64,000 nucleotides of DNA from Olegusella massiliensis (lineage in GTDB: Bacteria; Actinomycetota; Coriobacteriia; Coriobacteriales; Atopobiaceae): the NCBI RefSeq assembly GCF_900078545.1, contig NZ_FLLS01000002.1:1683404-1747403 (forward strand). The letters run 5' to 3'. The notes beneath the pieces were generated by a model. That model worked only from the letters and a program-made list of their open reading frames with translations, ran no database searches and was not told the DNA's origin. Below, in pieces: positions 1-64,000 of the stretch (position 1 is the stretch's first letter; each line of letters starts with the position of its first letter). The position numbers and the translations under genes were made by a program.

Positions 1-479
1 AGTATTCTGAAGCAATGGGAGCTACGTTTACCGACGCTGATGGTAAAGAAAAACCGCTCATCATGGGCTGTTATGGCATTGGCATTTCTCGTACACTTGC
101 GGCAGTAGTTGAACAACATCACGATGATGCAGGCATTATATGGCCTGTTTCTGTTGCGCCTTATGAAGTTGAGGTAATCTCGCTCGATAATAAGGGAGAG
201 GTTTTTGAAGCTGCAAAGCAAGTCGCTACCAAGCTTAGTGAAGCAGGCCTGGATGTTTTACTTGATGATCGCAAAGAGCGACCTGGCGTTAAATTTGCTG
301 AAGCAGATTTGATGGGATTCCCTTGGCAAGTGGTTATCGGCAAGCGTGGTCTTAAGACGGGTATGGCAGAGCTTAAGTGCCGTGCAACAGGAAAGCGCGA
401 GGACATTGCGCTTGATGAGCTTGCAGACAGGCTGACTGAGCAGATTGTTCCTGCGCGTATGGGTCTTTTAGCCAAGTAG
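1..479 (+). CDS. proS: Prolyl-tRNA synthetase, C-terminal part (cut by window start)
   Basis: This is the 3' end of a class II aminoacyl-tRNA synthetase gene that charges tRNA-Pro with proline in the cytoplasm. The reading frame is already open at base 3, so the first ATG (base 15) is internal. The visible part starts with the end of the catalytic core, including the class II motif 3 region (GIGISRTLAAVVEQ, around bases 75-115). The anticodon-binding domain follows (IIWPVSVAPYEVEVI onward), with the LLDDRKERPGVKFAEADLMG segment typical of bacterial ProRS. It ends in the usual short C-terminus. tRNA-Ala lies 105 bases downstream on the same strand behind its own promoter. The identification is firm; only the N-terminal type cannot be judged. 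Confidence 0.95.
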   Translation, partial: YSEAMGATFTDADGKEKPLIMGCYGIGISRTLAAVVEQHHDDAGIIWPVSVAPYEVEVISLDNKGEVFEAAKQVATKLSEAGLDVLLDDRKERPGVKFAEADLMGFPWQVVIGKRGLKTGMAELKCRATGKREDIALDELADRLTEQIVPARMGLLAK

Positions 480-499
480 TACACAATCTCAGAAATCTG

Positions 500-546
500 T
501 CACGTCAAGTGATCGCAAAATTTTTTTGAAAGATTGCTTGACGTGA
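500..546. repeat. Perfect 10-bp inverted repeat upstream of tRNA-Ala
   Basis: TCACGTCAAG (500-509) is matched by CTTGACGTGA (537-546), with a 27-base AT-rich centre. The right arm covers the -35 element of the tRNA-Ala promoter. It lies 20 bases after proS. It could be a regulator site or a weak proS terminator hairpin. The T-run sits in the loop rather than after the stem, which argues against an ordinary terminator. Confidence 0.6.
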
Positions 547-565
547 AGTTTTGCTCTGCTATAGT
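538..565 (+). promoter_or_regulatory. Promoter of tRNA-Ala
   Basis: TTGACG (538-543) and TATAGT (560-565) are separated by 16 bases and sit 19 bases before the mature tRNA 5' end. Both hexamers are close to the sigma-70 consensus. The assignment is by sequence match only. Confidence 0.7.
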
Positions 566-584
566 TACTAACGCACCAACGCAC

Positions 585-660
585 GGGGATATAGCTCAGC
601 TGGGAGAGCGCATGACTGGCAGTCATGAGGTCAGGGGTTCGATCCCCCTTATCTCCACCA
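585..660 (+). tRNA. tRNA-Ala (anticodon GGC)
   Basis: A complete 76-nt cloverleaf can be folded. The acceptor stem GGGGATA pairs with TATCTCC, and there is a normal D arm. The anticodon arm is CATGA/TCATG with loop CTGGCAG (anticodon at 618-620). The T arm is normal and carries TTCGAT. CCA is encoded at the 3' end. The gene reads GCC/GCU alanine codons. Its 3' half is the left boundary of the accessory island: a recombinase reading frame from the opposite strand runs into it. Confidence 0.97.
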
Positions 661-670
661 AAAATGCCTT

Positions 671-737
671 ACTCGAACTTTTGTAGGTAAAAAAATTTGA
701 GTTCGAGTGAGATTCGATATCTGTGTGATCATCACAC
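671..737. repeat. Two inverted repeats between tRNA-Ala and the recombinase; candidate attachment region
   Basis: ACTCGAACT (671-679) pairs with AGTTCGAGT (700-708). Directly after it GTGTGAT (723-729) and ATCACAC (731-737) form a 15-base near-palindrome. Large serine recombinases act on short, imperfectly symmetric sites, so the 38-base palindrome next to the recombinase fragment is a candidate att half or hybrid site. No second copy was found at the right end of the island, so this role is inference. Confidence 0.35.
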
Positions 738-745
738 GCAGCAAG

Positions 746-778
746 ACCGCACCTGATTTGTTTCAGGATGCGGTTTTT
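746..778 (+). terminator. Rho-independent terminator behind tRNA-Ala
   Basis: CCGCA-CCTGA and TCAGG-A-TGCGG form a 10-bp stem with one bulged A, followed by TTTTTT on the plus strand. It would end the tRNA-Ala transcript. It lies inside the minus-strand recombinase frame, so that frame's last ~50 codons are probably not native coding sequence. Confidence 0.7.
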
Positions 779-1517
779 TGCTGCCCAGACTTTTGACAGT
801 GCTGAATCGGCGTTCTGACGTATTGCCCGGTTCACTTTTGCGATTTCGTCTTTGAAGGGTTCCACGATGGCGTTGAAGGGTGGCCGGTACTCGGCCTCGA
901 TTTCCAGAGGCACTTCCTTGCTGCAGGAGATGTAGATTTTTTCGAAGATGGCTTGGTTAAGCATTCGCTTTACGATGTCGGAGCCATTTCGGTAGAAGGT
1001 GGCGACGTCCTCGAGTAGCTCGAGGGCGTTTGTCAGGTTCCGGGATATCTGCTCGAAGGTGGCGTCGTGCTGCTTGATCTCGTGGTTGATGGCAGCCAGC
1101 TCCTTGGCGATGCGTTCCTGTTCGGATTTCAGGAGATCCAGCGGGATCGCATCGTTGTAGTGGGCTTCGAGGAGCTTCTCGCTCTTATGTTCCAGCTCCC
1201 GCTTCCTGCCGAGCAGGCCATCGATCTCTAGATCGTACTTTTCTTTTTCCTTGGCGATGACGCCTTGGAGCTCTTCCTCGACTGCAGAGCGAATCTGCGG
1301 AGGGAGCTGGATGTCGTCGTAGAGGCGCTCTATCTTCCTTTCCACTTCCCCGATGAGGACGTAGCGCGATTTGCAGTTGCCCACCCTGCGGTGCCTGCCG
1401 GAGCAGACGAAGTAGGGATAGACCGTCCCATTCTTTTTCTTCGTGTTGCTGATGAGCATCCGCTCGCCGCAAAAGGCGCAGTAGACAGTGCCTTTCAGGA
1501 AGTGGGGATGCTTGTTG

Positions 1518-1850
1518 TTACGTTCTCCGTTGATGCGTGATTCCAAGACGGTCTGTGTCTTCTCCCATGTGATGTCGTCCACCAAGGGTTCGTGGGCACC
1601 GGCGTATTCGACACCCGTGTAGGTGTCGTTCCTTCAGCCTTGCTTCCTCAGCCTTCAGCGCCGCGACATCGGAGCGCGTGTTGAGCACGAGCTTGGCAAG
1701 GTAGGTCAGGATGTCCGTGCGCTCCATCTCGAGCGCGTCCAGTTCCTTCAATACTTCGTCCGTGCTTTCGCCGATCTCGCCGGTCTCGCAGTCGATGTCG
1801 ATGCGGTCGATGAGCTCGGCGATCTGCTGGTTAATCTCGTAGAGCTTCAT
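1518..1850 (-). pseudogene. Siphovirus Gp157-like protein, truncated and fused out of frame to the recombinase
   Basis: Residues 1-75 (from MKLYEINQQIAELIDRID) match the start of the phage Gp157 family, small coiled-coil proteins encoded next to phage single-strand annealing genes. A good ribosome site (AGGAGG) precedes the ATG at 1850. After about LKER the sequence stops resembling the family. The remaining 35 residues are the +1 frame of the neighbouring recombinase, ending at 1518. The junction around 1620-1635 therefore joins two unrelated genes and records a deletion. Gp157 proteins are usually about 150-170 aa. The truncated form may be translated, but no function is expected. Confidence 0.75.
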
Positions 1851-2036
1851 CTGCTTCCTCCTTTACTTCTGTGATGGCGACGGTCTCGACGCTGCTTCCG
1901 GGGATGAGGATGGTCAGGCGCTCCTTCTTGCCCAGCAGGTCGGCATCAGCTTCTCGCGGATGCCGACCTGCTGGCAGGAGACGATCCCGTCCTCGCGCCT
2001 TTTCTTGTCGATGCCGACTGTCAGGTTGTGCTTCAT
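1831..2036 (-). pseudogene. Small mobile-element protein with a frameshift
   Basis: An ATG at 2036 opens a frame starting MKHNLTVGIDKKRREDG that stops after 40 codons (TGA at 1914-1916). A shift of frame near 1945 restores a sensible continuation (DLLGKKERLTILIPGSSVE ... EVKEEA) running to a TAA at 1831-1833, for about 68 aa in total. The two halves together resemble small conserved proteins encoded beside recombinases in Firmicutes conjugative elements (recognised from memory, not searched). The restored frame overlaps the start of the Gp157-like gene, as coupled genes do. A sequencing error at this one point is possible. Confidence 0.5.
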
Positions 2037-2062
2037 CTTTGGTTCACCTCGCTTTCCGTGAA

Positions 2063-2092
2063 TGTCGGAGAAGCGGGATTGCCTCTCCGACA
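2063..2092. repeat. 9-bp inverted repeat after the sigma-like gene
   Basis: TGTCGGAGA (2063-2071) and TCTCCGACA (2084-2092) form a perfect stem with a 12-base loop, between the sigma-like gene and the frameshifted small gene on the minus strand. No T-run follows, so it looks more like an mRNA-processing or regulatory hairpin than a terminator. Confidence 0.5.
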
Positions 2093-2126
2093 TACGGACA
2101 TCCGGGGTGGTGTTTGAGGGGGTGTG

Positions 2127-2519
2127 TTAGAAAAGTTTTTTGAACTTCGCCCGTGCAGCCTCGACGGACTCGCGAATCGTCTTGATGTCCTTGCCCTCGC
2201 GACGGGCGATCTCGCGAAGCGACAGGCCGGAAGCGACCATCAGCATGCGGCGCTGCTGGACTTCGGTGAGCTGACTGAAGCACTCACGGATACGGGCGTT
2301 GCGCTCCGGGGTGTCGTCCGTCAGCTTCTCAACGAAGTCCTCGGGGTCGGCGTACTCGATGCCCTCAAAGTCGATGGCATCGAGGGAGTAGCAGTGCCTT
2401 CTGTGTTTGCGGTCGGCGGATTCCTCCTTACGCCGCGAGTCGATGATCAGGGTTCCGTAGAACTCGTCCACATCGATCTCGTTGACCTCGCCGGTTACAG
2501 ATTTGTACTTGATAAGCAT
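2127..2519 (-). CDS. Sigma-70 region-4-like helix-turn-helix protein of the mobile element
   Basis: This is a 130-aa protein whose C-terminal 50 residues (LTEVQQRRMLMVASGLSLREIARREG and on) form a sigma-region-4-type HTH. The first 80 residues (MLIKYKSVTGEV...) are acidic and unrecognised. Proteins of this layout are common in conjugative elements and prophages, where they are thought to control element genes. The start at 2519 was chosen because GGAGG lies 7 bases before it. The longer frame to 2594 begins with unconvincing residues. It is on the minus strand in line with the Gp157/recombinase remnants, so it belongs to the decayed element and may be the only intact gene left of it. Confidence 0.65.
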   Translation of the reverse strand: MLIKYKSVTGEVNEIDVDEFYGTLIIDSRRKEESADRKHRRHCYSLDAIDFEGIEYADPEDFVEKLTDDTPERNARIRECFSQLTEVQQRRMLMVASGLSLREIARREGKDIKTIRESVEAARAKFKKLF

Positions 2520-3002
2520 GAAAAGGCCTCCGTTTCTGTGGCTCGAAACGGAGGCCGGGAGGACGCATAGCAAGACACCGTGAAGGAGAAGCAAGTCAAT
2601 CCGAACGACTCAGCGTTTCGAGATTGCAGCTCGTCCTTCCGGTGGTGGCTGCTGGTTGTTAAGTTGTCAGTTCAGCGCCGGAACATTCCTGCAGGTGAAT
2701 GCACTGAACTTGCTTTTGATTATGGGCTGCAGAAAAGGGAAAGTCCCGGACATGAACATGTCCTATTTTTGGCACCTGAGCAGGAGAATTGTGGAAGCAA
2801 AACTGTGAAACCCGGGCATATCTGCGATTGCTTGCCGGACATCACGATGTCCGGGCAGTAATTTCAGAGATGCGACATGTTTCCATACCCTCAAACAGGC
2901 CTTAGATATACGCAAATAACAACAAACCGATTGTAGTTAGCAGGTCAGCGGCTTATAATAGGTGTGGTGAATTGTCTTAACTCAACCGATGAGGTGGAAC
3001 CA
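2520..3002. other. Gene-free stretch with two GGACAT-containing hairpins
   Basis: No convincing gene is seen on either strand; the 93-codon plus frame 2580-2861 has no ribosome site or family resemblance. Two perfect palindromes stand out: GGACATG-AA-CATGTCC (2748-2763) and CCGGACAT-CACG-ATGTCCGG (2835-2854). They share the GGACAT/ATGTCC core about 90 bases apart, upstream of the HTH-hsd operon. They could be operators for its HTH protein. No clear promoter was identified. Confidence 0.5.
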
Positions 3003-3197
3003 ATGGAAGAAATGATCAGCGACAAGTGGATAAACATAGATGAGGCGGCGGACTATCTGGGCGTGAAGCCCGTCACTTTGCGTGGTTGGCTCCGCAAAGA
3101 CAAAGGCGTCCCCGCTCACAAGATAGGAAAGCAGTGGAAGTTCAAGCGTTCTGAACTTGACGAATGGGTGCAGAGCGGCAAGAGCGCCATCGAGTAG
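3003..3197 (+). CDS. Small helix-turn-helix (excisionase/MerR-type) DNA-binding protein heading the hsd operon
   Basis: This 64-aa protein is almost entirely a winged-HTH of the excisionase/HTH_17 type: ISDKWINIDEAADYLGVKP, then TLRGWLRKD and KIGKQWKFKRSELDEWV. The ATG at 3003 is preceded by GAGGTGG at a usual distance. The longer frame from 2964 adds 13 residues without support. Such genes often lead type I restriction operons and probably control expression of the restriction enzyme, delaying it relative to the methylase after transfer. hsdM starts 41 bases downstream. An excisionase role for the vanished element is the alternative. Confidence 0.75.
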   Translation: MEEMISDKWINIDEAADYLGVKPVTLRGWLRKDKGVPAHKIGKQWKFKRSELDEWVQSGKSAIE

Positions 3198-3238
3198 TTG
3201 GCATGGCTGCGAATATAAATAAAGGAGTTAATTAACCT

Positions 3239-5911
3239 ATGGCGGTCAAGAAAACAGAACTGTACAGCTCATTATGGGCAAGCTGCGACGAGCTTCGAGG
3301 AGGTATGGATTCCTCGCAGTATAAGGATTACATCCTGACGCTTCTTTTCATGAAGTATGTGTCAGACAAATACAAAGGCCAGAAGTATGCTGATATCACC
3401 GTGTTCGACAAGGCGCACGATCCGGAGAAAGACCCGGAGAAGCGGACAGGGTGTTCTTTCGACGACTTCGTCGCTTTGAAGAATCAGAGAAACATCGGCG
3501 AAGGGATGGACAAGATCATCTCGCGCCTTGCGGATGTTAACGACAGCTTGAAGGGCGTCATCGACATTGCTCACTTCAACGATGAGGCGAAAATCGGTAA
3601 AGGCCAAGAGATGGTGGACAAGCTCACTAAGCTCATTTCCATCTTCCAGCGCCCCGAACTGAACTTTTCTAAGAACAAGGCCGAGGGCGATGACATCATC
3701 GGCGATGCATACGAATACCTGATGCGCAACTTTGCCAGCGAAAGCGGCAAGAGCAAAGGGCAGTTTTACACCCCGGCAGAGGTATCGAGAATCCTTGCGA
3801 AGGTTATAGGAATCGATAAATGCAAAGACACCAATGCGGTGATCTGTGATCCAGCATGCGGTTCTGGTTCGCTTTTAATCAGGGCAATCGCAGAAGCACC
3901 GTTCCAGATTGCTGGTTATGGGCAGGAAAAGGACAGTTCTACGGCGGGGCTTGCCAAGATGAACGCCGTGCTGCATGACAAGGCGTCCATCATTATCAGG
4001 TCAGGGAACACCTTCTCCGATCCGCAGTTCTTGAAAGAAGATGACGATTCGGAACTGAAGCGATTTGACTATGTGGTGGCAAACCCTCCGTTCTCCATGA
4101 AGAACTGGACGGCGGGCGTGCAGGAGTTTGGCAGGTTCAATGGATATGGAGACCGCCCACCTGCAAAGAACGGCGATTACGCATGGCTACTTCACATTCT
4201 CAAAACGCTAAAGTCAACCGGTAAGGCTGCGGTCATTCTGCCCCACGGTGTGCTGTTCCGCGGCAATGCAGAAGAGACTATCCGAAAGAGCATCGTGGAC
4301 AAGGGATGGATCAAGGGGATTATCAGCTTGCCGCCCAACCTTTTCTACGGGACAGGCATCCCGGCGTGCATTCTCGTCATCGATAAGGAGGGCGCTGAGA
4401 ACCGTCAGGGTATTTTCATGATCAACGCCAGCCGCAACTACGTGAAGGATGGGAATAAGAACCGCCTTCGTGAGCAGGATATCTATCGGATCATTACAAC
4501 GTTCAACGAGCAGATCGAGGACGATCCCAAATACGCCCGGTTCGTGAAGTGGCAGGAAATCAAGGTTAAGAACAAGTACAACCTCAATATCACCCGTTAT
4601 ATCGATGCGTCTGATCCAGAGGATATTCAAAATATCGATGGGCACCTGAACGGCGGCATTCCGCAGGAAGATATTGATAGCCTGCAGGATTATTGGGATG
4701 CGTTCCCCGAGCTGCGAAAAGCACTGTTCAAGAAGGTACGCGCTGGATTCTACGAGCTAAAAATCGGCAAGGAGGACATTCGTCAGGCCATCTATAGCGA
4801 CGAGGAGTTCTCTGCCTATGGTAAGCAGATAGACAAGGCCTTTTCTGCTTGGAAAAAATATGCCCGCCCGCGTCTCATTAGTGTGGATGACACCTTGGAT
4901 GCACGGTACTTCATAGACGATCTGGCTTCTTATCTTATTAAGAAATACGAGGGGTTCACCCTTGTCAGCAAATACGACGTCTATCAGGTGCTTCTTGCCT
5001 ACTGGAATGAAGTGATGAACGATGATGTTCTGCTCATCGCTCACGAAGACAGGGGCTATGCCTTGGCTCGCGAAACCGAGAACATCATGGGCGAATATAC
5101 ATCTGGCAAGAAGAAGGGGCAGGAAAAAGTCATAGGTTGGGAAGGTCGTTTGATACCGAAGAGCCTAATCATTGACTACTTCTTTTCGGACGAAAGGGAT
5201 GCCATCGAGGCTGCGGAGGACGTCATTGCACAGACCGAATCAGAGCTGAATGATCTGATCGAGAACTGCGATGACGAGTCTTTGCTTTCCGAAGTGGTGT
5301 CCGATGATGGCAAAATCAAGAAGAAAGAGCTTGAGGAGAAAATTGCCGCCATCCGCTCGAAAATCACTACGCCTGCAATTGAGGCTCTTCAGAAAATGCT
5401 GAAAAGGTGGGACTCCATCAGCAAGAAGAAGGACTACACAGCATACGTAGAGAAGAACCCGCTTTGCGCCGAAGCATGGACTGACAAAGGAACAATAAAC
5501 AAGACATCCATCATCTATGCAATCAAGATCCTGCAAATGAGTGAGCCGGTGCCTGAAGCGTATGAAGATGACTTTGCGGATCTGGAAAAGGCCAGCGAAT
5601 TGATGAACAAGGCCAGTGAGCAAACATCCTTGATTAAAGCATTGAGCGCAGAACTTGATACGAAATGTCGCGATCAATATGACAAGCTGACCGATGATGA
5701 GATCATCGAACTTCTGGTCAATCGGAAGTGGTGCAACACCATCGCCGAGGGTATCAACCAGCTTTACCTTGACGTGTCGCATCGGCTGGCCAACCGCGTG
5801 GTGGTGCTGTCAGAACGCTACGAGGACACTCTGCCGTCACTTGAGGGCATCGTGGACAGCTATGAGATGAAGGTCAAATCTCATCTGGAAAGGATGGGAT
5901 TCAAATGGTGA
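3239..5911 (+). CDS. hsdM: Type I restriction-modification system, methyltransferase subunit HsdM
   Basis: This 890-aa subunit transfers a methyl group from S-adenosylmethionine to adenine in the sequence chosen by HsdS. The helical HsdM N-terminal domain (about 1-150, LWASCDELRGGMD, LTLLFMKYVSDKY) is followed by the N6-adenine methylase core. Motif I is DPACGSGSLL near residue 204 and the catalytic NPPF near 281. A long helical C-terminal region (about 500-890) makes it much bigger than the ~500-aa classical enzymes, as in one recognised subfamily. The ribosome site AAAGGAG is 11 bases before the ATG. Its last 7 bases overlap hsdS. Codon use is GC-richer than in the flanking chromosome, consistent with transfer. 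Confidence 0.95.
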   Translation: MAVKKTELYSSLWASCDELRGGMDSSQYKDYILTLLFMKYVSDKYKGQKYADITVFDKAHDPEKDPEKRTGCSFDDFVALKNQRNIGEGMDKIISRLADVNDSLKGVIDIAHFNDEAKIGKGQEMVDKLTKLISIFQRPELNFSKNKAEGDDIIGDAYEYLMRNFASESGKSKGQFYTPAEVSRILAKVIGIDKCKDTNAVICDPACGSGSLLIRAIAEAPFQIAGYGQEKDSSTAGLAKMNAVLHDKASIIIRSGNTFSDPQFLKEDDDSELKRFDYVVANPPFSMKNWTAGVQEFGRFNGYGDRPPAKNGDYAWLLHILKTLKSTGKAAVILPHGVLFRGNAEETIRKSIVDKGWIKGIISLPPNLFYGTGIPACILVIDKEGAENRQGIFMINASRNYVKDGNKNRLREQDIYRIITTFNEQIEDDPKYARFVKWQEIKVKNKYNLNITRYIDASDPEDIQNIDGHLNGGIPQEDIDSLQDYWDAFPELRKALFKKVRAGFYELKIGKEDIRQAIYSDEEFSAYGKQIDKAFSAWKKYARPRLISVDDTLDARYFIDDLASYLIKKYEGFTLVSKYDVYQVLLAYWNEVMNDDVLLIAHEDRGYALARETENIMGEYTSGKKKGQEKVIGWEGRLIPKSLIIDYFFSDERDAIEAAEDVIAQTESELNDLIENCDDESLLSEVVSDDGKIKKKELEEKIAAIRSKITTPAIEALQKMLKRWDSISKKKDYTAYVEKNPLCAEAWTDKGTINKTSIIYAIKILQMSEPVPEAYEDDFADLEKASELMNKASEQTSLIKALSAELDTKCRDQYDKLTDDEIIELLVNRKWCNTIAEGINQLYLDVSHRLANRVVVLSERYEDTLPSLEGIVDSYEMKVKSHLERMGFKW

Positions 5912-7038
5912 CGTATCCAAAGGAGTGGCAAATAAAGTCCGTAAGCGAGTTTGCGGCAATTGGAACAGGTTGCAGGGACACACAAGATAATGTTGTAGGA
6001 GGCATTTATCCGTTTTTTGTGCGTTCAAACAATATTGAGAGCATTAATATTGCGGACTACGAATGTGAAGCGGTTCTAACAGCTGGAGATGGTGTGGGAA
6101 CCGGAAAGGTATTTCACTACATCAACGGAAAGTTTGCCGCGCATCAGAGGGTCTATGTGATTCGCGACTTTTCAGGAATTAGCGGAAAATACTTCTATTA
6201 CTTTTTCTCAAATAACTTCAGAAAAGAAGTTGAAAAGTACACGGCAAAGTCTTCAGTTGATTCTGTTCGTAGAGCGATGATTGCTGATATGGAAGTCCCA
6301 ATCCCTTCAGTAAGCGAGCAACAAAAAATAGTAGCTGCTTTGTCCGATGTTGACGAGCTAATTCTGAACCTCGAAAAACTAATCGAGAAGAAGACCGCCA
6401 TCAAGCAAGGTGTGATGCAGGAGTTGTTATCAGGGAAAAGACGATTAGATGGTTTTTCCGCTGTATGGAAGCAATCGCCACTATCTGATATTTGCAAGGT
6501 ATATGACGGAACTCATCAAACGCCTACCTATACATCGCAAGGAGTTCGCTTCGTATCTGTTGAGAACATTGAAGACATTTATGAATCAAATAAATACATT
6601 TCCGAGCATGATTTCTATCTTGGGTTTAAGGCCACTCCTGAACCAGGCGATATCTTAATGACAAGAATTGGCGATATAGGAACATCGACAGTCGTAACAA
6701 AGAAAGAACGCCTTGCATATTACGTCAGCCTTGCACTGTTTAAGGAAATAAAGATAAATAGCCACTTTCTAAATCATTACATAATGAGTAGCGAGTTTAA
6801 AAAGGGACTTGATGAGCGCACTTTGCATCACGCTACTCCCAAGAAAATAAATAAGGGGGAGATAGGAAAGTGCGTCGTCAGATATCCAGAAGACATAAGC
6901 GAACAAAAGGCGATAGCAGAGGTTTTAGATGATTTTTCGCATGATATTTTGCAGCTGACTCAACAGCGAAATAAATGCTTGTCCCTAAAGCAAGGCATGA
7001 TGAACGAACTGCTCACCGGCAGAACAAGGTTGATATAA
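5905..7038 (+). CDS. hsdS: Type I restriction-modification system, specificity subunit HsdS
   Basis: HsdS chooses the bipartite DNA site for both methylation and cleavage. The 377-aa protein has two target-recognition halves (about 1-185 and 186-377). Each ends in a conserved helical spacer: SEQQKIVAALSDVDELI...IKQGVMQELLSGKRRL, and SEQKAIAEVLDDF...LKQGMMNELLTGRTRL. This duplicated layout is diagnostic. The gene overlaps hsdM by 7 bases, implying coupled translation. Base composition is more AT-rich than in hsdM and hsdR, as expected for recognition domains exchanged by recombination. No second hsdS copy, inverted partner or invertase is present, so phase-variable shuffling is not supported here. 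Confidence 0.93.
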   Translation: MVTYPKEWQIKSVSEFAAIGTGCRDTQDNVVGGIYPFFVRSNNIESINIADYECEAVLTAGDGVGTGKVFHYINGKFAAHQRVYVIRDFSGISGKYFYYFFSNNFRKEVEKYTAKSSVDSVRRAMIADMEVPIPSVSEQQKIVAALSDVDELILNLEKLIEKKTAIKQGVMQELLSGKRRLDGFSAVWKQSPLSDICKVYDGTHQTPTYTSQGVRFVSVENIEDIYESNKYISEHDFYLGFKATPEPGDILMTRIGDIGTSTVVTKKERLAYYVSLALFKEIKINSHFLNHYIMSSEFKKGLDERTLHHATPKKINKGEIGKCVVRYPEDISEQKAIAEVLDDFSHDILQLTQQRNKCLSLKQGMMNELLTGRTRLI

Positions 7039-7053
7039 CGGAGGTATATTCGC

Positions 7054-10000
7054 ATGAGCATTGGCGAAGCTGAGAGAAAGACGCAGGCGCGGGTCGTTGA
7101 TTTCTTTAAAGATAGAGAGATCCTTGATTACACCTATCTTGGTGACCTCAGAGATGAGGAAAACAAGAATATCAAAGATGACCGCCTCAAGGCATATTTA
7201 CAGCGTGCGGGATACTCCGATACGCTGATTGAGGGCGCAATCTTCCAGCTTACAAAGGCTGCCAGGGATATGACACGAGGCGTCTACGATGCCAACAAGA
7301 ACGTTTACTCCCTACTGAAGTATGGCGCAAAGGTCAAACCATCTCCGGAGGCTTCGGAGGAGACGGTGTTCTTTATCGACTTCGATCAGCCTGCAAATAA
7401 CGACTTTGCCATAGCCGAAGAAGTTACGGTGGTTGAGGTTCAGGAAAAGCGACCTGATCTGGTTATTTATCTAAATGGCATCGCTGTAGCAGTAATAGAA
7501 CTCAAACGAAGCGCGATTTCCGTCTCGGAAGGCATCCACCAGAACCTGACGAATCAGAAAGATAGTTTTATTGAGCCATTCTTCACGACTGTTCAATTCT
7601 GTATGGCGGGAAACGAATCAGAGGGTTTGCGCTACGGGACGCTCAAGACTAAGGCCAAGTTCTACATGGAATGGAAGCCGGATGGATTCCTATCCAACGA
7701 AGATGAGCGCGACGTCAATGATGTACGCATCGAAGATCAGTGCATGCAAATCGATAACAACTTACTGCGCTCCCTTTATGCCATGTTTGATAAGACGCGC
7801 TTTCTCGACCTAATTGAAAACTTCATCGTATTCGACAAGGGCATCAAGAAAGTGTGCCGTTATAACCAGTACTACGGGATCAAACGTGCCCAGCAGCGAG
7901 TAGCGAAGAACAAGGGCGGCATCATTTGGCACACCCAAGGCAGCGGCAAGACCCTGACGATGGTCTGGCTGGCTAAGTGGCTGCTCGAGAATGGTGGCGA
8001 GAACGCAAGAGTCCTTATCGTAACGGATAGAGAAGAGCTGGACGATCAAATAGAAAAGACGTTTATCGGTGTGAACGAGAAGAAGATTGTTCGCACGACA
8101 AGTGGGCAGGATCTTGTCACCAGATTAAACTCGCTCGATGACTCTCTGATGTGTTCGCTGATCCATAAGTTTGGCAGGCGTGGTGGAGAGGTCACAGAAG
8201 CCGACTATGAGAAGTATATAGAAGAACTGAAGAAGTCCTTGCTGGAGGATTTTTCCGCCAAGGGGACAATCTATGTCTTTGTGGATGAGTGCCACAGGAC
8301 ACAGTCCGGCAAACTGCATGCGGCTATGCAGGCAATCATGCCCAAGGCCACTTTCATAGGCTTCACAGGAACGCCGCTTCTTAAGAAGGACAAGAAAACC
8401 AGTATCGAGATATTCGGAACCTATATACACACCTACAAGTACGATGAAGCTGTCAACGATGGTGTTGTGCTTGATTTGCGCTACGAAGCGAGGGATATTC
8501 CGCAGGATCTGTCTTCGCAGGATCGAGTCGACCAATGGTTCGAGATTAAGACTCGAGGACTATCGCCGCGTGCCAAAACCAAGCTCAAGGAAAAATGGGC
8601 GACGATGCAAAAGGTTTACAGTTCCCGCTCCCGGCTGGAGAAGGTGGCGTGGGACATCATTCAAGACTTCGACATGAAGGCACGCCTAATGGATGGCAGC
8701 GGCAATGCCATACTTGTGGCTGACAGGATCTATACCGCATGCAAATACTACGAGATCTTCCATAGCCGGGGCTTTCGGAAGTGCGCAATCGTATCATCCT
8801 ACACTCCGCAGGCTGGAGATTTGCGAACCGACACGGTGAGCGATGAGGATGACACCGAGACCTTCGAAAAGTATAAGACTTACCTGCGGATGCTTGGGCT
8901 CGACCCGAACAATCTGCCAGAAAGAGTGTCGATACAGAAAACCGTTGAGGATTTCGAGACCGAGGCAAAGCGGAAGTTTGTCGAAGAACCGGCAAACATG
9001 AGCCTGCTCATCGTAGTTGATAAGTTGCTCACCGGTTTTGATGCTCCGCCTTGCACCTATCTCTATCTTGACAAGAAGATGCAAGATCACGGACTCTTCC
9101 AGGCAATCTGCCGTGTGAACCGTTTGGATAACGGCAATGATGATGAGCAATCTGAAGAGAGTAAGGAGTTCGGCTTCATCGTTGACTACCAGCAGCTCTT
9201 TGGGAGCCTCAAAGATGCTATGGACACCTATACGGGCGGCGCATTCGAGGGTTATGACGACGAGGATGTAGCTGGTCTTATCAAAGACAGAAGCAAACAG
9301 GCCATCAGTACATTCAAAGAGATATATGAGGAACTGGAAGAGCTGTGCGAAGGCGTAGATGAGCCACGTGAAGACTTGCAGTATATCCATTATTTCTGCG
9401 GTGAGTCTGGAGCCGACGAGAGCGAAGAAGAAATTTACGCCCGGTTGAGGGAGAAGCTCTACCGCCTCGTGAGCAGGCTGGTACGCGCCTTCGCAGAGGC
9501 TAAGCCATATCTAATTGATGCCTGCCCGCAAGCAGAGATTAACAAATACGAGAGCAAGGTTCGTTTTTACATCGAGCTTAAGCAGACTATCGGCAACAGT
9601 AGCGGCGACTTCCTCGACTACAAGGCCTATGAACCAGATATGCGCAAGCTTATTGACAACTACATCGTGGCCTCTGACAGCATTAAGATCGGCGAGTTTG
9701 ACGATTTGACACTGCTGGATTTCGTCGAGGACAAGGGTCAGGAACTGGTCGACGATGTTCCGGAAGGAAAGAAGGAAGGCGCTGCCGAGGCTATTGAGAA
9801 CAACATACGCCGCAAAGTGGTGGAAAAGGTCACGGTCAACCCGAGGTACTACGAAAAGATGTCCGCCATCCTCGACAAGCTCATCGAGGAGCGCAAGCAG
9901 GGAGTCAAAGATTACAAAGAACTGCTGGATTACTACGTGCAGCTTGTGAAGAACGTGGAACACCCAGAGGACAACGAAGACTATCCGCAGGAGATCCGTA

Positions 10001-10230
10001 GCAGCCGTGCGCTTCAGGCAATCTTCGACAACCTACCTGATGACGATGAGACAGAAAAGACCGAAATAGCAAAACGGATACACAATGCGGTACTCAAGAA
10101 CCGCATAGCAGGATTTAGAGGAGACACGATCAAGGAGAACAGGATCAAGCGTGCCCTGCTCGAGATTCTCGCCGATGACTTGGATGTGGAGCGCATCTTC
10201 AAGATCATCAAAAAGCAGGAGGAGTATTAA
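7054..10230 (+). CDS. hsdR: Type I restriction-modification system, restriction subunit HsdR
   Basis: This 1058-aa motor and nuclease subunit translocates and cuts unmodified DNA. The N-terminal PD-(D/E)xK nuclease shows PDLVIYLNG and the catalytic IELKRS near residues 147-152. The superfamily 2 helicase follows, with Walker A TQGSGKTLTMVW (about 292-303), DECH (about 411-414), motif III GFTGTPLL (about 435) and RecA-like domain 2 including LLTGFDAPP. The C-terminal helical domain binds the methylase. All key motifs are intact. It starts 15 bases after hsdS with GGAGG upstream of the ATG. Its stop overlaps the next start by one base (TAATG). Confidence 0.95.
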   Translation: MSIGEAERKTQARVVDFFKDREILDYTYLGDLRDEENKNIKDDRLKAYLQRAGYSDTLIEGAIFQLTKAARDMTRGVYDANKNVYSLLKYGAKVKPSPEASEETVFFIDFDQPANNDFAIAEEVTVVEVQEKRPDLVIYLNGIAVAVIELKRSAISVSEGIHQNLTNQKDSFIEPFFTTVQFCMAGNESEGLRYGTLKTKAKFYMEWKPDGFLSNEDERDVNDVRIEDQCMQIDNNLLRSLYAMFDKTRFLDLIENFIVFDKGIKKVCRYNQYYGIKRAQQRVAKNKGGIIWHTQGSGKTLTMVWLAKWLLENGGENARVLIVTDREELDDQIEKTFIGVNEKKIVRTTSGQDLVTRLNSLDDSLMCSLIHKFGRRGGEVTEADYEKYIEELKKSLLEDFSAKGTIYVFVDECHRTQSGKLHAAMQAIMPKATFIGFTGTPLLKKDKKTSIEIFGTYIHTYKYDEAVNDGVVLDLRYEARDIPQDLSSQDRVDQWFEIKTRGLSPRAKTKLKEKWATMQKVYSSRSRLEKVAWDIIQDFDMKARLMDGSGNAILVADRIYTACKYYEIFHSRGFRKCAIVSSYTPQAGDLRTDTVSDEDDTETFEKYKTYLRMLGLDPNNLPERVSIQKTVEDFETEAKRKFVEEPANMSLLIVVDKLLTGFDAPPCTYLYLDKKMQDHGLFQAICRVNRLDNGNDDEQSEESKEFGFIVDYQQLFGSLKDAMDTYTGGAFEGYDDEDVAGLIKDRSKQAISTFKEIYEELEELCEGVDEPREDLQYIHYFCGESGADESEEEIYARLREKLYRLVSRLVRAFAEAKPYLIDACPQAEINKYESKVRFYIELKQTIGNSSGDFLDYKAYEPDMRKLIDNYIVASDSIKIGEFDDLTLLDFVEDKGQELVDDVPEGKKEGAAEAIENNIRRKVVEKVTVNPRYYEKMSAILDKLIEERKQGVKDYKELLDYYVQLVKNVEHPEDNEDYPQEIRSSRALQAIFDNLPDDDETEKTEIAKRIHNAVLKNRIAGFRGDTIKENRIKRALLEILADDLDVERIFKIIKKQEEY

Positions 10231-12794
10231 TGCAAATTGTCGTCGCAGGCATACCGATTGATGTTCAAAAAAAGAATATCAAGAACATGCATCTACAGGT
10301 GAAACCTCCGGATGGTCATGTTGTTATTTCTGCGCCTTCATCCATCGACGACAAGGCGATCGAAGCCTACGCGCGCACCAATCTAAGCTGGATCAAACGA
10401 TCGATCAAGAAATTCGAAGACCAGCCGCGCAGCAGTAAGCGTCAGTATGTCTCCGGCGAGACGATATACATCTGGGGAAGCCAGTACTTCATAAAGTTCG
10501 TTCACGATAGCCAGAAGAACAACTTCGTTATCGAAGGTAATCAGGTTATTCTACGGATGAACAAAAACAGCACGGTCAAACAGCGTGACAACTACGTCAA
10601 AGAACAGTACCGTGCCATGCTCAAGAAAGAGATTGAGCACTATCTGCCAAAATGGGAATCGATAACAGGGCTTCACTGCGAAAGTTGGCAGACCAAATAC
10701 ATGGTCACCAGATGGGGTACATGTAACACGGAGAAGAAAAAACTCTGGTTCAATCTTCAACTGGCACAGAAGCCTTTGGAATGCCTTGAGTTCGTTATCC
10801 TGCATGAGCTTATTCACTTGATCGAGCGCACTCACAATGCGACATTCATCTCCTACATGGATCTCTACATGCCGAACTGGCGAGAGGTTCGCAAGGAACT
10901 CAATGACCGCAAGCTCGACTACTACGATGCGCAAAACGAGAGCCCGCTGAAGAGGCTGATCGATACCAGCCGCTTCGACGAGGTCAAGGATGCTGCGCTG
11001 CAGCATCTTGAAAGTGAGAAGCTGCTCGCTTCTGGCGAGACATGCTCCGACGTGGAGATCGAGAACGTGATCCATATCGAGGAACGTCAAGAAGGCTTTA
11101 TTGACTTCGATGTTGTCGTCTCCTGCGATATCGAAAAGAAAAGCACCCGTCGCAGCAAGGCGCAGTTCTACGAGAAGTGGCTGAATGTCCATTGTCGTGT
11201 CTCTCTTGGGATAGAGCTGTCTGGCTTCGAGATCGTAAGCGTCGAGCCCTGTGAGACTAAAGAAGAAAACGAGAACAGCCGCTTTTCCGGAGAGCTCGTT
11301 CCCATCATCTCAAGGGAGGATCTGGAGGATGAGGCCACGCGCTTTCTCGAGAAATACTACAAGAAGGCGCTGCGGGAATCCGTTCCGGTTCCTATTCGGG
11401 AGATCGCCGGGAATGCGATGGAACTCCGCATTGTGGAGGATGAAAAGCTCTCAGACGATTTGTCCGTATTCGGACTTATTGTGTTCGAGGATGGCAATAT
11501 TGCGAACTCCGACAGGAAGATCATCATCCGCAACGCCAAGCGCGGAACCATGTATGTTGACCCGCGTGTATTCTACGAGCGAACGCTCGGTACGCTGAAC
11601 AGCACCATCGCCCATGAGTGCTTCCACTGGCACAGGCACCAACCGTATCACGCGCTCATGAAGATGATCGGGGCAAAGGATGGTCTCGGAAAAAACATCC
11701 AGTGTGCCATCGGTGCCAATCGAGGCAACTCCGACAGATGGAAGGCCGTCGACTGGATGGAGTGGCAGGCGAATGAAATCGCGCCGAAGATTCTGATGCC
11801 CTATAAAACTGCAAAGCGGTATTGCAAGAAGCTAATTGAAGAGAACGTTGCCCATTTGGATGGGCAGAAACGCATGGCTGCGCTGGAGCAGGTTGTGGAT
11901 GATGTTGCCGCTTACTACGGTGTATCGCGGCAGGCCGCAAAGATTCGCATGCGAGAACTTGGATTACCAGAGGTTGATGGAGTCTATTCGTACCTCGATG
12001 GACAGTACATCAGGCACTTCCAATACAGCATCGATGCGCTGAAGGATGGCGAGACATTTTCCATCTCTATGACGGATTTGTTTAAGGCGTATTGCTTTGA
12101 TGCGAGATTCCGTGAATTGATTGATTCAGGATATGTTGTATATGCAGATGGGCACCTTTGTTACAACCATTCGGATTATATAACCGTCGATGGTAATGGC
12201 ATCGCGAGAATGACGGACTATGGGCTTGCCCATGTTGATGAGTGCTGTTTCGTCTTCGAACGCGGTTATACTTTCGACTCGAAGTATCAGGGCGTGCGGA
12301 ACTACCAGCAGTTCCTGACAAAGACAAACTTTCAGCTCTCAAGCGCAGAGCTTTCATACGATGAGAATAACCCGCACAACAAGGCTCTGAATGCGGTCAT
12401 GGAAAATGCGGCGAAATATGCCGCAAGGCAGAGACAGCTGCCCGGTTCTTTTGCTGAATCACTCGTTCAGCTCATGAAAGAACAAAAGATAACGGTTGAG
12501 GCACTTTCAGATAGATCCCTTCTAGGCGTAAAGACTATACAGAGACTTCGCAACGATGAAGAGTACCCCACAAGCAAGCAGACAGTATTGGCGCTCTGTG
12601 TGGGGCTACGACTTTCCTCTGCGGATGCAGAGGATTTGTTTAGCAAGACGGATTTCAAGCTGAATACCAAGCAGATAGAGGACTACATCTACCGGTGCGT
12701 CCTCGGGGCATGCGCGAACAACTCGATATACGTGATAAACGAAATGTTGAAAAGGCACAAGGTGCCACTTCTTGGTAGTTCACCAGAGGAATAA
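10230..12794 (+). CDS. Fusion of YgjP-type metalloprotease, ImmA/IrrE-type metallopeptidase and C-terminal HTH
   Basis: This 854-aa protein appears to combine three modules. Residues 1-235 look like the YgjP/DUF45 zinc peptidase often found beside hsdR, with HELIH at 192-196 and a third ligand His at about 202. A middle region (about 236-400) is unassigned. Residues about 400-580 contain a second zinc site typical of ImmA/IrrE peptidases: HECFH at 462-466 and Glu about 511 in EWQANEIAPKILMP. After an unassigned stretch, about 740-800 resembles an HTH (ESLVQLMKEQKITVEALS...VKTIQRLRND). ImmA/IrrE proteins cleave repressors, so the protein could sense damage or invasion and derepress the operon. 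It is translationally coupled to hsdR (TAATG). Domain calls rest on motifs; function is inferred. Confidence 0.75.
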   Translation: MQIVVAGIPIDVQKKNIKNMHLQVKPPDGHVVISAPSSIDDKAIEAYARTNLSWIKRSIKKFEDQPRSSKRQYVSGETIYIWGSQYFIKFVHDSQKNNFVIEGNQVILRMNKNSTVKQRDNYVKEQYRAMLKKEIEHYLPKWESITGLHCESWQTKYMVTRWGTCNTEKKKLWFNLQLAQKPLECLEFVILHELIHLIERTHNATFISYMDLYMPNWREVRKELNDRKLDYYDAQNESPLKRLIDTSRFDEVKDAALQHLESEKLLASGETCSDVEIENVIHIEERQEGFIDFDVVVSCDIEKKSTRRSKAQFYEKWLNVHCRVSLGIELSGFEIVSVEPCETKEENENSRFSGELVPIISREDLEDEATRFLEKYYKKALRESVPVPIREIAGNAMELRIVEDEKLSDDLSVFGLIVFEDGNIANSDRKIIIRNAKRGTMYVDPRVFYERTLGTLNSTIAHECFHWHRHQPYHALMKMIGAKDGLGKNIQCAIGANRGNSDRWKAVDWMEWQANEIAPKILMPYKTAKRYCKKLIEENVAHLDGQKRMAALEQVVDDVAAYYGVSRQAAKIRMRELGLPEVDGVYSYLDGQYIRHFQYSIDALKDGETFSISMTDLFKAYCFDARFRELIDSGYVVYADGHLCYNHSDYITVDGNGIARMTDYGLAHVDECCFVFERGYTFDSKYQGVRNYQQFLTKTNFQLSSAELSYDENNPHNKALNAVMENAAKYAARQRQLPGSFAESLVQLMKEQKITVEALSDRSLLGVKTIQRLRNDEEYPTSKQTVLALCVGLRLSSADAEDLFSKTDFKLNTKQIEDYIYRCVLGACANNSIYVINEMLKRHKVPLLGSSPEE

Positions 12795-12810
12795 ACGGAG
12801 GAACACAGAC

Positions 12811-13806
12811 ATGAGCCAAATCGAAGAAAAGAAGATATGGGGCATCCACACGCAGGACGACAACCTTTTCCTGCATGGCAACGTAATCGCCATTGGCTGG
12901 AAGGACATGGGTGACTTGCGGCTGATCGGAGATGACCGCGACGCCTTCAAAGAAAGGTACGTGGAGGTCTACCCCGACGCCAAGAAAGGCAGCGTTGCCA
13001 CGGGTGCTGGGATGCTGTTCCGCTTCCTGCACGAGGCGCAGATCGGTGACTACGTCGTGTTCCCGTCCAAGAGCAACCGACAGATCAACATCGGCACCAT
13101 TGAGAGTGACTACATCTACGAGGCGGATGCTCACGAATACGTGCAGCAGCGCAAAGTGAAATGGCTCAAGCATCTGCCGCGCACATCATTCTCGCAGGGA
13201 GCCCTCTACGAGATCGGTTCTGCCATGTCGTTCTTCACCGTGAAGAACTATGCTGACGAATATCTGTCTGCGCTCGACAAGGACTTCAAGAAGGTTGTGA
13301 ACGAGGATGTAGAGGACGAGAGCGTCGGTGCCACGGCGGAGGACATCGTCGAGAGCACGAAGGACTTTATTCTTAAGGAGCTGAGCAAGAAGCTCAAAGG
13401 GTATGACTTGGAGCTGTTCATGGCAGACCTGCTGCGAGCGATGGGCTATCGGACGACGGTATCTCCTCATGGCGGCGACAGCGGCATCGACATCGTCGCA
13501 TACAAAGATGAGCTGCCTCCGCGCATTCTCGTTCAGGTCAAGAGCGGAGACAGCGACATCAAGGAGGAGACGATCCAGTCATTGAAGGGCGCGATGCGTG
13601 AGGGCGACTACGGTCTGTTTGTCACGCTATCCGACTATAAGAGAAACGCCCAGAAGTATCTGGATAGCACACCAATCATCCGTGGCATCAACGGCTCGGA
13701 GTTGGTGGAGCTGATTCTTAAGTACTACATGGATTTGAGTGAGAAATACAGGAAGATGATCCCGCTGAAGATGGTCTATATCCCGGTGCCCCGGGAAGAG
13801 GAATAA
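12811..13806 (+). CDS. Mrr-type restriction endonuclease
   Basis: This is a 331-aa nuclease predicted to cut modified or foreign DNA. The N-terminal half (about 1-125, KIWGIHTQDDNLFLHGNVIAI) looks like a small beta-rich recognition domain of the type attached to many Mrr proteins, possibly PUA/EVE-like. The C-terminal Mrr catalytic domain (about 185-300) shows LELFMADLLRAMGY, GGDSGIDIVA (catalytic Asp about 224) and ILVQVKSG (QxK about 240), the expected PD-(D/E)xK variant. The start at 12811 has GGAGG 9 bases upstream; the longer frame from 12772 overlaps the previous gene without a ribosome site. It lies 16 bases after the peptidase gene and 3 before the next, so it is almost certainly in the operon. 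Confidence 0.87.
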   Translation: MSQIEEKKIWGIHTQDDNLFLHGNVIAIGWKDMGDLRLIGDDRDAFKERYVEVYPDAKKGSVATGAGMLFRFLHEAQIGDYVVFPSKSNRQINIGTIESDYIYEADAHEYVQQRKVKWLKHLPRTSFSQGALYEIGSAMSFFTVKNYADEYLSALDKDFKKVVNEDVEDESVGATAEDIVESTKDFILKELSKKLKGYDLELFMADLLRAMGYRTTVSPHGGDSGIDIVAYKDELPPRILVQVKSGDSDIKEETIQSLKGAMREGDYGLFVTLSDYKRNAQKYLDSTPIIRGINGSELVELILKYYMDLSEKYRKMIPLKMVYIPVPREEE

Positions 13807-13809
13807 ACG

Positions 13810-14937
13810 ATGAGCAATCTAATCGTCAGGCGAAAAGACGAAATAGTCGATCATCAAGAATCGGAGGTCACACCCCTCCAGTATATTGAAGTGCGGCTAA
13901 CGGATATCGACTCAGCAAGGGCGAAGAATATTCTCGCGCAGGTCGTTCAGCAAGCTGGTATAGCGAAGGATGCAGCAAAGGCGCTATCCAAGGACACGAT
14001 GTACGTCCTCGACATTCCCAAGAAGATCCAGAAGGGTCTTGAGACTGGCAAGTTTACCTTTATGCAAAAGAAGGATACGGGCGAAAACCTCGCTGCCATC
14101 TACGAGGTCGTTGACGGGAAGAAGAGCCTTTTTGCAAATCTGGCGGCAAAGGAAGTTCAAGTTGCAAACGAGAGAGTGGTTCGAGATCTGGGTCAAGGCG
14201 TGCAGCAGCTCGCGCTTCAGCAGCAGATGGCCGTGGTTCTCAATGAGATAGAGGACGTGCACAAGACCGTCGCTCTCATTGAACAAGGACAGAAGGACGA
14301 CCGTTTTGCCGAGGTCAAGTCCGGGTACGACCAGCTCCGGCTTGCACTAAAGACTGCAGACGAGGAAAAACGGAACCGGATGATCGAGAATGCCATGCAG
14401 ACAATCACGTCCGGGTCGAACAAGATTCAACTTGCCCTTAGCCGCAGGATTGCCGACTTCGAGGCCGTGCCAAGCAGCGACATAGGCGTCTACTGGAAGA
14501 TGCTCACATCCCACAAGTCTTACATCGACAAAAAGGATGCGGAGTACGACGAGATCGGCGAATACTTCGAATACTACGAAACCGCGTCGAGGCTCCTTGC
14601 ATACGCAAGCCTGATGGAGGATGAGCCTGAACGTGTCGAAGAGATAACACGGCTACAGGGCGAGTTTATTGGCTCGCTCGATGCTGGCAAGCTGAAGACG
14701 ATAGCAAAGCTCCATCCGGAGGAGTCCTTTGATTCCGAGTGGTACATGAACCCACAAGGCTACATAGAAGGAACCCGGCAGGAGTACATCGATTTCATTG
14801 AAGGAAATTACGACTACATGTCGATAGAAGCTACAGGTGCGCAGTTGCTGGAGGTTTTGGAAGATGAAGAAACTGAGCAAGAAGAACAACCCGGAACAGG
14901 AGAAGAACAAGTTCCAGAAGGCGAACGAGAGGATTGA
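13810..14937 (+). CDS. Unrecognised 375-aa helical protein in the defence operon
   Basis: No family was recognised. The sequence is soluble, mostly predicted helical, and rich in Gln, Glu, Lys and Ala. The middle (about 110-220, VRDLGQGVQQLALQQQMAVV... and IEQGQKDDRFAEVKSG...) has a coiled-coil look. The last 30 residues are very acidic (EDEETEQEEQ). There is no signal peptide, membrane segment or nuclease motif. The ATG is 3 bases after the Mrr gene stop, with GAGGAATAA upstream, so it is translated with the nuclease. The 3' end overlaps the next small gene by 74 bases. Plausible roles are a nuclease partner, an inhibitor, or a partner of the small hydrophobic protein; none can be proven. 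Confidence 0.8.
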   Translation: MSNLIVRRKDEIVDHQESEVTPLQYIEVRLTDIDSARAKNILAQVVQQAGIAKDAAKALSKDTMYVLDIPKKIQKGLETGKFTFMQKKDTGENLAAIYEVVDGKKSLFANLAAKEVQVANERVVRDLGQGVQQLALQQQMAVVLNEIEDVHKTVALIEQGQKDDRFAEVKSGYDQLRLALKTADEEKRNRMIENAMQTITSGSNKIQLALSRRIADFEAVPSSDIGVYWKMLTSHKSYIDKKDAEYDEIGEYFEYYETASRLLAYASLMEDEPERVEEITRLQGEFIGSLDAGKLKTIAKLHPEESFDSEWYMNPQGYIEGTRQEYIDFIEGNYDYMSIEATGAQLLEVLEDEETEQEEQPGTGEEQVPEGERED

Positions 14938-15040
14938 TGCTGGCAAGAAGGCCATAGGAGGAGCAGGGCTTCTGGCAGGCATCGCCGTCGTGGCCAAGAA
15001 GGCGCTCCCGGTTGTAAAGAAGATAATCTTCAGGGCTTAA
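14864..15040 (+). CDS. 58-aa basic, hydrophobic small protein overlapping the previous gene
   Basis: The ATG at 14864 has GGAGG 9-10 bases upstream (14851-14855) and opens a 58-codon frame different from the one it overlaps. The first 28 residues are highly charged (MKKLSKKNNPEQEKNK). The rest has a glycine-rich hydrophobic stretch (AIGGAGLLAGIAVV) followed by a Lys-containing amphipathic end (KKALPVVKKIIF). This could be a single membrane-inserting helix. The 74-base overlap and good ribosome site argue for real translation coupled to the upstream gene. It resembles in general character small membrane-active toxins, but no homologue is recognised. Confidence 0.6.
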   Translation: MKKLSKKNNPEQEKNKFQKANERIDAGKKAIGGAGLLAGIAVVAKKALPVVKKIIFRA

Positions 15041-15044
15041 AACT

Positions 15045-15310
15045 ATGGGCTACTGTACTTGGGCGGGCATGAACGATGCCAACAGAATCTACCGCGATAC
15101 GGAATGGGGCATTCCGGTTCACGACGACCGGCACATGTTCGAGCACTTGTTCTTGGAATGCATGCAGTGCGGACTTTCGTGGGATCTGATGCTGAAGAAG
15201 CGCGAGATCTTCCGAGCGTGCTTCGACGACTTCGATTACGACAAGATCGCCGAATACACGGAAGATGATGTGTGACGCATTCTCGCCACGGAAGGCATGA
15301 TTAAATTCTC
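15045..15310 (+). pseudogene. tag: DNA-3-methyladenine glycosylase I, truncated
   Basis: The first 76 residues match Tag, which removes 3-methyladenine from DNA: CTWAGMNDANRIYRDTEWG, PVHDDRHMFEHLFLE, CGLSWDLMLKKRE, FDDFDYDKIAEY. A TGA (15273-15275) stops the frame where the family has Glu in a segment like DVERI. Matching sequence continues beyond the stop (RILATEGMI) for about ten codons and then ends abruptly near 15305. Normal Tag is about 185-190 aa, so over half is missing, including the zinc-binding C-terminus. The gene carries both a nonsense codon and a deletion. It starts 4 bases after the 58-aa gene and was probably the last gene of the operon. Confidence 0.85.
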
Positions 15311-15318
15311 AAAGCCAC

Positions 15319-15936
15319 ATGGAACGCCTTATAAAGCGGCTGCTTGTCGTGCTAGGGCTTTTTGTGGGTGGTCTTATCATCGTCTAACCCGTGCCGACAG
15401 TTGGCGCCTTGATACTGCTCGCATCTCCCGTCATCGCTCTCTCAGCGCTGCCAGCGGAGATTAAAGCTCAGCACGAGCCAAAAGCACAAAAGGTGTCGTC
15501 TGCTTCTGTGTGAGTTGTCCAGCACGTAGACCAGCCCCAAGACGAATTCGGCAACGTTAATAATTACTCGCTATCTGTGAGTGTCCCTGAGTTAGGTTGT
15601 ATTGAGAACTGCCCCTTTACTGGCGAGCTGCTCAGTTGCTTATCTTGGCCGAACGGTTCAAAGCTTTGGTATGCGAATTCATCTGTCTGCGCCAGATTTG
15701 CCGCCGACCTTGCAAAAGTTGAGAGCAAGACTACAGGCGTTACTATTCACGAGCCAGGCATCCCAAGGCTTGAGACGTATCCTGCGCTAATCCTTCCTAC
15801 CGCGGTAGGGGAGGAGCCGAATCCCGATGGCTTCGCGCGGTTTCAACGAAATGCCCATGACAATTTGGCGCGATGGGAAGGTGTAAATGATGACTTTTCT
15901 AAACTTCTGTCACTCCGTGTCACTTCGGCAACAAAA
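15319..15936 (+). pseudogene. Degenerate exported or membrane protein gene with two in-frame stops
   Basis: One frame stays open for about 206 codons apart from TAA at 15385-15387 and TGA at 15511-15513. It would begin MERLIKRLLVVLGLFVGGLIIV, a good membrane or signal helix. After the TAA comes a second hydrophobic segment (GALILLASPVIALSALPA), then a soluble, Cys-containing region (CIENCPFTGELLSCLSWP) and a long hydrophilic tail. No family was recognised. The coherent topology across both stops suggests a once intact gene. The true end is unknown; the open frame continues into the reverse strand of tRNA-Met, and that part is not coding. Together with the broken tag gene it shows decay at the island's right edge. 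Confidence 0.45.
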
Positions 15937-15937
15937 A

Positions 15938-15961
15938 AGGTCAGAGCCAAAGCTCTGACCT
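15938..15961 (-). terminator. Terminator of tRNA-Met
   Basis: AGGTCAGAGC (15938-15947) and GCTCTGACCT (15952-15961) form a perfect 10-bp stem with a CAAA loop. On the minus strand it is followed by TTTTT and starts 13 bases after the tRNA 3' end. Confidence 0.85.
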
Positions 15962-15973
15962 GGTGTTTTCGGG

Positions 15974-16046
15974 TGGGCCCAGTAGGATTCGAACCTACGA
16001 CCCAGGGATTATGAGTCCCCTGCGCTAACCTCTGCGCCATGGGCCC
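15974..16046 (-). tRNA. tRNA-Met (anticodon CAT)
   Basis: This is a 73-nt cloverleaf on the minus strand. The acceptor stem GGGCCCA pairs with TGGGCCC, and the discriminator is A. The anticodon loop is CTCATAA with CAT at 16011-16013 (complement), and there is a normal T arm. CCA is not encoded, unlike in tRNA-Ala. The loop fits elongator tRNA-Met; a lysidine-modified tRNA-Ile2 also carries CAT in the gene and cannot be fully excluded. A possible -10 (TAGTAT) lies at 16059-16064. Confidence 0.9.
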
Positions 16047-16259
16047 GGACAGGAATGCATACTACCACGTATTTAAGTTTATCGGAACCAAAGATTTGGC
16101 GACATAGGTGATTTCATGCAGTCTTCCAAAACAAATTCAGCTTTTGTTCTCATTACTATCTGTTGTGACATGTGTACTCGCTTGAAGCCTCTATAAGAAA
16201 TATATAAGTAGACACACATTTTTTCTGCCTCAAATGAGACAGTCTCAGCTTTTTAGTGT

Positions 16260-17249
16260 TCAGTTATATCTTTTTAAGATGTCTCTCAGATACGTGAGGT
16301 AGTGTTCTTTTACGCTGCTTGGGGACTCGATTGCTACTTTAGACCCCAGCATAGCGATCCATCCATAGAGCACAGGGCTTTCAACCACATGCGCAGTAAC
16401 ATGTGCTGCACGGCCATCTTTTGTGGCTACCGATACTACGTCTCTACCAAAGCGATCAACAACTACATTCATTACGTCTTCTTGCACAAGTAGAGTCAAA
16501 GCCACACGCTCACCTGAATACATGCCAAAAACGTAGTTTCCTGCCTCGTCTGGATTGTAAGAACTTATAGCTTGATTTTTCTCTGCTGGCTCTTCAAGTT
16601 TGAGTATTTGTTCCATGCGATCGATGCGATAGTTTCTCACTGATTGGTCAGCCTGGCTGTAAGCAACGAGATAATAGTTATCATCCGCATAAACTATGCT
16701 TACTGGTGTTACGACATGACGTGCCCCATCTTTACGGGCAACCTTCTTTTTGTTTGCGTTATAGCGAACGTAACGAAATGACACCTTTTGGTGATGAGCC
16801 ATTGCTTCTTGTAAGCGGTCAACGGCTACAAAATCCGACTGGGTTTGAATACGAGGACGTCCGTGAACATGTATTTGCTTATTGAGTGCGAAACGTTCAG
16901 ACCTAGATGCAAGCGATTTGATTGCTTTGACCAGCTCATTTGAGCTTCTGTCTGACAGAAAGCGACTGGATTGAATCGCATCAATAAGCAGGGTAAGTTG
17001 TGCAAAATTAAAATCGCGTCTGATAAGTGCGTATTGCACAGGCTGAGTACGGAGCCGCTTGATAGGCAAACCGAATTCACAGAGCGCATCTATATCGGCA
17101 TAAAGGCTTTTTCGCTCAGCAGAAATGCCCTGTTCAGATAATTCTTCAATTAATTCAGGCATGGTGAGTCCATGTTCGGCGTCTGTGTATTCCTGAAAAA
17201 TTTTCATTAGTCGCAAAAGCTTGAGCTTTTGAATATTACTGCCAGCCAT
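16260..17249 (-). CDS. WYL-domain transcriptional regulator
   Basis: This is a 329-aa DNA-binding regulator. The N-terminal winged helix (about 1-75: KLLRLMKIFQEYTDAEHGLTMPELIEEL, RKSLYADIDALCEFG) is followed by a WYL sensor domain (about 130-230, KVSFRYVRY...YYLVAYSQ..VRNYRIDRM) and the WCX C-terminal extension. WYL proteins bind nucleotide or nucleic-acid ligands and often control DNA-damage or defence genes. The start at the second of two ATGs (17249) fits GAGG 5 bases upstream; TTG at 17288 is a longer option. It is divergent from the HIRAN gene, separated by about 110 bases, and both may share control. Confidence 0.85.
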   Translation of the reverse strand: MAGSNIQKLKLLRLMKIFQEYTDAEHGLTMPELIEELSEQGISAERKSLYADIDALCEFGLPIKRLRTQPVQYALIRRDFNFAQLTLLIDAIQSSRFLSDRSSNELVKAIKSLASRSERFALNKQIHVHGRPRIQTQSDFVAVDRLQEAMAHHQKVSFRYVRYNANKKKVARKDGARHVVTPVSIVYADDNYYLVAYSQADQSVRNYRIDRMEQILKLEEPAEKNQAISSYNPDEAGNYVFGMYSGERVALTLLVQEDVMNVVVDRFGRDVVSVATKDGRAAHVTAHVVESPVLYGWIAMLGSKVAIESPSSVKEHYLTYLRDILKRYN

Positions 17250-17358
17250 CATGACCTCACGTTTCAAAATACTACCTACCTGTCCCAATATTAGTTCAGC
17301 AAAATATGGCCGTGCAGTTAAATTAAGGTTAACGGTAATAAAAGGGAAGGAGACAATT

Positions 17359-17685
17359 ATGGCAGAGCGTTCAAAGAACTATTGTTACTTTTATATCGCG
17401 GGTTTTAAGTATTGGGATGGCTTGTTTGTCCAATCCAAGCTTAAAGTCGGGCAAAAACTCAGGTTGGTACCCGAATTAGATAACCCTTTTGATCCTCATG
17501 CGATTGCAATCTATCGTAAAAAGACAAAGCTTGGTTTTGTGCCCAGAAAGCTCAATGAGGGATTGGCTCAACTTTTGTATTTTGGCCACGGCGAAATTTT
17601 TGAGACGTATGTTGCCGAAGTTAATCTTGACGGTGATCCTTGGGAACGTGTGGCTGTAAGTATTCGCGTGAAAGATGCTCGCTAG
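17359..17685 (+). CDS. HIRAN-domain protein
   Basis: This 108-aa protein is nearly a single HIRAN domain: FYIAGFKYWDG, LKVGQKLRLVPELDNPFDPHAIAIY and LGFVPRKLNEGLAQLL are the characteristic blocks. HIRAN domains bind DNA 3' ends or damaged DNA, and here the domain stands alone. The ATG at 17359 has GGAAGGAG 6 bases upstream; the longer frame from 17251 overlaps the divergent regulator's start and was rejected. Its partner and target are unknown. Confidence 0.85.
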   Translation: MAERSKNYCYFYIAGFKYWDGLFVQSKLKVGQKLRLVPELDNPFDPHAIAIYRKKTKLGFVPRKLNEGLAQLLYFGHGEIFETYVAEVNLDGDPWERVAVSIRVKDAR

Positions 17686-17786
17686 GGACGTATACTGACC
17701 TCCATCCGCTTGCTTTTACGCAGGGGGATTGGGAGTCCAATGATTAAAATACAGGGCATAAGCTATTTCGGTATAAGGAGACGTTA

Positions 17787-18401
17787 TTGAAGCTTCTGCT
17801 GACAGCCTTTGATGCCTTTGGTGGAGACAAACTCAATGCTTCACAGCTGGCGTTGGATCAGCTTCCTGATGAGATTGAAGGAGTGCGACTCCAGAAATTG
17901 TTCATTCCTACGGAGTTCCAAAAAGCGCCTGCTCTCATAAGGCAAACAATTCAAGAATTGTTACCTGATGCGGTCGTTTCTTTAGGACAGGCTACGGGGC
18001 GCCGTACGCTTACCGTAGAACGTATCGGCGTTAATCTCATCGATGCTCGCATTCCTGACAATTCTGGGAATCAACCTAAAGACCAGTGTATTGTGCCCCA
18101 GGGTCCCGATGCACTTTTTTCTAATTTACCTACGCGTCAGATGGTAGAAGCGATGCAGCATGTAGGAATTCCTGCAGAACTTTCCTATACGGCAGGAACG
18201 TATGTGTGTAATTCAGTGCTTTATAGCACCAGATATTTTTGCTTGACTCATTATCCCAACATTTTAAGTGGGTTTATACATCTGCCAGCTACGCCTGAAC
18301 AAACAGCATCGCATGAAGGCAATACAGAGATTCCATCAATGTCTACCGCAAAAGTGGTTCTCGGTCTCGTAGAGGCTCTCAAAGCTGTCATACTTTATTA
18401 A
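17787..18401 (+). CDS. pcp: Pyrrolidone-carboxylate peptidase (pyroglutamyl peptidase I)
   Basis: This 204-aa cytoplasmic cysteine peptidase of family C15 removes N-terminal pyroglutamate from peptides. It has the family start (LLLTAFDAFGGDKLNAS), GQATGRRTLTVERIGVN with the catalytic Glu, TAGTYVCN with the catalytic Cys (about residue 142), and FIHLPATPEQ with the catalytic His (about 166). Length is standard (200-215 aa). The start codon is TTG at 17787, supported by AAGGAG 8 bases before and by alignment with the family start. A HAD phosphatase follows after 35 bases. Confidence 0.93.
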   Translation: MKLLLTAFDAFGGDKLNASQLALDQLPDEIEGVRLQKLFIPTEFQKAPALIRQTIQELLPDAVVSLGQATGRRTLTVERIGVNLIDARIPDNSGNQPKDQCIVPQGPDALFSNLPTRQMVEAMQHVGIPAELSYTAGTYVCNSVLYSTRYFCLTHYPNILSGFIHLPATPEQTASHEGNTEIPSMSTAKVVLGLVEALKAVILY

Positions 18402-18436
18402 GACGGCCCTTTACACTGATTTTGGAAGGCAGTTTC

Positions 18437-19321
18437 ATGATCAAACTGGCGCTATACGATATGGATAATACGATGCTTCCCTTGGGTGAACCTTACATTC
18501 CTGAGAGATCTATTCAAGCCATTCGTGCTTGCCAGGAACTTGGCATTGACGTTGGTCCCTGCTCGGGACGTTCGCGCGCCGAACTTGCCCAGTTCTTTCA
18601 AAATGATGCAAGCTGCTATAACACGGGTGTAACCATCAATGGCATGCGTATTTATCTTAGCGGACAGCTTGTTTATGAAGTAAGCCTATCCAACAAGGCC
18701 TTAACTAAAGTAAAAGAGATTGTTGTTCAGCACAGCGGAGCTGCGCTTGCCCTGTATAGGGATAATAAAACGCCTTTCTGGGTGGGCATGCCTCAAGAAG
18801 AACTTGGAGATATGTATCACTTTGCGCAGCTTGAAGCAGCGACATGTGTTGATGCTGTCCCAAATGATGCGTTTATGAAGGCAGGCATTATCTTTTTTGC
18901 AGACAAAGATAAATTTCTTGCTCTGCAAGCAGATCTTGAAGCTGCTTGTCCTGAATTCGATTTTGTATCCACCGTAGATTACTGGTGGGATATTATCCCG
19001 CGCAATGTGAGCAAACAAGTAGGCGTAGACATTTTGCGCAAGACCATGAATTTATCTTTGGATGAGGTCTGCGTTTTTGGTGATGCGGATAATGACCTAG
19101 AAATGCTCCGCTTTGTCCCTAATTCTGTATGCGTTGCAAATGGTAATGAACGTGCGCATGCAGCAGCTCGTTGGCATATTGGAGCCAGTGCTGATGGAGC
19201 AGTTGCATCTGCTCTCTGGGATATCGCACATGCAGCTCAGACAGGCGGAATGCCTGCCTTTATGTGCGAGCAAAACCGTAATCATCAGCGTATTGATGCC
19301 CAGGGAAATCACGTCGACTAA
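18437..19321 (+). CDS. Cof-type HAD-superfamily phosphatase
   Basis: This is a 294-aa hydrolase for phosphorylated small molecules, probably sugar phosphates or cofactors. Motif I is LYDMDNTML (catalytic Asp at about residue 8), motif II CSGRSR, motif III near ISKQVG-like NVSKQVGVDIL, and motif IV FGDADNDLEML. The cap domain between is the C2 type. The start at 18437 has GGAAGG upstream; the frame from 18422 (TTG) only adds 5 residues. The substrate cannot be told from sequence. It is convergent with the ABC exporter genes. Confidence 0.85.
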   Translation: MIKLALYDMDNTMLPLGEPYIPERSIQAIRACQELGIDVGPCSGRSRAELAQFFQNDASCYNTGVTINGMRIYLSGQLVYEVSLSNKALTKVKEIVVQHSGAALALYRDNKTPFWVGMPQEELGDMYHFAQLEAATCVDAVPNDAFMKAGIIFFADKDKFLALQADLEAACPEFDFVSTVDYWWDIIPRNVSKQVGVDILRKTMNLSLDEVCVFGDADNDLEMLRFVPNSVCVANGNERAHAAARWHIGASADGAVASALWDIAHAAQTGGMPAFMCEQNRNHQRIDAQGNHVD

Positions 19322-19350
19322 GACATGTGTCCATCTGCGCTGTGTGTGAG

Positions 19351-21093
19351 TTACTCTGCTAGTTCAAACTGAGCATAAAAAAGTTGTGCATAGAAACCAT
19401 TTTGTGCCAAAAGTTCCTCATGTTTACCCATTTCAATGATGTTACCGTCTCGCATAACGACAATTTTGTCAGCCTCTTGGATGGTCGAGAGGCGATGGGC
19501 TACAACAAGGCTCGTCTTTCCAACCATTAATCGATCAAACGCATGCTGTATGTATAGTTCAGTACGGGTATCGATATTTGATGTGGCCTCATCCAAAATG
19601 AGGATATGTGGCTGAGCAAGAAAAACTCGTGCTATACAGAGCAGCTGTTTTTGACCCGCGGATAGTGTTACAGATTCGGTTCCAAGAATAGTATCGTAGC
19701 CCTGAGGTAGTTTTTCTATAAATCCATGGGCATGAGCTTGTTTTGCGGCTGCCTTTACTTCGTCAAGGCTTGCTGCAGGCTGTGCCATAGCAATATTGTC
19801 TTTGACGCTTGCATGTTCTACCCATGTATCCTGCAGCACCATACCAATCTGCGACCGTAAACTGTCGCGCGTGAGACTACGTATATCAATGCCATCAAAG
19901 AGAATATTGCCTGAGTGGATGTCGTAAAAACGCATGAGTAGATTAATGAGGGTAGTTTTTCCGCAACCGGTAGGACCAACAATAGCAACGCGCTCGCCCG
20001 GCTCTATATCGAAAGATAAGTCCGAGATGAGTGGATGATCTAGCGTATAAGAAAAATCTATCTTTTTAATACTGATGGCTCCACTGGTATCGCTCAATAT
20101 ACGGGCGTTCGGGGCATCGGTAGGAATTTCTTGTTCTTCTAAAAGCTCAAAGAGTCGTGCAGCGCAGGCAAACGAATTTTGAAGCTCGGTGATAACCCCA
20201 GAGATATCATTGAATGGCTTGGTATATTGATTTGCATATCCTAAAAATGCCGTGAGGCTACCTACGGTCATGCCACCCGACAAGACAATCAAGGCACCAA
20301 AAACACCTACGCCTGCATAAATCAGATTATTAATAAATCGTGTCCCAGGATTTGAAAGTGCCGAGTAAAGTACCGCCTTAAAATTAGATTGACGAAGCAG
20401 TTCGTTAGACTCACTGAATTGCTTGCACGCACTTTCCTGCATACTAAACGCTTGGACGCTCGAGATGCCTTGAATCATTTCTGAGGCAATAGCTGTCATC
20501 TTTCCACGCCGTTGTGACTGATTACTAAAATGATTAAAAGCTTTGCGTGAAAGAATTCGTGCTAACAAAATTGACAGAGGAGTAATGCAAACTACAAGCA
20601 AAGCAATATGCCAGTTAAGGTAAAACATAAAGACAAGCGTCAGCACAATAGTGAGCATGCCTGTGAAGAATTGCTGAAAAGCCATGATGAGGCCATTAGA
20701 AAATTGATCCACATCGTTAACGACACGAGAAGCAAGATCTCCGTGACTATGTGAGTCAATATAGGACAGCGGCATCCGCTGTAACTTCGCGAATGCGAGG
20801 GTGCGCAGGTCATAAAGCATGCCATAGACTATGCGGTTAGTAAGACGTGTCAGCAGCCATTGTGCTGTAGTGGTGGCAATAACTGCCAAAAGCATCCATT
20901 GCAAAGCAGAAGTAAGTGCTGCAAAGTCCACTTTGGAAGGACCTACTGCAGCATCTACTGCATTACCCGAAAATACCGGTACCAGCAGCGTACTGATAAC
21001 CACAACAACAGCAAGCGCAAGGATGCCTATAACTTGTGCGATATAAGGACGCATCAAAACAATAATTTTTTTGAGAGTAGAATCCTTATGCAT
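19351..21093 (-). CDS. ABC exporter half-transporter with consensus Walker B glutamate
   Basis: This 580-aa protein has an N-terminal six-helix exporter membrane domain (about 1-310) and a C-terminal ATPase domain. It has Walker A GPTGCGKTT, signature LSAGQKQ and Walker B ILILDEATSNID with the catalytic Glu present, plus an H-loop in VVAHRLST. The start at 21093 has GGGAGG 8 bases upstream and overlaps the end of the partner gene by 8 bases (ATGCATAA); the frame open to 21192 is not needed. With the adjacent gene it should form a heterodimer that exports lipids, drugs or peptides. Confidence 0.9.
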   Translation of the reverse strand: MHKDSTLKKIIVLMRPYIAQVIGILALAVVVVISTLLVPVFSGNAVDAAVGPSKVDFAALTSALQWMLLAVIATTTAQWLLTRLTNRIVYGMLYDLRTLAFAKLQRMPLSYIDSHSHGDLASRVVNDVDQFSNGLIMAFQQFFTGMLTIVLTLVFMFYLNWHIALLVVCITPLSILLARILSRKAFNHFSNQSQRRGKMTAIASEMIQGISSVQAFSMQESACKQFSESNELLRQSNFKAVLYSALSNPGTRFINNLIYAGVGVFGALIVLSGGMTVGSLTAFLGYANQYTKPFNDISGVITELQNSFACAARLFELLEEQEIPTDAPNARILSDTSGAISIKKIDFSYTLDHPLISDLSFDIEPGERVAIVGPTGCGKTTLINLLMRFYDIHSGNILFDGIDIRSLTRDSLRSQIGMVLQDTWVEHASVKDNIAMAQPAASLDEVKAAAKQAHAHGFIEKLPQGYDTILGTESVTLSAGQKQLLCIARVFLAQPHILILDEATSNIDTRTELYIQHAFDRLMVGKTSLVVAHRLSTIQEADKIVVMRDGNIIEMGKHEELLAQNGFYAQLFYAQFELAE

Positions 21094-22807
21094 GGACAGC
21101 ACCTCCCTTGACTTGGGAGGCACAGATTTCTTGATATACCGAACACGTATCAAGCAAGTCATCATGGGTACCAATACCTGCAATATGGCCATGATCGAGT
21201 ACGATGATTTTGTCGCTTGTCCTAATGGAGGTAACTCGTTGCGAAATAATAAGGCAGCTGGTATCTGCCAAATCTTTCCTTAAGGCTTTGCGAAGAGCTG
21301 AGTCCGTGGCAAAGTCTAAAGCTGATGAGGAATCATCGAGAATCAATACTTTGGGCTTGCGTACTAGGGCACGTGCAATTGCAAGACGCTGCCGTTGACC
21401 ACCAGAAAGATTTTGACCTAATTGTTCAATTTCTGCATCAAGTCCACCTTTAGCTTCAACGATATTATCCGCTTGGGCAGTATGAAGGGCATCATAGAGC
21501 TCTTCTTCCCGTGCATCAGGGTTGCCCCAACGAAGATTAGAAGCGATGCTTCCCGCAAAAAGCTGTGCTCCCTGTTCGACGATGGAAATAATCTTACGAA
21601 GACTTGCTAAGGAATAACTACGGATGTCATGTCCACCAAGCTTAATGGAACCCTCGGTCACATCATAAAAACGCATTAATAATGCTGCGAGACTTGTCTT
21701 GCCTGAACCTGTACCTCCAATAATGCCTACCGTTTCACCAGGTTGTACATCAAAACTGATATGTGAGAGTGCGGGACCCGCAGCATGAGGGTAGACAAAG
21801 GTCACATCATGTAAGCTCAGAGCAGGTTGTTCGCGACAGGCATTGAGTGAGCCTTCTTTCATTGAGGGCGTAACTTTAAAGATTTGTTCAATGCGCTTAG
21901 CACAAGCAAGAGATTTAGATACTTGGATGATGCAGTTTGCAAGCTTTACACCCTCAATGAGAATCTGCGTACTGTAATTGATAAAGGCCATCAGTTGGCC
22001 CTGAGTAAGATTTCCCAGCTGCACCTGCTGCCCACCAACAGCAAGTACAACTACCAAGCCAATATTAGTTGCTGCATAGGTGAGGGGAGTAAGAAGGCCC
22101 GAGATATCGCCTACATGCGCTTGTTCTGCGCGCAGCTCTCCTGCCACTTTATTCATTTCGCTAATTTCGTGTTGCTCGCGTCTAAAAGCACGAATTACCC
22201 GCACGCCCTCGAGATTTTCTGAGGTAAGAAGCAAAACACTATCTAAATGATTTTGGACAATTTTGTACAAACGTGCAGCTATGTGCATCAAGCCAAAGAC
22301 AAGGGCAAGTAAAATGGTAATAGTAAGGGTATAAATTAGACCTTCTATGTGACTGATAGTAAAAACGAGAATTAGCGCTCCAAAGACAACGAAGGGGGAG
22401 CGCAAAACCAGACGGAAAAAAGTAGTTACGCCATCTTGAACCTGTTGGGAATCATTGGTAAGACGTGTGACAAGAGTTGATCGACCAAGCCCATCGATAT
22501 CTTGGCGAGAAAGACTCGTGATATGACAAAAGAGATCATCTCGCAAGCGAGTACCAAAACCTGCAGCGAGTTTGGCGCAAAAATATTGCGCAGTACTTGC
22601 CGATGCGAGACCAAAAACACCCATACCGAGAAGCAACACACCGTGCATAAGGAGATAATTTTTGTCATTATGAGCCAGGCCGATATCAATCATTTGCGCC
22701 ATAATCAGCGGAACGGTGAGCTCAAAAGCGGCTTCTAAAAGCTTAAATAGAGGGGCGAGGAGGCATTCTTTTACATAGGGCTTTAAATAGCGTAAAAGAC
22801 TTTTCAT
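21086..22807 (-). CDS. ABC exporter half-transporter with degenerate ATP site
   Basis: This 573-aa protein has a six-helix membrane domain (about 1-310) and an ATPase domain with Walker A GGTGSGKTS and a canonical LSGGQRQ signature. The residue after the Walker B Asp is Asp, not Glu (LILDDSSSALD), and the H-loop position reads IISQRV (Gln instead of His). Together these make its own Walker site catalytically degenerate. Such asymmetry is typical of heterodimeric exporters with one active site. It precedes and overlaps its partner by 8 bases. A DUF1846 gene lies 33 bases upstream on the same strand and could be co-transcribed. Confidence 0.9.
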   Translation of the reverse strand: MKSLLRYLKPYVKECLLAPLFKLLEAAFELTVPLIMAQMIDIGLAHNDKNYLLMHGVLLLGMGVFGLASASTAQYFCAKLAAGFGTRLRDDLFCHITSLSRQDIDGLGRSTLVTRLTNDSQQVQDGVTTFFRLVLRSPFVVFGALILVFTISHIEGLIYTLTITILLALVFGLMHIAARLYKIVQNHLDSVLLLTSENLEGVRVIRAFRREQHEISEMNKVAGELRAEQAHVGDISGLLTPLTYAATNIGLVVVLAVGGQQVQLGNLTQGQLMAFINYSTQILIEGVKLANCIIQVSKSLACAKRIEQIFKVTPSMKEGSLNACREQPALSLHDVTFVYPHAAGPALSHISFDVQPGETVGIIGGTGSGKTSLAALLMRFYDVTEGSIKLGGHDIRSYSLASLRKIISIVEQGAQLFAGSIASNLRWGNPDAREEELYDALHTAQADNIVEAKGGLDAEIEQLGQNLSGGQRQRLAIARALVRKPKVLILDDSSSALDFATDSALRKALRKDLADTSCLIISQRVTSIRTSDKIIVLDHGHIAGIGTHDDLLDTCSVYQEICASQVKGGAVHA

Positions 22808-22840
22808 TCACCTAACCTTCTCTCGCCTCTCATTAAAAGT

Positions 22841-24322
22841 TTAATTGTGGTAATACATGTGGTGCTCAAACTTTGGTTCGCAGCAGACATTAATGCCCAG
22901 CTGACGATAGGTGGCTTCATCTGCCGCGCTGATAATCACCGAGAAATAGGCCGTGAGACCTTTGAGATCATCTGCAGCAGCAATAGTTTGCGCAGCGAGA
23001 GGATTTGAAGGCGAGCTCGAAGACAGCGCAATTAACATCTCGCCTGCAGAAAGCAAGGTATTGCTGCTATGCAGATAATCTTTTTTGAGTGCACGGATAG
23101 GAGCTAAGGCTTCATCGCTGACAACATAGGTCTCATCGGGTACACCAGCAAGGTTTTTAAGCGAGTTGAGCAACAAGGAGGCAGCAGGATCAAGCAGATC
23201 ACCGCGTTTGCCCGTCATCACTTGTTTGTTGGGAAGAGTCATTGCACCTGCAGGTAGCCCTGAATTCTCTTCACGGTCAAGACAGGCCCGATGGGCAGGA
23301 TCATAGTCGACCGTGATGTCCGCTTTGCTCATGAGAAGTTCGAGGTTTGCTAAGGCATCACGACCCATACCCGTACGACGTACTTGTTCAGCAGTATTGA
23401 AATAACGACGTACAATTTCATGTTTTGCTGCAGCGCAGCACACTTCGTCATCATTGATGCAATAGCCAACCATATTGACGCCCATATCGGTTGGTGAACG
23501 ATAGGGACTCTCACCCAAAATTTGATCAAGCATTGCTTTGAGTACGGGGAAAGTTTCTACATCTCGATTGTAGTTGACGGTTATCTGACCATAGTTATCC
23601 AAGTGAAAAGGATCGATCACATTGCGGTCATTGAGATCTGCTGTTGCAGCCTCATAGGCAATATTGACCGGGTGAGCTAGAGGGAGGTTCCATACAGGGA
23701 AGGTCTCGAATTTTGCATATCCTGCATTTACACCATGAAGGTGCTCGTGGTAAAGCTGGGAAAGACAGGTTGCAAGCTTACCAGAGCCAGGACCAGGAGC
23801 AGTTACCGCAACGATAGGCCTACTGGTCTTGACAAAGTCATTTTTGCCAAATCCCTCATCGCTGACTACATAAGACATATCTGAAGGATACCCATCAATG
23901 AGATAGTGGTGATAGACCGTCACACCCATTGATTCAAGTTTCTTTTGGAAGGCGTCAGCATGAGACTGACCGGTGTAGTGAGTGATAACAATGCTTTTTG
24001 CTAAAAAACCGCGCTCATGATAGGCGTCCAACAGGCGCAATACGTCATCATCATAGGTAATGCCTATGTCACTGCGCCGCTTGCCACCTTCGATATCATT
24101 AGCATTGGTAACCAATAAAATCTCTGCATCTTCAGCCAACTGCGTCAACACGCGCAGCTTGGCATCTGCCTCAAAGCCAGGAAGCACTCGAGTTGCATGA
24201 TAGTCGTCAAAGAGCTTACCGCCGAACTCAAGATAGAGTTTGCCTCCAAAATTGGAAACACGATCACGAATGCGCTCTGCTTGGATGCGTACATATTTTT
24301 CATTGTCGAAACCGATTTGCAT
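22841..24322 (-). CDS. DUF1846 family protein
   Basis: This 493-aa protein of the DUF1846 family has MQIGFDNEKYVRIQAERI at the N-terminus, GGKLYLEFGGKLFDDYHA, and the P-loop-like VTAPGPGSGKLATCLSQ segment near residue 185. The length matches the family (about 500 aa). It is cytoplasmic, with no membrane segments. Structures of the family show a nucleotide-binding fold, but the reaction is not known to me. The start at 24322 fits GAAGGCAG upstream; the longer frame adds 15 arginine-rich residues and was rejected. It may be in one transcript with the ABC pair downstream. Confidence 0.88.
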   Translation of the reverse strand: MQIGFDNEKYVRIQAERIRDRVSNFGGKLYLEFGGKLFDDYHATRVLPGFEADAKLRVLTQLAEDAEILLVTNANDIEGGKRRSDIGITYDDDVLRLLDAYHERGFLAKSIVITHYTGQSHADAFQKKLESMGVTVYHHYLIDGYPSDMSYVVSDEGFGKNDFVKTSRPIVAVTAPGPGSGKLATCLSQLYHEHLHGVNAGYAKFETFPVWNLPLAHPVNIAYEAATADLNDRNVIDPFHLDNYGQITVNYNRDVETFPVLKAMLDQILGESPYRSPTDMGVNMVGYCINDDEVCCAAAKHEIVRRYFNTAEQVRRTGMGRDALANLELLMSKADITVDYDPAHRACLDREENSGLPAGAMTLPNKQVMTGKRGDLLDPAASLLLNSLKNLAGVPDETYVVSDEALAPIRALKKDYLHSSNTLLSAGEMLIALSSSSPSNPLAAQTIAAADDLKGLTAYFSVIISAADEATYRQLGINVCCEPKFEHHMYYHN

Positions 24323-24544
24323 GTAACTGCCTTCTTTGCACTTGCGCCTACATTTACTGTGGCGCACGCAGAGGCGGCGCCTTTACAATGATGGCACAAT
24401 CAAAGCAAAAGTGAACGATTTTTCTTAATTCGACCAAAGTACTCAGATAATTCTAATTCTGGGATTGGATTGTCATGTGATGGGGGAGAGTAGTTCACAG
24501 GCGCTAGAATAAGAAGAGCCGTCAATCAGGATGAAGGGATTTTC

Positions 24545-25774
24545 ATGGAGAGCTTCGAAACAACTATTGAGAGTAGCTGCCTTAACGAAGATCTTGATGT
24601 CATTGTCTACGGCAGTGGCGGTACTCCCTTCATTGTCTTTCCTTCTTTTGATTTTTCAGCGGGTAGTTGGGAAACGGGCGGGATGATTGATGCCCTTTCA
24701 GAGCTTATTGAGGCAAAAAAGATTCAACTCTTCTGTACTGATTCGGTAGATGGCTCGAGCTGGTATGCTCGAAGTGCTGATTTGACATATCGTTCGGATC
24801 GTCAAAAGGCTTTTTTAGAGTATGTTCAAACTGAACTCCTCCCGTATGTCAAAAAAACGAGTCGCTCACGGAGAAAACCGCTTTTAGTAGGTTGTGGAGC
24901 AGGCGCCACCAATGCCGCTGCCACTCTTTTGAAACAACCGAGCCTGTATGGCGGACTACTTGCATTGTCTGGCGCGTTTGATGCACGCTTTTATTCCGAT
25001 GGTGCCACTACTTTGGATTGGTTGTCGTGCTCACCTATTGACCTCATGCAAGACTTAACAGCAGCTCAGCTCAAACAACTTAATGATATGCCCCTCGCTT
25101 TTATCTGCGGCCAATCTCCTGACGAGACAGGTGCTGAAACGATGCGCCATATGGATGAGCGTATGGCTGAGCTCGGCATTCATGCAAGTTTTGAATACTG
25201 GGGTTTTGACGTTAATCACAGCTGGTACTGGTGGAAAAAAATGGCTTGTGAGCTTGTGCCCGTAGTACTTGAGCGCGCGGGTCTTGCCAAACGTCGTCAG
25301 CTGAGCCTCAAGGCTTTGGCAGATGCTGCAAACGCTAAATTAGACGACATGAAGGCAAATGCTCAACAGCGGTGTGAAGAAGAGCAGTTCGCCGAGCGCC
25401 GCCTTGAGAGCATCAGGGCTGAGATCAAAGAGAAAACCGAACGTGCAGATACAGCTGCCGCAACCGCCAAAGATGCTTGGGATAAGCGTAATAAGACTGC
25501 GGCTTTACTTGCCTCACTTGATCAAAAAGCAAGTGCACTCCAAGCAGAAGCAGATGCTGCAGTAAAATTTCAACATGAAGCTGAGTGGTTTGCAGGCGAG
25601 GCACGTAATAATCTCAAGATGGCAAGTACTGCTCGTCTTGCGGCAGAAGCGCGTGTTTCTGCAGCACAAGAGGCTGCAGATTTGGCAAAATCCAATCTTG
25701 AGCAAGCTGAAGCATTAGTTTCTCGCTTACAGAAAAGAACGACCGTAAAGAAAAAGGGGGCTAAAAAAGCTTAA
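24545..25774 (+). CDS. Esterase-like alpha/beta-hydrolase without nucleophile, fused to a coiled coil
   Basis: Residues 1-255 resemble the putative esterase family, but the nucleophile elbow, normally GCSMGA-like, reads GCGAGA (116-121): glycine replaces the catalytic serine at 118. The family His appears kept in VNHSWYWW. Residues about 260-395 form a long Ala/Glu/Lys/Gln-rich coiled coil, and the protein ends in a basic tail (VKKKGAKKA). This looks like a pseudoenzyme turned into a scaffold or binding protein. The ATG has GAAGGG upstream. It is followed after 50 bases by a phosphatidyltransferase gene. A single base error at the serine codon (here ggc; agc/tgc type codons differ by one base) is possible. 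Confidence 0.75.
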   Translation: MESFETTIESSCLNEDLDVIVYGSGGTPFIVFPSFDFSAGSWETGGMIDALSELIEAKKIQLFCTDSVDGSSWYARSADLTYRSDRQKAFLEYVQTELLPYVKKTSRSRRKPLLVGCGAGATNAAATLLKQPSLYGGLLALSGAFDARFYSDGATTLDWLSCSPIDLMQDLTAAQLKQLNDMPLAFICGQSPDETGAETMRHMDERMAELGIHASFEYWGFDVNHSWYWWKKMACELVPVVLERAGLAKRRQLSLKALADAANAKLDDMKANAQQRCEEEQFAERRLESIRAEIKEKTERADTAAATAKDAWDKRNKTAALLASLDQKASALQAEADAAVKFQHEAEWFAGEARNNLKMASTARLAAEARVSAAQEAADLAKSNLEQAEALVSRLQKRTTVKKKGAKKA

Positions 25775-25824
25775 ATGCTAGTATTAGTACGTTGCACACT
25801 GCAAGGTTGGAAGGTAAATAGTCG

Positions 25825-26613
25825 TTGAAACCGAGTGAGCACTCCGTTTTGCAAAAGCGGACTGAAAAAATTAAGACTCGCATTGACCCAGATACTGCTC
25901 ATGCACAGATGGCTGGTGCTTTGATAGCAGAGGTGGGTACTCCTGACAACCCAAGCAGTCAGATTTTTACCCTTGCAAATGTCATTACTTTTTGTCGTCT
26001 ACTGCTGACAGTAGCGTTTCTTTTTCTTTTTGTACGTGGCAACAATCGCTTATTGGCGCTACTTTGCTATGCCATAGCTGCAGGTACAGACTTCTTGGAT
26101 GGACAAGTTGCCCGGCGCACCCATACGGTAAGTTGGTTGGGTAAAATCATGGATCCCATTATGGATCGTGTCTTGCTTTTTACCGGTGTATTGGGACTTA
26201 TGATTACTGGTGAGTTACCTTGCTGGATTGCACTTTTTGTTATAGGTCGTGATGCTTATTTGGCGCTAGGCGCTATTTGGCTGCAACGTTATCGCCGTCG
26301 TCCGATTGATGTCGTTTTTATTGGCAAGGTCACTACAGCTCTCTTTATGCTTGGCTTTTGTGGCCTGCTCATCGGTGTGCCACATGTGCCAGGCATAGGA
26401 CTGTTAGAGAGCGTTTATCTTCCGGGTCTGGGTACTCAACCGGCGGTATTGAGTATCTGGCTCGTATATGCAGGCGTTGTTTGCTCTACTATCACTGCGA
26501 TTATTTATACCAAAGAAGGTCTTTTCTTTAAAAGAGAAAGTCTTGCAGGGCGGGATGTTGAGTCGGCAGAGTCCAATGCACGTGCTCGTAAGGCGCTGAA
26601 GAAAAATGGATAA
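25825..26613 (+). CDS. CDP-alcohol phosphatidyltransferase
   Basis: This 262-aa integral membrane enzyme transfers a phosphatidyl group from CDP-diacylglycerol to an alcohol. The complete family motif D-x2-DG-x2-AR-x8-G-x3-D-x3-D is present (DFLDGQVARR, then GKIMDPIMD). Several hydrophobic helices flank it, and a 50-residue polar N-terminus precedes. The start is TTG at 25825 with GGAAGG about 9 bases before; the next candidate start would cut into the conserved region little, so the exact start is uncertain. A second family member (pgsA, 49075-49899) is the likelier glycerophosphate synthase, so this one may use another alcohol. It overlaps the following gene by 8 bases. Confidence 0.85.
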   Translation: MKPSEHSVLQKRTEKIKTRIDPDTAHAQMAGALIAEVGTPDNPSSQIFTLANVITFCRLLLTVAFLFLFVRGNNRLLALLCYAIAAGTDFLDGQVARRTHTVSWLGKIMDPIMDRVLLFTGVLGLMITGELPCWIALFVIGRDAYLALGAIWLQRYRRRPIDVVFIGKVTTALFMLGFCGLLIGVPHVPGIGLLESVYLPGLGTQPAVLSIWLVYAGVVCSTITAIIYTKEGLFFKRESLAGRDVESAESNARARKALKKNG

Positions 26614-27463
26614 ATCAGCTATTACTTCTGTAGCAGAACTCGCAAGTTTTTTGCGTACTGAACACGAATTGCTTGGAGCTCAGTTTGAGTTTTTTGAAGA
26701 GCTTGAAAGTGAGTTACCTATAGCCTATGCAGGAGTTGATGAGACCGCTGCCCTACGCACGGATATTGGTCTTATAGATTTGTCTGGCATGAGTGTGACT
26801 CTTATTGCAGGTCCTGTAGCACAGGCTTTTATTGAAATGGTTTGCGCAGGTAGAAGGCTTGCGGTAGGGGAGGCTTTATTTGAGCCTATACTTGCTGGGG
26901 ATGCTTCACTCATAAGCATTCCTTTGCTTTTGCGTACGGGGGATAGCGAATACTTACTTTGCGATGTATCTTCACGCGCATCTCTTCTTGATGCATGGCT
27001 GCATTTTATTGCCACAGCCCAGCAGAATGATAGCGCGCCTTTTAAAGAAATACAGCTTGAGGATGCATCTTTTAAGCTTGTCCCACTTTTACTGGCGGGA
27101 CCTGGAGCAAACTCAGTGTTGTCTGACTATCTTGCAGGAGAAGTTCCAACTACAGGACAGGTACGCAGCCTTGAACTGGACAAAATACGCTGTCTGGTCA
27201 CGTCTTTACCCAAGCCGTTTGATAAGGCATATCTCGTCATGGTGCCGCCTCACTATGTTCGTGTACTCTGGCGTAGTTTTTTATCGTTTACACGAGTCCA
27301 TCCAGTGGGAAGAACGGCACTCTTTGCACAAGCAGAGCAGATGATGCCCTGGGTTTCTTGGCTGCACTCAACTGAGCGTATCAAAAAGTCAGCTCACGAA
27401 TTACAGACCCTTAATCTACTTCGTCAGGAATCAGATTTTATTGGAGCTCGTGCGCTGGACTAA
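26606..27463 (+). CDS. GcvT/YgfZ-like (aminomethyltransferase-fold) protein
   Basis: This 285-aa protein resembles the folate-binding fold shared by GcvT and YgfZ: AALRTDIGLIDLSGMSVTLIAGP matches the usual N-terminal block (x-LR-x-G-x-DLS-...-V-x-G-x-DA). The C-terminal part is divergent. The YgfZ signature KGCYxGQE is not seen, and the full-length GcvT C-terminal barrel seems absent. The protein is therefore not a confident glycine-cleavage T protein. No other glycine cleavage genes are nearby. The 8-base overlap with the phosphatidyltransferase gene indicates co-translation. The function is unassigned. Confidence 0.6.
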   Translation: MDKSAITSVAELASFLRTEHELLGAQFEFFEELESELPIAYAGVDETAALRTDIGLIDLSGMSVTLIAGPVAQAFIEMVCAGRRLAVGEALFEPILAGDASLISIPLLLRTGDSEYLLCDVSSRASLLDAWLHFIATAQQNDSAPFKEIQLEDASFKLVPLLLAGPGANSVLSDYLAGEVPTTGQVRSLELDKIRCLVTSLPKPFDKAYLVMVPPHYVRVLWRSFLSFTRVHPVGRTALFAQAEQMMPWVSWLHSTERIKKSAHELQTLNLLRQESDFIGARALD

Positions 27464-27600
27464 GGTATGACAACGAGAGCCATTTTTGCTCCAGTAAGCG
27501 GACAGTTTTCATAAAATATTTCTTAATGAGTGCAAGTAGCGCTACTATAGATAGTGGTTTTTTATGACTTGCTAGTATTCACCTATTGAAGGAGTAACCC

Positions 27601-28032
27601 ATGCAGAATCCGCGACCGAATGAAATGGGCGCCACAGAAATATTCCGCATGCCATCGCCTGATTCAACTGCTCCTGATTTGCTTTCTGACGCCAATGCCG
27701 GCAGACCCATGTTATCTATTGTTAAGGGTCCTCAGACTGGAGCTCAGTTTATTTTGACGGATGACACAACTACTCTTGGTCGTGACCCTTCAAATTCTGT
27801 CTTTCTTAATGATATGACCGTTTCTCGTCACCACGCACGCATTGATTTGCGAGGCATGGCGTCAGGTTTTGCCACAATCGAGGACTTAGGCTCGCTTAAT
27901 GGCACGTGGGTAGACGGCGCTATTGTCAATAAAGCAATGCTTAAAGATGGTTCAACTATTCAAATTGGCACCTTCCGTATGATTTTTCATTCCAATGGAG
28001 GCCGCCAATCTAGGATTGAAACCGGAGCATAA
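27601..28032 (+). CDS. FHA-domain protein (GarA-like)
   Basis: This 143-aa phosphothreonine-binding protein carries one FHA domain over about residues 50-135: TTLGRDPSNSVFLND, VSRHHARI, EDLGSLNGTWVDG and LKDGSTIQIGTF are all diagnostic. The 45-residue N-terminus contains a threonine (GATEIF, MGATEIFRMPS) comparable to the ETTSVF-type phosphorylation motif of mycobacterial GarA. The order FHA protein then MerR/FtsR-like regulator repeats the actinobacterial garA-ftsR arrangement. The ribosome site GGAG is present, and the next gene starts 2 bases after the stop. Confidence 0.88.
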   Translation: MQNPRPNEMGATEIFRMPSPDSTAPDLLSDANAGRPMLSIVKGPQTGAQFILTDDTTTLGRDPSNSVFLNDMTVSRHHARIDLRGMASGFATIEDLGSLNGTWVDGAIVNKAMLKDGSTIQIGTFRMIFHSNGGRQSRIETGA

Positions 28033-28034
28033 GC

Positions 28035-28787
28035 ATGGCTGATGCCGGTTATCTGACAATCGGTAAAGTGGTAAAGCGGCTTCAGTCGCAATATCCCGAC
28101 CTGTCTGTTTCGAAGGTTCGCTATCTTGAGGGTGAAGGTCTGCTTAACCCAGCGCGTACGCCTGGTGGTTATCGCCTGTATTCTCAACATGATGTACATC
28201 GTCTTGAAAAGATATTGTATTTGCAAAAGTCGCGTTTTATGCCACTTTCCATTATCAAAGAGCAGTTTGAGCAGGGGATAGAAGATAGTTCTGCCAAAAT
28301 CCAGCAAAGCGAGATGAACGTTATTCCCTTAGATCAGGATCGCCCCGAGGATATTGAAAAACTTCATCCTATTGAGCGTATGCCTGAGCTTTGTGGTGTA
28401 AGCGCTGGTTTTGCGCAGCAGCTCGCTGAGGCGGGCGTTATCAAGCTATCCCGATCTCCTCATGGTCGCGATTTGGTAGATGGACACGATCTTTCCTTGA
28501 TTCGTGCCTGTGACCGCCTTCGTCACTATGGTATGGAAGCCAAGCATCTGCGTATTTATGTGCAGGCAGCTCGTCGTGAAAGTGGGATGTTGGAGCAGGC
28601 TTTAGTTCCTTATGCGCACCGTGGCAGTATCGATGCGCCTCCAAGTGATGCAACCCGTAAGCAATTTGCTGAGGCTCTTAACGAAATGATTCAGCTTACC
28701 GATATGGTGCGCGATGAGCTTTTGCGCCATCACATCAACAATGCATATAAAGAAATGTCAGTCTCAGCTATAAAAAGAAAAAGTTAA
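28035..28787 (+). CDS. MerR-family regulator, FtsR-like
   Basis: This is a 250-aa transcription factor. The N-terminal MerR-type winged helix (LTIGKVVKRLQSQYPDLSVSKVRYLEGEGLL, then TPGGYRLYSQHDVHRLEKI) is followed by a region of about 170 residues that also resembles a second DNA-binding or dimer domain (ISAGFAQQLAEAGVIKL-like). This layout matches the actinobacterial FtsR regulator, which controls cell-division genes. It directly follows the FHA gene, again as in other actinobacteria. No effector-binding residues are recognised. Confidence 0.85.
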   Translation: MADAGYLTIGKVVKRLQSQYPDLSVSKVRYLEGEGLLNPARTPGGYRLYSQHDVHRLEKILYLQKSRFMPLSIIKEQFEQGIEDSSAKIQQSEMNVIPLDQDRPEDIEKLHPIERMPELCGVSAGFAQQLAEAGVIKLSRSPHGRDLVDGHDLSLIRACDRLRHYGMEAKHLRIYVQAARRESGMLEQALVPYAHRGSIDAPPSDATRKQFAEALNEMIQLTDMVRDELLRHHINNAYKEMSVSAIKRKS

Positions 28788-28822
28788 ATCGGGTATCTGT
28801 AGCACAGATGAAAGGAACCATT

Positions 28823-29356
28823 ATGTCTGACTTCGATCTTGAAAGCCTTGTCATCGATATCCCTGATTATCCCGAGCCCGGTGTAATCTTTAAGGACATC
28901 ACACCTTTGATGGCTGATTCCCGCGGTTTGGCGATTTCCATTGATCGTATCGTGGATCACTTCATTGGCAAAGGCATCACCAAGGTCGTTGGTGCTGAGG
29001 CTCGTGGTTTTTTGGTCGGTGCACCTGTAGCATACCGTCTCAAGGCGGGCTTTGTTCCTGCTCGCAAGCCTGGCAAGCTTCCACGTGCAGTCTACTCTCA
29101 ACAATATGCGTTGGAGTATGGCACCGATGAGCTTCAAATTCACAAAGATGCAATTACTGAAAGCGATAAAGTTCTTATTGTTGATGATTTAGTAGCAACT
29201 GGCGGTACTGCTGTGGCCACAGCCAAGCTTGTTGAACAGTCAGGAGCCAAGGTTGTGGGATTCTCTTTTATTCTAGAGCTTGCATATCTAAATCCTCGTG
29301 AGACCATTGCCGCTCAATATAGTGACGAGGTATTTACCCTGATTCAGGTCAGGTAG
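28823..29356 (+). CDS. apt: Adenine phosphoribosyltransferase
   Basis: This 177-aa purine salvage enzyme converts adenine and PRPP to AMP. Typical blocks are IPDYPEPGVIFKDITPLMAD at the N-terminus, GAEARGFLVGAPVAYRL, and the PRPP-binding VLIVDDLVATGGTAVA. Length matches the family (170-180 aa). The start at 28823 has AAAGGAACC upstream; the ATG at 28808 only adds five residues that contain this site. It is 35 bases behind the MerR-type gene. Confidence 0.95.
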   Translation: MSDFDLESLVIDIPDYPEPGVIFKDITPLMADSRGLAISIDRIVDHFIGKGITKVVGAEARGFLVGAPVAYRLKAGFVPARKPGKLPRAVYSQQYALEYGTDELQIHKDAITESDKVLIVDDLVATGGTAVATAKLVEQSGAKVVGFSFILELAYLNPRETIAAQYSDEVFTLIQVR

Positions 29357-29390
29357 CTTAGAAAATTTTATGGGGCTTCTTGCATAACGC

Positions 29391-29396
29391 TATAAT
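29391..29396 (+). promoter_or_regulatory. -10 element before the NlpC/P60 gene
   Basis: A perfect TATAAT lies about 60 bases before the start codon. The region 17 bases upstream (TTATGG) is a poor -35, so promoter strength or extra activation is uncertain. The intervening leader holds GCGAC-ttt-GTCGT-like dyad symmetry. Confidence 0.5.
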
Positions 29397-29456
29397 TAGC
29401 TAGATTCGTGTTGCGACTTTTGTCGTAGCGGAGCTATGAATATTAAGGATTTGAGT

Positions 29457-30617
29457 ATGGACATCAAGCACAAGGCAGTTGTAGCTGGCCTTACAGTCGC
29501 CTTTGCGTTGGCCACTATGAGCCCTTTTGCGTTTGCTGCACCTAGTGCTGCTGATTTGAATACTGCCCAGGCTAAACTTGAGAGTTTGGGCGGAGAGCTT
29601 GCTTCAATTCAAAGCGATCTTGACGCTCAGGCAACTACGCTTCAGCAGACCCAAACGGATATCGCAAAAAAACAGACACAGATTGACTCGACAAAAGAGG
29701 ATCTCAAATCAGCACGCAAGGTTTTGGGCAATCGTATGCGCTCAAATTACAAAACTGGTGGATCCAGTCTTCTTTCGGTGCTTCTTGGCTCTGAGAGTGC
29801 AGAAGATCTCATCTCCAACATCTATATTGCAGACCGTATTGCAGATCAGGATGCTGCAAACATCTCTGCTGTGCGCGATCTTGAGGATCAGCTCAACAAA
29901 GAAAAGTCTGATCTTGAGTCCAAAAAGGACGATCAAGAAGCCAAAATTAAGAAAACTCAGCAGCGTGCTGATGAATACTCTTCCAAGGTCGCTGCAGCTC
30001 AGGAATACTATGATTCCCTAAGCGCCGAGGTCAAAGCACAGCTTGAAGCCGAAGCTGATGCGGAAGAAAAACAAGCTGCAGAAACAATTTCTAAGGGTGG
30101 CACGGTCAAAAAGCAAAGTGGTACCTCAACAGCGGTTGGTGCTATCAAGGATTACAAGCAGCAAAACAATTCTCACGTTCAGAATAAATCTGCGGGCAAG
30201 TCCGAAACAAAGAACAAGACCAACAAGTCTAAAGACTCTAACACCAAGACGCCTTCCAAGAAGGGTAGCGGTGGACATGCCTATAGTGGCGGCGGTTTGA
30301 GTTCTGCTTATTCTGCAATTGGTTTACCTTATGTCAGTGGTGCTACTGGTCCCGATAGCTTTGATTGTTCTGGTCTTGTTTGCTACTGCTATGGCTATGC
30401 CCGTGGTCGTACTACCTATGACATGATTGATTCACTCAAGGCTTCTGGCGATTGGCATACCTCAATTTCTGAGCTTAATCCTGGTGATCTTGCCTTTACT
30501 AGCTCAGGTCACGTGGGTATTTATGTTGGCAATGGCGTCTTTATTGATGCACCGAGTCCGGGCCGTACCGTAACACAGCGTTCTATGTGGTCTTTCATTG
30601 GAGGCGGACCCTACTAG
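29457..30617 (+). CDS. Secreted NlpC/P60 peptidoglycan hydrolase with coiled coil
   Basis: This 386-aa secreted cell-wall hydrolase is likely to cut stem peptides during growth and division. A signal peptide (KHKAVVAGLTVAFALATMSPFAFA, cleavage after AFA) is followed by a long coiled coil (about 35-215), a Lys/Ser/Thr-rich linker (about 215-270) and an NlpC/P60 domain. That domain has DCSGLVCYCYGY (catalytic Cys), GDLAF and GHVGIYVGNG (catalytic His). The layout equals actinobacterial RipA/B and firmicute CwlO types. I prefer the ATG at 29457, with AAGGA 7 bases before; an ATG at 29436 adds 7 residues but has GGAG too close. Confidence 0.9.
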   Translation: MDIKHKAVVAGLTVAFALATMSPFAFAAPSAADLNTAQAKLESLGGELASIQSDLDAQATTLQQTQTDIAKKQTQIDSTKEDLKSARKVLGNRMRSNYKTGGSSLLSVLLGSESAEDLISNIYIADRIADQDAANISAVRDLEDQLNKEKSDLESKKDDQEAKIKKTQQRADEYSSKVAAAQEYYDSLSAEVKAQLEAEADAEEKQAAETISKGGTVKKQSGTSTAVGAIKDYKQQNNSHVQNKSAGKSETKNKTNKSKDSNTKTPSKKGSGGHAYSGGGLSSAYSAIGLPYVSGATGPDSFDCSGLVCYCYGYARGRTTYDMIDSLKASGDWHTSISELNPGDLAFTSSGHVGIYVGNGVFIDAPSPGRTVTQRSMWSFIGGGPY

Positions 30618-30618
30618 G

Positions 30619-32241
30619 ATGTCTGAAAATCAGCATTCTCCACTCATAATGAGACTCTCCTCTGAGCATCAGCTTACGCTGGTCGGGGAGGGTCTTTTGG
30701 TAGGCGCTTTTGGCGGTATTATTGTGACGCTATACCGTCTTTCTTTAAGCTTTGCCGAAAAGATGCTCAGAGCCTATATAACTGCTATGACAGGCAATTT
30801 TGTGGGGATTGTTGGATGGATTTTTATACTCATTCTTATCTGTTTTGCTGTCTGTAGGCTGATGCTTTGGGAACCGTATACCCAGGGCTCTGGTATTCCT
30901 CAGACCGATGCTGAGGTGATGGGGCGCATCAATATGCCTTGGCACCGCGTGCTTGGTACCAAGTTTATAGAAGGTACTCTCTGCGCATTGGCAGGTCTTT
31001 CTCTTGGTCGCGAAGGCCCCAGCGTGCAGTTGGGTTCGATGATAGGCAAGGCGGTTTCTCGCGGTCTACATCGTGGCAGGCAAGAAGAACGACTTCTTGT
31101 TACCTGCGGGGCTGCTGCAGGTATGTCTGCTGCTTTTAACGCCCCTCTTACAGGTGTGCTCTTTGCCCTTGAGGAGATTCATAAGGAATTTACGCCCACA
31201 CTCATTTTGTCAGTTATGGCAAGTTCGGTTGCCTCAGACTTTTTGGTCTCGCAAATTTTGGGTGTAAAGCCTGTTTTGCAACTGATTTTTATTGGTAATC
31301 TTCCACATAGCAACTATGTCTTTGTCGTACTTTTAGGTCTCGTGTGCGGTGTATTTGGCGCACTTCACAACCTTGGAATGTTTGCCTGCCAAGAAAAGTT
31401 TTATGGCAAGATCATGACATGCCTGCCGTATACCCGCCTCGCTATACCTTTTGCCATGGTAGCCTTCGCGGCTTTTTTGGCACCAGATTTGATGTGCGGC
31501 GGTGATGCCATTGTTGAGATTTTCCAAACAAGCACTCTGTTGCCTTTGGGTACTATTGTCTTTCTGCTGATAGGTAAATATATCTTTACCACTATGAGCT
31601 TTGCTTCAGGAGCTCCCGGTGGCACGCTCTTTCCGCTGGTAGTGCTTTCGATGCTTGTGGGAGAACTGTATGGAGTAGTAGTTACTCAGTTTTTTGGTGT
31701 ACCAAATAGTTATGTGGTGAACTTCGTGGTAATGGCCGTGGCGGGGATGTTTGCCGCGGTTGTGCAGGCTCCAGTTACGGGAGTCGTTCTTGCTTTTGAG
31801 TTGACTGGCAGTCTTGATGCTTTGCTTGCCGTTTCTATTGTTTCGATTATTTCTTTTGCAATTGCTCGTTCGCTACATGTTGATGCCTTTTATGAACATC
31901 TTCTCGCCAATCTGTTAGGTTCGACACCACGAGACCCTGACAAGACAGGGCTAGCGGGGGAGAAAGTACTGCACACTTATTATGTTGGCGCTGGCAGCAT
32001 GCTTGATGGCAAGCGTATTCGTGACATTGTTTGGCCAAAAACTGCACGTATTGTTGCTATTACTCGCGCAGGTTTAGATATTATTCCGCGCGGAGATGTG
32101 CAGCTTTATGCAATGGATGAACTTCTTTTGATAATGAGTGTTGAAGATGAATTTGAGTCCCAAAAATGGGCTCACAATGTCTGTCGCGGATCTATTAAGC
32201 CTCGCACTACAAGCGCTCTGTCGTCAAAGGACAAAAACTAG
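30619..32241 (+). CDS. ClC-type chloride/proton antiporter with C-terminal TrkA-C-like domain
   Basis: This is a 540-aa membrane protein. ClC selectivity motifs GSGIPQ (about 90-95), GREGP (about 131-135) and GAPGGTLFP are present. The gating Glu in GREGP and a glutamate pair in FALEEIHKEF are kept, which fits a proton-coupled antiporter rather than a channel. About 10-12 hydrophobic segments occupy residues 15-430. The last ~80 residues (GSMLDGKRIRDI...LLIMSVEDE) look like a TrkA-C/RCK-C regulatory domain. The ATG is 1 base after the hydrolase stop, so both genes are likely co-expressed. It is convergent with trxB. Confidence 0.88.
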   Translation: MSENQHSPLIMRLSSEHQLTLVGEGLLVGAFGGIIVTLYRLSLSFAEKMLRAYITAMTGNFVGIVGWIFILILICFAVCRLMLWEPYTQGSGIPQTDAEVMGRINMPWHRVLGTKFIEGTLCALAGLSLGREGPSVQLGSMIGKAVSRGLHRGRQEERLLVTCGAAAGMSAAFNAPLTGVLFALEEIHKEFTPTLILSVMASSVASDFLVSQILGVKPVLQLIFIGNLPHSNYVFVVLLGLVCGVFGALHNLGMFACQEKFYGKIMTCLPYTRLAIPFAMVAFAAFLAPDLMCGGDAIVEIFQTSTLLPLGTIVFLLIGKYIFTTMSFASGAPGGTLFPLVVLSMLVGELYGVVVTQFFGVPNSYVVNFVVMAVAGMFAAVVQAPVTGVVLAFELTGSLDALLAVSIVSIISFAIARSLHVDAFYEHLLANLLGSTPRDPDKTGLAGEKVLHTYYVGAGSMLDGKRIRDIVWPKTARIVAITRAGLDIIPRGDVQLYAMDELLLIMSVEDEFESQKWAHNVCRGSIKPRTTSALSSKDKN

Positions 32242-32400
32242 TTTCATACGACTTGTCGTATTAGCCATTTTACAAATTAGCTCTTATATATAACAGGGGA
32301 TCGCAAGCTTACAAAAGAGACTTTCTTTATAGTTGTTACTTTACATAATATATATTATCAGCTTTATATCCCAATCTAAGCTGTTAAAGATATAGAGAAG

Positions 32401-32444
32401 ACCCCTTAGCTCACGTTTCATTGAAACAAGAAATACTAAGGGGT
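32401..32444. terminator. Nested hairpin between convergent ClC and trxB genes
   Basis: ACCCCTTAG (32401-32409) pairs with CTAAGGGGT (32436-32444). Inside it GTTTCA (32415-32420) pairs with TGAAAC (32422-32427). It lies between convergent genes and would work as a shared bidirectional terminator, although no long T-run follows on either strand. The rest of 32242-32488 is AT-rich and shows no gene. Confidence 0.55.
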
Positions 32445-32488
32445 TCTATTGAAACTAACTATGAGTAATTAATCTGTTATATCGCTGC

Positions 32489-33445
32489 TTAACCTTCGAC
32501 TGGCTGACCAAGATATGCTGACGCAGAGTTCACCGCAATTGCACCGTCTGCCGCTGCAGTAATTATCTGACGCAAGGGTTTTTGACGTAGGTCTCCTGCC
32601 GCATATAGGCCAGCTGTTTTGGTTTCAAGCCGATCATTTGTCACAACATAGCCTCTGGAATCAAGCTCAACCAAATCAGAAATAAGCTCGGTTGCTGGCA
32701 CACGACCAACAAAGACAAAGACGCCGAAGCTACCTTCTGGGTAGGTTTCGGTCGTTTCCTCACCAGTTGCATTATTCCTGAAGGTAACAGAGCTGAGCAG
32801 CTGTCCCCCATCAACTCGGACAATACTAGTTAGGTACCTAATTGTAAGTTTCGGATTCTCATCTACAAGCTTCGCTACAGATGCCTGTGCGCGCAGATGA
32901 TCCTTGCGAACAACAAGTACAACCTCGTCTGCAAACCTTGTCAAAAACAAAGCCTCTTCGCAGGCAGAGTTACCTCCCCCGATGATGAAGACTTTTTTGC
33001 CGCGATAAAACATTCCATCGCAAGTGGCGCAATATGAAACGCCATGACCTGCATATTTTTCCTCACCCTCAAAACCTGCATGTCGAGGGGTTGCACCGCC
33101 AGCGACAATTACGGTAGCGCTGTCATAATCAGCCTCGGGTGTATGTACAAGGAAGCGCCCCTCCCCTGTATGCTCAATGCCCTCAACAATTGACATCTCA
33201 ATTGTTGCGCCCAAGTCTTCTGCTTGCTGTTGCATAGCATCAGTCAAAGTAAAGCCGTCAGTATGAGGGACACCAGGATAATTATCAATTTCACTTGTAG
33301 AAATAACCTGGCCACCAACTGCTTCTTGCTCAAGCAATACGGTGTCAAGCATGGCACGTTGCGCATAAATGGCAGCAGTCAAACCTGCAGGACCGCCGCC
33401 CACAATTACCATATCCTTTGTACGTGTTGTTGTCTCATTTGACAT
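32489..33445 (-). CDS. trxB: Thioredoxin reductase
   Basis: This 318-aa flavoprotein passes electrons from NADPH to thioredoxin. The N-terminal FAD site is VIVGGGPAGLTAAIYAQRA. The redox motif CATC is in the usual central place (about 139-142, YCATCDGMFYRG), the NADPH site is VFIIGGGNSACEEALFL, and the C-terminal FAD block is GLYAAGDLRQKPLRQIITAAADGAIA. Length is standard. The start at 33445 has AGAAGGGC upstream; the longer frame adds 8 residues without support. It is monocistronic by context. Confidence 0.95.
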   Translation of the reverse strand: MSNETTTRTKDMVIVGGGPAGLTAAIYAQRAMLDTVLLEQEAVGGQVISTSEIDNYPGVPHTDGFTLTDAMQQQAEDLGATIEMSIVEGIEHTGEGRFLVHTPEADYDSATVIVAGGATPRHAGFEGEEKYAGHGVSYCATCDGMFYRGKKVFIIGGGNSACEEALFLTRFADEVVLVVRKDHLRAQASVAKLVDENPKLTIRYLTSIVRVDGGQLLSSVTFRNNATGEETTETYPEGSFGVFVFVGRVPATELISDLVELDSRGYVVTNDRLETKTAGLYAAGDLRQKPLRQIITAAADGAIAVNSASAYLGQPVEG

Positions 33446-33634
33446 ATCAAGCCCTTCTCTTACCCTCAAATTGAAGGCTGAATTATCACTGAAAGTAGGA
33501 TACCCAATAAAAATAGATGCAAACAGCAGTTAATATAAGTTGATTTTAAAAACAGCAGGTAAAACAAGTTGCTTACATCTGGACGGCTCAAATTTGATAT
33601 TTTTTGCGTCGCTATATTTTAAAAAGTCTAGCGC

Positions 33635-33671
33635 CAAAAAAGAGGTGCTGACCTGCGTCAACACCTCTTTT
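33635..33671 (-). terminator. Terminator of the uracil permease gene
   Basis: AAAAGAGGTG-c-TGAC and GTCA-a-CACCTCTTTT form a long stem with a short loop, and the minus-strand transcript ends in a T-run. It lies 28 bases after the permease stop codon. The symmetrical A/T flanks could let it work on both strands. Confidence 0.85.
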
Positions 33672-33698
33672 ATAATAACTATTCTTTAGATGTAGCCT

Positions 33699-34961
33699 TT
33701 ATTCCTTTTGAGAAGAAGAGCTGTGAGGCAAAATCAAGTTGAGCAGAATGCCTACAAGTGCCGAAGTTGCCATACCCGGAAGTGTGTAGTTGCCCATAGG
33801 GATGGTAATACCACTTGTCTCCATGCCTACACCTAAAATAATGACAACAGAAGCAATCATAAGGTTGCGATTATCATCAAAATCTACTTTATTGGTAACG
33901 AGCATATGTAGACCGTTACTCGCAATAAGGCCAAAGAGCAGCAAGCTTACCCCACCCATTACAGGGGTTGGAATAGAGCTAATGAGTGCTGCAAGCTTGG
34001 GACAAAAACCACCAACAACCAGCGCAAAAGCAGCTGCGTACCAAAAAACTTGTGTGGCATATACGCGAGTTACACTCATCACACCAATGTTTTCAGCATA
34101 GGTTGTAGTGGGAGGACCACCAAGAAATCCTGAGATAACAGTAGCAATACCATCACCTGCAAGGGATTGCGGTAGCATTTCGCGATAGTCGCGACCAACA
34201 ATCTCGCCCACAGCCAAGAGGTGACCTATATGCTCAATGACAACCACCACAGCAACAGGGGCAATAAGTACAATAGCGCCCCAATCGAAGCTCGGATGAG
34301 TAAATGTAGGAAGTCCCAACCATGCCGCATCAAGTACCGGCGTAAAATCTACAAGCTTAATGAAGCAGGAGAAAATATATCCCACAATAATGGCCAGAAG
34401 AACTGGCATGGTACCAAATAATCCACCCATGCTCGAGAAAATGACGGCTGCTACCAGTGTTACCGCTGCGGCAATGGCGCCTAGTGCCACAAAAGAATCT
34501 GTAGAGGAATAAAGAGCCATTTTTACTGCTGTGGCAGATAGGCCAACACCGATAACAATCATGACCGAAGCGACAAGTACCGGTGGCAGTACTCTATCAA
34601 GCCAAGCAGTACCAATAATTTTGATAAGTAGCGCGGTCAGTAGGAACACCACGCCAGAGACCACAACACCGCTCATAACAGCATTGAGAGAGCCTGTGGT
34701 AGCTGCTACGGCAATGATAGGACTAATAAAGGCAAATGAGCTACCGAGATAGCTAGGAATCTTATTGCGGGTTACGAGAAGGTAGCACATGGTACCAATA
34801 CCCGAACACATAATTGCAACCGAAGGTGACAATCCCGTAAGTGTAGGTACAAGCACAGTAGCGCCAAACATGCTCATCATATGCTGAATACCCAGAGGAA
34901 TGGCACGAGCGGGAGCTACATGATCATCGACGGCGATAACTTCACGTTGTTTTGATGCCAT
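33699..34961 (-). CDS. Uracil/xanthine permease (NCS2 family)
   Basis: This 420-aa transporter with about 14 membrane segments imports uracil, or possibly xanthine, with protons. Typical NCS2 features are IPLGIQHMMSMFGATVLVP near the start, SYLGSSFAFISPI in the third segment, and VVVVIEHIGHLLAVGEIVGRD with the substrate-binding Glu. The UraA-like FLGGPPTTTYAENIGVM follows. The features fit uracil carriers (UraA/PyrP) better than purine carriers. The ATG is preceded by AGGAGG. A purine-type NCS2 permease lies just upstream behind its own terminator. Confidence 0.88.
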   Translation of the reverse strand: MASKQREVIAVDDHVAPARAIPLGIQHMMSMFGATVLVPTLTGLSPSVAIMCSGIGTMCYLLVTRNKIPSYLGSSFAFISPIIAVAATTGSLNAVMSGVVVSGVVFLLTALLIKIIGTAWLDRVLPPVLVASVMIVIGVGLSATAVKMALYSSTDSFVALGAIAAAVTLVAAVIFSSMGGLFGTMPVLLAIIVGYIFSCFIKLVDFTPVLDAAWLGLPTFTHPSFDWGAIVLIAPVAVVVVIEHIGHLLAVGEIVGRDYREMLPQSLAGDGIATVISGFLGGPPTTTYAENIGVMSVTRVYATQVFWYAAAFALVVGGFCPKLAALISSIPTPVMGGVSLLLFGLIASNGLHMLVTNKVDFDDNRNLMIASVVIILGVGMETSGITIPMGNYTLPGMATSALVGILLNLILPHSSSSQKE

Positions 34962-34980
34962 ACGACCTCCTTATTTAAAA

Positions 34981-35004
34981 AAGAGCCCGGATGCCCGGGC
35001 TCTT
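34981..35004 (-). terminator. Terminator of the purine permease gene
   Basis: AAGAGCCCGG (34981-34990) and CCGGGCTCTT (34995-35004) form a perfect 10-bp stem, followed by TTTTT on the minus strand. Confidence 0.93.
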
Positions 35005-35016
35005 AACCTGCACTTG

Positions 35017-36330
35017 TTAAACAAGTAAGAAATAAAGGACAAAGGCAAAAGTTGCTACCCACATCAAAGGCTTGATCTTCTTGATTTGACCAGTTACCGC
35101 AGCAACGAGTACATAGGCAATAAAGCCCATACCGATGCCGTTGGAAATGGAGTAGGTAAAAGGAATGCCTGCAACGATCATGAATGCAGGGAAGCCCTGG
35201 AGAACATCTCGCCAGTCGATGTCAGCCACATCAGTCATCATCAAAAAGCCAACAACAACAAGAGCGCCACAGGTGGCAGCAGAGCTGATGATGGCAATAA
35301 CGGGAGAGAAGAAAGCAGCAAGAATAAAGAGTACACCCGTTGCAACAGAGGTCAAACCAGTGCGACCACCATCAGCTGCACCAGATGCAGACTCGACAAA
35401 AGTTGTAATAGAAGAAGCACCAAGCAGGCCGCCCATAGCAGCTGCAGCAGAGTCAACAATCAAAATCTCACGAATGTTTTCAACAGAGCCATCCTCATTG
35501 AGGAACTCACCCTGTTTTGCAACAGCCATAGCGGTGCCCATGGTGTCAAAGAAGTCAGACATCATCAGCGAGAAAGCAAAGACAAGCAAAACGGGGGTGG
35601 TCATCACTTTGACAATACCTGTCAAGCCGTTGGCATCAGCTAAGAAAGGTGCGCCAAAGGAAGAAAAATCGAGACCAGAAACGATGCCCGTAGGAGCCTG
35701 AGTAACGCCTAGAGGTATGCCAGCAAGCACCGCGATAAGAATGCCCCATAGCAGAGAACCGGGCACTTTTTTCACATACAAAATGATAGAAGCAACAATA
35801 GAAATCATGCCAACGATAAAGACTGGTTCAGTTACTTTACCGAGGGCAACCATAGTTGCCTCATTGGCAACGATAATGCCTCCGTCCTTAAGGCCAATCA
35901 TCGCAATAAAGAGGCCAAGACCAACGGAGATGGCATGACGCAAAGAAACAGGAATTGCATCCATGATTGCTTCGCGTAAGCCGCAAAGAACGAGCACCAG
36001 AATAGCGATGCCCTCAATGAAGACTACTGCCATTGCAGCATGCCAGTCGTTGCCAGCAATAGCGGTGAGCGAAAAGGCAACAACGGCATTGATGCCCATA
36101 CCAGAAGCACAAGCCAAGGGCCTATTAGCAAAAACGCCCATTAAGATGGTCATGAGGCCTGCACCGAGACAAGTTGCAGTGACAGCCGCAGTGACAGGTA
36201 CACCTGCAGCTGCAAGTAGCGAGGGATTGACTGCGATGATATAAGCCATCGCAAGGAATGTCGTCAGGCCAGCACGAATTTCCTGACCAGTTGACGACCC
36301 CCTCTCTGCAAACTTGAAGAAGTTCTCCAT
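35017..36330 (-). CDS. Purine permease, AzgA/PbuG type (NCS2 family)
   Basis: This 437-aa transporter is predicted to take up adenine, guanine or hypoxanthine. The N-terminus is FFKFAERGSSTGQEIRAGLTTFLAMAYIIAVNP, followed by FANRPLACASGMGINA and DFFDTMGTAMAVAKQGEFL. GASSITTFVESASGAADGGRTGL is also characteristic of AzgA-type carriers. About 12-13 membrane segments are visible. It has a GGAAGGGG-type ribosome site and its own terminator. Two hairpins in the 91-base gap to dut could affect its expression. With apt in the same window it supports purine salvage. Confidence 0.9.
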   Translation of the reverse strand: MENFFKFAERGSSTGQEIRAGLTTFLAMAYIIAVNPSLLAAAGVPVTAAVTATCLGAGLMTILMGVFANRPLACASGMGINAVVAFSLTAIAGNDWHAAMAVVFIEGIAILVLVLCGLREAIMDAIPVSLRHAISVGLGLFIAMIGLKDGGIIVANEATMVALGKVTEPVFIVGMISIVASIILYVKKVPGSLLWGILIAVLAGIPLGVTQAPTGIVSGLDFSSFGAPFLADANGLTGIVKVMTTPVLLVFAFSLMMSDFFDTMGTAMAVAKQGEFLNEDGSVENIREILIVDSAAAAMGGLLGASSITTFVESASGAADGGRTGLTSVATGVLFILAAFFSPVIAIISSAATCGALVVVGFLMMTDVADIDWRDVLQGFPAFMIVAGIPFTYSISNGIGMGFIAYVLVAAVTGQIKKIKPLMWVATFAFVLYFLLV

Positions 36331-36358
36331 TACTTTCCCCTTCCCTTTTTGGAAAACA

Positions 36359-36409
36359 TGCTGTCAAACCTAAAAGACAGCAGTATTTCAAGGCACGCCA
36401 GCCGCGCCT
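36359..36409 (-). promoter_or_regulatory. Two hairpins in the leader of the purine permease gene
   Basis: Read on the minus strand, AGGCGCG pairs with CGTGCCT (36409-36403 with 36397-36391, one G-U pair) and TGCTGTC with GACAGCA (36382-36376 with 36365-36359). They lie between the dut stop and the permease start. No known purine riboswitch core was recognised. They may be a weak dut terminator plus a leader hairpin. Confidence 0.45.
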
Positions 36410-36421
36410 CAAAATCAAGTA

Positions 36422-36871
36422 TTAATTGGTGCCACTTGATCCAAAACCAGCAGCACCACGATCCGTCTCATCAAGTTCGTCTACTTCGACAAGCTCAACA
36501 ATAGGAACTTTTTGAATAACGAGTTGTGCAATGCGTTCCCCACGCTCAATTACGAGGGGCTTATGAGGATCTAGATTAATAGCAACTACTTTGAGTTCGC
36601 CACGATAGTGGCTATCCACCAAACCAGGAGTATTTGCCATAGAAAGACCTTCGCGCAAAGAACGACCACTGCGAGGTTGGACAAAACCTGCATAGCCTTC
36701 TGGAATAGCAATGGCAAGGCCAGTAGAAACAAGTCGACGCTCAAGAGGAGCTAGAGTAAGTGATTCACTTGCACGCAAATCAAGACCTGCGTCGCCTTGA
36801 TAAGCATAGGTAGGAAGTTCAACAGAAGGATCAAGGCGCTTAATAGGCAATGAGATATGCTCAGAGGTCAC
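36422..36871 (-). CDS. dut: Deoxyuridine 5'-triphosphate nucleotidohydrolase (dUTPase)
   Basis: This 149-aa enzyme hydrolyses dUTP to dUMP and so keeps uracil out of DNA. All five trimeric dUTPase motifs are seen: DAGLDLRA, PRSGRS(L), GLVDSHYRGELKV, RGERIAQLVI and the C-terminal RGAAGFGSSG. The start codon is GTG at 36871, overlapping the nrdR stop as GTGA, so translation is coupled. The nrdR-dut pairing links two nucleotide-pool functions. Confidence 0.95.
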   Translation of the reverse strand: MTSEHISLPIKRLDPSVELPTYAYQGDAGLDLRASESLTLAPLERRLVSTGLAIAIPEGYAGFVQPRSGRSLREGLSMANTPGLVDSHYRGELKVVAINLDPHKPLVIERGERIAQLVIQKVPIVELVEVDELDETDRGAAGFGSSGTN

Positions 36872-37317
36872 TGTGCAAGACTCCTTAGCTCTTCGTAAAA
36901 TTCATCTACATCTTTAAAGTCGCGATATACAGAAGCAAATCGAACGTAGGCCACTTTGTCAATATCGCGAAGCTTAACCAAAACTAGTCTGCCAAGATCT
37001 TGAGACAAAACCTCGGTTTGTCCCTGATCTCGCAAGTCTGCTTCAATATCACCAATGAGCTCGTCGAGAGTTTCGATACTGATATTTCGTTTGACGGTAG
37101 CAGCAAGCAATCCGCGCATAAGCTTTTGGCGGTCGAAAGTCTCTTTGGTGCCATCTTTCTTGACAACAAGAAGCGGTACTTCTTCACGACGCTCATAAGT
37201 TGTAAAGCGATAGCCACACCCTACACATTCACGACGCCTTCTAATAGCATCAGCGCTTTCAGATGGACGGGAGTCAACTACTTTGGACTCCTCACAGCCA
37301 CATTTTGGGCAGCGCAT
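36868..37317 (-). CDS. nrdR: Transcriptional repressor NrdR
   Basis: This 149-aa repressor of ribonucleotide reductase genes has an N-terminal zinc ribbon (MRCPKCGCEESKVVDSRP and CVGCGYRFTTYER). The ATP-cone follows (VVKKDGTKETFDRQKLMRGL), and binds ATP/dATP. Length is standard. The start at 37317 has AAAGGAG 4 bases before and matches the family's MxCPxC beginning; the longer frame is unneeded. Its place beside the LysM gene and lexA reproduces the mycobacterial nrdR-chiZ-lexA order. Confidence 0.95.
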   Translation of the reverse strand: MRCPKCGCEESKVVDSRPSESADAIRRRRECVGCGYRFTTYERREEVPLLVVKKDGTKETFDRQKLMRGLLAATVKRNISIETLDELIGDIEADLRDQGQTEVLSQDLGRLVLVKLRDIDKVAYVRFASVYRDFKDVDEFYEELRSLAQ

Positions 37318-37451
37318 CGAGCTCCTTTGTGATAGTGCCATTAAAACCAGTCACAAACTTTACACGATGTGCAAACAAAATAAAGGCAAAAACACAAATT
37401 GAAACACTATACCTAGGGTTTGGTAACAGAAGTACATACAAGTAAGACAAA

Positions 37452-37904
37452 CTAAGCAGGAACAGATAAGTTCATTCCCACTGATAATGATTGAGCATCT
37501 ATATTATTGAGCTGCTCAATTAAACGAAGTGTCTCGGAAGTACTCATACCTTTAATCTGATGAGATTCAGAGATAGACCAGAGTGAATCCCCTGGCTGAA
37601 CCGTAGTTGTGGCATAACGAAGGTTGAGTTGAGCTGTAGCAATACGATTTGCATCTAACTGATCGCTGATATATAAACTCGCAGCAAACGTAATAACAAC
37701 AACAACTAGTGCAGCAAAAATAGTAAAGCGATACGAGCGCTGTTGAACAGTGCTTTGGTGTAAATCAGTGCGAGTTGACGGACAGCTTGTTGCGCAATCT
37801 TTACCGCCCTGGATAAGCGTAAACGTGGTGCGACGGTATTGAGGCGTCAACGCAGAAGAACCTGCCGTTTCATAGCTATAGTTTGTGTTGCTGCGGTAGT
37901 TCAT
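37452..37904 (-). CDS. LysM-domain membrane protein divergent from lexA, probable SOS cell-division inhibitor
   Basis: This 150-aa protein has a cytoplasmic N-terminus (about 1-65), one membrane helix (FTIFAALVVVVITFAASLYI) and an outside LysM domain (VQPGDSLWSISES ... LSVGMNLSVP). The layout and its position head-to-head with lexA match YneA in Bacillus and ChiZ in mycobacteria, which slow division after DNA damage. A 13/14 match to the CGAACRNRYGTTYG LexA box lies 63 bases before the start, supporting LexA control. GGAGGAG precedes the ATG at 37904. Sequence similarity to YneA or ChiZ beyond the LysM region is not evident. Confidence 0.82.
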   Translation of the reverse strand: MNYRSNTNYSYETAGSSALTPQYRRTTFTLIQGGKDCATSCPSTRTDLHQSTVQQRSYRFTIFAALVVVVITFAASLYISDQLDANRIATAQLNLRYATTTVQPGDSLWSISESHQIKGMSTSETLRLIEQLNNIDAQSLSVGMNLSVPA

Positions 37905-37966
37905 CTTTTTCTCCTCCCGTTGCTTACGCATATCTTCTCATGGCAGGTGGACACCAAAATGAGATA

Positions 37967-37980
37967 CGAACATATGTGCG
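37967..37980. promoter_or_regulatory. LexA box in the LysM-lexA intergenic region
   Basis: CGAACATATGTGCG differs at one position from CGAACRNRYGTTYG. On the minus strand it falls between possible promoter hexamers (TTGTTC and TATCTC) of the LysM gene. Confidence 0.8.
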
Positions 37981-38032
37981 TAGAACAACTGTACTCTATT
38001 ATGAATATATAAGAGAACATGTCAAGAGAAAA

Positions 38033-38071
38033 AGAACATCTGTTTTATTTTTCTTCGCAATGCTTTATACT
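38033..38071 (+). promoter_or_regulatory. lexA promoter with weaker LexA box
   Basis: AGAACATCTGTTTT (38033-38046) matches 11 of 14 positions of the LexA consensus. TATACT at 38066-38071 is a good -10, 25 bases before the lexA ATG, so the box covers the -35 region. This fits autoregulation. Confidence 0.6.
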
Positions 38072-38095
38072 GCTTTTAGCATCAAAGGAGGCGGC

Positions 38096-38740
38096 ATGAG
38101 CAACAAGCAACTGAGCAAAAGACAGCGTGCGATTTACGAATTTATCTGCAGTTATACCAAGGAGCATTCCTATCCTCCTTCGGTACGTGAAATTGGCACT
38201 GCAGTTGGCCTTGCGTCTCCCTCGACTGTTCATACGCATCTCAAGATTCTTGAGCAACATGGCTACATAACAAGGGATTCCAATAAGCCTCGCACCATTG
38301 AGGTTGTCGAAAGCGAAGATACTTCCTCGGCAAAATTAGTTGAGGTTTCTCAGGATTTGTCTGCCGATATCATTAAATTGCCGCTGGTGGGTCGTGTGGC
38401 AGCAGGTATTCCTATCTTGGCCGAGCAAAATGTTGAAGATACGCTTTCTTTGCCCACAAGCATTGTGGGAGATGCAAGTTCTTTTGTGCTTCGCGTGCAT
38501 GGCAGTTCAATGATTAACGCAGGCATTTTCGATGGCGATTATATTATTGTCAAAGAGCAGCATGATGCCCATGATGGCGAGATTGTTGTGGCTCTTATTG
38601 ATGACTCTGCCACGGTAAAAACGTTCTATCGCGAAAAAGAGCACATTCGCCTTCAGCCTGAAAATGATTTAATGCAACCCATTTATATTCGCAATCCCAC
38701 TATTTTGGGTAAGGTTACCGGCCTTATTCGTCAGATGTAA
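38096..38740 (+). CDS. lexA: LexA repressor
   Basis: This 214-aa repressor of the SOS regulon inactivates itself by cleavage when RecA filaments form. The N-terminal winged helix is KRQRAIYEFICSYTKEHSYPPSVREIGTAVGL. The cleavage site Ala-Gly is in GRVAAGIPIL, the catalytic Ser in VHGSSMINAGI, and the catalytic Lys in TVKTF. The start at 38096 has AAAGGAGG upstream; the upstream extension of the open frame covers the promoter and was rejected. It is divergent from the LysM gene and followed after 2 bases by a membrane acyltransferase-like gene. Confidence 0.96.
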   Translation: MSNKQLSKRQRAIYEFICSYTKEHSYPPSVREIGTAVGLASPSTVHTHLKILEQHGYITRDSNKPRTIEVVESEDTSSAKLVEVSQDLSADIIKLPLVGRVAAGIPILAEQNVEDTLSLPTSIVGDASSFVLRVHGSSMINAGIFDGDYIIVKEQHDAHDGEIVVALIDDSATVKTFYREKEHIRLQPENDLMQPIYIRNPTILGKVTGLIRQM

Positions 38741-38742
38741 TT

Positions 38743-39525
38743 ATGCCGAGTTACCACGCAACGCAAGATACTCATCAAGATGGCCCTAAGTCTTTACACT
38801 TGGGGCGTCTTTATACCCTAGATGCCATTCGTGGCTTCACCATCATTTCGATGGTTGTCTTTCACGCGTGTTATGATTTGCAATTCTTACAGGGAAAGTT
38901 TCTTTTTTTCTTTCAAGCACCTTTTATTGATATATGGCGCGCTTCAATATCTTGGGTTTTCCTCATAATAGCTGGCCTAAGCTGCAGCCTCTCAAGAAAT
39001 AATCTCTATAGAGCGCTCCGTTATGGTCTTTTAGCGTTTGTAATATGGCTGGCAACCACCTTGGCTGCAGTAGATGCAGCCATTAATTTTGGCATCATTT
39101 TTTGTATGGCCGTATCCACTTTTATTGCCTGGTTAATCGAACAGACCATCCTTGCAAAACGTTGGAATTATATTCAGCTTGTTGCCTGCGTCATGCTTTT
39201 CTTATTTTGTCTTCCACTTGCAGCTGGTTTTGTGAGCATAGGTCAAGTAAAACTCATGCTACCCACATGTTTATATCAAAGTGAATGGCTTTCTTGGTTA
39301 GGATTTCCTGGACCTCATTTTGTATCGGGAGATTATTATCCCCTACTTCCCTATGGCCTTCTTTATATGGCGGGAGCACATCTTGGGTGGCAATGGAAGA
39401 AATCGGAATATCCTGAGTGGCTTTTTCGATACCGCTGCAAACTGCTTGAGTGGATAGGTCGCCATCCTCTACAGATTTATATCCTCCATCAGCCTATCAT
39501 TTTGTTGCTCTGCTATGCCTTATAA
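38743..39525 (+). CDS. DUF1624/HGSNAT-like membrane acyltransferase
   Basis: This 260-aa membrane protein has about seven helices. The start (LYTLDAIRGFTIISMVVFHACYDLQFL) matches the heparan-alpha-glucosaminide N-acetyltransferase-like (DUF1624) family, which is related to acyltransferases acting on surface glycans. The Arg in DAIRG and the His in VFHACYD are typical. HPLQIYILHQP near the C-terminus is also conserved. The substrate is unknown. It lies 2 bases after lexA and may be co-transcribed. Its stop shares the six bases TTATAA with the hflX stop on the other strand. Confidence 0.82.
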   Translation: MPSYHATQDTHQDGPKSLHLGRLYTLDAIRGFTIISMVVFHACYDLQFLQGKFLFFFQAPFIDIWRASISWVFLIIAGLSCSLSRNNLYRALRYGLLAFVIWLATTLAAVDAAINFGIIFCMAVSTFIAWLIEQTILAKRWNYIQLVACVMLFLFCLPLAAGFVSIGQVKLMLPTCLYQSEWLSWLGFPGPHFVSGDYYPLLPYGLLYMAGAHLGWQWKKSEYPEWLFRYRCKLLEWIGRHPLQIYILHQPIILLLCYAL

Positions 39526-40836
39526 CAGGTCTTTGTCAGTAGCTTTCTCCTCGATTTGGTAAGGCTGAAGTGCTGCTGCCATCTGCTTGTCGGCCTTTAC
39601 CGTGATTAACACACCACTTTGTTCGTACCTCTCACTAATCATCTGACAGCGCTCGTGTATACGAGCAAGCAAAGCTCCTCTGTCGTAGGGCACGCATGCG
39701 GTCAAAGTACTTTGCCCTGTAGCTGCTTCTTGCGCAATACGATATAACAAGCCTCGCAGTCCCCAACCCTGTTGAGCAGAGATGGCCACAGAACCAGCTT
39801 CGGTCGTTTCAATGGTATGTATCGCATCATCAGCAAGCAGATCACATTTGTTGTAAACCAAAACAGTAGGAATGTGATCGGCCTTAATCTGCTCTAATAC
39901 CTGACGCACCGCTATAATTTGCCGTTTTGCATTGGGATCCGCTGCATCTACAACAAGCAAAATAAGATCTGCAGATACAACCTCAGCGAGCGTAGACTTA
40001 AACGCTTCGACCAAAGTGGTCGGTAGCTTTTGAATAAAGCCAACCGTATCAGTAAGAGTAATTTTTCGACCTTCCTCAAGGGAAAGAGAGCGTGTTGTGG
40101 GATCTAGGGTGGCAAACAGTTCATCTTTGGCGTACACCTCAGAGCCAGTCAAACGATTCAAAATTGTTGATTTGCCAGCATTGGTATAACCCACGAGCGC
40201 AACACTCCATACACCCGAACTCCAGCGAGCTTTACTTTGTATGCTGCGTCTTTGATCAAGATTCTTAAGTTCTCGACGAAGCGTAGAAATACGTGCACGA
40301 ATCAAACGACGGTCAACTTCAAGCTGAGATTCTCCCATGCCAAAACGGCTACCAATACCGCCACGTGTGGAGTCGCCAGCAAGATGACTCCACATGCCAC
40401 GAAGTCTTGGATAGAGATATTGCAGCTGAGCTAGCTGCACCTGCAATCTACCTTCACGAGTTTTTGCATGGCGTCCAAAAATATCCAAGATGAGTGCCGT
40501 GCGGTCAATAACTTTGGTAGGTTCTCCGATAAGTCGTTCAAGATTGGACTGTTGAGATGGCGAGAGTTCGTCATCAAAAATAACAATATCAATATCAAGA
40601 GCTGCTACAAGACGCTTGAGCTCAAGAGCTTTTCCTGAGCCAATAAACGTGCGTGAAATAGGCGTATCAAGTTTTTGTGTAACGCGGGTAATAACTTCTG
40701 CACCATCAGTTTGGGCAAGTCGTTCGAGCTCATCAAGGGACTCTTCCAAGGGCCAATCACTCTTGCCTAAATCTACACCCACAATAATGGCGCGTTCAGG
40801 TACAAATTCAGTTGAGCGCAGATTAAATCTTGGCAC
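39520..40836 (-). CDS. hflX: GTPase HflX
   Basis: This 438-aa ribosome-associated GTPase rescues or splits stalled or heat-damaged ribosomes. The N-terminal HflX domain (RAIIVGVDL... and FIGSGKALELKRLV) is followed by the coiled middle region, which contains GGIGSRFGMGESQLEVDRRLI. The G domain has G1 GYTNAGKSTILN, G3 DTVGFIQKLP and G4 NKCDLL. The start codon is GTG at 40836, inside the miaA end (14-base overlap). It is the last gene of the spoVS-miaB-miaA-hflX run, an order known from many bacteria (miaA-hfq-hflX in proteobacteria). Confidence 0.94.
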   Translation of the reverse strand: MPRFNLRSTEFVPERAIIVGVDLGKSDWPLEESLDELERLAQTDGAEVITRVTQKLDTPISRTFIGSGKALELKRLVAALDIDIVIFDDELSPSQQSNLERLIGEPTKVIDRTALILDIFGRHAKTREGRLQVQLAQLQYLYPRLRGMWSHLAGDSTRGGIGSRFGMGESQLEVDRRLIRARISTLRRELKNLDQRRSIQSKARWSSGVWSVALVGYTNAGKSTILNRLTGSEVYAKDELFATLDPTTRSLSLEEGRKITLTDTVGFIQKLPTTLVEAFKSTLAEVVSADLILLVVDAADPNAKRQIIAVRQVLEQIKADHIPTVLVYNKCDLLADDAIHTIETTEAGSVAISAQQGWGLRGLLYRIAQEAATGQSTLTACVPYDRGALLARIHERCQMISERYEQSGVLITVKADKQMAAALQPYQIEEKATDKDLL

Positions 40837-41788
40837 TCAGGTCACCTGTTTCTGTAGAAAGATATGCTTTGTAAGCTCTGAGGATTTGCTTCGTTGCTTC
40901 TTCTTCGGATAGTGTTTCAAAATCAAGCCACTGTACACGCCCATCATGTTCGAACCAAGAGATTTGGCGTTTGGCGTATTGACGTGTCTTAATGATGACT
41001 TGTTCTTTTGCTTCTTTAAGCGTACAGACACCATTGAGATAGTCTAGAACTTGTCGGTAACCAATTGCTTGCTTTGAAGTAAGTGCTGTTTCCAAACCTT
41101 GTTGTTGCAAGCGAAGTACCTCATCTACTAAGCCCGCATCAAACATCTGATGGACACGCTGTTCAATGCGTTGATGTAAATGTGAACGGTCACGCTTGAT
41201 GCCCCAAATGAGACAGTCGTAATGAGTTTTGCGTGTGTGCAAGCCAGCATGTTGTTGGGCATATGAAATGCCCTCATCAGACATCTCAAGCGCTCTCACT
41301 ACACGCTTTACATTACAAGGATGGATAAGTTTGGCGCTCTCGGGATCCCGATTTTCTAGCACATGGTAGAGGGCCTCTGCTCCCTTTTGTATGGCTAACT
41401 GCTCATACGCCGCACGAGAAGCTCCCCCTGTAGAGCCTGCAGGAAAGTCCATCTCATCAATAACAGCATTGAGATACAAGCCCGTACCACCACAAAGTAC
41501 GGGAGTTTTATGAGCAGTTAGAAGATTTTCAATTTCCTTGCGTGCAGCTTTTTGAAAAAGGCGGGCTGAATATGCTTCACCGATTTCGGCTACATCAACC
41601 ATCAGCAAAGGGCAGCGTCGTTCTGAGATAGCGGTCTTAGCCGTGCCTATATCCATCCCTTTGTATATCTGCATAGCATCGATTGAAATGACAGCAGAGG
41701 TCAAGGCAAGAGCTACATTTTCAGCAAGAGAGCTTTTACCAGAAGCTGTAGGACCAACAATCGCAATAAGAGGATTGCACTGACTCAT
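40823..41788 (-). CDS. miaA: tRNA dimethylallyltransferase
   Basis: This 321-aa enzyme adds a dimethylallyl group to A37 of tRNAs that read UNN codons. It has the P-loop IAIVGPTASGKSSLAENVA, ISIDAMQIYKGMDIGTAK, PVLCGGTGLYLNAVIDEMDFP, and the tRNA-binding QAIGYRQVLDYLNG plus KTRQYAKRQISWFEHD near the end. Its start overlaps the miaB stop as ATGA, so the two enzymes acting in sequence on the same base are translationally coupled. Confidence 0.95.
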   Translation of the reverse strand: MSQCNPLIAIVGPTASGKSSLAENVALALTSAVISIDAMQIYKGMDIGTAKTAISERRCPLLMVDVAEIGEAYSARLFQKAARKEIENLLTAHKTPVLCGGTGLYLNAVIDEMDFPAGSTGGASRAAYEQLAIQKGAEALYHVLENRDPESAKLIHPCNVKRVVRALEMSDEGISYAQQHAGLHTRKTHYDCLIWGIKRDRSHLHQRIEQRVHQMFDAGLVDEVLRLQQQGLETALTSKQAIGYRQVLDYLNGVCTLKEAKEQVIIKTRQYAKRQISWFEHDGRVQWLDFETLSEEEATKQILRAYKAYLSTETGDLSAKI

Positions 41789-43155
41789 CGGGCTGCACCT
41801 ACCATGCTGCCGCGCAAATACCAGGTACGAGCCTCCTCCACGTGCACATCACAAAGCTTGCCAATAAATTCGTCAGGCATTCGTCCTTCAGGTAAATCAA
41901 ATAGCACCGTTTGATTGTGTGGGCTGTGACCCGTCAAAACTCGTGCATTACGTTTTGAAGTACCTTCTACTAAGGACTCTACCATGCGTCCCTGATAAGG
42001 AACGTTTGCCTCATAAGCACGCTGTTCAATGCGTTTAGCGAGGCGATCAAAGCGATCTTGAATTTCTTCATGAGTTGTCTTGATTTCCATACGAGCAGCA
42101 GGTGTGCCAGGACGAGGTGAATAGATAAAGGTATACGCCGTATCAAAACCTGCTTCATCTACCAGTGAAAGCGTCTCAAGAAAGTCCTCTTCAGTCTCTC
42201 CGGGAAATCCGACAATGATATCGGTAGAAAGCGTAATATCCGGTATGGCCACGCGCAAACGACGAGTCAAATCAAGATATTCATCTCTGGTATAACTACG
42301 GTTCATGGCCTTAAGAATGCGCGTTGATCCAGACTGTACTGCCAAGTGTAGCTGCGGCATTACAGCAGCGGTCTCTGCCATAGCAGCAATAGTTTCATCG
42401 CTCAGATCTTTGGGGTTAGAAGAAGTAAAGCGAATACGCTCAATTCCAGTCTTGCCTACCTCACGCAACAGCTCAGCAAAACGAGGTTTGCCATAAAGGT
42501 CACGACCATAGCTGTTGACATTTTGGCCTAACAAACAGATTTCACGTACGCCATCTGCAACGAGATGCTGACATTCATCAACAATGCGCTCTAAGATGCG
42601 ACTTTTTTCACGTCCACGCACATACGGTACGATGCAGTACGTGCAGAAGTTATTACAGCCACTCATGATGGGCACCCATGCATGAAAACTATTTGCACGC
42701 CTGCTGGGAAGCTCGGTAGAAAAGCCCCGTCCTGCTTCCTGAATATCTACCTCAGGAACATTTGAATCACGTTGAAGAGCATGTTCAATTAGCCCTGGAA
42801 GCTCAGCTATGGCACTGGTGCCAAAGACAACATCCACGCCAGGGATATGCGTCCGAATATCCTCTCCATCGCGTTGTGCAATGCAACCACCTATTGCCAC
42901 AATCCTTCGACCTGAAGGAGGTTTAGGAGCACTCACCATAGAAGATGCTTGACCATAAAGACGCTGGTCAGCATTTTCGCGTACAGCGCAGGTCATATAA
43001 ACTACAATGTCGGCTTCTTCAGGCGTAGCCACGACAATGCATCCACAACTATCTAAAAGGCCAGCTACTCGCTCGCTGTCATGGAGATTCATCTGGCAAC
43101 CGAAAGTTTTTACAAAATAAGTACGACCTGTCAAAGCGTGATTTTCTAGCGTCAT
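41785..43155 (-). CDS. miaB: tRNA-2-methylthio-N6-dimethylallyladenosine synthase
   Basis: This 456-aa radical-SAM enzyme adds the methylthio group to i6A37 made by MiaA. The N-terminal UPF0004 domain carries a 4Fe-4S cluster (FVKTFGCQMNLHDSERV, plus two more Cys). The radical-SAM core has MSGCNNFCTYCIVPYVRGREKSR (CxxxCxxC), and the C-terminal TRAM domain binds RNA. The motif form is that of MiaB rather than RimO. It overlaps spoVS and miaA by 4 bases each. Confidence 0.95.
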   Translation of the reverse strand: MTLENHALTGRTYFVKTFGCQMNLHDSERVAGLLDSCGCIVVATPEEADIVVYMTCAVRENADQRLYGQASSMVSAPKPPSGRRIVAIGGCIAQRDGEDIRTHIPGVDVVFGTSAIAELPGLIEHALQRDSNVPEVDIQEAGRGFSTELPSRRANSFHAWVPIMSGCNNFCTYCIVPYVRGREKSRILERIVDECQHLVADGVREICLLGQNVNSYGRDLYGKPRFAELLREVGKTGIERIRFTSSNPKDLSDETIAAMAETAAVMPQLHLAVQSGSTRILKAMNRSYTRDEYLDLTRRLRVAIPDITLSTDIIVGFPGETEEDFLETLSLVDEAGFDTAYTFIYSPRPGTPAARMEIKTTHEEIQDRFDRLAKRIEQRAYEANVPYQGRMVESLVEGTSKRNARVLTGHSPHNQTVLFDLPEGRMPDEFIGKLCDVHVEEARTWYLRGSMVGAAR

Positions 43156-43484
43156 AAATCAACCCCATAATCGTCAGAATGCATGACTACAGGAAGAGAC
43201 TGTGAATTACCCCCAAGAGTTATGGGATGAACATATATGGCAATACGTACTGCCGTTCGCGATTGACCGCCAATTTCGATATCGGCAAAGGTGGGAGCAC
43301 AACTAATATCAGTACCTGTAGGAATGAGAAAGCCTCGAGCAATGGCAACAGCTTTTATAGCTTGATTGACAGCACCAGCACCAACTGCCTGCATTTGGCA
43401 AGGAACGCCGTCTTTGACCATACCTGCGATAGCACCTGCTACCGATGCGGGTGAAGACTTACTTGAGACCTTCAAAAATTCCAT
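43152..43484 (-). CDS. SpoVS-family protein
   Basis: This 110-aa protein is almost entirely the SpoVS domain: MEFLKVSSKSSPASVAGAIAG, QAVGAGAVNQAIKAVAIARGFL and TGTDISCAPTFADIEIGG. SpoVS is an Alba-like putative nucleic-acid binder needed for sporulation in Bacillus but also common in non-sporulating bacteria, where its job is unclear. The 30-residue C-terminus is an unusual extension over the ~86-aa Bacillus protein. GCAGGAG precedes the ATG at 43484. The overlap with miaB suggests an RNA-related role (inference). Confidence 0.9.
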   Translation of the reverse strand: MEFLKVSSKSSPASVAGAIAGMVKDGVPCQMQAVGAGAVNQAIKAVAIARGFLIPTGTDISCAPTFADIEIGGQSRTAVRIAIYVHPITLGGNSQSLPVVMHSDDYGVDL

Positions 43485-43600
43485 TTGGTGCTCCTGCAAT
43501 CAAACTGCTGTATTTAAGTATCCAATGAGTGTGTCTATTAGTGCTACCTGCGGTATTTTATCCTACGATGAATCTAATCTATAACGCAAGCAAAAAGTAT

Positions 43601-44680
43601 TTAATCCCCACCTGCCAATTCAAAACTCACAGTGACCCTACCTTTTCCTGCATTTATTCGAGGTGCAGAAGCCAGCTCTAGATAGTAGCGTTGTGCCAAA
43701 AAAGCAAAATCGCGTTCCATGAGACGAGAAAATTCTTCAGCATCTTGCGGAGTAATACGTAATCCGCGTTGATCCTTTTTAAGGTCTATCTGTTTGTTGG
43801 TGGTAGAGGCAAAACGAGAATGACTGAGGCGGGCATAGACGCTACGAAGTGGTTTGATAGCACCAGAAAGTATGCGATGAGCGGTACGCTCAGAAATATT
43901 CAGCCCAAGCTCAGCTGCCACCCTTGCAAGTTCGCTTGCATCCGCTGCCTCATGGATACGTTCAAGTAGCTGGAGTTCATCGAGGCTCTCAAGGAATAAG
44001 AGCTTGGTAGCCTCTAGCTGGGGGCGAGCTTTTTTGCGGGCAGTGGCAACAATGTCTGCAGCAGAACCAAGAAATACTTCGCAGACTCCCCTCTCTTCGA
44101 GGGCAAATTCCGCACAGGCACGAATGATATTGTGGGGCCCGCGTAGTATGGTTTGTTCATCCTCATCGCTGTCCATGACAGGCCATGTTGACTGATCTGC
44201 TTTTTCAGCAATTTTATTGATATTAGATACAACCTGTATCGAGCTTCCCTTGCCAGGAGCAGAACAAATGACACGGGCTGAATCCGCATTGGTACGTACT
44301 GAATACAAAGCCATACCACGACCATGGACGCCCCAGCGATCCATATGCATCGTTTCGAGCTTCGAAGTAACACGAGCATCAAAAATGCGCTCTTGTAGCT
44401 CAAAAGGAATACCTGTGCCATCGTCCAATATGGTAATAGTGCGTCGATCACCTTCGCGAGATGTGGCAACATAAATATGATTTGCTCCCGCATCGCGTGC
44501 ATTGCGCAAAAGTTCCACTATGACATCCTCAACATTGCGAATGTCATGCGCAGCCTGTCTACGCTCTGCTTCATCAACGCGAAGACGAACAAAGCCTTGG
44601 CCAAGACTTTCTTCGACTCTCAGACCTTTACCTGCGACCTGAGCTACAAATTCTGCAAGATCAGAGGAACTCTCTACCAT
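43601..44680 (-). CDS. GHKL-type ATPase of unknown function between rny and spoVS
   Basis: This 359-aa protein has the ATP-binding fold of Hsp90, gyrase, MutL and histidine kinases. The N box is EDVIVELLRNARDAGANH, the G1 box TILDDGTGIP, and the G2 box WGVHGRGMALYS, all close to MutL/Hsp90 forms. The G3-type motif, a transducer domain and a kinase His box are not recognised. The C-terminal ~170 residues are helical and end in KGRVTVSFELAGGD. It is therefore not a histidine kinase. It starts 10 bases downstream of rny, so the two are probably co-transcribed. Function unknown. Confidence 0.75.
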   Translation of the reverse strand: MVESSSDLAEFVAQVAGKGLRVEESLGQGFVRLRVDEAERRQAAHDIRNVEDVIVELLRNARDAGANHIYVATSREGDRRTITILDDGTGIPFELQERIFDARVTSKLETMHMDRWGVHGRGMALYSVRTNADSARVICSAPGKGSSIQVVSNINKIAEKADQSTWPVMDSDEDEQTILRGPHNIIRACAEFALEERGVCEVFLGSAADIVATARKKARPQLEATKLLFLESLDELQLLERIHEAADASELARVAAELGLNISERTAHRILSGAIKPLRSVYARLSHSRFASTTNKQIDLKKDQRGLRITPQDAEEFSRLMERDFAFLAQRYYLELASAPRINAGKGRVTVSFELAGGD

Positions 44681-44690
44681 AAAGGAAGGC

Positions 44691-46250
44691 CTACTTGGCT
44701 ACGTCTACTGCGCGAGACTCACGAATAACAACCACTCTAACCTGTCCGGGATATTCCATCTCATTTTCAATTTGCTGGGCAATATCGTGAGCGAGGACCA
44801 CCGACTCGACATCGCTAATCTTTTCGGGCTTGACCATAACATGCAACTCACGACCAGCCTGCATGGCATACGTACGCTCAACGCCTTCATGGGAGTTGGA
44901 AATTTCTTCAAGACGCTCGAGACGCTTGATGTAGCTTTCAGCAGACTCACGACGAGCACCAGGGCGAGCAGCAGAAATGGCATCTGCAGCTTGCACCAAG
45001 ACGTCCAAGACCGTCTGAGGTTCCACATCGGCATGATGAGCTTCAATGGCGTGAACAATATCAGCACGCTCACCATAACGCCGGCAAAGATCAGCGCCAA
45101 TAACAGCGTGAGGACCTTCCACCTCGTGGTCAATAGCCTTACCAATATCATGGAGCAAGCCAGCGCGCTTGGCAGGGGTCGGATCCATACCGAGCTCATT
45201 TGCCATAATGCCACAGAGAGATGCCACCTGCACAGAGTGCATGAGTACATTCTGCCCAAAAGAAGTGCGGTATTTGAGAGCACCTAAAACTTTAATGATC
45301 TCAGGGTGCAGATCATGAATGCCGGTATCAAATGCAGCAGTTTCTCCTGCCTCTTGGACACGCTCAGAAACAAGCTTTTCTGCCTTGTTGTACATCTCTT
45401 CAATACGGGCAGGATGGATACGACCATCCGCAATAAGATTTTCAAGAGCAACACGTGCAGTCTCACGTCGTACGGGATTAAAACTCGAAAGCACCACTGT
45501 CTCGGGCGTATCATCGATAACTAATGAGACACCAGAAATCTGCTCAAAAGCACGGATGTTGCGACCTTCGCGGCCAATAATACGGCCTTTAAGGTCGTCG
45601 GAGGGGATATGAACACTGGTAACGGTAATCTCACCGGCTTGGTCAGCTGCGCAACGCTGAATTGCCGTAGTAACAATCTCACGAGCGGTTTTATCGGCCT
45701 GAGCTTTGATGTGCTGTTCAGAATCACGAAGAATTTGAGCTTCTTCACGTACAGTATCTGCACGAACACGGTCGAGTAGTTCCTGACGGGCGTCTTCCCG
45801 CGTCAAAGAAGAAATGCGCTCAAGTTCGCTGCTTTGCTTTTGCACCAAAGCATCGACTTGCCGACTACGACTTTCTATCTGACCCTGAAGACTGGCAAGC
45901 TGATGCTCCTTACGATCAAGAGAATCAGAACGTTTATCAAGCAGCTCTTCACGCTGAAGTACGCGCTGCTCCATCTGGTTAATTTCACCTTTGCGCTGCT
46001 TTTCCTCAACATCATACTTTTGACGGAGTTGAAGAATTTCTTCGCGAGTTTCTACTTGAGCTGCACGTTTAGCATTTTCTGCATCACGAACAGCATCTTC
46101 GGCAATACGCCGAGCCTCAGTCTCAGCTTCACGAATACGTAGCTCAGCCGCTTTAGCTTTAGAATTGGCAGAATTATTAATGACTACATAGGCAATTCCT
46201 ATGCCTAAAAGTAGGCATACAAAACCTACTGCAAAAAATAATGGACTCAT
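44691..46250 (-). CDS. rny: Ribonuclease Y
   Basis: This 519-aa membrane-bound endoribonuclease initiates mRNA decay. One N-terminal membrane helix ([19 protein letters not shown]) is followed by a long coiled coil (about 30-205). The KH domain has [25 protein letters not shown] and the HD domain has [10 protein letters not shown]. Length is standard. AGGAG precedes the ATG, and a good promoter lies about 175 bases upstream. Together with RNase J and PNPase in the window, the main RNA-decay enzymes are encoded close together. Confidence 0.96.
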
Positions 46251-46425
46251 ACTTACTCCTCAGGTGGTAAAGCATAATATTCAAAAAAATAAGGGACCTT
46301 CATAGGTTCATGAAAAGACCCGCCACCTGACGACGCTCAGTCCCGCAATGAAAAGACATCAATAACAAATAAAACTATTCAATGTCGCATCAAGAACGCG
46401 ACGAGATCACTCTGGTGACCCTTCA

Positions 46426-46454
46426 ACTTTATGCGCTAGCAGACAAACTGTCAA
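46426..46454 (-). promoter_or_regulatory. Probable rny promoter
   Basis: On the minus strand TTGACA (46454-46449) and TAAAGT (46431-46426) are 17 bases apart. This predicts a 5' leader of about 170 bases before rny, which contains GGTGG...CCACC and other dyads. Such a long leader could serve autoregulation, which is inference. Confidence 0.65.
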
Positions 46455-46509
46455 ATTAACGCTTGTAAAATATTTAGATAAAAAGGTGGCATAGGTGCAG
46501 ATAAACCGC

Positions 46510-47184
46510 CTATTGTTCCTTTTCAGCTGCTTCTTTAAGAACTCGCTTAACGGCAGGAATTGCATCGCTCATGGCAAACCCCCTGCTCATAAGAAAACGT
46601 ACGAGCTTTTGAAAATCATTTTTGCCACATAAGCTACGTGTACTCGCAAGTTCATAGGCGCGTTCAGTCTGGTTTTCTAAATCGATAAACTCTTCGGGCC
46701 ATCCCTCTATTTCATTGAGATTAATACCTTTTAAAGCAAGCTCTTTTTCGATACGTTTAGGACCCCAGCCAACATTAATCTTTGAGCGGATATATAGGGC
46801 AGCATAGCGCTGATCGTCGAGCGCTCTCCCCTTTTTGGCATGTTCTATCAGCTCTTCGATAGTCTGCCGAGCATAGCCATCTTCTTGTAATTTGCGACTT
46901 GCTTCCATACATGAATAATCACGTCGATTAAGCAGGTTTGCTAATCTCTGTGTTGCGCAACGCTGAGCGATTTCACCTAGCTGATAAAAAAGCTCCGCAC
47001 GAGAAGTAGGATAAATCTCATCACAATCTAATGACTTTTTGAGTGAGCGGGCTACCGCAACAGGTACCAGTATTTTTTCTTCACCCGAAGAGTCTTCGAT
47101 GTAAAAAACGCTACCCCTTTTTCGACCGAATGAGGGGTAGTGATTTTTATCTGGAAGCTCAACTCGTATTTCAAAATCTGACAT
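46510..47184 (-). CDS. recX: Regulatory protein RecX
   Basis: This 224-aa protein binds RecA filaments and limits their activity. The RecX three-helix repeats are visible (LNRRDYSCMEASRKLQEDGY, RALDDQRYAALYIRSKINVGWGPKRIEKELALKGI, and a final repeat KLVRFLMSRGF). An extra 70-residue N-terminus makes it longer than the ~150-aa E. coli protein, as in Firmicutes and many Actinobacteria. I chose the ATG at 47184, 7 bases after the recA stop; a TTG at 47211 inside recA is the alternative. The recA-recX order supports the call. Confidence 0.88.
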   Translation of the reverse strand: MSDFEIRVELPDKNHYPSFGRKRGSVFYIEDSSGEEKILVPVAVARSLKKSLDCDEIYPTSRAELFYQLGEIAQRCATQRLANLLNRRDYSCMEASRKLQEDGYARQTIEELIEHAKKGRALDDQRYAALYIRSKINVGWGPKRIEKELALKGINLNEIEGWPEEFIDLENQTERAYELASTRSLCGKNDFQKLVRFLMSRGFAMSDAIPAVKRVLKEAAEKEQ

Positions 47185-47191
47185 ACAAAAA

Positions 47192-48301
47192 CTACTTTGT
47201 AGAATCGTCAATGTCAGGAGAAAGATCTTCGGGCATAGTGGGCATCCCTACACGCTCGTCACCCAAAATAAGACCACACGCAATACGCACCTGATTTTCA
47301 ATCTCATCGCGCAATTCGGGATTGCTAGCCAAGAATTCTTTGGCAGCCTCATGGCCTTGTCCAAGACGTTCTTCGCCGTAGGTATACCAAGAGCCGGACT
47401 TGTTGACAATCTTATAGTCAACACCCATATCAAGGACGGAGCCTTCCTTGGAAATGCCCGTGCCATACATAATGTCAAATTCTGCTTGACGGAAAGGAGG
47501 CGCAACTTTGTTTTTTACTACCTTGACGCGCACGCGATTGCCAATGATATCACCATCTTTTTTGATGGAGTCCACACGGCGAATATCCATGCGCACCGAA
47601 GAGAAGAACTTGAGAGCACGCCCGCCAGGAGTAGTCTCTGGGTTACCAAACATCACACCAATTTTTTCCCGAAGTTGATTGATAAAGATGCAGGTAGTCT
47701 GAGACTTAGACAGAGAGCCTGCAAGCTTACGTAAGGCTTGACTCATCAAGCGTGCCTGCAGACCAACCGTAGTGTCGCCAATCTCACCTTCAATCTCTGC
47801 TTTAGGTACAAGAGCAGCAACGGAGTCAACAACAACCACATCAATTGCACCAGAACGTACAAGCATGTCGCAAATCTCAAGCGCCTGCTCACCTGTATCA
47901 GGCTGAGAAATGAGTACTTCATCAATGTCAACGCCGAGACGCGCTGCATAGCCTGGGTCCAATGCATGCTCCGCATCGATGAAAGCCACCACGCCACCCA
48001 TCGCCTGGGCTTCAGCCAAAATTTGCAAGGAAAGAGTGGTTTTACCAGAAGATTCAGGGCCATAAATCTCAACTATACGACCACGAGGTACACCGCCAAT
48101 ACCCAATGCAGCATCCAAAGCAAGACTTCCTGTAGGAATAGCCTCTACTTCAAGATCGGGGCCATCATCACCGTAACGCATAATGGCACCATTGCCAAAA
48201 CGCTTCTGAATTTCTGCAGTGGTACTCTCTATCATCTTGTCACGTTCAGTGCCATACGTTTTGCTATGGACCTCACGAGCAGCGGCTTTTGACTTTGCCA
48301 T
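47192..48301 (-). CDS. recA: Recombinase RecA
   Basis: This 369-aa recombinase drives strand exchange and triggers LexA self-cleavage. Walker A is GPESSGKTT, and conserved segments include [84 protein letters not shown] and the C-terminal helical domain with an acidic tail. The N-terminal extension ([21 protein letters not shown]) is somewhat longer than usual. AAGGG lies before the ATG. Its promoter carries a perfect LexA palindrome. Confidence 0.97.
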
Positions 48302-48333
48302 GCCAACCCTTCCCTTTTATTTTGACCATATGC

Positions 48334-48362
48334 AGTCTAAACGAACAACCGTTCGGTGTCAA
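48334..48362 (-). promoter_or_regulatory. recA promoter with LexA box between -35 and -10
   Basis: On the minus strand TTGACA (48362-48357) and TAGACT (48339-48334) are 17 bases apart. Their spacer holds CGAACGGTTGTTCG (48355-48342), a palindrome with perfect CGAAC/GTTCG arms. LexA bound there would block RNA polymerase directly. The remaining bases up to 48558 show no gene. Confidence 0.88.
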
Positions 48363-48558
48363 CGCACACCCCAAGTCTACCTGAGCTTGCAAATACAAAA
48401 GAGAACAGTTAAAAGCAAGTATTTGGCAAGTCTGCAACTTTCAGACTGCCATTATCACTAGCAGCAATTTGGACAAAGCTGCCAGAGTTTTTCTCATCTG
48501 TTTATGGGGAAATCTATCAAGTAAACAAAAACCTTTTCAAATAGATAGGCATTTTCGT

Positions 48559-49071
48559 TTAGAACTCATGAACTGCTTCTAAAAGAAGTTGGAGCGCTTG
48601 AAGGACTGCTTGCTTGCGCACCATCATACGACCACCATCAAAGTGGCAACAAAGGCTACGCACCATTTGGGAAGAACTCAGACCAAACCAAACGGTTCCA
48701 ACAGGTTTGCCGGGCTGTGCACCACCAGGGCCTGCTATGCCTGTTACTGAAACAGCCACATCGCAGGAAAGAGCTTTAACTGCTCCATTTGCCATTTGTT
48801 GGGCGCACTCTGCAGATACGGCACCCAATTCTGGTGTCGCAAAAATATCTTTTGAGACACCAAGTATGGCTTGTTTGACTGTGATGGCATAGCTCACAAT
48901 GCCTCCCTTAAGTATCACAGAGGCCCCAGGGATATCGGCAATGCTTGCAACAACAAGGCCTGCTGTACAAGATTCAGCAGTGCCAAGCTGTAAACCTTTT
49001 GCCGTCGCATCATGAACAAGTTGAGAAGCAGCCTGTGTGATAGCTTGTTGTAGCTCCTCGTCCTTAGACAT
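48559..49071 (-). CDS. CinA C-terminal-type nicotinamide-nucleotide amidase
   Basis: This 170-aa protein consists of the CinA C-terminal (PncC) domain alone: LGTAESCTAGLVVASIADIPGAS, GGIVSYAITVK and VSVTGIAGPGGAQPGKPVGTVWFGL, with the conserved Ser/Cys/Lys region. PncC deamidates nicotinamide mononucleotide in NAD recycling. The N-terminal molybdopterin-binding half of full CinA is missing, as in many bacteria. It starts 3 bases after pgsA, in the classical pgsA-cinA-recA order. Confidence 0.9.
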   Translation of the reverse strand: MSKDEELQQAITQAASQLVHDATAKGLQLGTAESCTAGLVVASIADIPGASVILKGGIVSYAITVKQAILGVSKDIFATPELGAVSAECAQQMANGAVKALSCDVAVSVTGIAGPGGAQPGKPVGTVWFGLSSSQMVRSLCCHFDGGRMMVRKQAVLQALQLLLEAVHEF

Positions 49072-49074
49072 TAT

Positions 49075-49899
49075 TTACTCCTCATCAAGCAAATAACGCC
49101 AACCTTTGATGAAGTAGTCAATGCCAGACCAAGCGGTAAGTAAAACAGCAGCAAACATAACAATTTGGAAGAATCCCATAAGCGCATTGAATATGATGCC
49201 TGCAGATAGTGCGCGTACAACGAGCAAACCAGAAATTGCAATCATAGTGATAGCGGTTTTCCATTTTCCAAGCTCGCTAGCAGCAATAACAACACCTTTG
49301 GATGCAATAACCATACGCAAACCAGATACCAAAAATTCTCGAGCAATGATAACAAGGAGTACCCAGCTATTGACCATATGCTGTTCAAGCAGGAAGGAGA
49401 GCGCTACCAATACCACGAGTTTATCTGCAATTGGGTCAAGGAATTTACCAAAAGTGGTAATTTCTCCTTTGCTGCGCGCAAGATAGCCATCAAGTTTATC
49501 CGTAAGGGAAATTGCTATATAAAAAAGCGCTACGAGGAATGCGGCAAAGGAAAATGTAGCACCGTCCGAGGCAGGCACAGCCTCTGCAACAAAGAGCCAT
49601 ACAGGAATAAACAAAACACGAATACAGGTAACAATGTTTGCAGCAGTCCAAATAGAGCTGCTACGTAAACCCGTCTTGGTATGGGAATCTTTGGTAGCGT
49701 TCATCTTAGACTTGGCAGCGGACGTGGCACGACGCTTGCTTGCAGGCCTGCGATTAGCAGGCTTGCGGGGATGATGGGGTCGATCAGAAACCGCCGCAAT
49801 ATCTGATTGAGTATTTTTCTCACGAACAACTGTAGATTTTGGCTCTGGCCTCTTTACCGCCGCTTCTGGATTATGCTCCATTGTTTTTTGTTCATCCAT
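49075..49899 (-). CDS. pgsA: CDP-diacylglycerol-glycerol-3-phosphate 3-phosphatidyltransferase
   Basis: This 274-aa membrane enzyme makes phosphatidylglycerol phosphate, the committed step of acidic phospholipid synthesis. The family motif is complete (TDKLDGYLARSKG, then GKFLDPIADKLVVL), with NIVTCIRVLFIP before it and several membrane helices. About 90 N-terminal residues are basic and disordered-looking (PRKPANRRPASKRRATSAAK), an addition not found in short PgsA proteins. Position between rimO and cinA supports pgsA rather than another alcohol transferase. Confidence 0.92.
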   Translation of the reverse strand: MDEQKTMEHNPEAAVKRPEPKSTVVREKNTQSDIAAVSDRPHHPRKPANRRPASKRRATSAAKSKMNATKDSHTKTGLRSSSIWTAANIVTCIRVLFIPVWLFVAEAVPASDGATFSFAAFLVALFYIAISLTDKLDGYLARSKGEITTFGKFLDPIADKLVVLVALSFLLEQHMVNSWVLLVIIAREFLVSGLRMVIASKGVVIAASELGKWKTAITMIAISGLLVVRALSAGIIFNALMGFFQIVMFAAVLLTAWSGIDYFIKGWRYLLDEE

Positions 49900-49922
49900 T
49901 TTTACTCAGCGCTCCCATCTGA

Positions 49923-51293
49923 CTACTTACAGATAGTTCCATACAGCTCATAACAGACACAATCTACCAGTTCACAGCTAACAATATCACCAACAGAAGC
50001 TTCTCCTTGGGCAATATGTACTGCTCCATCAGAATCTGGTGCCTGAAACCACGTATGACCGATAAGCTCAAGTCCATCGTTGCCTTCTTCAATGCCATCA
50101 ATAATGACATCAACCTGTTCGCCAAGGTGTTTTGCGGTAGCAGCAAAGCCCATTTCGTCAGCTAAATCCTGCAAGCGTTGAGCACGCTCAAGCTTGATGT
50201 CTTCAGGTATTTGGTCAGCCATACGTGCACCACGGGTACCTTCCTCGGGTGAATACGCAAAAACCGACGTATAATCAAAGCCTTCCTCCGCCAAAAAATC
50301 AAGGAGTTCATCGGCTTCTTCGTCTGTCTCACCAGGAAAACCCGCCATTCCTGTCGTGCGCAGTACCATACCTGGAATTTCTCGCCGCAAATGTGCAAAG
50401 AGTTTACTGAGTTGTTCTCTACTTCCAGACCGGCCCATAGATTTGAGTACACGTTCATTACAATGCTGGATAGGAATATCGATATAAGGCAAAATTTCAG
50501 GAGTATCACGAATGGTTGCAATCAGCCCTTCGGTCATTCCTTCAGGTTGCAGGTAAAGTACACGAATCCAACCCTTGTAAGGTCGCATAACTTCAGCGGC
50601 CTGACGCATAAGAGCTGCGAGTGTAGAGGGCTCCTTAAAATCAGAACCCCAGATGCCCGTGTCTTGGCCAATGAGAACAATTTCACGAACACCACCTTTT
50701 GCCAGCTCACTAATTTCAGTCAGAATTTCTGAAGCAGGACGAGAAACATAGCGACCGCGAATAGAGGGAATCGCACAAAAAGCGCAGAAGCGATCACAGC
50801 CATCAGAAATTTTTACATAAGCACTTGCACCCGAAATGGTGCGCAGCATATGTCCCGCAAGCTGAGGGGTCTCGCTATCTTTCATTCCTAGAACATCATG
50901 TACAACGCTAAGAATATTGTCTTCCTCATCAGTGCGCACAAAAGCGGCGACCTCGGGAAGCTCAGCAGGAAGCGCTGCACCATAGCGTGAAGGAACGCAA
51001 CCGCACATGATAAGAGGGCAGTTTCGCACTCCCTGTGAGACTGCCTCCGCCAAATCAAGTGTGGTTTCAACAGACTCAGTAGTCGCTGAGGCCAAAAAAG
51101 AGCAGGTATTAATCAAAGCTACGTCTGCATCGGTACTCTCTTGAGTTTCTGTAAGACCGCCTGCCAAGAGCAGAGAACGCATACGATCACTATCGACTTC
51201 ATTTTTTGCACAGCCGAGCGTAACTATCAAAAACTTTTTTTCTTTTGCATCGTTTTTGGTCAATATTGCTTCGACAGTTTGGACTTTGTCCAC
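49923..51293 (-). CDS. rimO: Ribosomal protein S12 methylthiotransferase RimO
   Basis: This 456-aa radical-SAM enzyme adds a methylthio group to an aspartate of ribosomal protein S12. The N-terminal UPF0004 domain starts LIVTLGCAKNEVDSDRMRSLL. The radical-SAM motif is SDGCDRFCAFCAIPSIRGRYVSR, and the C-terminus is a TRAM domain. The LGCxKNxVDS form separates RimO from MiaB, and both are in this window. A GTG at 51293 is the apparent start; some N-terminal residues (to about 17) are not conserved, so a later start is possible. Confidence 0.93.
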   Translation of the reverse strand: MDKVQTVEAILTKNDAKEKKFLIVTLGCAKNEVDSDRMRSLLLAGGLTETQESTDADVALINTCSFLASATTESVETTLDLAEAVSQGVRNCPLIMCGCVPSRYGAALPAELPEVAAFVRTDEEDNILSVVHDVLGMKDSETPQLAGHMLRTISGASAYVKISDGCDRFCAFCAIPSIRGRYVSRPASEILTEISELAKGGVREIVLIGQDTGIWGSDFKEPSTLAALMRQAAEVMRPYKGWIRVLYLQPEGMTEGLIATIRDTPEILPYIDIPIQHCNERVLKSMGRSGSREQLSKLFAHLRREIPGMVLRTTGMAGFPGETDEEADELLDFLAEEGFDYTSVFAYSPEEGTRGARMADQIPEDIKLERAQRLQDLADEMGFAATAKHLGEQVDVIIDGIEEGNDGLELIGHTWFQAPDSDGAVHIAQGEASVGDIVSCELVDCVCYELYGTICK

Positions 51294-51314
51294 AGTTACA
51301 CCTATCTCAAATCG

Positions 51315-52928
51315 TTATTGTTGGTCAGTATCTGACGTAGATTGTTCCTCGGAACTTATACCGCCTTGGTTGGTAGAATTGCCGTTTTTGCTGGGACTTT
51401 TTTTATCGTTGTCCTTAGTAGCTTTTTCATCATTTGTAGCAGGTCCATCGATAGTAACCGAACCCACACCAGAAGCTTTTTGATCAAAGCTTTGCACCTT
51501 GCCATTACGCGTAACCGTAACAGCCGTAGGATCAGAAACCTCTACCTGCATCGCTTTGGTTACATTGTATGTAGCAGACCAAGGACCCGTAAGAGTGTCT
51601 GCTTCTTTATTTTCACCATCTACCGTTACTTCAACCCAGCTCACACCACCATCTGCAATAGCTACCGTAACCTCAACTTTCGTCTCGCTCTTCTGTGTCT
51701 TTGCTACCTCCGGAACATTGAGCTCAGAACCCGTGTCGGTATTTGACTGATGAGCATCAGTAGTAGATCGATCACTCTCATCAGTTTTTTTAGTCTCGGT
51801 TGTAGAAACAGCAACGGTATTGCTACGGCCATTTGAAGCCATATTTGAAGTACAAGACGTCACTGACGAAATAATGAGCATAAACAAGATAACTGCCAGC
51901 ACCAAAAGAATGATAACAATGAGCTTCATATTGTCAGAAAAAATATTCGATATCATACCAAGCAGACCTTGGGGCTGTTGAGGACGTCTGTTGCGTCTAT
52001 TGGGATTTTGAGAAGAAGTTCTCCGCTGCTGCCTGCGAACATTAGGGCGCTGAGCATCAACAAGAGGCCGTGCACCTGCACGTCCTGCTCCAGCAGATGC
52101 CATCTGATAGGGATTCGCTTGGTCGTCATAACGCAAATCATCGATATAGTCAGTAGGCTCAACCCTACGTCGAGTAACATAATCGCGTTCAGGACGTGGA
52201 AGCGCAGTGGGAGCTGCATGATTTTCTGTCTGAATCGGGACACGAGGACGATAACCTGACCGCTGTCGCTGCGGACGTGCTAACGCAAGCCGATTGTCAT
52301 GACTAGAGTCACCATAGCCATCAACTCGCAGCTGATCTCTGCCACGTGCACGCTGAGCTTGGGCACGCGCTGCACGTCGAGGTTCTGAGGTATCTGGAGG
52401 AAGCATGGTATAGCGCTTTTCTCCGCCTTCCAGACGTCCACGAACATCTTGGGTTTGATTGTCGTAGGAGCTATAGCCGCCACTATTGGATTGTTCATAA
52501 CTGCGAGAATGTACAGAAGAAACGGTCGAAAATCCAGCGAGGTCACCTGCATATCCACCAGAAGTAGGTAACAAGCCACGAGCGCCAGAATTTTCACGCT
52601 CGGTGCGACTTCGACGTGTCTCTACGGGCATGCGCGCACCATCACCCAAGCCACGTCTTCGTGATTGATGATCGCCTCCCGACTGATAATCAGCTAAATC
52701 AGAAGCAAATTGACGTGTTAAACGCTGGGCATCGAGACCAAGGTAGTTTGCGTAAGAGGCAAGCATACCTTGGGCATAGCCACTTTTGGGCATGTCATCC
52801 CAACAACCATCTTCAAAAGCAATAATAACCTGCTCTTTAAGTCGAAGAACACGAGAGGCCTGTGCAGTGCTGATGCCCAGCTCGCGTCTGCGACGATACA
52901 ATATTTCGCTAAAGCGAGGTCTAGCCAT
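51315..52928 (-). CDS. RodZ-like helix-turn-helix membrane protein
   Basis: This 537-aa protein has an N-terminal Cro-like HTH (FSEILYRRRRELGISTAQASRVL, FEDGCWDDMPKSGYAQGMLASYANYLGLD). An Arg/Gln-rich disordered linker (about 80-335), one membrane helix (LIVIILLVLAVILFMLII) and an outer Ser/Thr-rich region follow. The C-terminal DUF4115 beta domain has VSWVEVTVDG and YNVTKAMQVEVSDPTAVTV. This is the RodZ layout, which links the MreB cytoskeleton to wall synthesis. The linker is unusually long and basic. It stands between ftsK and rimO as in other Actinobacteria. Confidence 0.87.
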   Translation of the reverse strand: MARPRFSEILYRRRRELGISTAQASRVLRLKEQVIIAFEDGCWDDMPKSGYAQGMLASYANYLGLDAQRLTRQFASDLADYQSGGDHQSRRRGLGDGARMPVETRRSRTERENSGARGLLPTSGGYAGDLAGFSTVSSVHSRSYEQSNSGGYSSYDNQTQDVRGRLEGGEKRYTMLPPDTSEPRRAARAQAQRARGRDQLRVDGYGDSSHDNRLALARPQRQRSGYRPRVPIQTENHAAPTALPRPERDYVTRRRVEPTDYIDDLRYDDQANPYQMASAGAGRAGARPLVDAQRPNVRRQQRRTSSQNPNRRNRRPQQPQGLLGMISNIFSDNMKLIVIILLVLAVILFMLIISSVTSCTSNMASNGRSNTVAVSTTETKKTDESDRSTTDAHQSNTDTGSELNVPEVAKTQKSETKVEVTVAIADGGVSWVEVTVDGENKEADTLTGPWSATYNVTKAMQVEVSDPTAVTVTRNGKVQSFDQKASGVGSVTIDGPATNDEKATKDNDKKSPSKNGNSTNQGGISSEEQSTSDTDQQ

Positions 52929-52931
52929 CTC

Positions 52932-55559
52932 TTACACCTCCCGGAATTTTTGCTCTGCTTCCTTCAATTGCTCTAGCCCGTCTTCATCAAGAAGAACTTC
53001 ACGTGGCTTGGAGCCGTCAGGAGGACCTACTATACCTTTGGCAGCAAGCATATCCATAATGCGTCCTGCTCTAGCGTATCCCACCTTGAGCCGGCGTTGA
53101 AGTCCACTGGTCGAACCTAGCTGAGATTCCACGACAATTTGCGCTGCTTGCCATACCAAAGGATCATCGTCATCGTCACCTGTTGACGCACCATTACTAG
53201 GCTGACCAGGAACCACCTGAGTAAGAATTTCCTCATGGTAATCGGGCTCACCCTGATCACACCAATGCGCAACAACAGATTCAATCTCAGCGTCAGCAAC
53301 ATAGCAACCAAGAATGCGCCGTGTACGATGGCCTCGGAACTTAAAAAGCATGTCACCATTACCTAACAGGCGATCGGCACCCGTCTGGTCAAGAATGACA
53401 CGCGAGTCCATGCTCGAGGCAACTGAAAGCGCAATACGGGTCTCAATATTGGACTTAATAAGACCTGTTACCACATCAGCTGAAGGGCGCTGGGTAGCAA
53501 GCACAAGATGAATACCTGCTGCACGCGCAAGTTGAGCAATGCGAACAATAGATGCTTCAACGTCTTTGCCAGCAACCATCATAAGGTCAGAAAGCTCATC
53601 GATAATGATGACCATAAAGGGCATGGGCTCAGGTGGATTATCCATCTCGGAGAGCTTACCTGTGGTACACATCTCGTTATAAATGGTGATATTTCGAGCA
53701 CCTGCGCGTTCAAATACCTTGAGCCTACGCTCCATCTCAGATACTGCCCACTGAAGTGCACTCGCGGCTTGACGTGGCTCGGTTACCACGGGTACGTAGA
53801 GGTGTGGAAGACCGTTATAGCCCGAGAACTCTACACGCTTCGGGTCAACCAAAATGAGCCGAACCTGCTTGGGTGTATCACGCATCAAGATAGACATAAT
53901 AAGACTGTTAATCATTACAGACTTACCCGAACCCGTAGAACCTGCTACCAGTAAGTGTGGCATTTTGGCCAAGTCTGCAATAACTGCTTTGCCGCCTGCA
54001 TCGCGACCAACCGCAAATTCCAGTGGACCGCCCTTGGCATAAGGTAAAACATCACCGATGCAGACACTTTCGCGTTTCTTGTTGGGAATTTCGATACCAA
54101 CTCGCGAAGTGCCAGGAATGGGTGCAAAAATACGCACGGATTCAGCTGCTAAGGTGAGTGCAATATCATCCTCAAGATTAACAATTTTATTTACTCGCTC
54201 GCCCTCCCCCATTTCTACTTGAAATGTGGTAACAAGAGGACCAGAAACGTAGTCAACAACTTTGCTGCTAAGACCAAATTCGGACAGAGTTGACTGAAGT
54301 CTACGCATAGTTGAGGTTAGCTCAGCATCGGTTGATGCACTTTGGGCGCTATGAGGATTAGAGGAAAGCATCTCAAAGGACGGAAGTTTAAACTCCTGGG
54401 TGGAATCCCCGGGACGTGCATGAATAGATTGTGCTTGAGTACGTACGTTTACCGCCGAAGACGTAGGCGCTTTGGACTGCTTACGCTGAGCCTTGGGAGT
54501 CTTAAGGCTCTCAGTAGTTGTAGCTGATGCGTCTGCGTCATAGGGCAGTTCGTCCTGCTCAACAAACTGCGCACGTAAAAACTCAGGGATAGAAGGAGTT
54601 TTGTCTTTTTTGAACTTGGAATCAGACTTTCTAGAACGCGTCAAACGCTGGGTGAGCTGAGTTTGTTGTGTTGTCTCCTCTGCATCATCTTCAACAACAT
54701 TTACGGGTTCGGAACTTGCAATCGGTTTTTTATGACGACGCAACACCGTAGTTTTGCGCGCACCAATAAAACTAGTTGCTGGAGTGGTGGGATCAGACTC
54801 GGAAGCATCCGCCCATTCATCTTGGCCAGCCCAATCTTGCTCGATGACAGGCGAGGCGGCAGCACGCGCGTTTCGACGCTCAATGCGCTTCTGTGCGCGT
54901 TCTGCTTTGCGCTGCCGAAGCTCTTCAAAATGACGCTCACGAGCTTCTTGCAAACTACTACCCGCATCCGAAGCTTTTGCCTTGATATGCGCAATGGCAC
55001 CTGAGATAGAAAAGCCACAGACGACAAGACCAACAAGAATAATGCCGCTGAGCAATACCACACCTACGCCAAAGCCCACACTCTTCAGCAAGCCCCAAGC
55101 AATTGCCCCACCTACATAGCCACCACGGTTAAACAAAACTTCTTTTGACAAGACAAGGTCAGGATCTGCTTCGCCTCCAGGAAAGCTCAGTGACATAAGA
55201 CTCAAAATAGCCAGCAGCATCAACGAAAGGCCTAGGGCAACATGACCCGAGAGGGGCCCATGTCCATCAGCAAAAAATGTAAGAGCAAACAAAGCAATAC
55301 TGAGGGGACATAAAAGTGCACCCCTACCAAAGAGCCAACTTAAGAACTCTCCTGCCTTTTGGGTTACTGGGGCAGGTGTGGTCAGCAGCAAAGCTACAGC
55401 CATGGCTGCTGCAAGTGCAAGGAGCAAAACACCAATAATGTCGTTTGCCTCAGCGCTACGGGGTGTAGGAGCTTGCTTTGCCGCACGCCTCACACCCTGA
55501 CGTTGACGTCCTTGTCTGCCCCGCAACTCTGCTGCGTTTGATCTGCGTCTTGAGGGCAT
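52932..55559 (-). CDS. ftsK: DNA translocase FtsK/SpoIIIE
   Basis: This 875-aa septal motor pumps chromosome ends into daughter cells. Four or five N-terminal membrane helices (about 35-200) are followed by a charged linker and then the motor. The motor has the alpha-domain, Walker A VAGSTGSGKSVMINS, LILVDPKRVEFSGYNGLPHL, IIDELSDLMMVAGK and HLVLATQRPSADVVTG. The C-terminal gamma winged helix for KOPS reading is LQRRLKVGYARAGRIMDML. The start at 55559 has GGAGG upstream and overlaps the rnj stop by one base (TAATG). Confidence 0.95.
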   Translation of the reverse strand: MPSRRRSNAAELRGRQGRQRQGVRRAAKQAPTPRSAEANDIIGVLLLALAAAMAVALLLTTPAPVTQKAGEFLSWLFGRGALLCPLSIALFALTFFADGHGPLSGHVALGLSLMLLAILSLMSLSFPGGEADPDLVLSKEVLFNRGGYVGGAIAWGLLKSVGFGVGVVLLSGIILVGLVVCGFSISGAIAHIKAKASDAGSSLQEARERHFEELRQRKAERAQKRIERRNARAAASPVIEQDWAGQDEWADASESDPTTPATSFIGARKTTVLRRHKKPIASSEPVNVVEDDAEETTQQTQLTQRLTRSRKSDSKFKKDKTPSIPEFLRAQFVEQDELPYDADASATTTESLKTPKAQRKQSKAPTSSAVNVRTQAQSIHARPGDSTQEFKLPSFEMLSSNPHSAQSASTDAELTSTMRRLQSTLSEFGLSSKVVDYVSGPLVTTFQVEMGEGERVNKIVNLEDDIALTLAAESVRIFAPIPGTSRVGIEIPNKKRESVCIGDVLPYAKGGPLEFAVGRDAGGKAVIADLAKMPHLLVAGSTGSGKSVMINSLIMSILMRDTPKQVRLILVDPKRVEFSGYNGLPHLYVPVVTEPRQAASALQWAVSEMERRLKVFERAGARNITIYNEMCTTGKLSEMDNPPEPMPFMVIIIDELSDLMMVAGKDVEASIVRIAQLARAAGIHLVLATQRPSADVVTGLIKSNIETRIALSVASSMDSRVILDQTGADRLLGNGDMLFKFRGHRTRRILGCYVADAEIESVVAHWCDQGEPDYHEEILTQVVPGQPSNGASTGDDDDDPLVWQAAQIVVESQLGSTSGLQRRLKVGYARAGRIMDMLAAKGIVGPPDGSKPREVLLDEDGLEQLKEAEQKFREV

Positions 55560-57223
55560 TAGACCTCCATTACCACCGGAATCACCATAGGTCTTGTATG
55601 GGTACGCGACCAAATGAAGTTAGAAAGACTACCACGAACTGTACGGCGAATCTGGTCAACACTTGCGCCCTTCGATTGTGCCTGGCGCTCAACCGTCTGA
55701 CGCACGTTGGCTGTGGCATCACTCATGAGAGCCTCATCGGCCGCATATGCAACACCACGAGCAGAGAACTCAATATCGTTTGCCTTGTGACTCCTCTTTC
55801 CTACCGTCACAACCACAGTAATGATACCGTCCTCGCTGAGCTTTTGCCTGTCACGGAAGAGGATGGGGTCAACATTTGAAATGCTGAGGCCATCAACATA
55901 TATCAAACCGGATTCGACACCTTTACCCCAACGTAACTTGCCATCAACAACCTCAAGCGCATCTCCATTATTGGCAATAAAGATATGATCTTTGGGCATA
56001 CCCATTGCCATGGCAAGTTTTGCGTGCGCTGCAAGATGCACTGCTTCACCATGGACGGGTGCAAAGTAGTGTGGCTTGCAAAGCGCAAGCATAAGTTTGA
56101 GCTCTTCTTGGCGTGCATGACCTGAGACATGCACCGTTGCGTTAGTCTTGTCATAGATGGTGCAACCTATTTTGGTAAGGGCGTTGATAATACCCTGTAC
56201 GCTTTTCTCGTTACCAGGAACAGGCGTTGCAGAAATAATCACGGTGTCATTCGCAGTAATTTGTAGTGACTTATGATCACCTGTTGCCATACGACCAAGG
56301 GCGCTCATAGGCTCGCCTTGACTACCAGTACACATCACTACAACTTTGTCGTCAGGAATCTCTCCAATTTCAAACGCATCGATGAGATTTTTTTCGTCTA
56401 CATGTAAATACCCAAGTTCTCGAGCAACCCTCGTATTGGTCACCATGGACCGCCCTGTCACCACAACTTTGCGACCAACAGAGGTGGCGGCATCACAAAC
56501 CTGCTGGATTCTATGGATGTGGCTGGAGAAGCTCGCCACAAATACCCTGCCAGGAGCATTCTTAATGATATGGCGCAGGGTCGGACCAACCGTTGCTTCA
56601 CTTGGTGTAAAGCCTGGTTGGGTGGCGTTAGTAGAATCTGATAGCAACAAATCGATACCCATAGTGGCAAAGCGAGAGATAGCTTGGAAATTGGTTCGCA
56701 CGCCATCAATGGGCGTCTGATCGAGTTTAAAGTCACAGGTGTGCAACACTGAGCCTGCTGGTGTACGAATATATACACCAAGAGCACCTGGGATAGAGTG
56801 TGTTACCGAGAAGAAATCGATAGAGAAGTTGCCCAGATTGATGTGAGTACCATTTTGAACCTCGCGAAAACGAGGAGAGTTAATTTTGTGCTCAGCAAGC
56901 TTGCCTTCGACAATACCCAAGGTCATCTTGCTGGAATAAATTGGCACTTTGTGGTTGAGATCAGCCAAAAGATATGGCAAAGCGCCCGTATGGTCCTCGT
57001 GACCATGGGTAATAAGTATGCCTCGAAGCTTGTGCTCGTTTTCGAGCACATAGCTATAGTCTGGCAAAATCAAATCAATTCCAGGCTGGTTGTCTTCGGG
57101 AAACATTAAACCAGCATCGAGCAAAATCATGTCATCGCCATACTCAAAGGCAGTCATGTTCTTGCCAATACCGTCCAAGCCTCCCAAAGGAATAATCCTT
57201 AAGGGAGTTTGTTTTTTAGCCAT
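55559..57223 (-). CDS. rnj: Ribonuclease J
   Basis: This 554-aa enzyme of the metallo-beta-lactamase/beta-CASP family has 5'-3' exonuclease and endonuclease activity in mRNA decay and rRNA maturation. It shows LGGLDGIGKNMTAFEYGDD, the zinc motif THGHEDHTGALPYLL, LLSDSTNATQPGFTPSE, the beta-CASP part VVMCTGSQGEPMSAL and VHVSGHARQEELKLML with FAPVHGE. The start at 57223 was chosen by AAAGGA upstream and by the family start (LRIIPLGGL shortly after). It is co-directional with and coupled to ftsK. Confidence 0.95.
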   Translation of the reverse strand: MAKKQTPLRIIPLGGLDGIGKNMTAFEYGDDMILLDAGLMFPEDNQPGIDLILPDYSYVLENEHKLRGILITHGHEDHTGALPYLLADLNHKVPIYSSKMTLGIVEGKLAEHKINSPRFREVQNGTHINLGNFSIDFFSVTHSIPGALGVYIRTPAGSVLHTCDFKLDQTPIDGVRTNFQAISRFATMGIDLLLSDSTNATQPGFTPSEATVGPTLRHIIKNAPGRVFVASFSSHIHRIQQVCDAATSVGRKVVVTGRSMVTNTRVARELGYLHVDEKNLIDAFEIGEIPDDKVVVMCTGSQGEPMSALGRMATGDHKSLQITANDTVIISATPVPGNEKSVQGIINALTKIGCTIYDKTNATVHVSGHARQEELKLMLALCKPHYFAPVHGEAVHLAAHAKLAMAMGMPKDHIFIANNGDALEVVDGKLRWGKGVESGLIYVDGLSISNVDPILFRDRQKLSEDGIITVVVTVGKRSHKANDIEFSARGVAYAADEALMSDATANVRQTVERQAQSKGASVDQIRRTVRGSLSNFIWSRTHTRPMVIPVVMEV

Positions 57224-57416
57224 ATGTGTTCGTATTCCTTTCACATGTACCCAATAAAAATATATGCAGCTGCTTTAGCAGCTAAACTTTCTTGTTTATT
57301 AGTCATTGTAAGACTAGCAAGACTTTGATGCTTGCGCCGCTTGCACTCTCATACCAACCGCTCGCCGAGACTACACAAAAGTCGTAGTTTTATGGGATCT
57401 TTTTGGGTATGAAAGA

Positions 57417-57871
57417 AGTAACAACGTAGTCGAGAGTGTTACTGAGAACGGAGGTGGTTCCGATGTACAGAGCAGTGGAAGAGGCTTCTGAGCAGGATGA
57501 AATGGCGGCTTCCCATTTCGTTTCCCAGAACCACTCCTCCGATGTAACCTCTGCCTTTTAGTACACGCTAGATAGCGTACAGTTTGAGAGTAGTTACTCT
57601 TTAGCAGAGAAGCCAGCATTGTAGGAGTTGGTTCTTATCCTCCAGAAGCTTCTAGTTGGGCAGACGACCGAGATATCATTCTCATCTCGTCTGGCGTAGA
57701 AGCCTGTTATGCAGGCTGGTTTGTCACTAGTCCAGATTGCGGGATCCTAGAGACCCGAGCAGAAAGGTACCTGACAAACGTTGCTCTTCGCGTCAATTGC
57801 TTGAAAGCGATATGATTCCGATGGGCAAATAAAAGCACGGGCGCCCCGCATCCTCGGCGGGGCGCTTTTTT
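57417..57871 (+). ncRNA. Candidate structured non-coding RNA of about 450 nt with strong terminator
   Basis: No protein-coding gene is visible between rnj and the 160-aa gene, but base-pairing is dense. AGTAACA/TGTTACT is at 57417-57443. A long-range stem CGGAGGTGGTTC (57430-57441 region to 57450) pairs with GAACCAC-tc-CTCCG (about 57528-57541), enclosing GAAATGG/CCATTTC. Next comes a three-way junction closed by CTCTGC/GCAGAG (57549-57554 with 57604-57609), holding GTACaCGC/GCGTAC and AGAGTA/TACTCT. Further stems are CAGAC...GTCTG, AGCCTG/CAGGCT and CGGG/CCCG near 57740-57757. A strong plus-strand terminator ends it. RNase P, tmRNA, SRP and 6S signatures were not found. Strand is inferred from the terminator. 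Confidence 0.5.
57841..57871 (+). terminator. Strong plus-strand terminator without an upstream gene
   Basis: GCGCCCCGC (57841-57849) and GCGGGGCGC (57857-57865) form a perfect 9-bp GC stem followed by TTTTTT. There is no protein gene upstream on the plus strand, so it must terminate a non-coding transcript. Confidence 0.9.
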
Positions 57872-57989
57872 CTAGCTTTTTTTCTAAATGGTTCGTTTTT
57901 CCGCAACAGATGGTTTATTCTTCGAGCTTTTTAAAACACGACCTGCGGTTTTGCGTTTATTTACCTCGAAGCTTGAACCATCTATATTT

Positions 57990-58472
57990 TTACAGCTTGA
58001 CGTTATAAACCCTTTGTGCCATCGCAATAAAATCAGCCGCTTCTTCTTTTTGCAAAACCTTGATCATGAGTTGACCACCAGGTAATGGGCGATCAGTAAT
58101 AGACATCATGGCAGAGCCACCCTTAAATTTATCGCTCTTCCATACATATTGACCATTGGTAATCTTTCTTTTAATGGAGATAATATCACTCGGTTGTAAG
58201 AAAACCGGCTCATCATACTCTTCTAATTCATTGTCTACCGCAATGACAACCATTGAGCCATCATCCTTGTAGCCAACAATATAATTGGCATAGGTGTTAA
58301 TTCTGACAACAACGGCATTTGTAGTAGATAAGCCATACATATAAACGAGTTTATAAGCATCTCCATCTGGCACTAACGAATTAAATATCGAACGCATTTT
58401 TTGCTTATTAGCATTACTTTCTTCCGATGATGCTCCAGCCAATGTATCTTTTAGAGAATCAAATAAGCCCAT
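57990..58472 (-). CDS. Hypothetical 160-aa protein, possibly PH-like
   Basis: This small soluble protein begins MGLFDSLKDTLAGASSEESN and continues with a beta-rich stretch (YKLVYMYGLSTTNAVVVRINTYANYIVGYKDDGSMVVIAV, then IISIKRKITNG and SDKFKGGSAMMSITD). It closes with a helix (KEEAADFIAMAQRVYNV). Strand pattern plus terminal helix resemble bacterial PH-like domains, but no family was firmly recognised. The GGA-containing ribosome site AAAGGATAA precedes the ATG. AT content is higher than in its neighbours. The gaps on both sides (ncRNA region, and 58473-58689 with no feature) leave it as a single transcription unit. Confidence 0.65.
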   Translation of the reverse strand: MGLFDSLKDTLAGASSEESNANKQKMRSIFNSLVPDGDAYKLVYMYGLSTTNAVVVRINTYANYIVGYKDDGSMVVIAVDNELEEYDEPVFLQPSDIISIKRKITNGQYVWKSDKFKGGSAMMSITDRPLPGGQLMIKVLQKEEAADFIAMAQRVYNVKL

Positions 58473-58689
58473 GTATTATCCTTTCAGTTTTTACATAAGT
58501 TAAAGACCCTAAAGAGTAACTTTACATATAGGATAAATCCTTCAAGCCTCCCCTATCAAGGAGAATAATATGTAGTGGTTCTGCTAGAAGAATTACAACA
58601 ATACATTTTAAACTTACCGCAAAATGCAGTCCTGTAGCCTCAAATCTCATGTGATATAGAAAGCAAAAAAATCAATTTACATACTAAAA

Positions 58690-58715
58690 GCCCAGTTCCA
58701 TTATAGGAACTGGGC
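58690..58715 (-). terminator. Terminator of pnp
   Basis: GCCCAGTTCC (58690-58699) and GGAACTGGGC (58706-58715) form a perfect 10-bp stem with loop ATTATA, followed on the minus strand by TTTT. It lies 24 bases after the pnp stop. Confidence 0.92.
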
Positions 58716-58739
58716 ACTGAATACTACTAAAACAAATGG

Positions 58740-61007
58740 TTAGCTCTCGTGGTGACGGCGAGGCTTACGAGGCTCGCTAGATTGATCTCCGCCATTATCG
58801 CCAGGGCGCCTATGAGAATTCATATTGGCGCTACGACCACGACGCTCACGGTTACCGCCAAAACGGCGCTCACGTCCAGGTTCACTGTTGTTCTTGTGAG
58901 TGGAGTTAGCAGGAGCCTCGGGCTTGTCAAGACGATCAAGAGAAATCTTGCCCTTTTCATCCACGTCAAGAACCATAACTTTGACCTCATCGCCCACAGC
59001 CAAAACGTCCTCAACTTTGTCAACATGACCTTTGGCGACACGGGAGACATGAAGCAGACCATCTTTACCAGGAAGTAGTTCAACAAAAGCGCCAAAAGGC
59101 TGAATGCCTACGACACGACCGTTGTACTCCTCGCCCACTTCAGGCACTTTAACGATAGCCTTAATACGCTCGGCAGCCTCTTCACCAGCAGCGGAAGTGC
59201 CTGCGATAAAGATGGAACCATCCTCTTGGATATCAATGGTCGCACCCGTCTCTTCTTGGATGCCACGGATGATCTTGCCACCAGAACCTATGACGTCGCG
59301 AATCTTGTCAGTAGGAATCTGCATGCTAATAATCTTAGGTGCAGATTCTTTGGTTTCCTCACGAACAGCGGGAACGGCATCGAGCATAGCATCAAGGATA
59401 TGCATACGGCCCTCATGAGACTGCTTAAAGGCCTGACGGAAAATCTCAGGAGTAAGACCCGTTGCCTTATTGTCCATCTGCATAGCAGTGATGCCCTTGG
59501 TGGTACCGCAAACCTTAAAGTCCATATCACCTAGGAAGTCCTCAACGCCTTGGATGTCAGTCAGGACAACAGTCTTGCCTTCTTCTTGGATGAGCCCCAT
59601 TGCAACACCAGAAACAGGACGCTTGATAGGTACACCAGCATCCATCAAAGCCAAAGTGGAACCACAGGTAGAAGCCATGGAAGAAGAACCATTGGACTCC
59701 ATAACCTCAGACACCACACGGATGGCATAGGGGAAGTCATCCTCAGAAGGAATAACGGGACGCAAAGCACGCTCTGCCAGAGCACCGTGACCAATCTCAC
59801 GACGCTTGGGTGAACCCATACGACCAGTCTCACCCGTGCAGAAGGGTGGGAAGTTGTAGTGATGCATATAGCGCTTGCCCTCAAGAGGATCAATGGTGTC
59901 AAGGCGCTGCCACTCATTGAGCATGCCTAAGGTGCAGATAGAAAGCACCTGGGTCTGGCCACGCTGGAAAAGACCTGAGCCATGTACCAAAGGCAGATAG
60001 TTGCCTTTTATAAATAGAGGACGAACCTCGTCGCAAACACGGCCATCAACACGCTCACCAGTCTCAACGACCATCTGACGCATGGCGTGTTTTTCGAGCT
60101 GCTTGAGCTCGCTGGTAATGGCTCGACTCCACTCGCTTTGCTCCTCGGGACTAAACTCGTCCTTGATTTGCTCCTTGAGCTCATTGACCTGAGTCTCGCG
60201 AATTTCCTTATCTGAACTCTTGATGGCGATCTTCATTTCATCCATATGTGCGTTAATGCGCTCTTGAACCTCAGGAATAGGTTCATCGAGCACATACTCA
60301 CGAACAGGGAACTCACCATTAAGCTCAACACATTTAGCAAAAAACTTGCGCTGCTCTTCACAGAAAGCAGCAATAGCCTGCTGACCAAAGGTCATTGCAG
60401 CAAGCATGTCCTCCTCAGAAATCTCGTTGGCTCCAGCCTCCAACATGGAAATATAGGTAGCAGAACCAGCAAGCTCAAGATCGAGGTCAGAATTGTCTTG
60501 CTCCTCAAATGTTGGGTTGACGATAAATTCACCCGTATCACGATTGCGACCGATACGAACACCTGCCAGAGGACCCTCAAAAGGTACACCACCAACAGTT
60601 AAGGCAGCACTAGCGCCCATGATAGAGATGGTATCAACGCTGTGAACTTGATCAGCCACCAAAGGCATTGCAACAACCTGAACCTCATTGCGGAAACCAT
60701 CAGGGAAAGATGGACGCAAAGGGCGGTCAATCATACGTGCAGTCAGAGTAGCCCTCTCACTAGGACGAGCCTCACGCTTGAGATAGCCACCAGGAATACG
60801 ACCTACTGCATACATCTTTTCAATAAAATCAACAGTCAGAGGGAAGAAGTCGTAGTCTTTACGCTCCTTCGAAACGACCACCGTCACATTAACGATGGAA
60901 TTTCCACAACGTACAAGGCACTGCCCTGTTGCCTGCTTGGCGAGCTCACCCGTCTCGAGGCTATAGTGCTTACCGTAGAGGTCAAACTCGTGTATAACCT
61001 TTGTCAT
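58740..61007 (-). CDS. pnp: Polyribonucleotide nucleotidyltransferase (PNPase)
   Basis: This 755-aa phosphorolytic 3'-5' exoribonuclease has two RNase PH domains (GRIPGGYLKREARPSERATLTARMIDRPLRP; RTEVLS-like QTQVLSICTLG with FPPFCTGETGRMGSPKRREIGHG). An alpha-helical middle, a KH domain (IRDVIGSGGKIIRGIQEETGA) and an S1 domain (GEEYNGRVVGIQPFGAFVELLPGKDGLLHVS) complete it. The C-terminus adds an Arg/Gly/Asn-rich tail (about 705-755), as in other actinobacteria, likely for RNA or protein binding. rpsO lies upstream with a hairpin between, the usual rpsO-pnp arrangement. Confidence 0.96.
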   Translation of the reverse strand: MTKVIHEFDLYGKHYSLETGELAKQATGQCLVRCGNSIVNVTVVVSKERKDYDFFPLTVDFIEKMYAVGRIPGGYLKREARPSERATLTARMIDRPLRPSFPDGFRNEVQVVAMPLVADQVHSVDTISIMGASAALTVGGVPFEGPLAGVRIGRNRDTGEFIVNPTFEEQDNSDLDLELAGSATYISMLEAGANEISEEDMLAAMTFGQQAIAAFCEEQRKFFAKCVELNGEFPVREYVLDEPIPEVQERINAHMDEMKIAIKSSDKEIRETQVNELKEQIKDEFSPEEQSEWSRAITSELKQLEKHAMRQMVVETGERVDGRVCDEVRPLFIKGNYLPLVHGSGLFQRGQTQVLSICTLGMLNEWQRLDTIDPLEGKRYMHHYNFPPFCTGETGRMGSPKRREIGHGALAERALRPVIPSEDDFPYAIRVVSEVMESNGSSSMASTCGSTLALMDAGVPIKRPVSGVAMGLIQEEGKTVVLTDIQGVEDFLGDMDFKVCGTTKGITAMQMDNKATGLTPEIFRQAFKQSHEGRMHILDAMLDAVPAVREETKESAPKIISMQIPTDKIRDVIGSGGKIIRGIQEETGATIDIQEDGSIFIAGTSAAGEEAAERIKAIVKVPEVGEEYNGRVVGIQPFGAFVELLPGKDGLLHVSRVAKGHVDKVEDVLAVGDEVKVMVLDVDEKGKISLDRLDKPEAPANSTHKNNSEPGRERRFGGNRERRGRSANMNSHRRPGDNGGDQSSEPRKPRRHHES

Positions 61008-61113
61008 TCTTTTCCCTTGTCTCCGCCTACCCCTTGTAGACGGGCCGCTTTGTAGGAAGAAACCTTTTCGTTCAACCTACAGGACCGCATTCTGCGACCC
61101 TTCATAACAGCAA

Positions 61114-61135
61114 GAGAGCGCCCGCAGGCGCTCTC
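61114..61135 (-). terminator. Hairpin between rpsO and pnp
   Basis: GAGAGCGCC (61114-61122) and GGCGCTCTC (61127-61135) form a perfect 9-bp stem with a CGCA loop, 20 bases after the rpsO stop. The minus strand continues TTGCTG, a poor T-run. It may therefore act as a partial terminator or RNase processing stem, as in the E. coli rpsO-pnp leader. Confidence 0.75.
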
Positions 61136-61154
61136 ACGATTGCCGAACTATGAG

Positions 61155-61433
61155 CTACTGAATATTGTCGCGAATACCAAGGCTCTTAATAAGCTCACGA
61201 TACTTCTCAATATCGCCAGCCTTGATATAACCCAGCAGACGACGACGCTTACCAACGAGCATCAAAAGACCACGACGCGTGTGATAGTCCTTTTTATGGG
61301 ACTTCATGTGCTCGGTCAAGCTCTTGATACGCTCAGTGAGCAGAGCAACCTGGACCTCAGCGGAACCAGAGTCCTTCTCGTCCTTGCCGTACTGAGAAAT
61401 AATCTCAGCCTTGCGCTCCTTGCTTGTAGCCAT
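61155..61433 (-). CDS. rpsO: 30S ribosomal protein S15
   Basis: This 92-aa ribosomal protein binds 16S rRNA helices 20-22 early in 30S assembly. The whole length matches the family: [68 protein letters not shown]. The ribosome site AAGGGAACG precedes the ATG. The rpsO-pnp pairing is widely conserved. Confidence 0.97.
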
Positions 61434-61599
61434 ACGACGTTCCCTTCTTCTAACAAATTCGCCTCAAACTGAGATAGTCGTCCGGGAAAGACGAGCTTCT
61501 AAGTTAGAGGTACGGACTGATTAAGGATAGCACTGAATTTATTTTATGCAGCTTAAGAGAGGATTTTATTGTGGTACTCTCAGTTTTTCCACGAACGAA

Positions 61600-62349
61600 C
61601 TATAGACCAAGGAAAAATTCTCCTGCCCGCAGGCGACATTCAAGCTGAGAAATTGCCCAGCCATGTGCAAGCAGTGTAAGACGCAAAGCCAAAGCATCGG
61701 TCATGGATACCTCTAACAACTGATCGAACGTCAAGCTAATAAGAGAGCGCAACCATGAGATTTCTTCCTTGCTGAGTTCTTCTGCACCTGCAATACTTTG
61801 CGCGCAACTAGAACATAGCACCCCACCTACTGCAGCAGAAAATCTGCTCACCGCAAAATCCCCGCAGGCAACACAACTATCAAGCTCAGGACGCCAGCCG
61901 CAGTGTGAAAGCAACTTAATACTAAAAGCTGCAACCACCAATAACAGATGCGCTCTATCTTCTGCCTCCTCACAGGCCCGCAATGCGCGCGAACATAGGG
62001 GATATAAATAAGGATCGGGCGCATCTTCATAGCAGTTGTGCAAACTAAGCTCACTGACTGCAGAAGCAGCGCTCACTCGCGCTAAATCACCGCGCAGGCC
62101 CACATGTGCATCAACAGTGGTTGCTTCAGCCACAATGCCTAGATTGCGCCCTTCTGTAATCAAAAAATCAGACTCACAAAATAGCTCAGAGCGTGCAGCT
62201 AGACGTCCTCCTGGCTTACGCGCTCCCTTTGCTACTGCACGCAGCTGTACGCCAGTTTCTCCAAGAAGAGTAAGAATGAGATCCTGCTCCCCCAGCTTAG
62301 TGCTGTCTAGTACCAGGGCTCGAGTACGTTTGGTGCGTCTACCTACCAT
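61600..62349 (-). CDS. recO: DNA repair protein RecO
   Basis: This 249-aa protein helps load RecA at gaps with RecR. The N-terminal OB-fold (RALVLDSTKLGEQDLILTLLGETGVQLRAVAKGARKPGGRL) and the C-terminal zinc-finger part (LDSCVACGDF...GGVLCSSCAQ, four Cys) are typical. It starts 2 bases after era, and the era-recO order is conserved in many bacteria. It is the last gene of the ybeY-dgkA-era-recO operon. Confidence 0.93.
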   Translation of the reverse strand: MVGRRTKRTRALVLDSTKLGEQDLILTLLGETGVQLRAVAKGARKPGGRLAARSELFCESDFLITEGRNLGIVAEATTVDAHVGLRGDLARVSAASAVSELSLHNCYEDAPDPYLYPLCSRALRACEEAEDRAHLLLVVAAFSIKLLSHCGWRPELDSCVACGDFAVSRFSAAVGGVLCSSCAQSIAGAEELSKEEISWLRSLISLTFDQLLEVSMTDALALRLTLLAHGWAISQLECRLRAGEFFLGL

Positions 62350-62351
62350 AA

Positions 62352-63263
62352 CTACTCATCAGCTACCAAACCGAGTCGAGAAATTTCAGTGCGGTCGCGC
62401 CGCCATGCAGGCTGTACACGAACAAACAAATCTAGATAAATAGGTACACCAAAAAGTCTCTCAAGATCACGGCGGGCTTCTGTACCAATTTTTTTGATCA
62501 TAGAACCCCCTTTGCCAATAACGATGCCTTTTTGCCCATCGCGCTCAACCAAGATTGTGGCAACCATAGAACCATGACCATCTTTGGCCCACTCAATATC
62601 CTCACAGCGCACAGCAAGTGAATGCGGTATCTCCTGACGCAAATTTCGAAAAGCTTTTTCACGCACAAACTCTGCTACGAGCTCTTCATCCTCAAGGTCG
62701 CAGTCCATATCCTCAGGAAACCAGCGCGGGCCATCAGGCAAATAAGAAGAGGCAAGATCGATAAACCCTTTAACGTTAAAACCCTGCTTTGCTGAAACCA
62801 CCAGCACATCATCAAAATCAGCAAGTTGAGCTGCGGCGCGGGCTTGGGCATCTGCAGTCGATTGATCTACTAAATCTGCTTTGGTAATCAAGAGAATCTT
62901 GTGTGGAGCATTGGATGCACGTACATGGCTCGCAACCCACTCATCGCCACGCCCCACTTCCTGGGTAGCATCAATAAGTAAGGCTATAACATCCACATCT
63001 TCAAGTGCACTGAGGGCTGCACGGTTGAGCTCCTTACCAAGCGCATCTTTGGGTTTGTGCAAGCCCGGCGTATCCACAATGATGAGCTGCGAATTATCGG
63101 TATTTATCACTGCTCGCATTTGACGACGCGTAGTCTGGGCAACATTGCTGGTAATTGCAAGCTTATGACCTACAGCGGCGTTAAGTAGAGTTGACTTGCC
63201 AACATTAGGACGTCCAACCAAGGTCAAAAAACCACTATGAAACTCAGTATTAGTCTCACTCAC
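62352..63263 (-). CDS. era: GTPase Era
   Basis: This 303-aa GTPase assists 16S rRNA maturation and 30S assembly. The G domain has G1 LVGRPNVGKSTLLN, TTRRQ for switch I, G3 DTPGLHKPKDALG and G4 TKADLV. The C-terminal KH domain is VERDGQKGIVIGKGGSMIKKIGTEARRDLERLFG. The start is GTG at 63263, with AGGAG 8 bases before; the frame open to 63332 lies in dgkA. It begins 11 bases after dgkA. Confidence 0.95.
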   Translation of the reverse strand: MSETNTEFHSGFLTLVGRPNVGKSTLLNAAVGHKLAITSNVAQTTRRQMRAVINTDNSQLIIVDTPGLHKPKDALGKELNRAALSALEDVDVIALLIDATQEVGRGDEWVASHVRASNAPHKILLITKADLVDQSTADAQARAAAQLADFDDVLVVSAKQGFNVKGFIDLASSYLPDGPRWFPEDMDCDLEDEELVAEFVREKAFRNLRQEIPHSLAVRCEDIEWAKDGHGSMVATILVERDGQKGIVIGKGGSMIKKIGTEARRDLERLFGVPIYLDLFVRVQPAWRRDRTEISRLGLVADE

Positions 63264-63274
63264 AAGACCAGCTC

Positions 63275-63649
63275 CTAGCTCAAAAGTGCACGAATAAAGA
63301 CAATTAATCCAACGATAGCAACAGCCGTACAAAGTAAAAGCTCGGCCGCTGCTGCAATATCTTTTGCACGTCCCGCCAGCTCGTTAAATTCAGGAGATAC
63401 CAAATCGACAACGGTCTCGATAGCAGTATTAAATAATTCGCTTGCCAACACTGCACCACAACAAAGCAAAACAATAGCCCAGCTTATGGCATCAAGATGC
63501 AGCAAAAGACCAGCGATGATAGTAACTGTGCCACCCGCCAACATTACTTTGATGTTGCGTTCTTGGATGAAAGCGGTTTTTACACCCTTAAGAGCATAAG
63601 AAAAACTCTCAATAAAGCCAGGGTGACGTGGGGGCTGTCCGGGAATCAT
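63275..63649 (-). CDS. dgkA: Diacylglycerol/undecaprenol kinase family protein
   Basis: This 124-aa membrane kinase with three helices phosphorylates diacylglycerol or undecaprenol to recycle lipid carriers. Typical DgkA blocks are FSYALKGVKTAFIQERNIKVML, the signature ELFNTAIETVVDLVSPEFNELAGRAKDIAAAAE, and a last helix. In Gram-positives the family mostly acts on undecaprenol, which is the likelier role here. It sits between ybeY and era as in Firmicutes and Coriobacteriia. Gaps are 2 and 11 bases. Confidence 0.93.
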   Translation of the reverse strand: MIPGQPPRHPGFIESFSYALKGVKTAFIQERNIKVMLAGGTVTIIAGLLLHLDAISWAIVLLCCGAVLASELFNTAIETVVDLVSPEFNELAGRAKDIAAAAELLLCTAVAIVGLIVFIRALLS

Positions 63650-63651
63650 TG

Positions 63652-64000
63652 TTAATCATCCTTATGGCGAGTGAAATTAACACGAGCCAAATCACCATCA
63701 GTATGGATAAGCTGCAACAGCTCATCCTCGCGAGCTTCCATTTCCTCTGCCTCACTGTCCTCAAGATGGTCATAGCCCAGCAGATGAAGGAGACCATGTA
63801 CCAACAACATACGGCACTCGTCCGCAGCCGTGGTACCAAAACCTGCCGCTTGCTGCCTGACATACTTAGAAGCAATAACAATATCACCTAGTTCACAAGG
63901 CACGCCCTCACCTAGGCCAGGCTCATCAGGACGCTCACATTCAAGAGAGATAACATCTGTGGGCATATCTTGCCCTCGCCATTCAGCGTTGAGTTTTTGA
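63652..64000 (-). CDS. ybeY: Endoribonuclease YbeY, C-terminal part (cut by window end)
   Basis: This is the downstream part of the single-strand endoribonuclease that matures the 3' end of 16S rRNA and takes part in ribosome quality control. The frame is open to the window edge (LNAEWRGQDMPTDVISL), so the ATG at 63966 is internal. The zinc motif HGLLHLLGYDH is complete and is followed by EDSEAEEMEAREDELL, as in the family. The upstream N-terminal region lies outside the window. Confidence 0.95.
   Translation of the reverse strand, partial: QKLNAEWRGQDMPTDVISLECERPDEPGLGEGVPCELGDIVIASKYVRQQAAGFGTTAADECRMLLVHGLLHLLGYDHLEDSEAEEMEAREDELLQLIHTDGDLARVNFTRHKDD

Follow-up and report, generated by a model that had tools for sequence, protein, structure and literature searches.

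The window analyzed here was a 64,000-nucleotide stretch of Olegusella massiliensis DNA. An intergenic stretch was located at 57245-57989. On one side it borders the RNase J gene (rnj, 55559-57244, minus strand, identified by its Pfam RNase_J domains), and on the other a minus-strand frame of 160 codons (57990-58472); pnp (58740-61007, minus strand) lies past this frame. Both rnj and pnp are RNA-decay genes, and both were on the strand opposite to the RNA described below. A Pfam search of the 160-codon frame gave no match. This frame was present in the genome under study (G000) and in G001, and tblastn found none in the G002, G003, and G004 loci. By eye, an inverted repeat was seen in 57880-57990 around AGATGGTTTATTCTTCGAG and CTCGAAGCTTGAACCATCT, and the G001 version was shorter and more perfect. 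It is possibly the terminator of the 160-codon frame.

An RNA of approximately 450 bases was placed in this intergenic stretch on the plus strand (57418-57871), with a terminator at its 3' end. The minimum free energy (MFE) of 57410-57875 on the plus strand was −175.6 kcal/mol, compared with −143.65 ± 5.51 kcal/mol for 100 shuffled sequences (z = −5.80), none of which folded as well. This bore out an earlier note on the same DNA, which had called the region highly structured. The minus strand of 57410-57875 also folded well (z = −4.80), so the strand was not fixed by folding energy alone. The start-region motif and the frame, together with a terminator on the same strand, were the grounds for assigning the plus strand. 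Five terminator-like sites were found in 57240-58000, where 0.8 ± 0.9 were expected, and the best plus-strand site was at 57839-57867. A promoter scan 5' of 57418 gave no sigma-70-like promoter. Judged from the sequence, the transcript probably starts near 57418.

The RNA began with a 5' hairpin, GUAACA...UGUUAC (57418-57442), and relatives had hairpins at the same place. Segment a (57450-57462) followed, a Shine-Dalgarno and start-region motif (GGAGGTGGTTCCG) recognized by pattern search and by model R2. It stood ahead of a putative coding frame of 32 codons (MYRAVEEASEQDEMAASHFVSQNHSSDVTSAF, stop TAG, 57463-57561). The MFE fold placed two elements within this frame: the 5' strand of the long-range stem P2 (57480-57498) and the hairpin GAUGAAAUGG...CCCAUUUCGUU (57496-57522), the latter also found in the genus alignment. 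The candidate segment b of this genome (AACCACTCCTCC, 57529-57540) was chosen by eye from its complementarity. Its possible partners are segment a or 57616-57635, and the latter pairing was the one in the MFE fold. Beyond the frame, the MFE fold contained the hairpins GUACACGC...GCGUAC (57561-57580), broken in one of four genus sequences, and AGAGUAGUUACUCU (57587-57600), present also in the genus alignment. These were followed by the 3' strand of an inner stem (57616-57635, partner 57527-57545) and the 3' strand of P2, or segment c (57637-57653). The hairpin CAGACG...CGUCUG (57661-57693) kept double changes in the genus alignment, and a 3' stem, GUUUGUC...GACAAAC, enclosed an inner CGGGA...CCCG hairpin (57719-57779). 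Segment d (57814-57826, GATTCCGATGGGC) was a second copy of the start-region motif, matched at E 2.1 by a model built without this genus. The intrinsic terminator (57839-57871) consisted of the GC-rich hairpin at 57839-57867 and a T run. P2 (57480-57498 with 57637-57653) was equaled by 9 of 500 shuffles. The perfect stems, the bulged long-range stem, the multi-branch interior, and the GC-rich terminator listed in the earlier note were all recovered by the fold and the terminator scan. Its description of the region as gene-free held for large genes only, as the frame with its ribosome site lies at 57463-57561.

The RNA was compared with known classes. In an Rfam 15 scan of the whole window, only two tRNAs reached the gathering score, so that the covariance-model check proposed earlier returned no family in the stretch. 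With permissive filters, the best match in the RNA stretch scored 16.5 bits against a family threshold of 70, and it was on the minus strand. The same-genus loci L003 and L006 gave one sub-threshold match, inside RNase J, and the loci of ten further relatives gave one sub-threshold match of 23.6 bits, where 65.3 were required. The stretch had no match to SRP RNA or 6S RNA in the Rfam scans. In addition, the RNase P RNA and tmRNA of this genome were located elsewhere (G000:C2:71782-72151 and G000:C2:1055046-1055416). Known classes were ruled out by the Rfam scans and these two locations, in agreement with the earlier statement that signatures of housekeeping RNAs are not seen here. A likeness of GGUGGUACCG to the T-box consensus was dropped since the UGG is missing there in many members. 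A viral origin was set aside after the extended start-region pattern gave 0 matches in one viral-contig scan. A repeat search gave nothing at the settings applied.

The same RNA was found throughout the genus. BLAST aligned all 551 bases of the query to G001 with 92% identity and gave weak matches in G002 and G004, and model R1, which covers the 5' part of the RNA, matched five of five genus genomes, G003 included. In all five, the RNA was located between rnj and pnp. RNAalifold on four genus sequences gave 90 pairs; in 18 of these, one or more sequences had both bases exchanged and kept the pair. The strands of the long-range stem co-varied within the genus (GGCUUCUGGG/CCCAGAAGUC, AGACUUCUGA/UCAGGAGUCU, and GGCUGCUGAGGA/UUCUCAGCAGCC). 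The adjacency of rnj and pnp was also seen in Atopobiaceae-type loci (L027-L034, L036, L037, L039, L041, L093, L095, and L096), among which the RNA was found between the two genes in L027 and L028 only. The rnj-pnp placement of the RNA seems to be particular to this genus.

Relatives outside the genus were then reached by several searches. Weak R1 matches in G187 and G188 were intergenic stretches with the same start region. Of the 395 genomes of the order, 19 contained the start-region pattern GGRGGYGRTWCCRAYGGGY and none its reversed control; 17 of the 19 matches resembled such RNAs, and the other two were rubredoxin genes. The 3' motif GADWCCACCSTAATAG was found in 21 of 395 genomes (control 5). 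The start region lay upstream in 17 of these 21, and the matches in L117, L135, L136, and L137, which had no start region upstream, were set aside. The sequence-only model R2 was built from 25 start regions, the window's included. At E ≤ 1e-4, with strict filters that make the count a lower bound, it matched at least 96 of 395 genomes of the order. By clade, the window's family had at least 57 of its 140 genomes among them, a second family, that of Collinsella, at least 39 of 65, and the other 190 genomes of the order none. Counted among the 57 are the unread G096 and the two rubredoxin genomes, G097 and G098. Collinsella belongs to the second family: the RNase J of G188 was identical to that of Collinsella sp. 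AK_207A. The RNAs of relatives were mostly about 300 nt long. Seven of the nine non-genus R1 matches (G058, G067, G095, G258, G262, G301, and G332) were dropped because by eye they were coding or lacked the motif. A match in L054 at E 1e-4 was rejected on the same grounds, which meant that R1 E-values were loose, and a match in L012 was put down to chance.

Covariation was examined in alignment A7, which held 35 of 47 sequences hand-picked from about 80. The core fold comprised P2 (frame segment b with the distant segment c), P3 (the frame end paired with a strand about 75 bases further on), and the hairpins P4 and P5. With helices drawn on one of the 35 sequences and relatedness only partly controlled, pairing was kept in 86.8% of 940 cells, compared with 79.9% in shuffles (0/500 as high). 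Double changes were found in 17 of 27 pairs (11.3 ± 1.7 shuffled, 0/500), and doubly changed cells numbered 75 (29.1 ± 4.7 shuffled, 0/500). When partners were slid by 1-3 columns, pairing dropped to 32.7-50.0%. As ten groups were missing from A7 (g1, g6, g7, g9, g16, g21, g45, g46, g50, and g55), this result speaks for the remaining groups. The search for compensatory changes suggested in the earlier note thus found double changes above shuffles in the genus alignment and the 35 relatives. The long-range helix was also assessed singly in 18 representatives. In 13 of them, at most 47 of 500 shuffles matched it, and it was not outstanding in the other five (G024, G157, G187, G204, and G213). 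An RNAduplex version of the long-range test was too permissive; the later tests used 18 members against shuffles and 54 members in a cross-genus energy test.

The relatives thus share a conserved, covarying fold and a conserved start region, and their gene neighbours vary. The RNA is almost certainly a functional structured RNA, and a new structured RNA family of Coriobacteriales is well supported. It very probably has not been described as a family before. Among the papers listed by literature searches on noncoding, structured, or small RNA in Coriobacteria, there was nothing that we recognized as this RNA. In a word search of the main texts of PMC11109978 and PMC8632094, six genus words were absent. 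PMC8040213 mentions a Collinsella 51-base element upstream of L7/L12.

Next, the relation of the window RNA to this wider family was considered. R2 gave E 5.8e-11 for the window start-region motif, with the window itself contained in R2. A genus-free model was made from 20 of the 25 R2 rows and run on the window and 71 loci. At E ≤ 10 it gave five matches, none of them outside this RNA gene and its orthologs; three fell at segment a and two at segment d. The E-values of 0.0058 to 2.1 were singly weak, and the window d match was at 57813-57827. The core-fold model R3 holds no sequence of the window's genus. It gave near full-length matches in nine non-training sequences (L021, L116, L118, L123, L153, L159, L166, L169, and L171; 43 to 160 bits). 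In the window, R3 matched only the start region (57450-57497, 17.8 bits, E 2.6e-4), and its matches to g16, g21, g45, g46, and g50b members were similarly partial. The inner helices P3-P5 were not recovered in the window RNA by R3. This meant that the inner domain of the window RNA has either diverged beyond recognition or differs. It might be argued from this, and from the occurrence of the motif on rubredoxin genes, that the window-genus RNA is unrelated to the wider family and shares with it only a widespread start-region motif. We consider this improbable. The five genus-free matches, each weak, all fell in this gene and its orthologs, at both a and d. In addition, the long-range stem of the window RNA begins inside the frame, as in the family; its start is at +17 to +20 of the frame, compared with +23 to +30 in most relatives. 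Kinship with the wider family is highly probable, on the strength of the 5' motif, its repetition close to the 3' end, and the place at which the long-range stem begins.

The most conserved part of the family was a translation-start region followed by a short frame. For this reason the earlier proposal of a new non-coding RNA stood in part: the RNA was structured, covarying, and without an Rfam match, and "non-coding" became doubtful. Frames were counted in 80 distinct rows, or 78 after leaving out the rubredoxin loci L103 and L104, with near-identical members included. The start codon was ATG in 59, GTG in 13, and ACG in 6, so that 72 of 78 had ATG or GTG. The stop was TAG in 52, TAA in 16, and TGA in 10, and frames were 15-34 codons long. 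The ACG members (L003, L006, L168, L174, L222, and L225) kept the frame behind the altered start. The median number of codons to the first stop was 19 in frame 0, 5 in frame +1, and 22 in frame +2. The minimum was 15 in frame 0, which no member of the 78 undercut, versus 0 and 2 in the others. Since frame +2 was as open as frame 0, openness alone proves nothing. Among single-base codon changes in 25 independent pairs, 44 of 105 were silent in frame, and 49 of the 105 were at third positions; the two shifted frames gave 14 of 101 and 35 of 113 silent changes. These sequence comparisons suggested a weak in-frame coding signal. The predicted pairing energy with the 16S tail was −21.1 kcal/mol for segment a and −6.3 kcal/mol for segment d. 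Segment a had been considered as a perfect complement of the 16S tail; it had one base too many and was kept only as a strong ribosome site. In one member, L194 (G128), a one-base deletion relative to near relatives shifted the frame, with no loss of the start region or of the remainder of the RNA. This frameshifted member slightly lowered our estimate for translation; the frame is probably translated.

The peptides were alike within groups (MGTEEIAAFGPASGVPEVV, VNTEEIAGFGPADRATEAL, and MGTEDIARACGYGACETEVV) and widely different between them. P2 and P3 run through the same codons, which explains part of the likeness, and a Pfam search of four peptides gave no match. Two rival readings bear on the frame. 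According to the first, the RNA is purely non-coding and regulatory, the frame is a by-product, and motifs a and d bind a protein or complementary RNAs. The fold covaries through the frame, six of 78 members start with ACG and one is frameshifted, many members have the motif again as d with no start codon, and P2 and P3 account for some of the peptide likeness, all of which would fit. However, the spacing of the ribosome site, the 72 of 78 ATG or GTG starts, and an excess of silent changes that is confined to the proper frame argue against it, and the d copy was better than shuffles in only 16 of 79 members individually. We regard the purely non-coding reading as unlikely. According to the second, the RNA is a small-protein mRNA whose sole product is the 15-34 residue peptide, with a fold that merely stabilizes the message. 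The strong ribosome site, the coding signal, and the start region shared with the g49 rubredoxin genes agree with this. However, P3-P5 and the 3' part are conserved past the frame, the peptides differ widely between groups, four had no Pfam match, and ACG starts occur. A message of this kind is distinctly improbable.

Pairings that compete with P2 were also observed. RNAalifold itself proposed a pairing of the start region with segment b (a.b), which excludes P2. The a.b pairing was formed in 94.9% of 314 cells; shuffles gave 93.3%, with 5 of 500 as high, and slid partners at most 61.9%. Its covariation score was equaled by 0 of 500 shuffles, with double changes in only three of nine pairs. 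In the cross-genus energy test of 54 members, the member's own b.c pairing was in the best tenth in 30, and its own a.b pairing in 11, where about 5 were expected. This test supports a.b weakly. A b.d pairing was formed in 85.4% of cells, with covariation not above shuffles. A pairing of the 3' motif with the start-region GGUGG, sought by eye, was dropped because 17 of 30 start regions have C where U is needed.

The openness of the ribosome site was predicted with partition functions for 78 members. Median openness was 0.51 for pieces with 25 bases after the start, 0.21 for 60 bases, which brings in b, and 0.35 for 245 bases (390 for this genus), which brings in c as well. Between the 60-base piece and the longest one, the site opened in 34 members, closed in 8, and stayed alike in 36. 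The window RNA gave 0.24, 0.01, and 0.24 at the same three lengths. In the window, the counterpart of a.b, found by eye, would pair 57450-57459 with 57529-57540 and compete with 57616-57635. The predicted openness pattern is possibly that of a kinetic switch.

These results suggested a dual-function RNA, in which a short message would be gated by the folding of the RNA itself; we rate this reading at slightly below an even chance. The locus would be a free-standing gene, running from near 57418 to the terminator at 57871, for a structured and probably dual-function Coriobacteriales RNA. A very strong ribosome site (a) would start the frame of 15-34 codons, and segment b would act as a folding switch. 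Pairing of a with b would hide the ribosome site and the start codon, and pairing of b with c, the long-range stem, would free the start and close a multi-helix domain. Ribosomes entering the frame would melt both. The RNA might switch between two states, one open and translated, the other folded, and in the latter the domain and the second start-like motif d would do a separate, probably regulatory, job, perhaps in trans. The self-gating switch, as modeled, is a tentative proposal, and the window RNA may share it. Its extension to a self-gated coding-RNA family, in which the coding strand hides its own start or closes the domain, d competes, and ribosome occupancy picks the fold, is doubtful. 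Several results count against the dual-function reading: the weak a.b test, the ACG starts, the L194 frameshift, the openness of frame +2, the five of 18 members with an unremarkable P2, the R3 match limited to the start region, and b.d without covariation.

The exclusive pairings a.b and b.c resemble leader switches, so that a cis-acting leader or attenuator of a neighboring gene was also considered. In a simple scan of 57 non-independent loci, the first frame of 100 or more codons downstream of the RNA was on the same strand in 20, on the opposite strand in 34, and unclear in 3. The 20 same-strand loci would suit a leader. A conserved same-strand downstream gene was not found across the 57 loci, a terminator follows the RNA, and neighbors differ between genera. 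In the window, a leader of rnj or pnp was rejected because both genes are on the other strand. A cis-acting role is very unlikely.

The dual-function reading was compared with known systems. SgrS/SgrT and RNAIII are dual-function small RNAs, and we know of no sequence relation between dual-function small RNAs and this one. With dual-function small RNAs, VcdRP (PMC8672173) among them, the window RNA would share a probably independent transcript with a terminator, strong structure, and a short frame. Unlike in these, the putative coding segment itself is here a strand of the conserved long-range stem. Translation-attenuation leaders have a short frame and mutually exclusive pairings around the ribosome site, as predicted here. 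In contrast to them, this RNA has no conserved downstream gene, and what would be gated is the short frame itself. OLE, GOLLD, ROOL, and raiA are large bacterial RNAs of unknown function, and the window RNA recalls them in size and complexity. However, there was no Rfam match here, and relatives were shorter, as given above. Collinsella-1 (RF01700), listed as a probable RNA in PMC2864571, is likewise a candidate RNA of this host group, and it too comes from the human gut. It differs in that neither the window RNA nor the corresponding stretches at 12 loci of relatives gave an Rfam match. The present family is backed by covariation, has no entry in Rfam 15, and occurs in bacteria common in the gut and mouth, namely relatives of Collinsella, Olsenella, and Atopobium. 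In a clade for which we found little RNA work, it provides a gene of regulator size for study, and it makes a testable question of whether a structured RNA uses its own coding region as a fold switch.

In the rubredoxin genes of genus g49 (L103, 1501-1660, and L104; G097 and G098), the same start region and first codons (GGAGGTGGTTCCGATGGGC...) were seen, and in L103 a TGAGTTCCACCGTG stretch 3' of the stop resembled motif d. An ordinary gene may share this element or be its source. Two copies of the RNA were present in several genomes, for example in genus g50 and in G113, G116, and G117. Paired copies were L105 and L206 in G130, and L207 and L208-L211 in G113, G116, and G117. In genus g50, the second copy was of a different subtype.
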